The notes under the pieces were generated by a model, which ran no database searches, was not told where the DNA came from, and was given only the letters and a program-made list of their open reading frames with translations. A program made the position numbers and the translations under genes. Of a DNA stretch of 64,000 bases, positions 1 through 64,000 are shown piece by piece (the stretch's first letter is position 1; each line of letters opens with the position of its first letter). The DNA lies in the NCBI GenBank assembly GCA_036250195.1, contig JAVHZZ010000001.1, positions 397,298,117 through 397,362,116 of the forward strand, in the 5' to 3' direction. The stretch comes from Mixophyes australis (Eukaryota > Chordata > Amphibia > Anura > Limnodynastidae).

Positions 1-1901
1 GGAAACTAGTGAGGCAGGAACTCAGGGAACCTGCAACAAGGACAATGCGTCTATTTTAACCCCTCCATGAAGAGTTACTAATGCATATTCTGAGAGCAAC
101 TTAACAGCCCTAAAGATTATGCTTAGTACACTGCTTAATAGTGTCAAACTGTAACACATTTAATCTTTCCTTCAGACTCTCTGAAACAATAAAAAATTAA
201 TTCAGGGAGCATTTGAAGTAACTCCCTAGGGACAAATATGCAAATAAACCACTACATTTATGGAGCACAGATGTCTGAATACTACAATATACACACCAGC
301 GTTTAACGCTTTAAGACAAAGAATGTCATTTAGATTGGATTTCCAGAAGCCTGTGCTTCAAAAACATAACATTTGAATTTTTCCTTTGCAGAGACACAAT
401 AGTTCATACAAGTACCTCCTGCTTTTCAATAAAATAAAAAACATACAATTGGGCATTTATATTAAAGAAAAATAGACATTTCGTGAATATTGAAATACTG
501 TCTACTAATTTATTTATTTTTTTAAATTAAATAAACTAGTTTCAATGTCATTCTTCCACATAAAGGCTTCACTTGTGTGAGTCAATGATCCCAGGGGAAC
601 TTGCATATGTTTCATCATAGGGGAAGGCGATAAGATAACTTCCTCCTTTCCTTATCTGTATCTCTAACAAATGCAGGAACTTTTTTAGTCTGCATAACAA
701 ATGGCACACATAGAGCAACAGGATTGGTTACAAAGCAATATAATTTTATTTTCTTTTACACTGGATATATTCTTGTTATAGTATTATAATGTTATACAAG
801 ACCTCAAAATAAATAAAAGCTTGGGTTTGGAAGGAGGGTGATAAGAGTAAAATGCAAAGTGTGCAGTAAAGCAGTGTGGTATATATTCGTAACTAGAAAT
901 GGTTACAAAGCAGTTGCCACACACGTCAACATCTAGAAACGGTGCTAAAATGTACCTTTAATTCCTGTATGAGCAGGTAACCAATGGATTCCATAGATCA
1001 CAGAAACCGTAATACTAGGTTTAAGCATTTTCTAACATGAAAAAAGTTAAATAAAGCACAGCTCAACTAGAGCCAAATTAGACACAAAACTATTCATTTC
1101 TGGTTACTACTTGCATAATAACCAATTAATGTTGGCTACAATAATTGGGAAAACATGGAAATACATAGGCATTGGAAAGCCAGAGTGACAGATTACTACT
1201 GTGGGGACAGTGACAGAATACTGCAGTATAAGTTGTGCATGTGAAATGAGAAGGGGCATTCATACAACATTTCCCAGTTTGGTTCTTGTCGGTCATGTGA
1301 CAAAATCCCAGCTGCAAATGTCAAGGCATAAACAGAGATTAACAACATCGGTCCAGATTAAGCATCAATAGGGTCAGTCAGAATGAAAAAAAAATGGGTC
1401 TCTGCAGACCCTTAAATACCATCCAAACACATCACTCTTCACATGACTTAGGCTTGGGGTTTCCAGCTGTTGCAAATATTACTTTCCAGTATCTGAACAA
1501 TATATTCTATAAAGGTATCCATATTAGAATCAGTGTAGCAGATCAAAGACAGGCTCTTACGTACACGGTCTACTTACAGAGGCCATTTCACACAAGCTAT
1601 TGAACATATTGTATCTGCTGATAAAGCATCTATGCTGATTTATCATCTCCATCTTGTTCGGACATGCAGATGCTAATATAGGTACAACAAAGCTCTGATT
1701 TGTATATATTGATTCAGTAATCAATATGGATCCATTGTTCTTTATACTATAACGTAATATTTCAAGACTCTGTTGCACCATGCATAAAAGTCAGCCTAAT
1801 GATCAGCGGATCTGAATTTGCTCAAAAAATAAAAGGAAACATCAGGACATTTCAAGCAGTTATAATATTCTCACTGCTTGATTTATGAAACATAAAGGTA
1901 C
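1..1901 (-). other. FBXW7 intron after the second common exon (partial)
   Basis: AT-rich sequence with no recognisable exon. I looked for the next FBXW7 exon (human SWSGPEKLLALDEL... through SLLPKE) on the minus strand and did not see it, so the intron continues past position 1. No repeat family was recognised. Confidence 0.7.
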
Positions 1902-2043
1902 CTGGAACATTTTCAGCCAATCTTGAAGGCCTGTGGGAGGTTGTACTGATGTAATTCGACGTCTTTGCTGACCTTGTCCATTTGCTGCCCTTAGGTCCCC
2001 AAATGTTGTAGGCGTTGCTGAACATGGCACAAGACCTGTAGTA
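1902..2043 (-). CDS. FBXW7: FBXW7 second common coding exon (start of the dimerisation-domain region)
   Basis: Internal coding exon of the substrate receptor of the SCF (SKP1-CUL1-F-box) ubiquitin ligase that targets cyclin E, MYC, NOTCH and JUN. On the minus strand the acceptor is TTATTTATAG and the donor CAG|GTACC. The exon is 142 nt. It begins with the third base of a serine codon left open by the previous exon and ends on a codon boundary. The 47 whole codons start TTGLVPCSATPTTFGDLRAA and end LQDWLKMFQ. They match human FBXW7 almost residue for residue; the one difference I see is Asp for human Glu in LQ(E/D)WLKMFQ. The segment has a basic run QQRRR. Human continues with the dimerisation domain and F-box in the next exon, which is not in the first 1.9 kb, so it lies outside the window to the left. 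Confidence 0.97.
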
Positions 2044-2129
2044 CTATAAATAACAGAAAAATTGAGATGCATGGTAAAACCTGAAAGCCTTATTATTATT
2101 AATAATTAGAAACAGACATCTTATGCCTG

Positions 2130-2239
2130 CATATCTCCCAACTGTCCTGCTTTAGGTGGGGCAGTCCCAATTTCAGAGATCTGTTCCCATCCACGGACAC
2201 TTTTGTCCCACGGATGAATGGGACATGCTGGGAGGTATG
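2130..2239. mobile_element. Short inverted-repeat element (MITE-like)
   Basis: The left end CATATCTCCCAACTGTCC pairs with the right end GGACATGCTGGGAGGTATG with a few mismatches. Overlapping the right end is a second, perfect stem: GAATGGGACAT (2216-2226) against ATGTCCCATTC (2237-2247). No clear target-site duplication was found. The superfamily is unassigned. Confidence 0.45.
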
Positions 2240-4400
2240 TCCCATTCATTGAACAGAGTCACCCCGCCACTAGCGGATGTATCAATGAATGAATGTTTTG
2301 TGGTGGTCATAAACCGTAGTGAGGTGACCACATCCACATTGTGACAGTGCCACATCCACTTTCACCATATCTCCCAATTTGAAGAGATCCAAAGTTGGGT
2401 GATATGGTTTATGCCTTCACCAAAACCAGAAACCAAATATTTCAAAGCAACAAAAACTATGTGGCGATAAACTAACAGAGGTCAATAATATTATTAGAAG
2501 AATACAAACATGCACTGTTGGTATATACTGCTGTGCTGCACTTTTACATCAGGTGTAACGATATTACACAGGTAAAATACACAGCAGACAGTATAAGAGC
2601 AGTATGCTCCTGGTCTTTGGTGTTAAAAATAGTAACAGATTTTTATTAGCAAGATGATATAACACGACATTCTCCGCTCTCTGAACCTTCAGGCATATAT
2701 TTAAGGTATAATATTCCCCTTCAATTTTAACAGAACTTATTTTGAATGTGTGCACTTAAATGTGTTTAGTCTGTACACATACTACTGTATATTTACTGGC
2801 CAAACGGTGGCAAGCTGACTTGATAGAGGCCAGTCCGATTGTCACTCAAACTCAGGGCGCTGGACGAGGATGTCACGCTTCTTGAGCGTGTAATCAATTT
2901 CTCAGGCATGTACATTTATAGCGAACATTCCCAGTGGGCATGTACTCTACCCCTCACTAATTTAGCGCTCTGCCCTTCAGTGTCGCATTGTCCTGCCTAA
3001 TCTGCTACAGAACCTAAAAGGGTTAATGGTAAAGCTAATTTAATTGATGACCCCTGATTTGTTGGGTTCTTACGTTTATTTTTGCAATCTATTTGGTCAT
3101 TGATTTCACATAATGAGAATGTGTGACATTACATTTAGATGTGCGCAAACATGAATGTGTTTTTATATCTCAGTTCAAGGGCGGAGGAGACGGTGGCTTG
3201 GCTGATTGCATCACACTGTTTCATCACGAATCTCCTCACAGATCTTACAGCAATGTCAGCCCCTGGTGGCCTTTTAATTTCCCAGTGATTACCACTCCTG
3301 AAAGTACTTAAGAACAGGGAATCCATTCTAACAATTTTATTTGCAAAGGTTTCATTTAAATGATAGCTTAGTGTTTCACCACCTTTCAGAACAGAAGAAT
3401 ACTCTTGGGCCTGCTAAGATTCATATACCAGGCTTCAATCTCAGTGTGAAAGCTTTAATGAAGTATGTTAAACTGATTGCTCATCTAGGTTTATCAGCTG
3501 GTCACATTTTTATAGGCCTATAAATAAGGCTACACACAGAAAATAATGTAACATTTTATTTGGACAACAAACAATAAAATATGCTGCGCAAACAGGGAAT
3601 TTGGTTTTTAAGAAAATAAATCAAGTTATCTGAAGAATTGCACAGCAAGGTTGTTAATGAAGTAATTAGTGTGACTGCTGACCATGTACAAGGGGGCACT
3701 TGCATAGTTCACACACAGATTTGTGCTGGCTAAGTGCACTATCTGTGTTAGCACTTACCACAGCAGGGAACTGTGGGGTCATACAGATTTCAGAGAGAAG
3801 TGATTAAGTGTGACTGTAGAGGACAACTTTGTGCAGCGACACTAGGAAGCAGGCCACGCATCAAAGAGCAGCTCACAGCCTCCTTTATAGTGCTAGGTAC
3901 AGCTTTGGGCTGTGAAAGAGAAAGCACCTTCAATCGGGGAGTCCTCATCGGGATCAGGAGGTTTATTGCTAAAGGCATCATAAACAACTTGGCTTACAAA
4001 TCTTTATTACAGGCGCCCTATAGGAGCTGCCACATGTGAAGAGCTTCTAAAATTAAGAAATCTGCAGGGCTATATCTTCACAAGCCTTTGCCATCTACAA
4101 CTGAACTGACTTGAATGCTACAAGTCACATCTCTGCAAGGAACATGGGTGCATTTCTTTCAGAACACCATTACAGGCAATTCCTATTTAATGTAATCATT
4201 TGTTAACTGCCGGTGAAGGGCTAAGTTAAGTAAAAATGTTTACTAGCAGACACATTAACTGCACTGTTTGGACTCTTCCTGTGATGTTCCATTATATCTG
4301 CACCACTTGCTTCAATGCAGAACTGAGGCACCCTGTGTAATAAAAGAGTAGGTGCATACCATTAAATGAAACAATGAACACATTTGGCTACAGGCTACAC

Positions 4401-4432
4401 TGTGTGTGTGTGTGTGTGTGGGGGGGGGGGGG
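4401..4432. repeat. Microsatellite (TG)10 followed by a 12-base G run
   Basis: Ten TG dinucleotides run into twelve or thirteen G. It lies in the intron about 0.3 kb downstream, in gene sense, of the first common exon. Confidence 0.95.
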
Positions 4433-4745
4433 TGAATCACCTTTTCTTGCTGCTTGAAATTTTCAAACAAAATGCAACTGAACACAGACCACGATAATTA
4501 TATAAGAGAAAATTGTGGGCTGTGCTTTTTTTTCCACTCCACGGCAACAGCTTTGCTTAAATCTTACAAAGTTGGATTTTCAACAGAGCCACCAATTAAT
4601 CTGCTGTTATTCACGACTAAAAACTACCCTCTGGAATAGTAATGAAAGCAAAGCTGTGTTCAAATTAGAGAAGAAGCTCAGCAGCTGGTGAGACAGGATG
4701 TACACTCCAGTCATGACCAAAGCAGCTATTATTGAAAGTAATTAC

Positions 4746-4828
4746 CTTGTGTACTCTGAGCCTTTGCAGGGTTTCTTTCCCAAAGAGAAAGAGCGGACCT
4801 CGGATCCATGGTCCAACTTTCTCTTCAT
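4746..4828 (-). CDS. FBXW7: FBXW7 first common coding exon (shared by alpha, beta and gamma isoforms)
   Basis: The exon to which all isoform-specific first exons of FBXW7 splice. On the minus strand the acceptor is TTTTATTTTCAG and the donor ACAAG|GTAATT. The length is 83 nt, giving 27 codons plus two bases that pair with the first base of the next exon to make serine. It opens in phase 0 with its own ATG: MKRKLDHGSEVRSF, then SLGKKPCKGSEYT. Human has Val where this has Gly (CKVSEYTS against CKGSEYTS); the rest matches. The KRK and GKK clusters are consistent with a role in nuclear import, which is inference. Because the exon begins with ATG, a transcript lacking a usable upstream start could in principle start here. 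A poly-T tract (minus sense, 4906-4924) lies about 80 nt before the acceptor. Confidence 0.97.
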
Positions 4829-7090
4829 CTGAAAATAAAAGGAAAAATAACATTTCATAAAACTGCTTTTAAAAAGAGAAAAAAAACCCACTATGAAAAG
4901 CTTGTAAAAAAAAAAAAAAAAAAAGTAGTATGAAGGACACTACAAAATAAATCACATTAATTCACAACACTGTGACAGGTGGATGGTTTACAAGTCACCA
5001 CAGCAGATTGCTCCATTTCACAATACAAAGAACCATTTAACACACAGTAACAGGAGAAACTTAGACTTCACCTAATGACAAGAGAAATTAATTTGGGGTG
5101 GGGTGGTGAGGATATCCTCCCAAATAGTTTAGTAACAAACATGTTAATCCATGTTTTTATTTTAAGAGAAAATTAAAAAACGCAAAACAAAACAAAAAAA
5201 AAAACAACCCACAGAATGCTATAGATGCAAAATATATTAATCTTTACTGAAAGCATAACATTATTCTCCCAGAAGCAGACTGTGGTCTTATTTTATTGGA
5301 AGCAGTAAGACAGTCCCCTCTACTGTACTATTGTTGTAACAACTACAGTGTACCTGTTGCTTTTTAATTTTGGCAATTCATATTAACTTATTTAATTCTA
5401 GAAACATACATAAAGATTCAGCCATGTGTAAAGGTGGCAACACGTTTACAAATTCAAGTATGAAATATTTTAAAGAAATCTGAAATTTGCATATCAAACG
5501 ACTTTAGAAGTAAAAATATATCAAAGCTGCCACAGTGAGGACTCATGTATAACCATGCATTTCCAACATATGGGACTTCTTCCAAAAAACAGTCTTTTAC
5601 AACCAGGTAGCCACATCATTCATTTTAGCATGAAGAAATAATTCACAAATAAGCTAGTTATTTCTTGCACATGTAACACATTAGGATATATCTTGCTCCT
5701 GACAGGAGGGTCTCCAAAGTCATTAATGTTGCAAGTCATTAAAACATAGATTTGTTCTGAACAACTACAGAGACTCATACAATATAAAATGCTTTATGTG
5801 TAGCAAATCGTTCACAATGATGTGGGGAGATGTAATTGCAAATACATGTTTTATGTTGAGTACTTTATGGAATCAGAGGTGCTTTTAGAATTAAAGAACA
5901 ATTGTGTCTACTGAGCTATACAAACACTAGAAGTCAAGAGCCAACGTTCTCTGAATCAAAATTTCGACCAGACTGGTCAGAAATATTGACTGCCAAACTT
6001 GTATTCTAGCTCAACAATTGCATTGTACGGGTAATGCAGACACATAATTTATAAAAGTAAATATAAAATGTACAATGTATTTGGTTTTGGATATTTTCAT
6101 TTATTTTATTAAAATGGAATGGTCCTGTAAAAGTTACTACATAGGTATCATTCCACTGGCAGACACTGGAAAACTGTGCAAGATTAACATTCAACACCAT
6201 GCTCTCCTGCCGGTTAACCTCCTGCTACAAAACCTGTAGAATGAAACTTATCAAAAAAACACATTTCAATGATCCAATAGCCACATCATATGTGAGACTG
6301 GTGCCAAGGAGAGGCACTGCCCATGCAGAGAAAGGCAGACCCCTCCAGTAACCCAGGAGGGGTCAATACACATACAAGTTATCACCCTTCTCTACAATCA
6401 CGGGGATAACATAAACCGAACATTCACTCTAGTCCAATCTTGAAATTCCTCACAACACAACATATGAGGCTATTCTCTACAATAAAGAGTTGCTAGCATG
6501 GGTGGCTTCAATAGCAGATTCATAAATGCAGACAATGCGTTAGTTTAACCTTGCCAGAAATCTTACCAGACTTGTGGGCAAATAGCTCGCGAAACGCTCC
6601 CATCCTGGAAGTCTACAATACTGCAAAGCCGCAGATGGCATTTTTAATAAGACGCAGTTTCCAAAATTCTGCTCATCTATTCAGATCTTGACTAATGTGA
6701 AGAGTCCTTGATACGGAGAAGTAGGATACTTCCACACCACGGTGAAAAATTTGATAAGTGGGATGCAGATGAAGGTGACCAGACGATAGAACAGAAGAGG
6801 AAAGCCAGCTCGAGCGGTCTAGGAATCTCATGCCAATATATGTGTGCTGATCTGCACTGGGAATGCCATCTGCAGATCCAGGAGGGGAGGATGCTGGGTC
6901 TGTCTAATCAAACACCATCTCATCACCTTATTCTGCATCCCCATTACCTCTCCCCTTCATCAGCTCCAATGCAGACTTTTCCCTTACTAATCGTTTGCAA
7001 AACCAAAAAAACAAGGGGTGTCTGCAGCCATCAGCGAAGCAGCCAGCATGTGTTTCACATCCACAGAGGACGCAACAAATCAGTACTTAC
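4829..7090 (-). other. FBXW7 intron between the beta exon and the first common exon
   Basis: 2,262 nt with GTAAGT donor and TTTTCAG acceptor. It contains A-rich tracts at 4906-4924 and 5170-5205 and two small back-to-back stems, GTGCC...GGCAC at 6301-6317 and GACCCCTCC...GGAGGGGTC at 6338-6364. No exon or mobile-element family was recognised. Confidence 0.8.
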
Positions 7091-7129
7091 TTTGTAAAAT
7101 ATCATTTTTAAAGTGCCGTAGAACCCCAT
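7091..7129 (-). CDS. FBXW7: FBXW7 beta-type first exon, surviving 13-codon coding end
   Basis: The last 13 codons before the donor AAA|GTAAGT read MGFYGTLKMIFYK. This is the end of the human beta-isoform leader as I recall it, and it joins in phase 0 to the ATG of the exon at 4746-4828. In human, beta has 87 beta-specific residues including a hydrophobic segment that places it at the ER. Here this 13-codon part is the only piece in frame with the splice. Reading upward in the same frame gives an unrelated peptide that reaches a stop about 130 nt further on. The annotated start is therefore the ATG at 7129, which has AAC before it and G at +4. The predicted product would have a 13-residue leader without a membrane segment. 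Whether this transcript is made is unknown; the donor and coding end are clear. Confidence 0.85.
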
Positions 7130-7181
7130 GTTTCCCGGTGCCTGTGTATCAGTATCTCTTTTATCAGTGGATGCTGGATGC

Positions 7182-7259
7182 CTAGACACTGCGTATGTTG
7201 CTTTGTGAAGAAAAGATCCCCTTTCCAGGTAGGTATGTCACAGAGTCTGATGTGGACAT
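7182..7259 (-). other. Upstream ORF of 25 codons in the beta first exon
   Basis: ATG at 7259 opens 25 codons (MSTSDSVTYLPGKG, a short tail, stop TAG at 7184-7182) in the part homologous to the human beta leader. The base at -3 is A (GAGCATG), a fair start context. It ends about 52 nt before the MGFYG start. If the beta transcript begins upstream of 7259, ribosomes would meet this frame first and it could lower translation of the short beta product. That regulatory effect is inference; the frame and its homology are seen directly. Confidence 0.5.
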
Positions 7260-7273
7260 GCTCGGACACGTCA
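7254..7273 (-). promoter_or_regulatory. Candidate p53 response element in the beta first exon
   Basis: Two adjacent decamers on the minus strand, TGACGTGTCC and GAGCATGTCC, with no spacer. Against the p53 half-site RRRCWWGYYY the second matches 10 of 10 and the first 8 of 10. It overlaps the ATG of the 25-codon upstream ORF. Human FBXW7 beta is known as a p53-induced transcript, reported to have its site within the beta first exon, which is the same place. The match was made by eye; binding is not shown. Confidence 0.55.
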
Positions 7274-7299
7274 AGAGAGGAAGAGAGCAGGCGGCTCAC

Positions 7300-7800
7300 A
7301 GCTCAAACTCCAGACAGCAGCGCAGAGCTTCCCAACACACAGCCAGGAGCCCCCGCTGAGAGCAACTCCAGGGACTGAGCACGGGGAGGGGATACCAGCT
7401 GGTAACCAGAGGGGGGGCAGCACGGAGCAGACCCTGTCAAACCCGCCGCTGCACTGATTTCTTCAAGCACCACACATGAGGGATCGGATTACATCTCCCC
7501 CTCCTGTAAGGAGCAGCAATGGTGCAGTCTGGGCTCAAGCTGTAGCTACACAGCCCACACATCAATTATATGGAGATTCAGGGAGCCTGTTAGCACAGAG
7601 CAGAGGGAGGGACAGGGGAGGGCTGAGCGCCGCAGAGATACCTCCATCTGCCTGGGGCAATTCCACTTTACCCTCCCCGGTATCAACAACGTGTACACTG
7701 TTCCTAACGCAGCTTTTCACAGAGATTAATAGCCGACGCGTCCCTCTGCTGGCAGCACTCAGTGCGCGACTCCCTCGGGGTATGTATCCCCAGCACTGCT
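7300..7800 (-). promoter_or_regulatory. Candidate FBXW7 beta promoter, GC- and CpG-richer than its surroundings
   Basis: This 0.5-kb stretch stands out from the AT-rich intron. It has many CpGs (for example around 7321, 7380-7450, 7628 and 7735-7780), G-runs and C-runs, and lies directly upstream, in minus sense, of the beta exon. No TATA box is evident. It is bounded upstream by the 31-bp minisatellite that starts at about 7819. Reading frames crossing it on either strand show no recognisable protein. The transcription start site is unknown. Confidence 0.45.
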
Positions 7801-7818
7801 TACTAGTAATGTATGGTG

Positions 7819-9067
7819 TAATACAGATAGTTACACACAGCGCCTGAGAGTAACACAGATGGTGCACACAGCGCCTGAGAGTAACACAGATGGTGCACAC
7901 AGCGCCTGAGAGTAACACAGATGGTGCACACAGCGCCTGAGAGTAACACAGATGGTGCACACAGCGCCTGAGAGTAACACAGATGGTGCACACAGCGCCT
8001 GAGAGTAACACAGATGGTGCACACACAGCGCCTGAGTGTAACACAGATGGTGCACACAGCGCCTGAGTGTAACACAGATGGTGCACACAGCGCCTGAGTG
8101 TAACACAGATGGTGCACACAGCGCCTGAGTGTAACACAGATGGTGCACACAGCGCCTGAGTGTAACACAGATGGTGCACACAGCGCCTGAGAGTAACACA
8201 GATGTTGCACACAGCGCCTGAGTGTAACACAGATGTTGCACACAGCGCCTGAGAGTAACACAGATGGTGCACACAGCGCCTGAGTGTAACACAGATGGTG
8301 CACACAGCGCCTGAGAGTAACACAGATAGTGCACACAGCGCCTGAGAGTAACACAGATGGTGCACACAGCGCCTGAGTGTAACACAGATGGTGCACACAG
8401 CGCCTGAGAGTAACACAGATGGTGCACACAGCGCCTGAGAGTAACACAGATGTTACACACAGCGCCTGAGAGTAACACAGATGTTACACACAGCGCCTCA
8501 GAGTAACACAGATGTTGCACACAGCGCCTCAGCGTAACACAGATGTTGCACACAGCGCCTCAGCGTAACACAGATGTTGCACACAGCGCCTGAGTGTAAC
8601 ACAGATGGTGCACACAGCGCCTGAGAGTAACACAGATGTTGCACACAGCGCCTCAGCGTAACACAGATGTTGCACACAGCGCCTCAGAGTAACACAGATG
8701 TTACACACAGCGCCTCAGAGTAACACAGATGTTGCACACAGCGCCTCAGAGTAACACAGATGTTACACACAGCGCCTCAGAGTAACACAGATGATGCACA
8801 CTACACACAATGCCTGGGCGTAATACAGATAGTGACACACAGCATCTGAGAGTAACACAGATGGTGCACACAGCACCTGAGAGTAACACAGATGGTGCAC
8901 ACAGCGCCTGAGAGCAACACAGATGGTGCACACAGCACCTGTGCGTAATAAAGAGGGTGCACTGAAGGGCCTGGGAGTAACAAAGATGGTGCACTGAAGG
9001 GTCTGGGAGTAACAAAGATGGTGCACTGAAGGGTCTGGGCGTAATACAGATTGTGCACACAGCACTT
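7819..9067. repeat. Minisatellite, 31-bp unit, about 40 copies
   Basis: The unit, on the plus strand, is AGCGCCTGAGAGTAACACAG followed by ATGGTGCACAC. Variable positions are GAGAG/GAGTG/CAGAG/CAGCG after GCGCCT, and GGTGC/GTTGC/GTTAC/AGTGC after GAT. Units near 7840-8200 are almost identical; units beyond about 8800 are diverged, with single substitutions and changed spacing (TGCACTGAAGGGTCTGGG versions at 8955-9040). One unit near 8025 has two extra bases. Because 31 is not a multiple of 3, all three minus-strand frames stay open for hundreds of bases with a 31-residue repeat; these are by-products, not genes. Most units carry a CAGATG E-box and a GCGC site. Confidence 0.97.
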
Positions 9068-12000
9068 GAGAGTTGTGTGTTTGATTGTGGTCAGCAGGGG
9101 CTACTGCTCTTTCAATCACTTGTCCAGCAGCCCTTTAGTCACTGTTCACATGTGCTTTCACTTACTGTGTCAATGACATACATGTGAGTTAGTGGTATAT
9201 GTAAGCAGAACACACATCTAAAAAGAGCCCAAAGTATCTGTGTCCCATTTCTCTGGAACACCAGTGTCAACATAGCATTGTGCTGGGACCCCAAAGGATG
9301 CAGTACATATCTAGCATCCATGGGCTAGGGGGCATCTACTACTCTGGGACTGTTCCATAGAGGGCTAGGTCACTGGGCTACCTACATTTTCTTTCCTTTT
9401 CCTTTAAAATGTTCCTAATAGGCTGCTCAACTGAGCTTCACCACCAGGGATAAAATTTGGCAGCCAGCCCCTGCAGTGATCCCCAAAACAGTCTGTGGGT
9501 CCCCACCATTGGGTTATGTAACTAATAAATATCTTCATATGCCAAACATGGAAAATGAGAATGTCAAAACATTATCTGTCCCTCAGGTGATGTATTTTAC
9601 TTCACGTTTATAAATAGAACTGAGAAATGATGGGCATGGTATAATAGGTTCCCTTTGGTGTTAATGAATATGATCTTGCTTATGGAGAATGAGGCTAAAG
9701 ACTCATTAAGCAAAATAATTACATTTACTAACTAATTACTTCATCAATAAATCACTGACTCTCATGGTAGCTGACATCTGCCTCTGAGAAGTCCAAAGTT
9801 TATAAAGCAGCAGCAGAATTAAAGAAAAAAAAAAAAAGAAGCTAAATATTTCTAACACTAATCAAATTAAAAGCCATTAAAGACATAGCATAATAGTGTG
9901 GTAACAAGTACTAATAATAAATAATAATATCAAGCATATCCCTTATGAAACTTTTCACATATAGATGACTGGTGTAATCTCACCTAACTTTATTAAGCAG
10001 GTACATCTGTGAGCAGTAGTTCATAGGAAAGAGCCAATTGTTAGCATCAAAGAATTGGAGATGGATGATTTGATATTGTGGTTTTACAATTCATTTATCT
10101 TAAGAAAAACATACCTAATTTCTACCATAAAAAAGTAAGAGCTTTGTGTTCTGCAAAACACATAAGCAGCATTGTGAATGGCTATTTATAATTTATTACT
10201 ATAAAACATTAGTAAACAATATCCCCTTGTGCTGGTTTAGTTGGCGATGAGCAGACTGGAGAGCTGGGTTAGGTATCGGCAAATTTGAAAGGAAACACGT
10301 GGGACCAGTACTATATGTTTTTAAGGTTGGAGATATACGCAAAATAAAAGAGTGTGAAATTTTACATGAATGCAAGCATATAATAAAATAACTTGCGCTA
10401 CATCTTTGAAAGTTGTAAAATTCTGACTTAATGACCACAGCTTTAAACACACAACAAAAACTACACAGCCTTCTCTTAAAGTGTAGATATAGCAAAACAC
10501 TCCCTTCATTCACAAGAATAAATGGGTATTTTCCAGTGATGTTATATCACTCTTACAGCAGCATCCACTAATCAACTTCTGAATGAATTTATGAGTAAAA
10601 TTAATTCTGACAATCATGTAAAGGTTTCACAGTACAGTTCATATATATCTCAAATATTTTAGGAGGTTTGGTTCCATTTAAAAGATCAAGGATGGAGACT
10701 ACACGCTGTGCAGCTTGTTTAGAATTTACCCAGCTATAGTGGTAATTTTTACCACATGTCGCTGGAGGCTGATAACCGAGACGTGATATATTTAAGCAAG
10801 CATCTTATCTTATAGACCACATTTACCACAAACAGAATATGCATTTAAATTGTTCGTGAAAGAGGCAAATGCAGAGTGAAAAAGAAAAATTTGCAGCTCC
10901 GTCAAGTTGTCATGATCATGAAATAAATGGGCTTTAACTAGAAGGGTGGGGTAATATCAGTTCCAGACAGGATCCTAACACAGCAGGTAGTTTGACATCA
11001 GAGAAGTTGATGTAATAAACAGCCACTGAATGCAATTATGGAGTTAGTTATATTATTAGCATAACAGTTTCTTAAACCATTGTATTACATCTGTGTGTGC
11101 CCTGGTAAAGGTGATATTGGGCAATTTAAGTTTTCTAATGTAACCAAACTTTCATTATTTCTATATAAACATGTCCACACATATATAATATCACAATTCA
11201 ATAGAGATAACATATAATACACTTGTAATGACACAGAATGTAAAGTGGCAGATCACCACATGATTTGGACTCTATAGATTTATCCGTGTGGAATTTCTTG
11301 TTCTGCTTATGTTTGCGCGAGGTTCCTCTCTGTGCTCCATTTTTGTCCCACAGTCCCAAAAAAACATACTGGTAGGGTAATTGGATCTGGCAAATGGACG
11401 TATGTGTGTGGGGCAGGGGGGGGGGGTGGCGGTGAGGGGAATTTAGATTGTAAGCTCCAACGGGGTAGACACTGGTGTGAGTGATTCAATATTCTGTGTA
11501 CAGCAACTGTGTAATATGACTGGCGCTATATAAACTGTAAGAAATAAAATAAATCTAGAAGGCACGGTAATAGTGGACTGTTCCATCCTGGTATTCAAGT
11601 ACTTAATCCACAAGTGTTAGCAAAATTAAATACTCAATATCTCAAGTTATATTGCTATTCATTATTCAAGCAAATGGCACTAGAAGAGACTGATTATTGG
11701 GGAAATGCCAAATTCATCTTAGTGTTTGTAAAGTGCCTTTCTCTATTTCCTATACACTAAACTGTTGCATCTTAGTATAGATGAAAATGTTTTATTTGTT
11801 TTCCTCTGGCAAGCTTATTCTAGCACCTTTAACAGTTTCTGGTGGTATACTATAATTAAGATAGTCTATTACCACCAAATGAAACACTGTATCAAATTAC
11901 ACACACAATCAACAGAAATGATTCTCCATTGAGGCATAAAGATTTCATAAAATAATGTGGAAAAATCATGAGTGAAAAAAACCTTAGCACTTCAATACGC

Positions 12001-12586
12001 AGAAAAAAACAAAAAAGGTTTTAAATCACAAATACAATATAGCGTTTGTACAAAAGATAAATACAGTGTCTGCTGGTGAAACGTGAGGTAGCAATTGCTT
12101 TAGGCTAGTAAACACAGCTTATTTGTATCATGTATCTACCATCTAATCAAGCCATTGAAAAAAATGACATTGTGAATGCGGACAAAAGGATTAGGATACA
12201 AATACACAATTTACTGCTGTGCTCTCCTAAACCTTTATACACTGTACTAGACATCCGAGGGATGTTACATTTTTCACAATATCATCTCTCTCCTACTGCA
12301 ATGATCCTCTGCCCATTCTCTCTACTAGCAAGAATAGGCCACCTAGCACGTAGTGCTCATTCTTGCCCTAAGGATGCTCTCTAGCTCAAGGGAGAGGTCC
12401 CACTCACACAGCTGAAAGGAATGTCAAGCATGCAGAGGTCACATCATGCTCTTTGAAGCCTATTCAACCTATCATCATTATTATCATTAACTTGGTAATG
12501 TACAGTTTCCCAGCAGTGAATTTCTCCTTCAACTGTAACAAAATAAACCGGAACAGGTGGTATTAGGCCATCAATCAAGTGGCAAG
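9068..12586 (-). other. Long FBXW7 intron, segment without genes
   Basis: AT-rich unique sequence upstream, in gene sense, of the beta promoter and minisatellite. Apart from the diverged SINE at 11286-11554 and an A-run at 9823-9836, nothing was recognised. Short open frames here have no protein-like features. Confidence 0.6.
11286..11554 (+). mobile_element. Diverged, 5'-truncated SINE of the family also at 27855
   Basis: It shares with the 27855-28198 copy, in order: GTGTGGAnTTT...GTTCT, GTTTGCG, a CCCAAAAAAACATACT segment, GAATTTAGAnTGTAAGCTCC, GGGnAGnnACTGnTGTGAGTGA, TGTACAGC, and GGCGCTATATAAA near the 3' end. The tRNA-like head is missing, and a G-run (11415-11427) interrupts the middle. 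Confidence 0.7.
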
Positions 12587-12655
<69 letters not shown>

Positions 12656-12681
12656 GTATATACATATATATATATATATAT
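12587..12681. repeat. Compound microsatellite (TA)n(CA)n(TA)n
   Basis: Alternating TA, CA and TA tracts about 95 bp long with a short CACATACGTATATACA interruption near 12645. Open frames over it encode only Tyr-Ile or Thr-His repeats and are not genes. Confidence 0.95.
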
Positions 12682-12960
12682 CCACATACTTCGAAGGAAA
12701 TCTAGGCACACTTGGGAGAATTAAAGCACATGGCATTAGCAAAAATATTGTGTTCTCTGCCTTGGATTTGTCGTACTAGTTAAATGACCAATTTTGTAGT
12801 TTCAACTACCTATTTTGGTAACTACTTTCACCAGTATGCCACCCTCATGTGAGTTAGTAAAGCACAAAGCCCTTTGAACTGCAATATAAAGTCCATTTAC
12901 ATGAGCATCATTTTGCTCACTTTCCAATCATTTGTGCTGGATCGCGTTGTGCATAGATGC

Positions 12961-13300
12961 TAGTAACTCACTTACCATCCTTTGTAACTCAGTCAGCTAA
13001 CTTGACTAGTAACCATCACCCAACATTAGTAATTCACTTAACAGCCCCTGTACCTCTCAGGCACCTTACTTCACCAATAACAATAAATCAACTCTGCCTA
13101 CTAGTAACTCGCCATCTCTTAAAAATGTCAGTCAGCTAACTTTCTTAGTTATCATCACTCAATTGTACTTACTATCCCTTGTAACGGTCAGTTAACTAAC
13201 TCTTTTAGTAATCATCACACAATTGCATCCATCAGCAACGTACCATCCCTTGAGTCTGTCAGGAAGCCAACTTTACTAGTACCCATCAACCAACTGTATT
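12961..13300. repeat. Decayed tandem array, unit about 68 bp, about five copies
   Basis: Successive stretches from about 12961, 13026, 13101, 13168 and 13233 share the ordered words CTTACCATCCCTTGTAAC, GTCAGNNAACTAACTTT, TTAGTAATCATCAC and CAATTGTA, with many substitutions and unit lengths of 65-75. The array is old compared with the other minisatellites here. Alignment was by eye. Confidence 0.6.
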
Positions 13301-13842
13301 CCACTATTCTCATTGCCAATAATCATTATTGTGCTACCCTATGGAATGAGGACTAAAACCATACCAAGGCAAGTGTATACTTGTTGATAATGCCAGATAT
13401 TGATTACTTCTCTTGGTTGCAAATTCTTCTAAAATAGATAAATGTTTTGTTATAGAAGAATACACTAACTATCAAGTGCACTATCAAGTGTAACATTTTT
13501 GAATGGAAATGCCTTCATTTCTTTATTGCATTACTGCCCCATATACAATGACATAGGACAACACTGGTGACAGTACAAGAGTGTCCAAACAAAAAAAATA
13601 AAAAAATAGCAAACCTTAAAATATATTTCCTTTAGTATCTGCATTCTACACTGGAAAACTTGTACCATCTTATTTAGCAAAATAAAGGCGTTTGGAGTAT
13701 GTATTAAAAAATAATAAGTCTATTTATATTGATAGATCATACAAGTAATATTTAAAAAAAGGGGTTAATGGTCCCTCTGGATCCAACCCACAACATGACC
13801 TAAATCAGAATATATCGTCTCTCTTCCTGTCAACAGCGCTGT

Positions 13843-14263
13843 CTAAAGCTGGGTACACGCTACAGGGTTTTCGTCCAATAATCGGCTCAATCAGCCGACA
13901 TACGACCGCTCGTTCAAAAGTCGGGTCAGTGTGTGCAGTAACACGATGGATGGTTGAAAGTCTGCCCAAATGGACGATTGTCGCCTCATGTGGTTGGTCG
14001 TACCGTTTAATATTTTCGTTCCAATTTAGTTTCTGTTGTGTAGTGTGTATAAACTTCCGACCGATCCACAACAGTGAGTACGAAATTACAGTCATTGCTC
14101 ACGACAACATGGCTGTAATAAGTCGCTAAAGGGACGTCCGCTCTTCCCTTTATCGTCCTAAACAAGGCTAGTGTGTATGCAGTCCATGGACCGAGCGATC
14201 GGATGTAAAATTGATCAGCATAAAAAGTTGGTGGAAATTTCTGTAGTGTGTACCCAGCTTTAG
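13843..14263. mobile_element. MITE with 22-23 bp terminal inverted repeats
   Basis: The left end CTAAAGCTGGGTACACGCTA and the right end TAGTGTGTACCCAGCTTTAG are reverse complements apart from one base. The 421-bp interior has no transposase. Its several stop-free frames (about 65-107 codons) have no recognisable domain. A target-site duplication is not clear, so the superfamily is left open. Confidence 0.8.
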
Positions 14264-17200
14264 TTGGATGCTGCATAATGCTCCACTCTGTCCTCTGGCT
14301 GCCGAGAGTCCTGGGTTCAATCTCAAACAACCACCTTTTTTTTCCCCTTTTTCCTCTTTCCCCTCTTACCTTTCTTTCTCACTACCATATACAATGTCAC
14401 ACACTTTCACATCTGTTTAAGGTATTTCACTGGCACACTGTTCCGTAATCCTTCTACCTATTTATACTGTATAAATTCCCCACCTGGATTGGTCTTTTAT
14501 TCTTCGGTTTATAATTTATGCTGTAACTTATCTATGCCCTCTTGGGACAATGTCAGATATCTGTTTATTATGTGACAAAAAAAACTACAAATGAGATAAA
14601 AATGGAGTTAGTGTGCTTTTACTGATTCAAAGGGAAGATATTTCACATGGCAAAATCTTGCCATGGCATCCAGAAGAAGCATTAAACATTTATTTTAGAC
14701 TTTCCCTTAAGGAGCGAACAATGTTATTTTAAAGATTATATATTCATGGAGATGTGTGACATGAATCTTTACCTAGATGTATAATCAGACAGCTCTCCAC
14801 TCTCCCAATATGAGTCATTACTTCTTAACATGAAAAAAACCAAATCACAATTCCCATATGGGCAGCATGTTTAAGCTTCTTCACAACAATCTCTAGAACA
14901 TAATGGCAGTTCCTATATTCAAATCTAATATTCTGATTAACATCTCCTTTAAACATAATCTATTGAAATGTTACAGTTGTTACAGCCTCTAATACTCAAT
15001 AATCACTAATAAATAGAAGCCACAGTGAACTGCAGTACCGGAAGGAAACTATACTGAAATGTAAGGATGCCATAAAGATAGAAACTGCTTATATGGTACA
15101 AGCTGGAAATTGCATGGAGATCATTTTAAAAGAAAGAGAAAAATGTCCTTGAGCCGATGAGGCCTAATTAGCTATTGCAACATTTGAAGCAGTCCAAGCA
15201 ACCTATAACTTTTAGTAAACTAGTAAGTGAAAACCAATGAAATTAATTGTGAACCATTTTAGAGAAGAACTGCGAGCTAAATTGACATCAGTGCTGGATA
15301 ATTGTATAATTTTGGTGCAGCATATACATTATAAATAAATGATCAGTTTAAAACCTATTCAAATCAGTGTGGAGCAACAAGTGGCCCTAAAGTTGCATGT
15401 GGCCCTCTGAGCCTTCACCTGTGGCCCCCAGCTCAATCATGCTTTATGATCCAACAGTCCTTTTTTTTGCGTTGTGCCCTGTCAGCCCCAGCTCTTCAGT
15501 GCTTTATACCCCACCGAGCTTCACCCACGGCCCCATTCTTATTAAATAACATTATTGAATAACAACATTTAAATAAGAGCAGAGATGTGGCCAAAGCTTT
15601 GAGGGGCACACAGCATATATTAAGAATAGCCTGATTTCATTCTTTGCCGTGAGTAGCCGAATTTGTCTGTACAATGTAGGGCGGTCATACACCATCACAT
15701 CTAAGTTGAGAGGATGAGGGAGGGGATTTGTGATATACCTCCGCGGGAAAGAGCTGCATGATTCCTGCTCACTTCATTAACGTAAGGCAAGACATTTTTC
15801 GGCAGGGTGCTATTATTCATTAGATTAATAGTAGGTGGTCACTGGTACACTCTGGGACAGGTGAGTGGGGGGGGAGGGGTTGAGGAGCATTTTGGGTAAA
15901 TGGGCCATGAAGCTCTTTTGTGAGGGTCTGAGGGGTGTTTTAGTGTTAGTGGGGGTTTACGTAGCATACAGGAAAATCTGAACAGTGTTTGGGAGTGCTA
16001 AAGGGATCAATTCTAAGGGATGTGGTGTCTCTCTTTGATTAAAGGTTTTATTTTAACTTATTATCAAGATGAGTGATAAGGTGCAGCACTTTGAAGTGTG
16101 TCAGAGTGCCCATCACTGCACTAAAGCAAAGGTATGAAACCTGTGGATCTTCAGTCATAGAGCTGAACTTTTAGTTCCAGTGGCAGGTTGCCCAAGTCTC
16201 AACTAACGGCTATGGAAATTTTCAGGGAAAACAGTGGTCCTGGACTAAATAGTGAAAGAAAAGGCTTGTAGAAAACCCTATAAAAATGTGATTTAAATAA
16301 AAATGTATAGAGGCTTCACATCCCTTTTTTTTCTGCTAAATATAGATCAAATCTGATTTTATTAATACAAAACCCGTACACTATTTAAACAGTTTAGTTT
16401 GAGCTGAGGGGTTAGGTTACTTAATAAAAAGGACTGAGGTACATTACTTATAGGAAAACTCTCAAGTCTAGTTTTTTTCCTTTAAGTTGTACTGAAATAA
16501 AGAGCAACTAACACATGCAGGTTGAAAGCACATTTAATGCTTTGGGAAGGAGCAGAAAGTTACTTGGAGGACATTTCTCAGACACACAGACACGTCTTCT
16601 CATGTACAAGGTCAGCAATATGAAAATGGGGGAGACTTCCTGTGAGAGTTCGTTCAAATATACTGAACGTACAGAGCGAAAGGAAAAAAGCAGGTTGCTC
16701 ATTCTTTTAATCTAGTTCAGATGCAGATTGCAGCAGCAGATAATTAGACCACTCTACAGCATTGTGGTACCTTGAGGGGAGTTGAAGGATACATTTCATG
16801 ATTTGTCAAAATACTGTTTCTTTTACTATTCCAGAAACAAGAATAATGCTAGTCACAGATACTGCAATATTAGAGCCAATATCAGGAAATTATCCCCATA
16901 TTGCAATGTGACACATTCACAAAACAACCATGATCAAAATCAACCCTTTCATTGTAGGCTTGTTGGCAAATGTGGCAGGAAGATAACATTTATAGGCGTG
17001 TGTGTCATCTTCTCACAGCACGATCAGGTGGCAGGGGTGCCGGAAGAGAACCAGCTGCTTGTTCCGTATGCCATTCTGCGTATAATTCTACCATTGATCG
17101 AACCACTCAGGCGAAGTTAAAAGATTAGCCCGGGGGGCTGACATAACACAACCCTGTTTGAGAGTTTCCGCTTTAATAACAAGGCCAAGTAGCCAAATAG

Positions 17201-17292
17201 CCAATTTATGTTAACAAAGATCATCAAAAGGGAGAGATTAACAAATGGTGACTGGCTACAGACTCAAGTTAGCAAATGGACAAACTCATCTG
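14264..17292 (-). other. Long FBXW7 intron, segment without genes
   Basis: Mostly unique AT-rich sequence. The stretch 15366-15620 has repeated GTGGCCC...CAGCTC...TGCTTTAT words in an imperfect two-fold pattern and may be a decayed hAT-type element, but no intact ends were found. G-rich runs occur near 15865-15885. A TC-rich tract follows the MITE at 14330-14385. Confidence 0.5.
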
Positions 17293-17567
17293 GGCAGCAC
17301 AGTGGCTAAGTGGTTAGCACATCTGCCTTACAGCACTGGAGTCATGAGTCGTGGGTTTCCTCCGGGTGCTCCGGTTTCCTCCCACACGCCCAAAAAAATT
17401 CTAGTAGTTTAATTGGCTGCTATCAAAATTGACCCTAGTCTCTCGTTGTCTATATTAGGAAATTTAGACTGTAAGCTCCAATGGGGCAGGGACTGATGTG
17501 AATGAGTTCTCTGTACAGCGCTGCGGAATCAGTGGTGCAATATAAATAAATGATGATGATGATGATC
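17293..17567 (+). mobile_element. tRNA-derived SINE, internally deleted copy
   Basis: The head GGCAGCACAGTGGCTAAGTGG followed by TTAGCACATCTGCC resembles a tRNA A-box region. The body has GGGTGCTCCGGTTTCCTCCC, GAATTTAGACTGTAAGCTCC-like and GCAGGGACTGATGTGA words, and the tail is ATAAATAAATGATGATGATG. Compared with the 27855 copy it lacks about 60 bases around the B-box. Confidence 0.8.
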
Positions 17568-20500
17568 TGTGGCACTTTGGTCAAACATATCAACCCCCAA
17601 ATTCCACAGCTCAAAGATAGGATCTGGTCTTTTGCCTATGATTTTCAGGCCTACAAAATGACTGGGTAAATAAAACCATTATGGACTTACAGAATACAAA
17701 ATGATTACAATGGTCAATGACGGTGCCATGTATGTGCCGAGCTTAAAGTTCAGGAGAAAGAGATTACCTTGAAAACACTGCACTTGGGTAACAAGGACAC
17801 TACGCTGTATAACTACCTTAGTAGTAGATGTGGAAAATGGGAACCTAAAAATGTAATGAATCGCCACTTCTTGCCTTGAACAACAAACTTTGCAAATATA
17901 AACAAAAAACCATTCTTCTTTGTACCTATGTTCAACTTCTAAATCAGCATCACTATTAAATGAAACCTAGCAACAGGAGTAGGGCAATATGCTCAGAAAA
18001 CATACATATGGAATACTGTGGAACAGAGATGTGTTTAATATTCCCCATGCACTGTAAGAAGCACAGCGAAGAGTTTGTTCTACATAATGGACTTATGTCC
18101 AAACGGTTGCTGGGTAAGTTTATGTAGTTGCCTGTCATGTAAACTAGGAGCCTACCTAGCATTTTAAGGAGTCAATGAATGCGCCTGCTGAGATCCCCAG
18201 TAAAAATGCCAAAAGCTATAAATGTCTGGATTCTGGGATCCAGGATCTGTTGGTTTCTAACAAGAACAGATTTATAAATGTTTATTTCACTTAGACTGCA
18301 AAATAAAAGCATTCAATTCATGTTTACAATTTGTGTCTTCTGTGCATTATGTATTCATACTTGGAAAAGATAACATGATCCAGATTTGCTTTCTATAGGC
18401 ACTAAAAGTGTCACCTACATGTCTCTCAGTGACATTGTTCCTGCAATGTACTATGTTAGTTATATTTTTGTGTCCTGAAAACAAAAGTGTAAAATAATTA
18501 GATCAATAAATTCAAGTTCTAATACAAATACTGTCACTCTGATTTGGAGTTGTAGTCAGACAAACATTGCATTGGCAAGTAATTATCACATGTACTTTTA
18601 CCCCCAGGTCTTTATCTATATACTTAAAAATCCATGAAAGGCCACATACACAAATGTTGAAAAACAACACGAATTAAAACTTTAAACAAAACATTGCACC
18701 TTGTTCTCACTTGTGACAAAGCCTTAGAAGCATGTTCTCGAAGGCTCCTTGCAGCATAATGTACTATGTACTTAATGTGCATTCCTACTGCATGTACTAA
18801 GGGTTAATGTTCCTGAATTCTGCAGGAAATGTCAAAAAATGAGTTGAAGCAAACACAGAAAGTGCATGTGTGTGTGTACAGGTCCATTCACCTACACTAA
18901 ATGGTGGACTATAAACATCAGAGAGTGTTTAATTGTTTTTAAATACTTCAAGTTAACACCCTCATTTACTGCCCTTAATTACACTGTAAAAGAAATCAGA
19001 GAAATAGTTTAGTTTTCAGAAGGGGAACAAAAGTAGCCATAGTACGGCATATACGATGATGGTCTAGATAGCATATCTATTAAGTGTGAACTCTCAAGGG
19101 TACAGATGGTTTTCAAATATGTAGACCTTCCCTTCATGTAACTAGAATAATGTGCGTCTTCGGGTTAACTGCTGTCACAGCAGATGGTACTGGGGCACAG
19201 CGTTAAGTGCAGGAATCCCCCTCTGCCCCGTCATGTAGTAATGTGCATCCCAGCTGGAGCAGAGGATGCCATTACACTCTCTACGTGATGAGGAAGAGAA
19301 GTGCGCTGTGTTAGACACTTATTGTGCTAATCAATAAGACAGCTTTTTACTATTCTCCTCAACTGGGCCGTCTTTTACAACTAAACTGTTAAAGCTGTAC
19401 ATTGGGATAGCTGGAAAAATAGCATAGGAAATTGAAGACATTCATCTTTAAAGCATCCAGAAAAAGTTGGGATGTATTTAAATGGATATTGAAATCTTTC
19501 TAGGAATTAAACACCAGAGTTGTTCTTACCATTTTCTAAACATATTAAGAGGTTTAGCCTGACCTACTACTTTTCTTAAAACAAAAATACATTAAAAACA
19601 AACAATACAACGCTTGTTTTATGCCCAAAATATGTAGCACTTTGTATGTAAATCTATTCAAAGGAAACCTGTGAGCAAAGTCATTACCTCATCTATTTTA
19701 TGTAGACTAGCAAACTCCCTGCTACTCATAACACAATGACAAAGGATATTTAGTCTTCCTTCAGGAAACTCTTCTGGAAGCTATTCCAGCCATTCTGCAT
19801 TGTTATACATAGCTCATATGATATTAATAACCCACTGTATTGTAATGCTCAATACTACTGCCACAGAGTGTGTTTACGAATTAATCAAAATATATACACT
19901 TGTTAAATTATATTTGTTTTTCTGCAGCCCTGGTTTCCTGAAAACATACTTTTAATGTATGAGGTTTTCCCAGCTAGCAGTCAATGAGGCATCCCAACTC
20001 AGTACTGATCTAAAACTAGGGCAGAATCATGCACACTAAGACCTGCTAAATCTTATCTGTTGCCACTTTGTTTTTACTATAACTTATCATTGACAACTGT
20101 CAGTGATAGTCCCATCCTTCACACAGAGGTCTATGAAGACCGTTTCACTTTTTATTATTAAGAGCTATTTGCTTTCAACCTGGCTTCTCTGCAGATATTT
20201 AAACATATATACCAATATACTCTTCACATACAAAAATGGTAATTAATGTTTCACACTTAATTGGCTATTTATTTAAAAATCAGTGTTGTTTATGAATATA
20301 CTACAGAAACTACAACACTATTTAGAAAAAAACACTCATTCAACAAGATTACAGCACCATTTCCAAAATCCCATAGGAGCCTTCCTCAATTTGAGCTTAA
20401 ACACACATAGTTAATAAATTCAATAAAATAAATGTAGCATGAAATAAATAAAACGGTCTTGAAGCAAAGCAGACAATTCATTTCCAGAAATACAGCAAAC

Positions 20501-22869
20501 ATTTTCAGATGTTTGTGCTTCCCTAGAGCACTGGCCGTTTTGAATTCATGTTAACAATAAACTATATATGAGAATAATGCAATTAATATAAGCAATGTTT
20601 TTGTTGCATTTCTCTCCAGGTGGCATCTATTGTACATCAAAAGATTTTGACATAAAAGGAGATCTGTGCGTATACACAGGCTGGAAAAACCTGACGTGTT
20701 TCTTCAATGACCTAATCAAAGTTTGGCACAAGTCACTGTCTTCTTCTGGCAACATGGGAGTTAAGGGCAGAAAACACAGAAGACTCCTTTTAAGCAGTCT
20801 AAGAGATGTTAAACTCAATTAACTCATCACAACATTTAGTCAACTTTCAAACAGGGCAGACAGGAGCTAGTCCAACAGGCTTCTGCAGACTCTGATGACG
20901 GTTTGACAATACACAGAAAGTACGTGTGTGGTTAAGAAGGCATACCAAACTCTAATCTACAGTGCTGTCAACATCATTTACAAACATGATCGCTATGGAA
21001 ATGTCTGCAAGCAAAAGAGCTTTTCACTGGAGTATTCTGCATACTATTTCTGCTGCGCCATAAAACATCAATGAACCAGGAATCTTCAAAGAGAGGAAAT
21101 GCCTCAATATTTTATGAGAACACTATATGGGGAAGCCAGCCAAATTCAAAGTTTGTGAATGGAGTTTTTCCCCCCTTAAATAAAATGATAGAACTTTATG
21201 CAAAGCTTGTAAATATTAGTACTAAGCAGCTTGTGTTGTTTTATCCTGTCCTGCTGCTACCTATAATGTACTACAAATGCCTCCCCATAGAGTTACTACA
21301 CTAATACAACAAGTTCCTAAAAATAGGTTGTTTCATAGATATTTTGACAACACTACTGTCCAACACAAATATGCAACAGTATTATTCAGTTCAGGTGAAA
21401 CCGCAAAATGTAGCAGTGCTAATGGAGCCAGGATGTCAACACAGTTAGAAACAGGCTCTCACGAATGGCAAAATATAAAACCTAGCAAAGAAAATAATTA
21501 AATAAATTAAATAATAATAGAAATTTCACTACAACTCCCCAAATCCTCTGCCAGATGAAAGATCATAGTGTGCAGTGGTATTAAGTGGCTATCCTTTATT
21601 TGAATTTGGTATGTTACATTATACAACATACACTGCATACACAATGGGCACAGGTGTAACACTCCGGCAGCAGGGAGGGTTGGTATATTTTAGCCATTAA
21701 TGGACCGCTGCCCCCCCATCCCAGCCAGCAGAATGTGGAAATGAGAGGAAACCATTTCTGAGTATCCCAACACAAGTAATCATTTGAAGAAAGTTATATT
21801 AAATGCTATCTATATTTCTCAGCCACCACATGAAACTAGTAACAGAATATTTCACATATGTGCTTTGTGATTCTCTTGGCCAAATGTTCTTGTCCTCAAT
21901 TATTCATATATAAATTATGTTTAATTAAAATATATACGTATATTCAGTGCTGCCCATGCGAAAAGATGGCAGGAAAACACAACGTAGTGCTGAGTACGAT
22001 GAACCCTTCAGAGGGCAACACAGATTTTTTTCTTCTCTTACTGGGTTAATTAATATTCTGTCAAGGGTTTCAATAAGCTGAAAACCTTTTCAGCTCTGGG
22101 TTTGGCCAACGACTTTTTCAGAATGATTTTTAATGCAGTCTTATTAGGAAAGAGGGCAAAAGCAGCTTCAGGACATGCCCCATCTGCCAGCGTCCCATTT
22201 GCAAGACAGTGCAGCTCTTGCTTGCTTCGTCTCTCTATTCTGTGGGCAGCTGTATGGTAATGAGCACAAGCAGCTGAATATAGTGCACAGTAAGAAAGCC
22301 GGGGTGAAATGGACATGTCGCCTTTAATCAAAGCAGCACAAACTTTCCAGATCAGCTACTGAACAGAAGGGTTTCAGAACTCCATGAATAGACAATGGTA
22401 AAAAGTTAGACCGTGAACTTTATATGCAGCTCAAAGCTTATCCATACCCAAAGAACAACTTAATTCAATCTATGCCTATCAGCTCACCACCTAACTCCTT
22501 TGCTTTGGCTTTCACCTCCGCTCCCCCACTCGGTGGTTCCCTATTTGTGTCCCAAGTTATGTGTGGGAAATCTGTTAATTAGTCTGATCTTTGTATAATT
22601 TTTTTTTTTTTTTTTAATGTATTAAGAAATGTATTATGGATTGTTGCTCTGGGAACTACTGTAAACTTTATGTCCAGCGCTGAGGACCTTTTGTGGCAGC
22701 TTATAAATAAAATAATAATAATGCAGTAGGATACAGTGATTCTAAGCTACTTTAAACTGCATCAAATCTTTTGTGGTACAGAACCATACAGAATATCAAA
22801 TGTCTAGATAAGTAACAAGCATATCACCAACTAGGCCAAAACAAGCTGTTGAAAGGCTTACTTGTATAC
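17568..22869 (-). other. Long FBXW7 intron, segment without genes
   Basis: AT-rich unique sequence with scattered short open frames that show no protein signature. It includes a T-run at 22598-22616 and a possible SINE 3' end at 22662-22723 (CCAGCGCTGAGGACCTTTTG with an ATAAATAAAATAATAATAAT tail). The 22060-22330 stretch is described separately. Confidence 0.5.
22060..22330. promoter_or_regulatory. Candidate intronic regulatory element (weak)
   Basis: A non-repetitive, more balanced-composition block in the AT-rich intron, with TAATGAGC and a TTTAATCAAAG word resembling a TCF/LEF site near 22322. A 93-codon minus-strand frame crosses it but shows no domain. It is proposed only on composition and motifs. 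Confidence 0.15.
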
Positions 22870-22996
22870 AAGTGGTCAAAGTGGAAATATAGACGTGGCT
22901 GTATGGAAAATGTGAATGTAATTTGATAGTTTTACAATTGAAGCCGTAGGAGAAGTGGCGGTATGGCATGCCACCATATACCAGCCCACTTTGACT
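22870..22996. mobile_element. MITE copy, same family as 36203-36295
   Basis: The left end AAGTGGTCAAAGTGG and the right end CCACTTTGACT are inverted. Internal words ATGGAAAATGTGAATG, GAAGCCGT and ATGGCATGCCACCATATACC are shared with the copy at 36203-36295. No transposase. Confidence 0.65.
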
Positions 22997-23071
22997 CTTC
23001 TAAACCGTATACTATATACAAAATATGGCAATTGTGCATGAGTCACAAAGGCTTTGCAAGATCCGTGTGCA

Positions 23072-23126
23072 ATGTATGTATGTATGTATGTATGTATGTA
23101 TGTATGTATGTATGTATGTATGTATG
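23072..23126. repeat. Microsatellite (ATGT)n, about 13 copies
   Basis: Uninterrupted tetranucleotide repeat of 55 bp. Confidence 0.97.
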
Positions 23127-26100
23127 CGACTCTAGATACTGTACAAGCACAGTTTCTTAAGGCCTGCCCATATGGGTGTGTTACATAGTGTGACATGGCA
23201 AACACACTGTTTACTGAACACAAAGTATTACAAAGGTGGGGAACGTATCATTATTGTGTTGGTCTTAGAATTACAGTAATCTATGCAGCGCTTTCAAATC
23301 ATTTTATTCAAATCAAAAACATCACAACTGCTCAAAAGTACTGAAACCACTTGGCAACTAGAAATTATTGATAGATTGCAGTCATGTCAATTATACCCAC
23401 AAAATATCAGCCATCATGTTAAAACCCATATGCAAATACAGGACAGGCACAATACTGTACACCTCCTACAGAACCGCAAGTCACTGAGACACTGCAAGCA
23501 AATCATGCAACACTCCTGCCTTCACCTTCACACAGTTTATGCCCTTCCCAGTCGTCATTAGAGACCTGCCAAGCATATCTTAAAGACAATTTCTTCCTCA
23601 AGAAGATCTTAGAATTTGTATGACTGCATTTTATTATTATTCATGAATATTAATAAAGTGTCAGACATTTACCATAGCACTATACAAGTTAGGAAAATGA
23701 CATAAGCTAGTGCAAAAGGCCTTGGCGGATGAAAACACTGAAATGAAGTGAGAATATTAAATACAAATGTACAAATATTATGTCTGAGAAACAGTCTTGG
23801 GAATAATGGCTCATTTTAGTTCTGAATAATGAAGTTAATGACTTCACTGCTGAATAAAAGTGAAACAAATTATTTTTTATTTAATTATAACTGCAAAGAT
23901 ACTGGATACTTAAACATAATATTAAGAAAATTTCATAATAATGTTGTCTAGAAAATGGGGATCAGCAGAAATCAAATGGGGACCCACAGGTTAAAAAAAC
24001 ATTGTCAAGATATCTAAAGATATCAAAATATCAATCTGTGGAAATGTAAACATATGAAATGGGTTAACAATAAACAACTTGTTACCTTTATAGTAAAAAT
24101 GGAGCATTATTATGTTCTCCATGTTGGACACAACATGTGCCCAAAATATAGGGATAACCAGCTTACACCAGAGAATTCAGATACACTGGAATGTGTTGGA
24201 AGAGCTTGTGATTGGTAAACAACAGCTCCACCTGAGACTGAAGCCAGTAGAAGGGCCCCTGTTTTGTTACAGCTGGTACAGTGTGATGTTAGGTAAAAGT
24301 AAGTTCTATGCGAGCATAGCATTGCTCCTACACTCTACATTACAAAAGCAGAATCTCGAACACAAATACAGTACACGTACCCTAGTGAAGCACATCTCAG
24401 GGAAAGTATTCCTTCTCTGTTCTATGTAACACAGGACTGTAAACATGCATAAAGCTAAACAGATTCAAAATAAAACAAGGATAGCTTTTTTCAAATATTT
24501 AATTTATGCTTGTGAGCCTGTTTTATATCTTCTCAGCAAAAGGATTCTATGAAGGACACCTGTAGCAGTGAAGGTAGACACTAGGAATGAGCGTCATGCT
24601 GTGCCTCAGTAATGTCACTAGTTCCCTGTGAACGGACACTCAACTTCTGAGTACTCCACTTCTTGAGTTCAGTCCACAAAATGGCTGCCTCCGCTGTGTA
24701 TACAGTACATTTCAGATAACAGAGGTGCACTAAAACCATGTCATTGTTTTCTAATCATCATTTTATAAAAGTCAAATACCACACTTGTTTCTTCACACCA
24801 ACAATCCTTGGATTAGTATGAAACGTGTTTTCTTTTTTTTTTTTAAATCAATGTCATGCCCAGCTGCAGCCATTTTAAACCATTTAGGTCCTTTTATTTA
24901 CAGCTAAAGAAAAAAAAATATTTAATGTCACAAATGGAAAACATATGCATCAACTTCTGCAATAATCTCACAGTATATCTGGATTTAGAATGCCAACTAG
25001 GCAGTTGCTGGTAGGAGATATTTTAAAGCCAGAAATGCTGTATGTTCAGGAGTTCATCACACAATCATATTTATATGTTTTCACCTTTGTGATATGTAAT
25101 AATGACCATATTAAAAGAGGTTTCTGCTGTAAGAAATCTATATATATTTTGTTTAAATTTGGTTAGTTAGTCTTTCACCCTTGACTCAATAGGACTTTTA
25201 AATGACACACCTGCCATGGTGTTACCCAACCTACCAACCACTGCTGGTTAAGACAGCTGGCAGGTAAAAAACACATAACATTTCTTTTGTACACTAACAA
25301 ATGAAAAAGTAACTCCCAGCGAAACCAATGGCCACAGAAGTATGAGCTACCTGTGGTCTTGAATAGTTTAGACAAACCAGAAATCTCCATCACAACAAGG
25401 ACACAAAATTTAACTATCCAACCTACCAAATGCCTCTTGCTCCCATTACTTACAGACCTCGCAGATACACACTTTTCATACAAAGCAGTGTATGTGTTGT
25501 GTACACTGGTGGCTGTCCACAACAGTATACACTAGACCAATAAAAACTATGCCTGATTAAATTCTGACACGCTAACTACTTTATTTATTTTTTACGCAGT
25601 ATTCAACATTGTGTTTACACTTGAAAGACTGTTTGCTCGGGGGTGAGCCCTTAATAAGGTGCGCTCCTAACAAGCTATGTTAACCCCCAGGGTTGACTCA
25701 CATGATACTTCACAGCAGACGAGCTGTGGAGTAAAGAGAACCTGCGAGAGAGCATGGTGTAAACTGCATGGCAGCCAAATCAAACTGAGCAGAGAGTACT
25801 ATATTGTGTGCATTCTCCCAGGCAAGAACCTTTTTTTTTTTTATCTTTTTTTTAAAGAATTGATTTTGCTACATACCACATACACAATGTGCTTTGTAAT
25901 ATAAAAAGCGTCAGTGTATATTTTCCTTTAATCCAAGGGTCTGTAGCTTTAAACTTTTGGTCTCATACACACTGCATTAATGTAATGCTTTTGCTAGTAG
26001 ACACTAGTACAACACATGTAAACGGGTCTGACAATAGAACCCACTGTTTCTAACGTCACCCATTCCTAGATTTACTAGTATTCTGAATATTGCACTTTCC

Positions 26101-27854
26101 AAATTAATCTCACCTTATTGGGGAAGACTACAGTGACCTCCAATGGCCTCAAAACACTGGTAAAAATGCTGACCACATAAAATACATACATTTTCACTTG
26201 CTTTTTTCTGTGGAAATAAAACAGTAAAATAAAAAATGCAAAAGAAATGCCAAATGGGTACCATTTCCAAACGCATCAAGATTGCTGAGTGCCCTGAGAA
26301 GATGAATTTGCCAGGCTATTTGCTGCAATTCAAGGACTCTCTAATGATGCATGGCCGCAGCACCCAGCACTCTATGGTGCTTGTCTTTGTAATGTTCGGA
26401 GGGCTTTAAATATACCTTGAGAAGTTTCCAAGAAATGTTTACTTGCAAAACTAGAGCTATAAGGAGTAGAGGAGGATTTACGTGGGTGAAAGATTTAACA
26501 TTGCTTCCAATACACTGTGCTTTGCAGAAAGTGGTGTAGTAAGTGCTTTTTTGTCAAACCACAATAATTGCTTGTCCTTGTACCAGATTAGAGAAATGAA
26601 GCAGAGAGTCAACATCAGTTGCATCAATTATTGTTTCTTTTAGCTCTCCTCCTCCTTGAAATGCTCCCCATTTAATGTGGCATATACACCAGATGTTACG
26701 GAGGTCAACACAGTGACACTACTACCATATGTGGTGTTAAGTGGGTGTGCATATATTAACTAAAGCATCTGCAGCCTTCTGTGGAAATAAAAAAAAAAAA
26801 CTATTGTATTCTATTTGCATCCCAGAGAAAAAACAGACTGAGCACTAAATCTCACAGATCAAGATCTTTTTAATATTTACTAACATATTACTCAGGACTT
26901 TACAGTCTACATTCACTAGCATGCACACAAACAACAGTAACCTACCAGTAGGATTTGTTTCTGGACTATGGGATAAAACCGGAGAAAATCCAAACCCCAC
27001 AGAGACACTGTGTCTGGTCATAATGGAATCTTTGAGGCAACAATGGTAAGTATTGTGCCAGTTATAAAACTGAACATTTTTGGTTGGATATCTACAAACC
27101 AATAAATAAAGGTTTGGCTTTCTAGGTATACAAGCATTTTCAGTGAAGGAACACAAGGTGTCTCTAGAAATCCCTAGACCCTCGGACTGAAAGCATACAT
27201 ACATATTTGGAATCTCTATACAAAATGGAAGACAGCTTGTTGGATTCTGCACAGTGATGCAGCAGTAAGAGAAGCAGCCAACAACAGCAACAAGTTGCAG
27301 AAAAGTCTATTTTAAGTGACCAATGTCAATAACAAACAAATCTGTCCTCACAACAGTAATTCTGGCCGAGCAGGATGAAGAAGTAACACAACAGGTATAA
27401 AGTGACAGGAAAATGGATGCCTCGACAACGTTACAGTGTAATTATTTTTGGGACTAAGCACTTATGACAGAAAAACCAAGGAGTGCAAAACAATGCTTTC
27501 ATCCAGTCTTTTGACAAGACAAAAAAAAAGTATCAAAATAAAGATTTTGTTTTAATTTATCATTTATGTTCTTTTAAAAAAATATGTAAATCATAACAAT
27601 ACAGATGTTATAGAATGGCTACAATAACAGCTGTTATCATTCTTAACTAATATAACATTTACAATTGTATTAAGATTAGTGCTTATATACAGACATGTAT
27701 ATATACTGAAACTGTATTGAATATGAATTCTATGTCATAGCTGCATGGGTAGGGCCAAAGAGAATTTAAATAGTAAATATCTTAAGACAGAATCCTACTA
27801 GATCGAATCCAATATACATAGCCGTATTTTAAATGGCATCTGACAAAATTAACC
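23127..27854 (-). other. Long FBXW7 intron, segment without genes
   Basis: Unique AT-rich sequence with T- and A-runs at 24832-24844, 25830-25840 and 26790-26801. Short open frames on both strands lack recognisable domains, and no intact mobile element was seen. A balanced-composition block at 26280-26410 was noted but not identified. Confidence 0.5.
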
Positions 27855-28198
27855 CCAGCACGGTGGCCTAGTGGTTAGCACTTCTGCCTCACAGCGCTGG
27901 GGTCAGGAGTTCAAATCCCGATCATGGGCTTATCTGTGTGGAGTTTGTATGTTCTCCCCGTGTTTGCGTGGGTTTCCTCCAGGTGCTCCGGTTTCCTCCC
28001 ACACTCCAAAAACATACTAGTAGGTTACTTGGCTGATATCAAAATTGACCCTAGTCTCTATCAGTCTGTGTATGTGTGTCTGTATGTTAGGGAATTTAGA
28101 CTGTAAGCCCCAATGGGGCAGGGACTGATGTGAGTGAGTTCTCTGTACAGCGCTGCGGAATCAGTGACGCTATATAAATAAATGGTGATGATGATAAT
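27855..28198 (+). mobile_element. tRNA-derived SINE, near full length
   Basis: The head CAGCACGGTGGCCTAGTGG, then TTAGCAC, resembles a Pol III A box. GAGTTCAAATCCCGA resembles a B box. The body runs through GTTTGCGTGGGTTTCCTCC, AAAACATACTAGTAGGTTAC, GAATTTAGACTGTAAGCCCC and TGTACAGCGCTGCGGAATCA to a GCTATATAAATAAATGGTGATGATG tail. It is the best copy in the window and the reference for the others. Confidence 0.88.
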
Positions 28199-31100
28199 CT
28201 TTAAAATCTTTTTGGAAATCAGATTAGGAAAAAAAGAACATTAATCTACAAATGAAGCACTGGGCAACACAGTAACTTGAGCTTCATTGTGAGAATACAG
28301 CTATTTAAAATACATGATTGACTGATTAATTGTGTTACAAAACAGAAGGCTGCCACAAAATAGGGAGCTGCACATGAAAGTGTTCAACGCATTCAAAAAC
28401 TTAAGCATTGCAAAAATCAAAATGAACAAGTTAATTTTTTTTTTTTTGCATAAGATGGCCTCTTTAACCTAATTTTTATGTCCAGATGCATAAAAGAGCT
28501 GATACATATTGCAGGAAGTACGAACACCATTTTTCTTTTCCATACACTCCATAATTGGCATTTTAGGAATCAGTCCCGACAGCAAAGGATGGTTTTCCAC
28601 AACGTGGTATCCGGAACAGTGGAAGTTGTACCGATATTATCAGGCACGTTTCATCCTTTCAACTTGGAGCCAGCGGGTCGTGAACTGCTTAACTTCCTTT
28701 TCTTAAAAGGAAACCTATTATTAGCAGAGCCATGACAGCCCTCAAAGTGTCAACCCTCTGGACTTGCTTTATGTTACTCTTATACATCTTATACCCTCAT
28801 GATTTGACGTTAAGGATTTAAAACAAAAGCACTGGCCCTGCCACAACAAGCCCTCTCACTAAGCACTGATTGACACAGCCTAAAACAAACATTATACTGT
28901 GCAAAACAATAAACTCTAGAATTACATTTTTTATTGCTGTTGTAAACCTTGCTAGATAAAAATATTTTTATATAAGCTTCTTGTATATAGCGGTTTTGGG
29001 ATTGAAGGAAAAACAAATGCATAGTCTGAATCCTGTATTACTTAAAATGCATACAAAGGAAAATAAACATGTTGTATTGTACAGTAAGGTATACCCATTA
29101 AAATGGCTTTTCCTTTATTTGAAAGCATCAATTCTCCAATAACTTACTACCTATTCTTTACAACTGATATTATCAGGAAGAGGAAGATAATTTATGCCTC
29201 AAACCAGACCTCAATGACCAAACCTATGCGGTCACGGTGACTTACGCTTCTGACAATTACTTGTTCCACTGTTACAAAGCTTGTCTCAATTCCTTAACGT
29301 CTCTCAATATAAAACTGTGGGAAGATATGGGGGCTGAATGTAATGTGTGAGTCATAGTGACTAGCACTTTATACTAGCATCTTAAAAGGCCACTAGCAAA
29401 TGTCAATTCCATAACGTAAGATAAGCTAGATATAGAACCATTCTGCTCATTAGTGTACATGTAAATTAGCCGTTCGAGGAGGGAAGAAAGTTTCACTTTT
29501 TAAATAACCTTTCTGCCCAGTGAAGAAATAGATGCCCACACATGAATTCACCAGTTATGCTTCCATCAAGTTTAATAACCGATTGTTCACAATGCTGAAA
29601 CCTTGTACACAAGAAATACAATGTTTTTCCTCTATGCTGCAGTACACGTTAAGATGTGTAGACAACACATGGAAAACTCAAAGCAAAGTGAAGCTGACCA
29701 GCTACCAGATCATATAGGTGCAGAAGCAAGAAATCATATATGCAGAAATTAGACCATATCTGAGGCATATTTCCTTGCAGTGCTAGGGAATGTGTTAATG
29801 CTTAAAACTGGTAGAAACAGCAATACATACAGTCAATGTTCTGAGGTTCACCATTTGCTTAGCTAGTTGAACCTGTGCAAGTCATATTAAAAAATATCAT
29901 GAATTTATTTTACTAACCTGCATGCTATTCCTCAACTATGAAGCAATATAAAAATGATGTTCGTTTATTTTACTATTAAAAATTTATACATTGTGCTTTT
30001 TTATATCCAGTGGGCTTCATCAAATTAGTCCAAGAACAATACCTGTTAACAAATGAATCTTCCTTAACAGCTAATTGTTTGAACTAATTTTCTGACCAAG
30101 TTTGTCATAGATGAACAGAAATAGGAGTACTACCCAACTGCAAGAGCTCTCAGTACATATTAGTCTATAACGAATAACAGTCAATCAGCTAAACAGATAC
30201 ATAGTAATGTATACACACTAAGAGATAACCTGAAGCATAGTATTTTGTATCTGACATTTCAACAGTAGATGTTCCCTTTCAATGTAAATATCTAAATGTC
30301 CTGTATCGCTTGTTTCTGACACATAGCAAATAGAAAGATGGTTCCTTTTGCTTTTATTCCTTCAGTTGCTATGACTATCCGAAGTATCAGAAGGAAGTAG
30401 AAGAGTAGGAGTTATCTATTTTCATAAATACACATTTCAGTATATGTACTTTCCTAGATGACAATGGGTAGATGAGTGTAAATGTAACGTACACCTGGCC
30501 GTGAACACATAAGAGTTCTAGTCCTTTCAACAGCACCGGGCTAAGAGAAACATTGCTCCTAAATATGGAAAAGCATAATGTCCCATAGCTATGAAGTGAC
30601 ATGCTGCACCCACTCATCTAAGCTTTGTAAGATATTCCTTCATGTCTGCTGTATCAGCTAAACAATCATTTTCCTTTCCTGTGTCCTTTAAATAATGCAA
30701 AATATACCTGAATCAGTTAAAATACATGTTTTTACACGTGTGAAGGCAAAACAAACTGCATTGTACTATACATTAGGGAACGATTAGGGTGTATAGAATA
30801 CAGGATTGTGGATGGATTTTTCATCTATTATATATATTATCTATCTTATATCAGAGCCAGCATTCACACCTTGGGTTAGAGGTGTACTGTGAACATTAAA
30901 CTAAATACACCTAGTCATAAATATGTTCGTAATATTTGCTATTGGTCATTACCATAGAATTCTATGGCCAAGGTAATGAGAGCCAAACTATAATAACAGC
31001 AAGAAACACACACCAAATAAACTAATTAAAACAAGATAAATGCTTTTGCCAATGCTTTTGTGTTCTTATATCATGCCGTGGTTAAATGAATGGTTAAACT

Positions 31101-33260
31101 CAGCATTCGTGTGCAATCAGCCTAAGGATGGAATCCACCCTATGACAATTTTGTGCTTGTTACTACATTGCATATGATAAATCCTGAGCTCCTTCATGGG
31201 TGATAAGAAGACACATAATGAGCTTTTAGGTAGGACAAATGTACATGATAATGTTTAACTATTGCCTGCTAATATTTGACTATTTGTGCACTATACCAAG
31301 CAATTCTCACTCAGACAGAGAAGCTTGTTCTACACAGTCCACTATATGCAACCAAACTCATCACCTGCAAACTTTTTTATGGTTGTATGAAATGCATAGT
31401 GTTTAGCACTTCTGCCCCACAGCACTGGGGACATGAGTTCAATTCCCAACAATGGTCTTATATGTGTGGAGTTTCTATATTCTCCCTGTGTATGGCGTGG
31501 GTTTCCTCAATACAGGCATAACATGGTCTGCTGAGATGTAAAAATTGTGCCAGGAGTATGCTTTTCTAACGTGATCTGACTCGCATGTAACAAAAGAATA
31601 CATTACAACACTAGTACTGTGTATTACAGGTGGTATGTGCAGATCTATGTGAAGGCTTCCACAAGAGAGGTAAGTTAACAATACAATTTAAATTCAAACT
31701 CAAAGCATTTAGTAGCAGACCCTAAAAGAAAAGGCTAATTTATTGAAGTAGTAAGTAGGAATTATAATTTAGCATCCAGTATGGCAATGAACCATATAAC
31801 CCTGTGCACAGAATGCAGAATTATAAATAGAAATGAGAAACCTAGGAGTTTTGCCAGATTTAATAGTTACTTTGGCAACAGTGACTATTCTGCATCATAA
31901 AACAAAATGCCTTCTAGTAAAGAATTAGAGGCCTTGATTGTTTGTTTTGTGTCTTGCCTATCTGAAGGCTACCTTGCAAGCTGCAGCTTTGCACATGTGA
32001 AGACCGTATAAGAAATTCAGTGCTGGGCACCAAGCGGTGCGTGTAACAAGATTGAGCTTGGGAAAGCACGAGAGCAGCCCATATTTTAAAGTAAGAGTAC
32101 TATTGTAGGAGCCAATGCATGGGAAGTGAGTACAGCTGTGAGGTCTGTTTCACCAATGATAAAAACGAGCCCTCAGTGGGTACAAAAGGGAGAAGACTGC
32201 CAACGTTTCACTGCAGTCGCCAAACTCTTGCAGGCAGCCCATACGTTATTGAATTGTTCATCCTGTTTTTATTGTAGTGTGAAGCTAACCAATACTTTGT
32301 TTTCTAGATCATCAATGATTTATTTTAATAGTCTTCAAAAGGTGAACTCCCTTCAACTACAAAATACTTGAGTTAAAATTAAACTGGTTTATGCACAACC
32401 TCACTGTCCAGGATCAGTTGCTGTTTTGGACCTATCAACTGACTCCACTATTAAAGAGGGCACTTTACAGTTAACAAAAACAATCCACCAAAAAAAAAAA
32501 GCAGTATTGTCCTATGGCCCATTTAATGGGAAAGAGCATGGATCCTATAGTGAGTTCCGTGGTCTCTCCTAGACTAGTTTCCTGCAGACTGCAGCGCAGG
32601 ATAGCTGAGAGATATAGAGGAAAGCACCCAGTAGTGACTGTGTAGATGGTTTCACTCCCATGCCCGACTTCTCTACACTCACAGCTGTACTCCTGCGTGG
32701 AGTAATATCCTCTAACTACAGACAATCATGCAAATAAAATGAATGCAGTTAGAGCATAAAGTGTATAAAGCAAAGCTGCAAATATTTTAAAACAGTATCC
32801 TGGGGCACTTTGCTGCAGAGCTATCGCATCACAGGACATTACACTCAGTAGTGTCCAGATGGATCTTGGTTCACTCACTACAATCCCCATTTCACAATTT
32901 ATTGAATTTTTTAACCCAATTTGTGCGGATGTTTACAGATTCCAGGGGTACAGAACTAAAAATAAAAGGGGAACAATAAAAGGGGCAATGGTCAGGGGAG
33001 GGGGGGGGGGGAGGCATCATCATATTGGTAACAGATGCTTCAATCAATTAGCAATATAAAAACACAAGTGTGATCACACATTGCCTGGTGGTACAGCAAT
33101 GGGCAGAATCAGTTTGTGCAGTACGATAAACATACCATTTATGACATTAGATGCTGCTGAGGTGTATTTGAGACAATGTTCCCATCTTGCAGATATTTGT
33201 GTGATTTTGGCAACTCTATTCATAGGTAAAGGACTAGAGTGTTTCCAATGCTGTGCTAGA
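28199..33260 (-). other. Long FBXW7 intron, segment without genes
   Basis: Unique AT-rich sequence with one partial SINE at 31394-31509, a T-run at 28436-28447 and a G-run at 33000-33011. No exon-like open frame with splice sites and homology was found. Confidence 0.5.
31394..31509 (+). mobile_element. SINE fragment, 5' part only
   Basis: AGTGTTTAGCACTTCTGCC, CACAGCACTGGGGACATGAG, TTCAATTCCC, GTGTGGAGTTT and GCGTGGGTTTCCTC follow the same order as the head of the copy at 27855. The 3' half is missing. Confidence 0.75.
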
Positions 33261-34590
33261 GCCGCCCTAGTGACTATGTGGATGTGGCCTGTAACATCTA
33301 TGCTGCGCTCCTGCCGCCCTAGTGGCTATGAGGATGTGGCCTGTAACATATATGCTGCACTCCTGCCGCCCTAGTGGCTATGTGGATGTGGCCTGTAACA
33401 TCTATGCTGCGCTCCTGCCGCCCTAGTGGCTATGAGGATGTGGCCTGTAACATATATGCTGCGCTCCTGCCGCCCTAGTGGCTATGAGGATGTGGCCTGT
33501 AACATATATGCTGTGCTCCTGCCGCCCTAGTGGCTATGTGGCCTGTAACATATATGCTGTGCTCCTGTCGCCCTAGTGGCTATGAGGATGTGGCCTGTAA
33601 CATATATGCTGCGCTCCTGCCGCCCTAGTGGCTATGAGGATGTGGCCTGTAACATATAGGCTGTGCTCCTGCCGCCCTAATGGCTATGTGGCCTGTAACA
33701 TATATGCTGCGCTCCTGCCGCCCTAGTGGCTATGAGGATGTGGCCTGTAACATATATGCTGCGCTCCTGCCGCCCTAGTGGCTATGAGGATGTGGCCTGT
33801 AACATATATGCTGCGTTCCTGCCGCCCTAGTGGCTATGTGACCTGTAACATATATGCTGTGCTCCTGTCGCCCTAGTGGCTCTGAGGATGTGGCCTGTAA
33901 AATATATGCTGCGCTCCTGCCGCCCTAGAGGCTATGTGGATGTGGCCTGTAACATATATGCTGTGCTAGAGCCAACCTAGTGGCTATGAGGATGTGGCCT
34001 GTAACATATATGCTGCGCTCCTGCCGCCCTAGTGGCTATGAGGATATGGTCTATAACGTATAGGCTGTGCTCCTGTCGCCCTAGTGGCTATGTGGATGTG
34101 GCCTGTAACATATATGGTGTGCTCGTGCCGCCCTAGTGGCTATGAGGATGTGGCCTGTAACATATATGCTGCGCTCCTGCCGCCCTAGTGGCTATGAGGA
34201 TGTGGCCTGTAACATCTATGCTGCGCTCCTGCCGCCCTAGTGGCTATGAGGATGTGGCCTGTAACATCTATGCTGCGCTCCTGCCGCCCTAGTGGCTATG
34301 AGGATGTGGCCTGTAACATCTATGCTGCGCTCCTGCCGCCCTAGTGGCTATGAGGATGTGGCCTGTAACATCTATGCTGCGCTCCTGCCGCCCTAGTGGC
34401 TATGAGGATGTGGCCTGTAACATATATGCTGCGCTCCTGCCGCCCTAGTGGCTATGAGGATGTGGCCTGTAACATATATGCTGCGCTCCTGCCGCCCTAG
34501 TGGCTATGAGGATATGACCTATAACGCATAGACTGCGCTTCTGCCGCCCTAGTGGCTATGAGTATGTGGCCTGTAACATATATGTTGTAG
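33261..34590. repeat. Minisatellite, 52-bp unit, 26 copies, with a 46-bp variant
   Basis: The unit is GCCGCCCTAGTGGCTATGAG followed by GATGTGGCCTGTAACATATA and TGCTGCGCTCCT. Unit starts are 52 bp apart except at 33521-33567, 33671-33717 and 33821-33867, where a 6-base deletion (AGGATG) gives 46. These three fall at a regular 150-bp spacing. Units from about 34127 to 34491 are nearly identical. The left edge blends into TGCTGTGCTAGAGCC. Confidence 0.97.
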
Positions 34591-37500
34591 GATGAAAATG
34601 ATGAAGCCGTGCTGCTTCTGATGTAGTAGGTATGGTGGCATACCAATAGAATGCTAAGTTTAGAACAATATTCCGCATTACTGAATTTCTTAGCATTTGA
34701 AATAATGTCCATCAACAAATATTAACATGTAAATAAAAAGAATGTATAGTGAATGTTTAATGTAAAAAAAAAAAATTAACTGTGCTGTACAATTTGTAAA
34801 TTGTACAAATTAAAAACAAGGACAACCTCTGGAAAATAGGGCCAGATGGCAACTATGGTAGACGCAGCAAATAAGAAAAAAATAATTCAATCCCACTGTT
34901 GGCCTGTCATAACATTTTACTTCAAATAAATAGAAAAATAACTAAACATCAAATCATATAATGACATTCTGCAGGAAAACCATCTGATGTAACTGTATCC
35001 ATGTACAAACCTCTGCACTGGTAAGCCAATACATAGCCCATGGGCAGTTTCGGTCTAGAGCAGAAAATATCTAATGGCTGAAAACGGATCATCAGCCTTC
35101 CTGACTAATTATACATACCTGGGACTCGCCTTAGATGCAAGGTCAGACACTGCAATCACAAAACTTCTCACAATGGACATTTTAAATGAAGGACGCTTAG
35201 TCATGTCAGTTAATGCATGCAATAATAAAAAGAAAACATTTCAGACACCCTCTCCCTTTAATGACTGTATAATTGTAGGTAATTAAATCAGTCAGCCAGC
35301 ATGGACCTCATATTAAAGAGGACCTGTCTAGTTTTCCTCTATACTAATATTCCAAACACTCTAGAATAGGCTTTGGTGGTCTCTGCATGGACTGTACAGG
35401 TTACAAACCTGGTGCCAGGTTTTCTTTAAACCAAGGAAATCCAAGCAACTACACAAGTAGTTAGGGGATCTAACACATAAAGATCAGGTCCTAAGGGGAA
35501 TACTTAAACGCATTGCAGAAAAAATGCCAAATTCTCTCTGCGAATATGGACTCTGATATCCTAGATGCTTTTATAAGAAATGACCAAGAGAGCTTATTAT
35601 GATTTTATTAGTACTTCACTGCAACGTAACTGAAATACAGTATCAGATAAGTGAATGCTGCATGCTGCAAAACCCGGCTGCCACTGAAGTTAGAAGGTTT
35701 GTGTACCGTTTACATATCAAACTATGCACATCTGGATTTGTACCTGATCACTGAATAACTGGATCCGAGTCCTATATGTGACCACATGAGACAAAGCCAG
35801 ACTACACAGGTTATTTAGCAATTATGCTAAAATACATGGGGACCATGCAGTACAGTCAGACAATATCTGCAGAATGACTCGGACAATTATTGAGACTTTA
35901 GTAGTCGCTCTGGCATAAATTAAGATTCGCTGAGCATGTTGCAGCAGAAACATAAGTTGTTGTGGAAGTTGTTCCTGCTGTATGAGCTAGTTTATTAAAG
36001 TTTAAATGATGCTTCATAGCAATTGTGTTTGTTACTATAAAATCAAAGTTGTTTATATATGTATGCATGTCTGATGGGTGTGTGCGATACATCTGCTACT
36101 CATTCAGACCTGACTGCATATTCAACTCTGAACACGGCGTACATACACATACATGTAACTTTTTCAATCGGAAGTTACGCAGTGATGCATGAATTATTAA
36201 AGCAGTGGTCGAAGTGGTGGTATGGGAAATGTAAATGAAAGCAGTAGAAGCCGTGGAATGGCATACCACTGTATACCAGCCCACTTTGACCACTGATTAT
36301 ATGGTTAAATATATACACACAATCTCCGCAGCATTGTGGGCCAATAGCAATGTATATTAAAAAAAAACAAAAGAAAAACAAAAATTTTACTATTCATAAT
36401 CACGTCTGAGCAGATGAGATATTTGGAGAACTCTTGCAGTAATCTAATATTACAGCAGTCCCACAGTAGTCAAGAAAATGGTCACAAGTATCTGGCAAAA
36501 CGTACAGAGGAAAATGATCAGAAAAAATGTTCAAGATGTAACAGGTATTTTCCATCTATTAGACTTAAAACCATATCTCACAAGCTGATTTACAGACAAC
36601 TATTTTTGTTGTCAGCATATCTGCAGCACTAAGGTTATCAGTGTTCCAAAATGTAGTAACGTTTCAACAAAGTAAACATGTTTAAAAAAAGAAACAAAAC
36701 AAAAAAAACCGTCACCCTCATCGCTGCCAGTAATTGTTTTGTAGCGTATGAAGATTCAGCTTTCATTTTAGTCCTCCCCATCAGCTTTGCTACAAAGTTA
36801 CATCTGGTCCCCAGCAGAGGGCGCAGAGAACAAAACAGTGGTGGCACCAGGGGAGGGGTCTGGAGTAAGGATGAGTTATACAAACCTGAAGATGAGGATG
36901 TGATGGTTCTATGTTTTAAAAAAAAAAAAAAAAAAGAAAGAAAAAATCAATCTAGAAATGTATAACACATATGCTATGATGTGAAATATTTATAGTTGAA
37001 AGAATCAACGTGAAACAGATCAAGAGAACAAACTAAGTAACCTGAAGTAATGCGATGTTGAAAACAGTGTTTGTATGGGATGTCCATTCTATCCTTTCAA
37101 TGCCACTTTTCTATTCAGCACATACTAGACTTTATAGCTAAATGATATCCTGCTATTACCTATGATTTTACACAGGCAGAATGACCTATCAAATGTTCTT
37201 GTTTCTATTCTCAAATACGGCACAGGAAGCATAATGAGCAGCATTACCCTGAGTGCTTCAGACGCTGTTTAGTTACAGATCAGAGCTCAGAGGAATTAAG
37301 AACAAAAGAAACCCAAAGGAAAAATGAAATGACATTACAACGAATGAGGACATTCAACAACTAACACTGGGATTTCTGAGAATATAAACCTGCCACAGCA
37401 TATAAAAGTCTTAAAACACATTTAAACATTGCAGCAACTTCATACAGTAAATTAAAAACATTTACGTTGCACACAAAAAAGCTAACAAAATAATTTCTCC

Positions 37501-38068
37501 ACGGCAAACCAGATAGCAATAATGAAAATGTTGTACTTCACATTCATACAGTACCATTACAGCATTAGATAAAATCCACTTTATTCACCATTAGTCTAAG
37601 GATCTGAGAAGCAATGATTTTATTCTAATAATCTGATCTCCTAATAGTTCTTTAGGACTCAGTTCGAGAACAAGTTTAATAATAATGTACTTGTGTCTTA
37701 AAAACTGTATTAAACACCATATGTAATGGTATTAAATAAAGGGCCATTAGCAGATCAAACACTGTCATTTTTATGTGCAGGAGCATCAACATAACACTAT
37801 GGGAGCAGATGGTCACAGTTTCCACGCTTCTGGCATGTAGTCGTAAAGTCATTCTGGTTAGATTACTTCACTTCTCAGATGTAGGAAGACAGGCTACTGT
37901 ATAGAACAAGGAATCCATGACACATGGTCAGCTGATCTTACACCACACTTAGAATGGATAGCAGCAGTCAGTGCACATACAATAACCGTTCTAATGTCCT
38001 TCAGGTGTCAAAGACTGTTGAATGGTCCACACACAATTCCATCTAAAATGGATCATCACTAAGACACC
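34591..38068 (-). other. Long FBXW7 intron, segment without genes
   Basis: AT-rich. A small palindrome, TGTACAATT and AATTGTACA, lies near 34783-34804. A MITE is at 36203-36295 and an A-run at 36918-36935. Nothing else was recognised. Confidence 0.5.
36203..36295. mobile_element. Short MITE, 93 bp
   Basis: The left end CAGTGGTCGAAGTGG and the right end CCACTTTGACCACTG are inverted with one mismatch. A related, more diverged copy is at 22870-22996. CAG/CTG termini fit hAT-type MITEs, but no convincing 8-bp target duplication was seen. Confidence 0.7.
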
Positions 38069-38076
38069 CTCTAAGG

Positions 38077-38612
38077 CAGTGATGGGCAAACTTTTTCAGG
38101 AGCGGGCCAAATAAAAAAGAAAAACTTTAGGCGGGCCAATATAATTAAAAAACTCAAATATCAAAATATATAATACAAATGTTTTGAATGGGACGGGAGG
38201 GTGTTATATAGCAGTGTTACCTCTATAAGTGCAGTGATCGTACAGACACAGCATATATTTCAGCAGGTTGTTGCAGATCCGTCTGTCTGGTGAGCCACTA
38301 ACTGACAACACAGCAGCCAATCGAAATCCGCCTTAGTATATGGCCCAGCCCATCTCTTCTCACATGACTTTCAGCCATTAGGGGGCGGGCAGGTGTTTGA
38401 GTGATTGACATACGAAGTGTCCTTTTAGGAAGGAGGATGAAGTGTAATGGAGGAAATAGCTTGGAAGGCATAAAAATGAAGGTTCTGACACACAGGGTCG
38501 GCCCTAATAATTTTATGCATATTTTAATGAAATTTTTTAAAATATTGGCGGGCCGGAAAGAACCTCTAAGTGGGCCGGATCTGGCCCGCGGGCCATAGTT
38601 TGCCCATCACTG
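38077..38612. mobile_element. hAT-type non-autonomous transposon (element A)
   Basis: The termini CAGTGATGGGCAAACT and AGTTTGCCCATCACTG are inverted, with subterminal GCGGGCC and GGCCCGCGGGCC words typical of hAT elements. The element is flanked on both sides by the identical 8-mer CTCTAAGG (38069-38076 and 38613-38620), the duplication length of the hAT superfamily. It is 536 bp with no transposase. Confidence 0.92.
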
Positions 38613-38620
38613 CTCTAAGG

Positions 38621-38811
38621 CAATGTTTCCCAAACCCAGTGGTCATGGACTCCTAACTTTGCATGTTTTCCATATCTCCTTGCTGGAGCACAGGTGTATT
38701 CATTACTGGCTGACACATCTTACCAGGTCCACAGGTGGTATAATTATTTCACTTGTGACCTGGAAAACCTGCCCTGTTAGGGGTCCTAAAAACTGGGTGT
38801 GGGAAACACTG
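38621..38811. mobile_element. hAT-type MITE (element B)
   Basis: The left end CAATGTTTCCCAAACCCAGT and the right end ACTGGGTGTGGGAAACACTG are inverted at 18 of 20 positions. It is 191 bp, flanked by CTCTAAGG at 38613-38620 and 38812-38819. Its ends differ from element A, so it is a different family using the same target site. Confidence 0.88.
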
Positions 38812-38819
38812 CTCTAAGG

Positions 38820-39049
38820 GGGGGTATTCAATTGTTAGCGTTAACAGAAAAAAACGAGCGCTCAAAAAATCTTAGCGTTCATACGGTAATTACTCGCGGA
38901 ATTTCAGCTCGCTGCTCCCTGAGCGGCGAGCTGAAATTCCGTGAGTAAACTACCGTATTAACGCTTTTCTCGCGCAATATTACCGTATAAACGGTAATAT
39001 TTTTTGAGCGCTCGTTTTTTTCCGTTAATGCTAACAATTGAATACCCCC
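38820..39049. mobile_element. Palindromic fold-back MITE (element C)
   Basis: The left end GGGGGTATTCAATTGTTAGC and the right end GCTAACAATTGAATACCCCC are perfect inverted repeats, and inverted similarity continues through most of the 230 bp (GAGCGCTC, ACGGTAATTACTC, GGAATTTCAGCTCG and their complements). The flanks share CTAAGG (38814-38819 and 39050-39055). The exact edge within the G/C run is ambiguous, so a 4-bp TAAG duplication is also possible. Superfamily not assigned. Confidence 0.85.
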
Positions 39050-39055
39050 CTAAGG

Positions 39056-42000
39056 ATTGCAATGGAGAAAGGAAAGCGGTAAAAAAATTTAACTTTTTAG
39101 GAGGGGGGAAATCCATTGTGCAGGGCTGCACTGAACAGCTGATTCTCAATGCAGCCGATCACGGTAGAGTTAATACTACATTATTCATGTGAACAATTTA
39201 GAGGGCACTCTGGTTACAACCACCATTCTGCTAAATTTTTCACCTATAAATTGTGATGTTTTTGCTGTAGTATACACACACAAGGAATATAAACAAGGGA
39301 AGAACTGACAAATCATCTTATGTGGGAGTTTCTGTAAAATGAAGATATCACATTGTTCCAGATAAAAATGTCTTCACATAAATTCATGATTTCCTTGTTG
39401 CAGTTTCTTGGTATTGGTCATCCTAGAGTTTGCTTTTGTATATTAGTTTATAAGATTCACAGTGTCAAAATTTAGCCCAATAAAACAAAATTTCATTCAA
39501 AATCACTGTGTAAATCCCACTGTGTGTATTTTAATCGGATTATTAAGTTATGTTCATATGTGAAAATAAATCTATTTTTAATTGACATTTTAGGAAACAA
39601 TCCCATTAAAAAAAATGTGTTTTAAATATAAATCACTGTGGCAGGCTATAAGAAGAAGCGTGGTAGTTACCGTGTTCTTAGTTTCTGCAGGCTGCTATAA
39701 ATGAAGTATAATTTGTACAGTTTAAACACCATGACAACCACAGTCGCATGGTACATGATGTAGTGAGCAGAGGGGCTTTCAACACCCCGTTGAGCTTTAT
39801 CTGCCCTATAAAATCCTTCTGCTCTACCTTCACACGACATGCTGAGACTGTGTGAGAGACTGTCAGGCATAGGCAACTTTCCAACGACAAATTACTAATT
39901 GTCTGGAGGTCAGACAAGAAAAATCGAATGCTTGTTTAAAATGTACTTAACTTGCATATTTAAAGAAAACAAAAACCTATGTGGGGTTGCGGCTTTATAG
40001 TGAATATAAACATGTTACAGAGTAGGATGAATCATCCCATCTTCATTCTCTTGAATGTCAGAAGTTTTCTTTACTCAAAAAACTACACAGATGTTTCACA
40101 GTGCATGTTGCTGTATTTTGTTTACAGCCTATCCTTCATTGATCTTTCAATATAGGAATAAAAGTCAATGAATACAAATTATACTAAAAATCATAGGATT
40201 CCCAACTGCTTATGCCCTAATGATATACAGCATAATACAAGTTATTTTAAGTAAGATAAACAAGCTTTGTGCTTCCATGGTTAAGTTTTTGTATTATGCT
40301 GGCGTAGCACTTGCCCATGTACGTGTGTACATGTCAGCATTCTTTTACTTCCACTCAAATCTAAGTATTTGTAAAGAATTTATAGCAAAATGATGCAAAC
40401 AAGCCACCAGTGTACTAGTTAAGTTTAAGTAAAGTATTTTCTGACTACTAGTCATAATAACTATCCTCTCACTGATGGCAGAAGTGGCAGCCTGTATCTT
40501 GAAGCAACATACGCCCTCCTTCCATTGTGATGCAAAGTCTCCTACACTAAAAACTAATCTTAAATGAAAAGTATTTCTCCTTCCACACTAAAGGCCAGGA
40601 CCTTACTTCCAATCATTATATCAACATAAATGAGATGTGCAGAGTCCTTCCCCCCCCCCCCAACATATGTTTCAGAATTAAGAATACCAGTATTTGCTTC
40701 AATCAAGTTGCCTGTAAACGCTAATTTTTATATCACGGAATAATATGCTCCAACCCTACATTACATAAAGAATAGCTTAGACAAGAAACATGTTAATGTC
40801 ACCAGGACAAATTAATATTCAAACAGGTTTCAATCATCCAGAAAAGCAGCCTTAAGTGCTGGGAAAAGCTAGAAGCTATGCTAGCAATGCCAGACAAACA
40901 GACCTGACCACAAGTATGAACATTCTGTGCACATCTCCTGCGTGGGCACAGCGTCTCAGCACTCGGTAAACACTCAGAGGAGGTGCCATTCCTGACAATG
41001 TCCTTATGATGTAGATGTATTACCAGAGAGAGCAGAGCTCATTCAACTCTCAGTGGTAAGAAATCACAGCTTTCACACTGTAATTATTTTGACTTTTACA
41101 GATGAAGAAAATGACACTTAAAAAGAGCATGGATCACAGCACCAATCTAAAGAGAATTTGTGTAAGCTCAACAGTTTATGGTGAAAAGGGGGAATTAGTA
41201 GTTTGCTATTTCAACAATAAAACTGCTCTGTCTCTGCCATGTAGGCAAGATAAAAGTATAGGATAACAGTACAGTATGGAATTCTAGAATGCTTGAAGAT
41301 AATCATACATACATCACATCACTAAATATCGCTAGCCGGTCCTTTTGTGGAGATGCAGTAAAGGAACGCTTTATAACTATACTGGTGACCTCTGGTGGTC
41401 ATATTGTGAAAAGCAAGTCTGTGCAAGAAAATGTGCTTACTAGCTGTTGCATTGGAAGCAGAAAGAAATGAACCAAATGACTTTCAGTAGCTGATGTCAT
41501 ACAGACTGCACAAAGAAATACCCTGTGCTGGACATGCATTGCGATCACTGGGATCTCTGTTACAGATGTACTTAAAATTAGTCACTACTAAGCCAAAATG
41601 CAAACGTGTCTGATCTGTATTTGTTATGTATTTTTACTAGCATTTTAGTTTTAAGTTTGTAAGTTTCAAAACAATTTGAAAAGAGGCATGGAAAATGGAA
41701 CAAGTAGCATTCTGAAAAAGCAATGCACCGCAAGCAAAAACGCAAATGGGTATGGTGACAATAGAAAGAATGATTTTAGTGTTACAAGCATTGAAAAACA
41801 CATATAAAATGCATAGTCGACATGCCAGTAGTTATGTATCCGTGGGATTCACACCCTATGAACAGAGCACAGATGGAAGTTAGAAAAACATAAAAATAAG
41901 CACAATTAAATATACACACGGCACTCTTACCGAGCACTGGTGGTAGTTTATTGCAGTCAGTTTGAACGTCATAGTAGTGCCATGTACAATCAATGATCCC

Positions 42001-43366
42001 TGATGCTAGTGACAATAATTCTCAAGCTCAGATGGATGGAAGTATACTGCTTGTTTGTACCTTGTCTAAGAAATTCTTACCTGCACTAGAAAAGGGGGTT
42101 AAACCTATTAACTTTTATTAATGCTTACCTCTTCAATTATCACAAGAAACTACCAAATGTGAAACAACTAGCAGCCACAATACTAGCTTTTTGTATGCTT
42201 TTTACCCTCAACACCTGGCACATGAAAAGGAATCCACTTACTGTGCTGTATACAGAATCAACACACTAGCATTAAAGATTGTCAAACGCAGCACCTGATG
42301 AGAGCCAATAATGGCTTTGTAGCTCTCATGCAGACAGGGCTGTCTGAGTATCAGATGCCGTTCCAATCCTTGGGACAAATCTTCTGGACAACGGCCAGCT
42401 GCTAATTTGCACCCACCTATTCACCTTTGCAGGCCTGGCCCACTGACATTCACTGCCATTGAGGCAACGTTCTAAGCACATGGACTTCAAGAGCAGGCAA
42501 CGGCTGTTTACATCTTGAAACATGTACAGCGCCATCAAGTATTCATTCTATCTGAAGCATCTGCCAGAACAGCAGGAAATGCCATCTCCTCCCAGTAATC
42601 TTTGTACAGCACCTAGTCACTGCCAAAAGACCACACAGGGGATGGACTATGTTATACTTGCACATTACACGAAACACTTGTTACATTATATTCACCTGAA
42701 GATTTGATGCTGAATTTTAGACATTGTTTCTCTGCTCATGACAAAAATAACTGTCTTTAGCAAGCATTAAAAAAAATGTTTATTTAATAGAAGCAACATT
42801 AAAGACGACAAAGACACCCCATTACTACACTATTCCCTACAAATAATGGTCCATGGTATTTTTGGTGCAAATGGGCCAATTCTGTACGTCTGCTCATGTT
42901 AATGGCGACGTGCTTCAGGCACATTAAGCTGTGTCATTCAGCTTGCAGTAATAGGGATCTGTGCCAATTCCCATGCACCTATATATAAATGCATCGATGA
43001 ACAAGCCATAATGTGAGAGTGAAATGTTCAGGGTCATGACAGAAGTTATAACTGGATGGCTGCAAGAAATTAAACAGTGATCCAATACCCAAGTTACCTC
43101 TAAAAATGCAGAATGTCTGCTTGGCATTACCAACCCTAGACAATCACAGACAATGTATAACTAGAAAAAAAAATATTTATACATATATAACACTGCTAAA
43201 AAAAAAAAAAGTAGAAAATCAGCTAGGTGTTAGTTACAGGATACATATAGTAAACTTACTGTAAATTAAGTAAGCTGAACATAAGAACTTTATTTCACAT
43301 ACAGCTGTGTGCTGACAAGACTTCTCTGAACTGTTGGATCCAGTTCCTTCCACTATGTCTCACAAT
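39056..43366 (-). other. Long FBXW7 intron, segment without genes
   Basis: AT-rich unique sequence with a C-run at 40651-40661 and an A-run at 43199-43210. No exon, RNA gene or intact mobile element was recognised. Confidence 0.5.
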
Positions 43367-45787
43367 TTGACCTCCCACATGCCTCCACCATTACATCACT
43401 GCCCCTTGCAAATGTGCTCTCACTATCATAATCATACCAGTGGGCTGCCTCCCACAAGATCACACTGACCTCCCACATGCCTCCACCATTACATCACTGC
43501 CCCTTGCAGATGTGCTCTCACTATCATATTCATACCAGTGGGCTGCCTCCCACAAGATCACACTGACCTCCCACATGCCTCCACCATTACATCACTGCCC
43601 CTTACAGATGTGCTCTCTCTATCATAATCATACCAGTGGGCTGCCTCCCACAAGATCACACTGACCTCCCACATGCCTCCACCATTACATCACTGCCCCT
43701 TGCAGATGTGCTCTATCATAATCATACCAGTGGGCTGCCTCCCACAAGATCACACTGACCTCCCACATGCCTCCACCATTACATCACTGCCCCTTGCAGA
43801 TGTGCTCTCACTATCATAATCATACCAGTGGGCTGCCTCCCACAAGATCACACTGACCTCCCACATGCCTCCACCATTACATTACTGCCCCTTGCAGATG
43901 TGCTCTCACTATCATAATCATACCAGTGGGCTGCCTCCCACAAGATCACACTGACCTCCCACATGCCTCCACAATTACATCACTGCCCCTTGCAGATGTG
44001 CTCTATCATAATCATACCAGTGGGCTGCCTCCCACAAGATCACACTGACCTCCCACATGCCTCCACCATTACATTACTGCCCCTTGCAGATGTGCTCTCA
44101 CTATCATAATCATACCGGTGGGCTGCCTCCCACAAGATCACACTGACCTCCCACATGCCTCCACCATTACATCACTGCCCCTTGCAGATGTGCTCTCACA
44201 ATCATAATCATACCAGTGGGCTGCCTCCCACAAGATCACACTGACCTCCCACATGCCTCCACCATTACATCACTGCCCCTTGCAGATGTGCTCTATCATA
44301 ATCATACCAGTGGGCTGCCTCCCACAAGATCACACTGACCTCCCACATGCCTCCACCATTACATCACTGCCCCTTGCAGATGTGCTCTCACTATCATACC
44401 AGTGGGCTGCCTCCCACAAGATCACACTGACCTCCCACATGCCTCCACCATTACATCACTGCCCTTTGCAGATGTGCTCTCACTATCATAATCATACCAG
44501 TGGGCTGCCTCCCACAAGATCACACTGACCTCCCACATGCCTCCACCATTACATCACTGCCCCTTGCAGATGTGCTCTATCATAATCATACCAGTGGGCT
44601 GCCTCCCACAAGATCACACCGACCTCCCACATGCCTCCACCATTACATCACTGCCCCTTGCAGATGTGCTCTATCAATCATACCAGTGGGCTGCCTCCCA
44701 CAAGATCACACGGACCTCCCACATGCCTCCACCATTACATCACTGCCCCTTACAGATGTGCTCTCACTATCATAATCATACCGGTGGGCTGCCTCCCACA
44801 AGATCACACTGACCTCCCACATGCCTCCACCATTACATCACTGCCCCTTGCAGATTTGCTCTCACTATCATAATCATACCAGTGGGCTGCCTCCCACAAG
44901 ATCACACCGACCTCCCACATGCCTCCACCATTACATCACTGCCCCTTGCAGATGTGCTCTCACTATCATAATCATACCAGTGGGCTGCCTCCCACAAGAT
45001 CACACTGACCTCCCACATGCCTCCACCATTACATCACTGCCCCTTGCAGATGTGCTCTATCATAATCATACCAGTGGGCTGCCTCCCACAAGATCACACC
45101 GACCTCCCACATGCCTCCACCATTACATCACTGCCCCTTGCAGATGTGCTCTCACTATCATAATCATACCAGTGGGCTGCCTCCCACAAGATCACACTGA
45201 CCTCCCACATGCCTCCACCATTACATCACTGCCCCTTGCAGATGTGCTCTCACTATCATAATCATACCAGTGGGCTGCCTCCCACAAGATCACACTGACC
45301 TCCCACATGCCTCCACCATTACATCACTGCCCCTTGCAGATGTGCTCTATCATAATCATACCAGTGGGCTGCCTCCCACAAGATCACACCGACCTCCCAC
45401 ATGCCTCCACCATTACATCACTGCCCCTTGCAGATGTGCTCTCACTATCATAATCATACCAGTGGGCTGCCTCCCACAAGATCACACTGACCTCCCACAT
45501 GCCTCCACCATTACATCACTGCCCCTTACAGATGTGCTCTCACTATCATAATCATACCAGTGGGCTGCCTCCCACAAGATCACACTGACCTCCCACATGC
45601 CTCCACAATTACATCACTGCCCCTTGCAGATGTGCTCTATCATAATCATACCAGTGGGCTGCCTCCCACAAGATCACACTGACCTCCCACATGCCTCCAC
45701 CATTACATCACTGCCCCTTGCAGATTTGCTCTCACCATCATAATCATACCAGTGGGCTGCCTCCCACAAGATCACACTGACCTCCCA
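43367..45787. repeat. Minisatellite, 98-bp unit, 25 copies, with trimeric higher-order structure
   Basis: The unit begins CTGACCTCCCACATGCCTCC, continues ACCATTACATCACTGCCCCT and TGCAGATGTGCTCTCACTAT, and ends with CCAGTGGGCTGCCTCCCACA and AGATCACA. Measured unit lengths from left to right are 98,98,98,94,98,98,94,98,98,94,92,98,94,92,98,98,98,94,98,98,94,98,98,94,98. The 94-bp form lacks CACT after GCTCT. The right edge is abrupt at CTGACCTCCCAAAATG. Open frames across it are repeat by-products. Confidence 0.97.
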
Positions 45788-48768
45788 AAATGTTCTATAT
45801 TGTTGTGACCCGATTGTCTACAAATTGTATCATCTCCCACCTCAAAATGGAGAACATCACTGATAAGCAGGGGATTGACTTTGAATACAAAAACTCAGAT
45901 CTAAATAACTAAATTCCATACTTGCCATCTTTAAAACCCAGAGGGTAGGTCAATTGGCACCTACAGGGAGGGCAGGGGACCACAAATAGCACTAATTTCA
46001 AGTATGTTTGTTCCTAGTGATCTGATCATCTCAGTTATAGGATTGGCTACAGAAACGACAGCTTCCACTGAGCTTTTACTGTGGAAAGTACCAAACAAAA
46101 ATAAACAACTTTTGCAACACAGCAAAGAGGTTTGAGACCATTCCACATAAAGAAAGATTTACTTTGTAAAAAAAAAAAAAAAAAACACATATGTTGTTCC
46201 AATTAAAATAGGCCATGTTGTAGGTATCATGAGCAGCTTCATTAATGGCACATTTTAGGAGTATGAAAACTAAATGCAACTTTGGAAGCCTGGCTGAGTC
46301 AGGGCATTTACACTTAATTGAATCAATCAAGCTGTTGATTGCTTGCTCAAGTAGTGGTGCAATAATCCAGAGATATCCAATTCAAGGAGATTTATGGACA
46401 TCAACCTTATTTTGTCTGCAGGAAAAATTTGTAAATGCTGCTGTAGCATAATTGCAGATTTTAAAGTAAAATGATAGCTTTGATAGACCTTTATCCTCTA
46501 TGGATTCTGTTACATTCACAAATATGCTGGATTATTAGAAGGAACTCCAGATGTAAGTCTATCTATAAATAATGTCGCAAGATGAGCCCATGGAACTAAA
46601 CAAAACAAATCTTACAAACCGCCAAACACTCTTTATATAGTATAAGATGTGCCATATACAGCAGATTATATTACTACCAAGATGCTTCAGTATAAAAAAT
46701 TAATGTCCTCACTCCAAGTGCCCTTATACAAGGTCAGAGAATTCTGAGGTTTCCCCAAATATTCCTATAATCTCACTCATACACTGTACATTATTATCCT
46801 TATAATAATAAAACATTGTGTTTACAATACTTGAAATAAGACATGAAGTATACTGGATACAGTTTTGCACAAGTTATGTAAATGAAATGGGACTGGGAAG
46901 TAGGACGTTGAAGGAAGATGAAATTATATAGGATATCCAATTCATGTATTAATTCTTAAGTGTGATTTACCAAACGGCAACAAATCCCAGAAGTGCTCAT
47001 CCGATAGTCTGTCTGTAGTTCAGAAAAGGCCTTGATGTTACAACGCAACAATTATGAAGTTATGCACAAAGTATATTACAGCACAATATGTATTTTATAA
47101 ACAAAAATGACAAATATACCTTAAAGTTGCTTCTTTAATGAAGATCAGTCACAAATATTTTTATTGATATACATAAGAGTGATCATTGACAAACCTTTAT
47201 TTAAAAAAATATCCCCTGCACCCCAACCCTGACAAACTCCAAGAAGAAAAGCCCCAAATGAGTGCAACCAGAGCATACCTAGGAAAGAAGGATAAATGAT
47301 CAGTCCCCCCACCCCACCAAGAAAAAAATATTTTCCAACCACAAAGCTTCTCCCACAAATAATCACTACCAGTAATACCATGTGCAAAACTCAGTCGAGC
47401 TCCCTCTCCAGTCCCTGGTAACATGCCATAACCATGACAAAAGCATTGTTTTTTCCTATCCAGCATTCAACTCTACAAACCTTTAGAGACTATATCAAAC
47501 CTGCAACATCCAAGTAGAATACACAAAAAGCAGGCAAATATTTAAGGGCAGTTTGTAAAATGTACAAATATATCTAATCATTGACAGAGCTAAACACATT
47601 ACATTTTACACATTCCACAAGACAGAAATGGAAGAAAGGGGTGCTGCTGCTATGCCTTATTGCATTTCATGGAGAACGTGGAAAATACAAAAATTGAGGT
47701 CAATTTAACTGCAACAGCGCCATCTTGTGTTTGCCTGGAAATTGAGAAGTCGCATGGTGTAAGAAGGGCAACATTCAATTATACAAATCTTATATTTAGG
47801 GAAAAAATATAAAAAAGCCAATAAACATTAAATGATAGTATATTATAGCTGCAATATTTTTAGTATCATCAGCTCATGAATCCCTTGTTTCCTGCAATCT
47901 ATACTAGAGGGCCCGGCTATTGTAATAAAAGAAAAAGTACAAATGATATAAGGCATGGTGATTAATAATTTTAGTCCATGCACCAGGACCCATACATGTG
48001 TGGCACTGGACTACATGGTGGCCAAAAGTGACATATATGTGGCTAACTTGGACACAACTGATCTATGTGTATAGTAGTACTATTTCTGTTTGCTTTCCCC
48101 AAAATATTTTCATGATGTTATCTGATCAGGAAACGGTCTATGTACAATTCTGCACGCACACCCTTATTTTTAGACATTATGTCTGCATTAATATATATTT
48201 ATACAAGGGTTATAGAAGCATGTGATGTGACTGCAAACGTTACTCTCTGTACAATACAGTAAAAAGAACACCTGACAGGAGGTTAGAACAGCTGTCTGCT
48301 AGTTGGCGTTCGCTCACAGATCAGGAGTTTCATATTATTTCACCAGAAAAACAGGTTGCTTTAAACAACCCTTTTCTGGGGTCTCTGGCTGGACATAAGT
48401 GGACAAACAATACATCTGTGAATACCCAAGCAGGCTGCACACTATGGCGTAATGTCTTATATCACTGGACTGCCTCTGCACGCAACTATTCCATTAAGTG
48501 AAAGCTCTATTAAAGATACCAATGCTAAAACAGCGCACTGACTGTAAACCATTTTCTGGGTGCAAGACAAGAGGCAAGTCAAGCAGCAACTATTGAGACT
48601 CAACAGGTTAGGCTGCTCCAAATACTAAGCATGCACAGAAAGCTCCTGAAATGTACCACCTAATTCACTTCAGCTTCATACTGACAATGTAACCCTTCCC
48701 CCAAAATAAATCATTAAAATATTTATTGCAATAATTCTGACTAGTTCTGTTATGTTCCATATGTAGTG

Positions 48769-48826
<58 letters not shown>

Positions 48827-50270
48827 GGGTGGGGGTGGGGTCTACTCAATGAGACAGTAAATTGAAAAGCAATCGCACTGAGCGAGGGTATTGTAAATAG
48901 CATCTGATTTATACAGTACTTAAGCTGCACAACCATTTATAGGCTTCATTTGCTTAAGAAAAGGTCATGTTGATAATGAAAAACATCCAAGAGGCTAAAG
49001 GGCTAATGTGAATTATGGGAATAATTACGACACTGTCTTAAAGTCAAGAGAAAGTGATTATACATTTCTGGTAACAGCATCGTCACTATGCCAAGTAGTT
49101 AACATTGGCAACTGATAAAGCAGGCCTGAGGTGGGTATTTAACTTTGTGGCTCCGTAATGAACCAAACGTAGAGAATGCCTGGTCATCAATCTGCAACTA
49201 GTCAGCCTACACAAGTAATGCAGACATTCAATGGGAGTACAGGCATTAGGGTAGAGGCACAAAGGCACTCTTCACTGTAACTCTTTCAGAGTTGCAAAGC
49301 ACTTGTGTCTCTTTCCGAGCAGTTTTTCCTGTAAAGGTTAAAGCACAGCGCTATTACAGCTTACAACTTTTAACAAGAGATTAAAAATGCCTTATGTGAC
49401 AGGGTCTGCTGAAATAATGTAATCACATGGATACCTGACCAACACATTGTAAACATTTTAAAAAAACACGTGCATAATTAAAGCACTCTTGTGACATATA
49501 ACGTAAATGAATGATTTCAATTTAGAGCTATTGCATACTATGCTTTAAATGTGGAGAGTAAAGTCATCATGTGACAACACCCCTATAAGAATTCAATATT
49601 AGTCAGTAAACTTTATAATATTTACAAGAAATACATTTCAGTATATTACAAACACATCTTAGTGGCAATATCTTGTATTTATTCAGATAGCTGATGGGTG
49701 AGCAAAAATTCATTAATTGCAGTGTTGGACATTCTTCCATGCTGTATTTTCCATATCGATGGAAATATTTACATATATCTTATTTACATAAAGATGACTA
49801 ACAAAATAGATACTTTTAAACATTTTTCAAGATTGTGGGTATTCACTCAGTTCTGAAAGGTCTAACTACAAAGATAATTCATAATTTCTTCACATAGTCA
49901 ATACTAGATCCAAAATATCCTCATTAAATCCTTTGACATGGAATAGAACCAGCAGTACAGATGGAAGGATGGAGGCAATGACAGCTACAATACCTAAGCT
50001 TACTGTACAGCATAATATTCTGATCTCACATGGCTTTGTGTGGTTGCTGTTAAACATTAATATGATTAGGCATCACAAACTTGCAGTTCTATGCAAATGA
50101 TCATTTATAGGCGCTGCTGGTCGCCATGGTTTGGGATTTGCCTCCAAGTACATGAAAGATTTCAGGTTACTTAGTTCAAATGACTTCTTGATCCTAGAGT
50201 TGCTCTAGTCAAGCTTGGCTTATTCCAGTAATCCATCAGTGAAAGGAGAGAAATATAAAATGCTGACTTG
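45788..50270 (-). other. Long FBXW7 intron, segment without genes
   Basis: AT-rich unique sequence with an A-run at 46169-46185 and the GT microsatellite at 48771-48824. No exon or intact element was recognised. Confidence 0.5.
48771..48824. repeat. Microsatellite (GT)27 followed by a G-rich tract
   Basis: 27 uninterrupted GT dinucleotides, then AGGGGTGGGGGTGGGG at 48825-48840. Confidence 0.97.
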
Positions 50271-50490
50271 AGATGAAGTCTAACTAGCAGTTAGACAATT
50301 TAACTTGTTATTGGGTTTTTGTAAGGGAAGCCCTGTATTTATCCTAAGTTTTTTTAAATTCACATTGTAGCTTTATTTTCATCTACATTTGCTGGAGCTT
50401 CGCTCCAGGCTTCTAAGGGATGGATAGTTGGGAAAACAGAGTACATAGTCTAAAACAGCAACATACTGTACAAGGTAGACAAAGTACATG
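50271..50490. repeat. Dispersed repeat, copy 1 of 2
   Basis: Direct-orientation match to 53071-53285: shared ACTAGCAGTTA, TTTAACTTGTTATTGG, GTAAGGGA, TTTATTTTCATC, ACATTTGCTGGA and CCAGGCTTCTAAGGGATG in order. It adjoins the LINE fragment and may be its 3' end. Confidence 0.7.
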
Positions 50491-50499
50491 CAGATCTGA

Positions 50500-50920
50500 A
50501 GACAGCGTAGGCCCTGCTCATCAGAGAGCTTACAACGTAGTTTGATAAAGGGCAGAGCTGAGATAAGAGGGAGTGTGGCTCAGAGTGGATATTTGGACAG
50601 CAGTAAGGGTGTAGCAGCGTGAGCAGCTGGGTGAGAGTCTCAGAGGCTGACTAGTGAAAGTCATAGGTGGGTAGCGGCGGGGGAAACGTCCCGTATATGG
50701 GGAACCAATGTAAGGATTGGCAGACTGCTGTATTGGAAGTAAGGTGACAGGAAAGGAAATAGTCTTGCTGCAGGATTTAGGATGGATAGACGCAGGGCCA
50801 TACCAGATAGAAGGATATTGCTGCATTCAAAACAGAAGAAAAACTGTGTAAGACTTTTGGTTGCATCTTGGATAAGAAATGGGTGTATTCTAGCAATTGT
50901 GAGGGTATGGTTCTACAAAG
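50500..50920 (-). mobile_element. LINE fragment, C-terminal reverse-transcriptase region, decayed
   Basis: The minus strand from about 50905 downward encodes IARIHPFLIQDATKSLTQ, then SNILLSGMALRLSILNPAAR. This matches the tail of LINE reverse transcriptases of the L2/CR1-like group (a CN-LL-GLP motif followed by QNAAARL). A stop follows near 50655 and the frame is otherwise degraded. No endonuclease or catalytic part of the polymerase is present. The family is named from memory of the motif. Confidence 0.6.
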
Positions 50921-50939
50921 TACGTAAATGCTAGGTCTC

Positions 50940-51065
50940 CTCTATATTTATATAGCGCCAGCAAATTCCGTAGCGCTTTACACTTGGGAACAAACACAGT
51001 AATGAAATAACACTGGGTAATACAGACAGAGAAGTAAGAAGTCCCTGCTCCCAAGCTTACAAACT
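50940..51065 (-). mobile_element. Retroelement 3' end fragment
   Basis: On the minus strand it reads TTGTAAGCTTGGGAGCAGGG, then TGTATTACCCAGTGTTATTT, then AGCGCTACGGAATTTGCTGG and CGCTATATAAATAT. The 3' end layout is like the SINEs here, but the body is a different family. Confidence 0.6.
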
Positions 51066-51820
51066 ACTCAACATTTCATCATTTCTAGCCCACATTCACA
51101 ACTATAAGGTCTCTAAGAGCTATCAGGTGGAAACAACAGATCTTTATATTAAGGATATTTACAAACTTGCAAACTTCAGTTCTAAAATCTAGTTATAATA
51201 TCAGTATGCTCAATGTAATACATATTGCCAGTCTAACAGTCAACACATTTTTTGCTTTGACTACACTAAAAGGGAAGTATATTGCTCTATAAATGCCTAT
51301 ATCATGCCAGCATAGCAGGGAAAATATTCCTAAGGTATTGTTTGTAAATAGAAACAAGAAGTCATTAAACTGCCATCTGTACAGTATTCCATAAATAGAC
51401 AAAAGTCAGGCTGACAGCTCAAATACTAGATAAATGCAAATCAGCCACAGTATGTCAATAAGCCATCAACACTACATATATTGCAATTCTTCCAGCCATG
51501 AACAAGACTTGTCTAATCACAACGCTAATGTACAAATACAGGTAAAATAGGCAGCACTAAGTGAAGACTGAGGTTTTTTTTCTATTTAATGTATTATTGT
51601 TAGGATATGTAAATCGTGTTTTGTTTTCTGTTTATCTGTATTTCAGTCAGAAGACTGGATCAAATTTTAGGTGCCTCCTTTAAAATATGAATTAAATATG
51701 GATTAATACACTACAAAATAGGAGACAGAAGAGATAAGGTTGTAAAAGTATACATCTATAGCTTTCAGCTGTTTCAGATCACTGCTGTTATTATTTGCCA
51801 CGATTGGTTTTGCCATTTAT

Positions 51821-51975
51821 GGTTATTTATACAGCACCAATCATGTCATGCAGTGCTGTACAGACAATATGTAATCATTCCCATCAGTCCCCACCACACT
51901 GGAGCTTACAGTCTAAATTCCTTACCCCTCACATACACACACACACACACGGGGTCCATATTTGTCAGAAGCTCA
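51821..51975 (-). mobile_element. SINE 3' fragment with CA repeat
   Basis: TTATTTATACAGCACCAAT, CAGTGCTGTACAGA, CATCAGTCCCCACCACACTG and GAGCTTACAGTCTAAATTCC are the reverse complement of the 3' half of the SINE at 27855. A (CA)n tract lies at 51932-51950. Confidence 0.7.
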
Positions 51976-52465
51976 ATCTCATTTATACTTAAAGCCAGAC
52001 ATATCCATACCTTGCTCTAGCACCTAAAATACTTGCATTAATGTGCTACATAATCTTTAGGCAGCTTATTTATATATAAAGAAACAGATAGCGTATAATG
52101 ATATCATTATATATGTATCATTACAAAGCGTGTTGATACATGCCAAATGACTGGATCTGGTCTAATTTGGCAACCATTGGAGGTGGAAAAATTAAACAGT
52201 TACTCAATCCCGCATCCATAACATCCCAAAGTTTGTGCCCGCTTGTGGAGACATCTGGCATCACAACTTGAACATTTGCCCTGCTTTAGCTGAATATACA
52301 TACAGAGATCTTTCTTTACTAATAGGAATTTAAAGACAGAACTGCAATTGTGCAGTTCTACTAGTGGTGTAAGCTTGAGTTAAGTCACCAATATTGCTTA
52401 GATCAATCACTCACTAAGGGCACGGTGAGCGTTATAGCACGGCAGTAAAAGTTTTGTTGGGACCT

Positions 52466-52491
52466 TATTAGTATTATCATTATTATTATTA

Positions 52492-52526
<35 letters not shown>
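52466..52526. repeat. Microsatellite (ATT)n
   Basis: About 60 bp of ATT/TAT trinucleotides with two small interruptions, followed by an A-run. Confidence 0.95.
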
Positions 52527-52527
<1 letters not shown>

Positions 52528-53070
52528 AAAATGAAAGCTGCTTAAAACGACACAGGGGTTGCCCACTACCGTATCGGGCCCTGATCCCGACAGCTATATC
52601 TACGACCACCTTAAGGAAGTCAGAGAGAAAATATGTATTACATACATACATAATCTATCAAGCATTGATCAGCAGATGCACAAAATCACACAGCTCTATA
52701 GCACGTCGCTGATGATACAGTAAATAAGAATTATACAAAATGAGAAACACCAACTTAGAGAAAAAAAATCCATTAGTAATGGGGCAGATAAAACAAGCTC
52801 AGAGATCAAAGATGTTATAACTTCACTATTTACAGATAAATCCAAAAATAGAACCCTTGAGTTACATTCAATGATTATACAGATCAACTACGCTGCCAGC
52901 TCAATCTATTTCATAATTTATATGCGTTTTCATTACAACGGTTTACAGATAGGGAAGTTTTTAATTAATGTTTGAGCTGTAACAATCTAAAAGATGCCTA
53001 AAACTTTTTTTAATGTACTTATATGTTCTTGTCCTTGCTTCAAACATTAAAATAAATCATTTATAGAGAG

Positions 53071-53285
53071 AAATGAAGACAAACTAGCAGTTAACTCATT
53101 TAACTTGTTATTGGATTATTGTAAGGGAGGCTCTGCATTCACCCCAAGTATGTTTAAATTAATGGATATTGTAGTTTTATTTTCATCAACATTTGCTGGA
53201 ATCCAGGCTTCTAAGGGATGTACAGTGGGGGAAACGTAGCTTATATAAACTAGTGGCATACAAGGTAGGAACAATAAATACAGAT
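53071..53285. repeat. Dispersed repeat, copy 2 of 2
   Basis: Same ordered words as 50271-50490, about 2.8 kb away in the same orientation, with several small indels. The GGAGCTTCGCTCC stem of copy 1 is shortened here to GGAATCC. Confidence 0.7.
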
Positions 53286-53756
53286 TACAATACAGTCCTT
53301 GCAAATATTACAATTTGTCGCTCAGCTTTCAAATCTTTAAAACTACTCAAACCCTGAGGCGTAGTAGGGAAATTCATAGGTGGGTAGAGGAGTGCGAGAA
53401 ATTTGAATTGGATATACCAAACAGATGTAGAAACTCCATTTATTTTTGCAATAAAATTTTGCAGTATATGCAGGCCTGGAAACAAGCCCAAGTACAGAAT
53501 TTTCCATTTCGGACTATTCCACTCAAATATTTAATTTATGCTCTGAGCAAACTATGCTGATCCCCCCAATATGGAACAATCCAGCCTTTGTTCCTGGCCT
53601 CTCCCATAAATCTTTTAAATCATGGACAATAAATAATATTTTTAAGTGATATCGCCCCACTAAATAATTTCTGTTTTTCCCTCACTAAAATAGAAACTTA
53701 ACTTGATAAATAAGATTTGTTTTCAATATTTACAAATAAGATTTTTTTTTATAATG

Positions 53757-53956
53757 TATCATCATCCACATTTATTTATATAGCACCACTAATTCTGCAG
53801 CGCTGTAGAGACTATTTGTTTTTCACATCAGTCCCTGCCCCACGCAAACACGGGGAGCACATACAAACTCCACACAGACAAGGCCTTGTTCGGGAATCTC
53901 ATGACCCCAGCGCTGTGAGGCAGAAGTGCTAACCACTTAGCCCCTGTGCTGCCCCC
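53757..53956 (-). mobile_element. SINE, internally deleted copy
   Basis: It runs from ATTTATATAGCACCACTAAT through CTGCAGCGCTGTAGAGA to GGGAATCTCATGACCCCAGC, TGAGGCAGAAGTGCTAACCA and GTGCTGCC, the reverse complement of the 27855 copy. About 140 bases between CCCTGCCCCA and CGCAAACACGGGGA are missing. Confidence 0.85.
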
Positions 53957-56900
53957 CATAAATATCTCAAAGTAATAGTCCCCTCTTGAATCATATTGTC
54001 ATGATAATATCTCTGACCGAAGGACTAATTTCCTCATTATATAATATTTTTATTAATTATATACACCCTGAGAAAGAGATCCATGGAATTAGATGGGAGA
54101 GGTACTTAATTTAGCAGATTGGTCCATAATTCCACTCTTAGCAAGTCTCGTCTCTTATGCTCACAACAAACACACTAAGTAGACACTGACCAGCTCATGG
54201 GGTAATCTTACATTTTCACACGGTGCAACCATGACATGAAAAAATAGTGACTAAATATATCATTACGATGGACACTGTTCTGGTACTCACAGTACTTCCT
54301 CCAAATACTGGACGCACCAAGAACATCTTGATGGATTGTTGATCCAAATAGCGCTAGCAGGAACTCTAGCTACTTACAGCAGCATGAGTGGATGTTAAAA
54401 ACACCTGTTAGTATGAGCCTCTATGGACAAAAATAAAACAATAATTCAGACAAACGTACAAGGTGAGAACATCTATTTACAAAAAACAATCCCATAAATA
54501 AGAGCTACTACTTGATCACATAAGAAACCAATAAATCTGTACCAATAGAATACGTACAATACGTACCCAGCCATCAAGTGGCATTAAACCAAGGTAACAC
54601 TGAAAAGTAAGATCTCTTCTGCTCTCATGCTAAAGATATCTGGACAAACACACCTCAGCTAATGTACTGTCCAGCTTCAGAATGTGTGACATCATAATGC
54701 AAGTCTTAGCTAAATAACAACAGCCGCTGCTGACACAGCATGGAATTCTGGGAGGGCTGGAACTGTAAAATACACCCAACTTACTTATTCATCTTTTGAC
54801 ATGAGCATGTCTGAACAGTTTACTTCCCTAGTAGTAATGGGCTAATCCTGACTTTCAATTGACAAAATCAATTTATCCTGATTTACTTAATGGTTTCTTG
54901 TGTGTCTTCCCCAGTTCCTCAAATCACACATCCGCAATGTAGCAACATCTCTCTCCCTTTACCCTACATGGCGGTGGTTCTCTTCTCCACTTCACTCTTT
55001 CAGTTTGCCGTCACAGCATATTAGTTTTAACTTGATTAATTTCTAGTTCAGTACTCAAGATCCTGTAGGAATGCAGGGAAGCACTGAGATACAAATGCTA
55101 CAGACACACTTATCACAAGGAATAACCTTGAAATCCCGATTCCAATACGATTAGTGTTTTATTACACAGTAACGTATATTCAACTTTGTCAGTGGCCATT
55201 TCCAACTTCCCATCATCATCTCCTATCTCATCTGCTCCATTTTACTTTTCTTAAATCATTGTTATGTCATTGTTCTCTTCACTGGATAGACTTGTAGGTA
55301 TCCATGATACATGCAGGTCTGCAATCTCTCTGACTTCATACACAGTTGGTTATCATATAGGTTCAAATGACGACAACTATTTCAGCGCATCAATAACTTT
55401 CTCAACAATTATTTCTTGACTGACTTTTCCAAACCACCCAACATAAAAATCCCAAACACCTACAGAAGGGCTTGAGACCATTCCATAGCACATTCACATT
55501 AATGCAACTGTTCCCATGCCTATCCCTCCATTCTGTAACACCCCACTGACTTAGATCCAAGTCTAACATTTCATATAGCCTACTCTAGCTTCAACTGATC
55601 CGAATCCACTGAACCCTCTTTTCCTTGAGTCAAGCACCTTGCAGTCTATCTTTCATTCCCTACTACAATGCCTTACCCTTTATTTGAATCTAATTCCTTT
55701 CTTTGATCTAAGCACCTGACTGGCCTATCATACACTGTCAGCACTGCTTCATAGTTCTTATTCAATCTAGCTACTATATTCCACAGTCCCAAAATGAAAG
55801 TAATTCACTCAAGGTCATTCATTATCAGTCATCTTTTTACTTCTTCCATTTTTTAGTTCATAATTGTTTCAACCATACCACTTCCTAATCTTACACTGGA
55901 TCACCCAAATTCCCCAAGACATCCTTCTCAACTCTCCAATAAACTGCATTCCTTGTTCTCATTCTGTCATTTACAAATGCTACATCACTTACTGTCCACC
56001 CTTTTTTGTAGTACAGGTTCACGTTTATGTGCAGTCCACATTCTGGAAACTGGACACCATAGATTAAACTCAAGCTGATCAGCCTTAGTTTCAATTTGCC
56101 ATGACATTCCGTTACCTTCCACTTTAGATTACAGTTTAAACTTTATTCACATCTTCTTCTAGCTTTCAAAGTCTCTATTTGTCACTATATATTTTTCCCA
56201 TTAGATTAATTTTCTCATTTCTCCTACCCTTATAACCACAGTACCTGTTTACATTTCCCTGTACTTCTGACCTTAGCACAATCATGTTAGTTGATGAGCG
56301 GTTTGCTAGTTGTACGTCTTCTGAAACTACCTCATCTAGTCTCATTTCCGCATTTCTATTTTTTGTTCATTACTACTAAATATTTAATTCTCTAGTTTTT
56401 AATATTAAGATCCATCATTACAAAATACTTTTACACTATCTAATACTCAGTTACTTCCTGTATACCCGCTCCTCCAACATGGTGGCTTTGCAGGTGCGAC
56501 CACAGTAGGGTCTTTCTAAAGCTTGAAGCCAGGTGACCTGCTAGTTTTCACTCTCCCTTACAGAGATTTTATGCTTTATTATATATTGCTATGATTGTTT
56601 GCATCCATTATACCATACTAGGTATCATATGACGTCTGTAAACTATCAGCATCATTTTATATTCACCCAAATAACAGGTCCACATGATTGGACTGGAAAC
56701 TCTAATGATGCTTACATTCACAAACCTCCCATTCTATACTAAAGATAGCAGGAGAGATCATTGATGTCAGCAATGCTGGCCCTGCTGCTGAGAATCACAC
56801 TCATAGATCCATCTGCTGATCAATGCCTTGTCTAATTGCCTGGATATTGTTAGTGTGTTAGCAACAAAACATCAATAACAATGTAACATGATCTACATGA

Positions 56901-59476
56901 AATTGCTCATACACCCTTCCAGATTTCTATCACTTGTAATCGCTAAAAAGGGTTGACCGATGTGCATAGTTAAAATCGTTAATTGTAGAAAAAACTGCTA
57001 CTATTATACATGCTTGGAATAAACATAGGGAAAAAATTGGTCCAGGCTCCCGTAAAGAAATTGTGCCAAATTCTGCCCTTGCGCAAGTCCATTTTGCTGT
57101 CCGATGTCACAGAAAATCAGTTGTTTTTGACAGAAGCAAATGATCAGATCAATATACCTGTGGCTAACTTAAGGGACAGCAGCTAACTCAGGATAAAGTC
57201 AGTCTCCGTAGGACTGTGACATCTGCGATTCCTCATCTGCTGACCTCAAGTGACCCGTTAATGGCTGTACAGATCTGTGGGAGCACTGGCTTCTATAGGG
57301 AGAACACATTTGCTGGTATAATGTGGGGGCAATTGTCTTGCATAGCTGGAATGTGAGGCGCATTGGTGCTAACAGTGAGGATACTGGCTGATAAATAGGG
57401 CACACGATACTAGTGTTACACAACTTAGGGTCACAGTTTGGTATGTAGTAGACACTGGTGAGAGTCACAATGTAAATGATGCTGGAATAATAGGGGCGGT
57501 TTGTAGGAAGGGGAAGCCAATAGCTATAGGAGCTGGTTTAATATCAGTGCAACAGAAAATATTGTAACAAAAATTTAAATGTTTCAGTCCTCTGCCTTCA
57601 AAACATTTCCCTCCCTCCCTCATTAATACAAGTCAAAAGGTAATTGTTTACTTTATGTACAACAAAGAAAAGTTCATCTGCAAGCAACCCCCCATAAAAC
57701 TACTAAGGAATGCACACAGCACATATCATTGCAAAGTTCAAAATCTTAAAATTAATTAAGTCCAGTTTATAGAGCATAATAATGTATAAAGAACTAAGAA
57801 TGGTAGATCTCACGCATATATATCTATACACAATAGCAAATGGCTGCAGATCCTATTATAACGGAGTCGTTTTCATACTGCCTTGTTGCTCCACTATAAT
57901 GACCTAGAAAATTCAGATTGCAGGCCTGGTGCCCTATGCCCATGTATAGTCATCAGCTTGATGGACGCTCAATATAACTAATACACAAGATGAACAAGAG
58001 CTGAACAGACAGATACCATAACTGAAGTATTTTTACTTCTGATGATCACACTCCAGACATTTTCTAAATGTTTACTGCAACCTCTAATTTATGTCTCCAA
58101 TTGTAAATTTTGAAAAGTTATGAAGTGTAATTTGTGCAAGGCATTGTATTTAATGCAGCATTTATACCAGTCATAAAGCCAAGCGGGGGAAGAAGTAAGA
58201 AAAAAAAAGAAGAAAAAAACAAAACTGTTCAACAGAACGCCCAAGTCATTTTGTAATTGAATTCAAACACTGTAAAAACAGAACAGAATGTACTTTAAAA
58301 TATAAATTTAAATGATAGGCAAAGAAAACTGTTCAAGTAAAGAAAATATTAAGGAATATGATTGCTATGTTATACAATCAACATAAAAGAAATAAAAATG
58401 CAATGATAAACACCAGAGCCAAACAAAAGAGTCATTGGTGTCTATATACCAACACAAGACTTTTGAAAGTATTCTATAAAACTTGGAATTTTCATACTGG
58501 TATACCAACCAGAGTAAAGAAAATCTTACTTAAATGTGACTTCATCTGTGCTCAAAGGTGCCAAATTATTATTCAAAAAGCACTTTTAGGTAACCAGTAT
58601 GGCATGACTACAAACCACAAAATCCTACTAACATAAAATAGTCAGCTAGTGGTCCTCCAAATGTAAGCATACAAAACATTTCCTTCTACAGACTTAATTC
58701 TGACTGGAATTTGCTTTATTTTATTTAAAATATATACTAAATAAATATTTCATATCCATTGTATATCTTCAAGTTTAAAGCAATTGAACCAGTATATAGT
58801 ATATTAGATCTTGATTACAAATTATTTACAGCAAATGATGACAAAGAAAAAACAATATTTTTACATCATACACACAGGTAAAGTAAAGATAATTTACTTG
58901 ACCCAGATGGAAAGATTTCTAATTTAAGTTATAATGGCTGCTCGGGCCGTTTATACCACGTGGCAGAGGGCTTGCTGAATGTTAGCTGAACAGTAATAAC
59001 TAAACCTGTGCCAGTGCAGAAACTAGAAGCACTCCATTATCAGAAGGACCAGAAAGACTATATTTCTTCCCCAGAGATCACAACACTGGAGATAAAATTA
59101 AATATTAAAAGCAGAGGGTACATGAGGTCATCCTACATTGCTGCTAGCCCATTTCAGATATGGAGGTCCTTATACACAGGTATTAAGAGCCCAAAGTGAA
59201 TGTAGTACAGAGAATGTGAACTTTAGAAACGCAAATCGAGTCAATATAACACAAAAGTTGGAAAACCCCCCCCCACAACTTGTTTTAGCTGTGTAATAAA
59301 GAGGCGTAATGGTGGTGTGTTCTCAGCCTGCCAAAAAGACATTTCTTCAAAATTTACGCTGACCTTCAAAGTGAAAGTGCCCTATTAATCTCTGGGCAGA
59401 ACATACTAGTTACAACAGGGCTTGACAGACATCTACTTTACTAGCAATGTGTACCAGTGCAGACTAATGAAAAGTG

Positions 59477-59480
<4 letters not shown>
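53957..59480 (-). other. Long FBXW7 intron, segment without genes
   Basis: From about 54890 to 56500 the plus strand is unusually rich in C and T. The rest is AT-rich unique sequence. Short frames (for example 55864-56094 on both strands, 57199-57468) show no domain. Confidence 0.45.

Positions 59481-59558
<78 letters not shown>
59481..59558. repeat. Microsatellite (TA)39
   Basis: 78 bp of uninterrupted TA about 0.75 kb downstream, in gene sense, of the gamma donor site. Confidence 0.97.
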
Positions 59559-59562
<4 letters not shown>

Positions 59563-60312
59563 GTTTAAGTCATTTCTCCCTGAAACATCTTCCAAGTGAA
59601 TACTCTGTATTGAGCCCAGATATGGACAGAACTTTAGTGATATCATTTACACCAAAGGAAATGTATTCTATTTGCTGAAACCAGATACTGGAGAGAATAT
59701 GCCCTTGTTGTTGCTGGCATTATAATCAGGAAAGTTTAATCATAAAACACCACATATCCAGCATGTATATCAAACAACGTGAGAAATACAAAAAGAAGGC
59801 AGACACAAAACATTGTTCACACTTAGAAATCTTACTGGAAAGTGCTTCAACATTAGAGCAAGTGGCACCCTTTTAGAATATTAGAAATGGCAGTACAAAG
59901 TCACAGATGAAGTGCTCAGGATTATCTATATTTAAACTATATCGCAAGCGTTGCATAGCGACTTGCTATTTTTATTTACAGACGCTGTAAAGAGGTTAAC
60001 TAGAGTGCTCGTGCAGCCTGTGGAAGATTTACATTTTATGCACAAAGTAGTATTGGGAAACAAATCGAACAAAAAAAAACTGCTTACAATCTACTAAACC
60101 ATTTCAAAACACTTTCACTAGCTGGACACATAAAGAGCAGTATTTTCGTCTAAATACACCAATTATTAAATGGTAACAAGACATAACAGCTTGTTCAGCG
60201 TCCGACACACATGAAAAGACCCGTGCGGGCGACACTGAAACAATCCTAAGTACTTAACCTCAAACTTACAACTTTGTGATGAAGCATTTTGCCAACTCAA
60301 GCTGGTACTTAC

Positions 60313-60459
60313 ACGTCTACGGCAAAAAGGCAGGCCATGGGCGATGATGCTAATGCAGAAGGTCTTCATCACAGTTTGGGGTGGCAATCTTTCTTTAACA
60401 CTTGTAAGATCGATGGGGACCAAATCATAGTTTAGGGAAGCTTTTTCAGACTTGGACAT
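60313..60459 (-). CDS. FBXW7: FBXW7 gamma-isoform first coding exon
   Basis: Encodes 49 residues that begin MSKSEKASLNYDLVPIDL and end SIIAHGLPFCRRR, then a perfect donor CGT|GTAAGT. The human gamma leader is also 49 residues and has the same frame (MSKPGK..., LVPVDL, QTVMK, SIISIIAxGLPFCRRR-like end). Splicing in phase 0 to the ATG at 4828 makes the junction CRRR-MKRK, a basic cluster. In human, gamma is the nucleolar and muscle-enriched isoform. The start ATG at 60459 has A at -3. An in-frame ATG at 60492 would add 11 residues (MLASENHCETR), but its context is weaker and human starts at MSK. The open frame continues upstream to a TGA near 60576. The intron to the common exon is 55.5 kb. Confidence 0.95.
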
Positions 60460-60646
60460 CCTTGTCTCACAATGATTTTCTGATGCTAACATGCAGAACT
60501 GTTCATATTCATCATCTGATGGCTTCCTGTTCAGAAGAGCCCGGAGGGGGTCTCTAAATCCCAAGGCCTTCTCTCAAGTTGTCCCTGTGAAGTACTGACC
60601 TATGTGAGGCTTGCTGAAGTGCATGCTATCCTAGTATAGCAAGGAA

Positions 60647-60695
60647 TTATAAACGCCAAATGAGAAGCAGACTGCTCCTGTCACTCAAACAGCTG
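60647..60695 (-). promoter_or_regulatory. Candidate gamma promoter motifs: TATA-like box and CAGCTG E-box
   Basis: TTTATAA on the minus strand at 60653-60647 lies about 190 nt before the gamma ATG. A palindromic CAGCTG E-box sits at 60690-60695, about 40 nt further upstream. The pairing would suit a muscle-enriched promoter such as human gamma, since CAGCTG is a myogenic bHLH site. Both motifs are short and could be chance. No CpG enrichment is seen here. Confidence 0.3.
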
Positions 60696-61542
60696 TTAGT
60701 ACCTCCCATGCCAGGAGAAGAGCAATTACTGTACCATATAATACTGTCTGCACCTTCCCCATTCATACCGTAATGTTTGCTTTCTACAGGATCTCTTATG
60801 TACATAGGTAAACACACAGTAAAATAAAAAATAGGGTGGAAATATCACAAATGCACAACTTGCAAATATGCCAACATTTATGCAAGAACATAGTAGGGCG
60901 TTTTTTTTAATTAATATTTTTAATTAAGAACTTTAGCACTAAAATAGAATGCAACTGTGGAAGCATAAAACAATGTAGATTTACCACTAAAAGTAGGAAC
61001 GTAGATGAACTTTCAGAAGATATAGGGGGTTGTAATGGATATTAGCAAAGATGCAAACCATCCAAAACTGACATGTAAAGAAAAATGGTTGTTTAGCTGT
61101 TTTTGTTTTATTGATTTCCTTACTTAAAAAACATCTAAAATGCAATACAACAGTTTTAAACTTTTCCACTTAAAACAGGAACCTTGCCACATGAATAGGT
61201 CTATTTGCTTAGTGAATTGATTTCATGGCCTTCTTTCATAATTGAAAAGGCAGAAGAAATTAGTTGAAATCATCCAAATGCAGCCTTGATTAAATATAGA
61301 AAAATGTATACAGCTACATTACCTCAGCATCTGCTGCCCTCCAGTGGCTGAATTCAGAAAACACAGTTTCTTTAAAATATTGTATTTGCTAAAATTGATT
61401 TATAGTACATCACGATGGTGATGACACAGTAAAAAATAAAAACATTTTGTTAGTGCTTACTCTTAAAGCTTGAGACATACAAGATAAATGGGATACATTT
61501 TCAGAATAGTTATCGTGACGGTATAAAATAAATATGTACATT

Positions 61543-61877
61543 ATCATCATCATTTATATAGCGCCACTAATTCTGCAGCGCTGTACAGAGAACTCATTCA
61601 CATCAATCCCTGCCCCATGGGAGCTTACAGTCTAAATTCCCTAATATAGACTCACACACAGACAGAGAGAGAGACTAGGGTCAATTTTGATAACAGCCAA
61701 TTAACCTACCAGTATGTTTTTGGAGTGTGGGAGGAAATCGGAGCACCCGGAGGAAACCCACGCAAACACAGGGAGAACATACAAACTCCACACAGATAAG
61801 GCCTTGGCCGGGAATCGAACTCATGACCCCAGTGCTGTGAGGCAGAAGTGCTAACCACTAGGCCACTGTGCTGCCCA
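61543..61877 (-). mobile_element. tRNA-derived SINE, near full length
   Basis: Reverse complement of the copy at 27855 across its length: ATCATCATCATTTATATAGC tail, CAGCGCTGTACAGAGAACTC, GGGAGCTTACAGTCTAAATT, GGAGGAAACCCACGCAAACA, GGGAATCGAACTCATGACCC (B box) and CTAACCACTAGGCCACTGTG (A box). Confidence 0.88.
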
Positions 61878-62265
61878 CAGTAGTGCAGGTTACAACATTA
61901 TCCTGTATACTAAGAAAAGCCCAGTTTTTTCCAGTACCATATTTATTACACAACTAGCAGGGTCACCGGGGGTTGCGCGGGTCTGATTTGTAATGTGTAG
62001 CAGTTTTTATATATTAGCAAATTATTTGGTAAATAGACCAAAAATGCTAATTAGAAAATAAGATTTGCTGCTTTGCCATGTTGTTGTTATGTCGGGTTGT
62101 CGTGAGGTTTCCTTCCAGCAATCAAACAACTGTTTACAACCCAAAAAAGATGTTTTCAAGCTTTGGCGCTCTGTCGTTATGTGGTCTAATAGGTAACTTT
62201 ACTAAATACAACGATACTAAATAACTATGTAAGATCTTTACCTTGAGAGCTGTAGAAGATATTCA

Positions 62266-62317
62266 TATATACACACACACACACATACACATATTATATA
62301 TATATATATATATATAT
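62266..62317. repeat. Compound microsatellite (CA)n(TA)n
   Basis: CA repeats followed by TA repeats, about 50 bp, with a short CATACACATATTA link. Confidence 0.95.
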
Positions 62318-63721
62318 GAATGAACATAGATAACTAAGTGTTTGCTGCTGGTAATGTCTCAATTGTTTTTGTTTTTTTAATGCCATGTGGTTAAATAAAG
62401 AGCTGACAAAGTGCGATGTGCTTCCATGCCTTTTATAGTATGTTATTTATTAGATGAGCTATATTTACATGCTGCTTCTCTGCGTTTTCACACAGCATCC
62501 GTTCATGTATAGATAGATATAGTGTAAAATACCTCAGATGTTATACCTATCTCTGCGCCGCTGAATAAAGAGGCCTGGAATTATTTCAGCTATGCCGTTT
62601 CTGGTTAGACTTTGGCATTTTGGGACATTTCTGAGATGCTCACCCAGTCTGTATTGAGCGCCTGTCCCATGGATCAGTTTGGTGGCTGTGCAGAGCGGAG
62701 CAGCTGTTGAAGACACAAGGGGAAAGACAGAAACAGGACAGTTGTCCCCTGAAGAATGTAGCTGCTCATTAGCCGTTTGTGCTGTGGCAGCACCTTTCTG
62801 CACAACTATGTAAAGAATGACATAGCACAACAGGTAGGTTAGTCATTCCACACATTTCCATCTCTGTGGTTTACAAACAAGTGTTCCTTGAGAAAGCAAT
62901 TATTGTCTAGTGAAAGTCTCCATATTCAGTTTCCATTAAATTAGGGCCATTAAATTAGGGCCAGTTGGAGAGTCAACCATGCAGAACATGTTCTCTTATA
63001 ATAAAATAAACTTATAGGGATCAGCTATAAGCAGCAATTCCAAAAAATGAGGGTATGTAGTCACCAGCAACTGCTGAAACAAGAGGGGTGTAGCAATGTT
63101 CTGACTGGGATTCATTAACCACATCAACCTAGAATACAGAATTCTATATGACACATTTGGAGCCCAGAACCAGATGAGGGGCATGCCACCTACTAGTGCT
63201 ATGGAACTGCAAAGCCAAACAACCATCAAAGTGACACTTCACTACCTCCCTGAATGGACCACAGTACTTTCCAGTATAATTTTATGTGATCATGTGACTC
63301 ACTAGTGCTGAGAGCAATAAGTCACCTCAGGACCACCAACTGATTTGCTGAACAACATCTTTATGATAATGGATTTGGTATGAAACTGTAAATGACATGG
63401 TCACACTGAGCCCCATGGACATCACATTCCTCCAGAAATAAATGTAAGTGTGTGTAATTGTGTACACATTCAATTCCAGTAAGATAAACTGGTAGACAAT
63501 TAACGAAGCTGGTACAAAATTGTTCCTTATAGCAAGTAATCAGAGGTTTGCTTTATTTTCTAAACTCCACTACAAAAATGGCAAATCTGATTCATTACTA
63601 TAGACAGCACCACATTTATCTTTCGCATCAGTATTCATAAAGGTCACTGAAAGGGTCATAATGTGTTTCCTGGAATCTGTCTTGTACACAGACTTCTCCC
63701 CTGCAGAGGTGAAGTTAAAGT

Positions 63722-64000
63722 CAGAACATTATACAGTATTAGGATGAATATGTAGAAGTATGAAAGCCTTTCTATATAGCAGCCACACAGTGATGAGTGA
63801 CAGAACATTATACAGTATTAGGATGAATATGTAGAAGTATGAAAGCCTTTCTATATAGCAGCCACACAGTGATGAGTGTGACAGAACATTATACAGTATT
63901 AGGATGAATATGTAAAAGTATGAAAGCCTTTCTATATAGCAGCCACACAGTGGTGAGTGTGACAGAACACTATACACTATTAGGATGAATATGTAGAAGT
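63722..64000. repeat. Tandem array, unit 79-81 bp, at least 3.4 copies, cut by the window end
   Basis: AGAACATTATACAGTATTAG recurs at 63723, 63802 and 63883, and in changed form at 63964; unit spacings are 79, 81 and 81. The first unit lacks a TG present in later ones. The open frame on the minus strand is a repeat by-product. Confidence 0.95.

What the first reader, a model, noticed from the sequence alone, without database searches (positions are those of the whole stretch)
7091..7320. The FBXW7 beta leader is broken: conserved pieces, two stops and a frame change
Seen: MGFYGTLKMIFYK is intact at the donor and SLPLLTCPSMSTSDSVTYLP is recognisable upstream. The upstream piece is enclosed by TGA (7298-7296) and TAG (7184-7182), and it is 130 nt from the MGFYG start where human has 117. 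Known: human beta uses this leader, with a hydrophobic segment, to sit at the ER. Inference: this species cannot make an ER-anchored beta, and the beta transcript would give a short 13-residue leader behind a 25-codon upstream ORF. An isoform-specific loss with the promoter and splice site kept would be a real evolutionary change.
Basis: partly seen in the sequence, partly recalled or inferred. Interest (0 to 1): 0.8.

Follow-up and report, generated by a model that had tools for sequence, protein, structure and literature searches.

The report
Frog FBXW7 beta has short leader
The apparently broken start of one form of a frog's FBXW7 protein looks like the normal short start already known in frogs and fish, and the conserved stretch before it is better explained as a DNA control site, probably for p53, than as the wreck of a lost protein segment.

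Summary
The loss reading does not hold. A 2010 X. laevis paper cloned beta from MGFYG and called it 'slightly truncated'. A 2012 zebrafish paper says fish and frog beta exons lack the mammalian hydrophobic segment. Of 33 cluster representatives carrying this exon, 27 start at MGFYG, including a frog, teleosts and a shark. The mammalian membrane segment appears in two (one a read-through); a duck has 46 residues without it. The short leader is most simply ancestral, the membrane anchor derived.

The conserved piece is a sharp 75-nt block (18/25 residues against bat; 1/26 and 0/9 in the flanks). It crosses the frog uORF start without a clear drop, so peptide selection explains it poorly. It contains a p53-response-element-like site (7273-7254, 2 mismatches in 20). 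Its perfect half-site GAGCATGTCC is identical in published human and mouse letters, and reviews report a functional p53 site in this human exon. The CATG core is also the frog uORF start codon. Not excluded: loss in frogs of a duck-like non-membrane extension.

The parts
7091..7129 (-). Coding leader of FBXW7 beta: MGFYGTLKMIFYK (13 codons), A at -3 and G at +4 of the ATG
   Evidence: 5 of 5 codon differences against published X. laevis and zebrafish primer letters are synonymous, and 2 of 2 against human shRNA letters; the letters cover only part of the 39 nt each
7085..7090 (-). Splice donor GTAAGT
7182..7259 (-). Upstream ORF MSTSDSVTYLPGKGIFSSQSNIRSV plus TAG stop (25 codons), A at -3; 52 nt between its stop and the beta ATG
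7212..7286 (-). Conserved 75-nt block: 18 of 25 residues identical to bat beta residues 27-51; flanks 1 of 26 and 0 of 9
7254..7273 (-). p53-response-element-like site TGACGTGTCC GAGCATGTCC (2 + 0 mismatches to RRRCWWGYYY, no spacer); CATG core = uORF start codon
   Evidence: second half-site identical in human and mouse letters
7296..7298 (-). TGA that closes the conserved frame upstream; no in-frame ATG between it and 7259
4746..4828 (-). FBXW7 shared exon 2 (MKRKLDHGSEVRSFSLGKKPCKGSEYT..)
   Evidence: boundaries read from the sequence
1902..2043 (-). FBXW7 shared exon 3
   Evidence: boundaries read from the sequence
60313..60459 (-). FBXW7 gamma first exon, intact 49-codon ORF followed by a GTAAGT donor

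Best explanation
This is an ordinary frog FBXW7 beta first exon. It makes a beta protein of about 553 residues with the bare 13-residue leader MGFYGTLKMIFYK and no membrane anchor (read directly from the sequence; the same start was cloned in X. laevis). The upstream piece that resembles the human leader is 5' untranslated sequence. It holds a conserved DNA control element, most likely a p53 response element at 7273-7254 that drives beta transcription after DNA damage (inferred from the motif, its position and reports on the human exon; binding not shown here). The CATG core of that element also supplies an upstream start codon, so the frog transcript carries a 25-codon uORF that should lower or condition beta translation (inferred). 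In amniotes the same stretch lies in frame with MGFYG, and in mammals an upstream start and hydrophobic segment were added, so a regulatory element became coding sequence of an ER-anchored protein (inferred by parsimony).
For: X. laevis beta called 'slightly truncated', predicted 62 kDa, full-length coding sequence amplified from ATGGGCTTCTACGGCAC, endogenous protein detected by antibody. 98% identity in aligned regions but 86% overall to human beta, as a 13-residue leader would give. [quoted passage not shown] 27 of 33 cluster representatives carrying the exon start at MGFYG, among them frog P0004 (553 aa, 85 members), teleosts and basking shark P0032. 7 of 7 codon differences in MGFYG..FYK (1 Xenopus, 4 zebrafish, 2 human) are synonymous. 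The conserved block crosses the uORF ATG without a clear drop: 7/9 identical residues before it, where no in-frame AUG exists, and 11/16 from it on. p53-like site in the block: 8 of 5000 shuffles and 11 of 12755 other, overlapping 75-nt windows do as well. GAGCATGTCC identical in frog, human and mouse, while 2 of 3 human-frog differences over 21 nt change the amino acid. Reviews: functional p53 site in human exon 1b / beta first exon.
Against: No frog expression, ChIP or ribosome data were available. p53 sites of this quality are common genome-wide (2 found, 2.57 expected in the window). Only 20 of the 75 conserved nt are explained by the p53 site; SVTYLPxKG is not. The original p53 paper is not held, so I could not confirm that its site is this one, and I looked for p53 because I recalled that paper. 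A duck protein carries the SVTYLP piece in frame, so part of the longer frame could be older than amniotes. One breast-tumour study found no association of human beta expression with p53 status. Leader starts in the database are mostly automatic predictions, and the third search drew its words from the 13-residue leader and exon 2, so 27 of 33 is not an unbiased sample.
Confidence: 0.75

Rival explanations
1. Partial loss: the tetrapod ancestor had a duck-like in-frame extension (MSxxxxVTYLPxKGLY..MGFYG, no membrane segment), and the frog line lost it by a frame change; the block is its remnant.
For: Duck P0003 and bat P0001 share the in-frame extension (63% over 46 residues) and the frog matches its first 16 residues (9 of 16).
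Against: Fish and shark leaders are bare apart from unrelated extensions in three fish predictions, so this needs an extra gain and loss. The frame break is not recent, since X. laevis and Pseudophryne leaders are also 13 residues, yet the block has not decayed, so something other than the long frame preserves it.
Confidence: 0.15
2. The uORF peptide itself is selected: MSTSDSVTYLPGKG acts as a regulatory upstream peptide in frogs and was later fused to the protein in amniotes.
For: 11 of 16 residues are conserved from the uORF start against bat; the start has A at -3.
Against: Conservation does not begin at the start codon (7 of 9 before it). Published letters reach only 4 codons into the uORF: the human-frog difference there (TTA to TCA) changes the residue; mouse-frog shows that one and one synonymous change.
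Confidence: 0.12
3. Assembly or sequencing error broke a continuous leader.
For: A frame change between two conserved pieces is a classic error signature, and a 31-bp, 40-copy tandem array lies just upstream (7818-9073).
Against: Other frogs give the same 13-residue start from independent data. The hydrophobic part has no detectable counterpart (1 of 26 identical; in the 400 nt upstream, three frames, 80 of 500 shuffles score as well), which a small indel cannot explain.
Confidence: 0.03
4. An unseen upstream exon splices into the open MGFYG frame (7237-7091) and supplies a hydrophobic leader.
For: The MGFYG frame is open back to 7237, so a splice acceptor inside it would be compatible.
Against: No amphibian protein of this kind appears among the 33. 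The own-genome search for the mammalian hydrophobic leader did not complete, so absence is tested in the window only.
Confidence: 0.04

Closest known systems
X. laevis xCdc4 beta (Almeida 2010, PMC2819241)
   Same: Beta isoform starting at MGFYG and spliced to shared exons 2-11; truncated relative to human
   Different: GGC against GGG at codon 2; the passages I read do not discuss the upstream block, a uORF or p53 control
Zebrafish fbxw7 beta (Snyder 2012, PMC3404928)
   Same: Beta exon without a hydrophobic segment; the TLKMIFYK codons at the donor differ only synonymously (4 of 4)
   Different: Upstream sequence of the zebrafish exon not seen here
Mammalian FBXW7 beta (P0001, bat representative, 627 aa)
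   Same: MGFYGTLKMIFYK and residues 27-51 recognisable
   Different: 87-residue in-frame leader with a hydrophobic segment (best 19-mer mean 2.47); reported at the ER membrane (review passage)
Duck FBXW7 beta (P0003, 586 aa)
   Same: MSxxxxVTYLPxKG piece and MGFYG
   Different: The pieces are in one frame; no hydrophobic segment (best 19-mer mean -0.15)
p53 site of human FBXW7 exon 1b (Kimura 2003, known only through reviews)
   Same: Same exon; half-site GAGCATGTCC present in human letters
   Different: Identity of the reported site with this one not confirmed; function in frogs untested

Membership tests
FBXW7 beta first exon | MGFYGTLKMIFYK ending at a splice donor, in phase with exon 2 (MKRKLD..) | tested here: met
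FBXW7 beta first exon | Lies between the gamma exon and exon 2 on the same strand, in a gene whose shared exons are present | tested here: met
ER-anchored (mammalian) FBXW7 beta | In-frame N-terminal hydrophobic segment | tested here: not met
   TGA at 7298-7296; no detectable hydrophobic counterpart in the 400 nt upstream
ER-anchored (mammalian) FBXW7 beta | ER-membrane localisation | not testable with these tools
   needs cell work
p53 response element | Two RRRCWWGYYY half-sites, C/G cores intact, spacer 0-13 (definition recalled) | tested here: met
   0 + 2 mismatches, cores intact, spacer 0
p53 response element | Conserved in orthologous position | tested here: inconclusive
   Second half-site identical in human and mouse letters; first half-site only partly covered by published letters
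p53 response element | Bound by p53 and mediates induction | not testable with these tools
   reviews report it for the human exon; no frog data
Selected uORF peptide | Conservation confined to the ORF, with a synonymous bias | tested here: inconclusive
   conservation extends upstream of the ATG; too few DNA letters for a codon test

The most novel reading that the evidence does not exclude
A p53 response element in the beta first exon, conserved from frogs to mammals, carries its own start codon: the CATG core of its second half-site is the uORF start in frogs, the likely start of beta in ducks and Met36 in mammals. The ER-anchored mammalian beta leader would then be a regulatory DNA element turned into coding sequence, and in frogs p53 would induce a beta mRNA that is held back by a uORF made from the same element.
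Probability: 0.4. Interest if true: 0.55.

Novelty: already known. Interest (0 to 1): 0.33.

Why it matters
It removes a claimed isoform loss and sets the direction of change: the membrane anchor of FBXW7 beta looks derived in mammals, so ER functions assigned to beta in mammals should not be assumed in frogs or fish. If the p53 reading holds, this exon is a compact, testable case of a transcription-factor site that doubles as a start codon and was later taken into a protein.

Tried and rejected
Rejected: chance resemblance. Rejected: pseudogene or duplicate copy of the exon, since it gave one match in the genome in a gene whose shared part is covered. Rejected: RNA structure as the reason for the block (210-nt fold z = 0.78, 155 of 200 shuffles fold at least as well; no Rfam match at gathering score). 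A possible third half-site (TGACATACCT, 13 nt on, 2 mismatches) is too weak to claim. No paper in the library prints the leader strings that I searched. The duck-leader search added no new protein (3 of 4 candidates reported, all known). Searches for the p53 site's letters found the tau paper (passages read) and two miR-223 papers seen as listing only. Statements about what is in print rest on searches; Kimura 2003, Welcker 2004, Matsumoto 2006 and 2011 were not read.

Limits: the protein database is clustered at 90%, so species inside a cluster are not visible; P0004's 85 and P0001's 290 members were not listed. Four of the ten shared-exon matches contain a stop; when refitted with P0004 the exon stretches on these loci showed none, so I take the stops as overrun into introns (for exon 2 this was read from the window). 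No other vertebrate's genomic DNA was available.

Full report
What is there. The finding lies in FBXW7 on the minus strand. Splice sites fit: GTAAGT after the beta leader and after gamma, TTTTCAG before exon 2. In the whole genome, ten matches on one contig cover bat beta residues 83-627, and the refitted exon stretches are open. The beta exon gave a single match. Its shared part is closest to frog P0004 (Pseudophryne; 507 of 513 residues), with three named frogs at 501-506, a caecilian and a turtle at 505, duck and bat at 504. Three markers favour a frog: KVWNPETE is in P0004 alone of 117 proteins; RRKVLKPGF is in P0004, three other named frogs, one unnamed protein and one fish; PCKGSEYT is in 10 of 117, which are amphibians, two unnamed proteins and a lungfish.

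The observation. The similarity is real: 43.1 bits against a best of 25.0 bits in 100 shuffled windows. It is confined to a block. Against bat beta, residues 27-51 are 18 of 25 identical, while residues 1-26 (the hydrophobic part) are 1 of 26 and residues 52-60 are 0 of 9. Allowing gaps and three frames does not rescue the hydrophobic part (80 of 500 shuffles score as well) or the linker (398 of 500 for bat, 463 of 500 for duck).

Is it a loss? Two papers answer this. Almeida 2010 (PMC2819241; sections 5 and 13 and passages read) isolated X. laevis beta by RACE, called it 'slightly truncated', gave 62 kDa and used ATGGGCTTCTACGGCAC as the start of the full-length coding sequence. That is MGFYGT, the same start as here. 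Their 98% identity in aligned regions against 86% overall fits a leader shorter by about 74 of 627 residues. Snyder 2012 (PMC3404928; section 5 and passages read) states that the zebrafish beta exon, like that of frogs, lacks the hydrophobic transmembrane segment of mammals. The protein database agrees: of 117 cluster representatives collected by three searches, 33 carry the exon, and 27 of these begin exactly at MGFYG, including frog P0004, teleosts and basking shark P0032. The six others are a mammalian-type leader of 87 residues (P0001, bat), a bat alpha-beta read-through (P0002), duck (46 residues, P0003), and three fish predictions with unrelated upstream residues, one of them with a hydrophobic insert after the leader (P0005, P0015, P0030). 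A short leader in shark, teleosts and frogs makes the long mammalian leader the derived state by parsimony. The amniote in-frame extension may be one step older than the membrane segment, since duck has the former without the latter. The duck is the only sauropsid beta seen, so this step rests on one cluster.

Coding constraint sits on the 13-residue leader. Against published Xenopus, zebrafish and human letters, 7 of 7 codon differences are synonymous (1, 4 and 2).

Why is the upstream block kept? If it were a dead leader it should have decayed, because the short start is shared with other frogs and so is not recent. Conservation does not start at the uORF ATG: 7 of 9 residues before it are identical although the frame has no AUG there, and 11 of 16 from it on. 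That points to the DNA. The block contains TGACGTGTCC GAGCATGTCC at 7273-7254, a p53-type double half-site with 2 and 0 mismatches and intact cores. In the whole window such sites are no more frequent than chance (2 found, 2.57 expected), but one in this block is unusual: 8 of 5000 shuffles of the block and 11 of 12755 other, overlapping 75-nt windows. I looked for p53 because I recalled that human exon 1b is a p53 target. Three reviews (passages read) state that p53 activates beta or FBW7 through a site in this first exon, citing Kimura 2003, which is not held. A 2025 paper (PMC12648003; passages read) prints human and mouse letters from exactly this place. GAGCATGTCC is identical in human, mouse and this frog. 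Over 21 human nt there are 3 differences, 2 of which change the amino acid while none falls in the perfect half-site, and the two in the first half-site keep its pyrimidines. The CATG core of the half-site is the frog uORF ATG and mammalian Met36; that the duck start is the same is inferred.

How it most likely works. Shown: reading frames, splice sites, the short leader, block and motif. Supported by relatives: the protein made is the short beta. Inferred: p53 drives this promoter in frogs; the 25-codon uORF, 52 nt before the beta start, tempers translation, with the beta ATG (A at -3, G at +4) reached by leaky scanning or reinitiation. Frog beta would then be a soluble isoform. Reported ER residence of mammalian beta (review passage) would not apply.

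What stays open. The p53 site explains 20 of 75 conserved nt; SVTYLPxKG is unexplained and may be another site or a selected uORF. A study of breast tumours found no link of beta expression with p53 status (passage). No RNA fold explains the block. The genome-wide search for a hydrophobic leader exon did not complete. Loss of a duck-like, non-membrane extension in the frog line cannot be excluded without other amphibian and lobe-finned fish DNA.

Verdict. Observation confirmed; loss interpretation not supported; the short frog leader is already in print. The residual interest is the embedded p53-like site whose core is a start codon.

Noticed in passing
window 60313-60459 (-): An intact FBXW7 gamma first exon (49 codons, 71% identical to recalled human gamma) with a GTAAGT donor. 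Almeida 2010 reported no gamma transcript in X. laevis embryos and no gamma exon in silico, so the exon is present in at least this genome; a lungfish protein (P0106) has a similar leader.
   Followed up: partly
window 7818-9073: A 31-bp tandem repeat, 40 copies, 91% matches, begins about 690 nt upstream of the beta start codon, next to the presumed beta promoter.
   Followed up: no
window 33261-34584 and 43368-45787: Two further large tandem arrays between the gamma and beta exons: 52-bp unit, 26 copies; 98-bp unit, 25 copies with strong GC skew.
   Followed up: no
G000:C5:226915008-226915163 (L008): A stretch 96% identical to the last 52 residues of FBXW7 with no stops on another contig, perhaps a processed fragment or a recent paralogue piece.
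   Followed up: no
G000:C9:128608139-128609089 (L004): A long open frame (511 aa) 36% identical to the FBXW7 WD40 region; perhaps one of the Fbxw7-like genes described in X. tropicalis (PMC4556705 passages).
   Followed up: no
P0030 (Scleropages formosus): Predicted fish beta with a strongly hydrophobic stretch between the MGFYG leader and exon 2; probably a predicted intron read-through, but could be an independent membrane leader.
   Followed up: no
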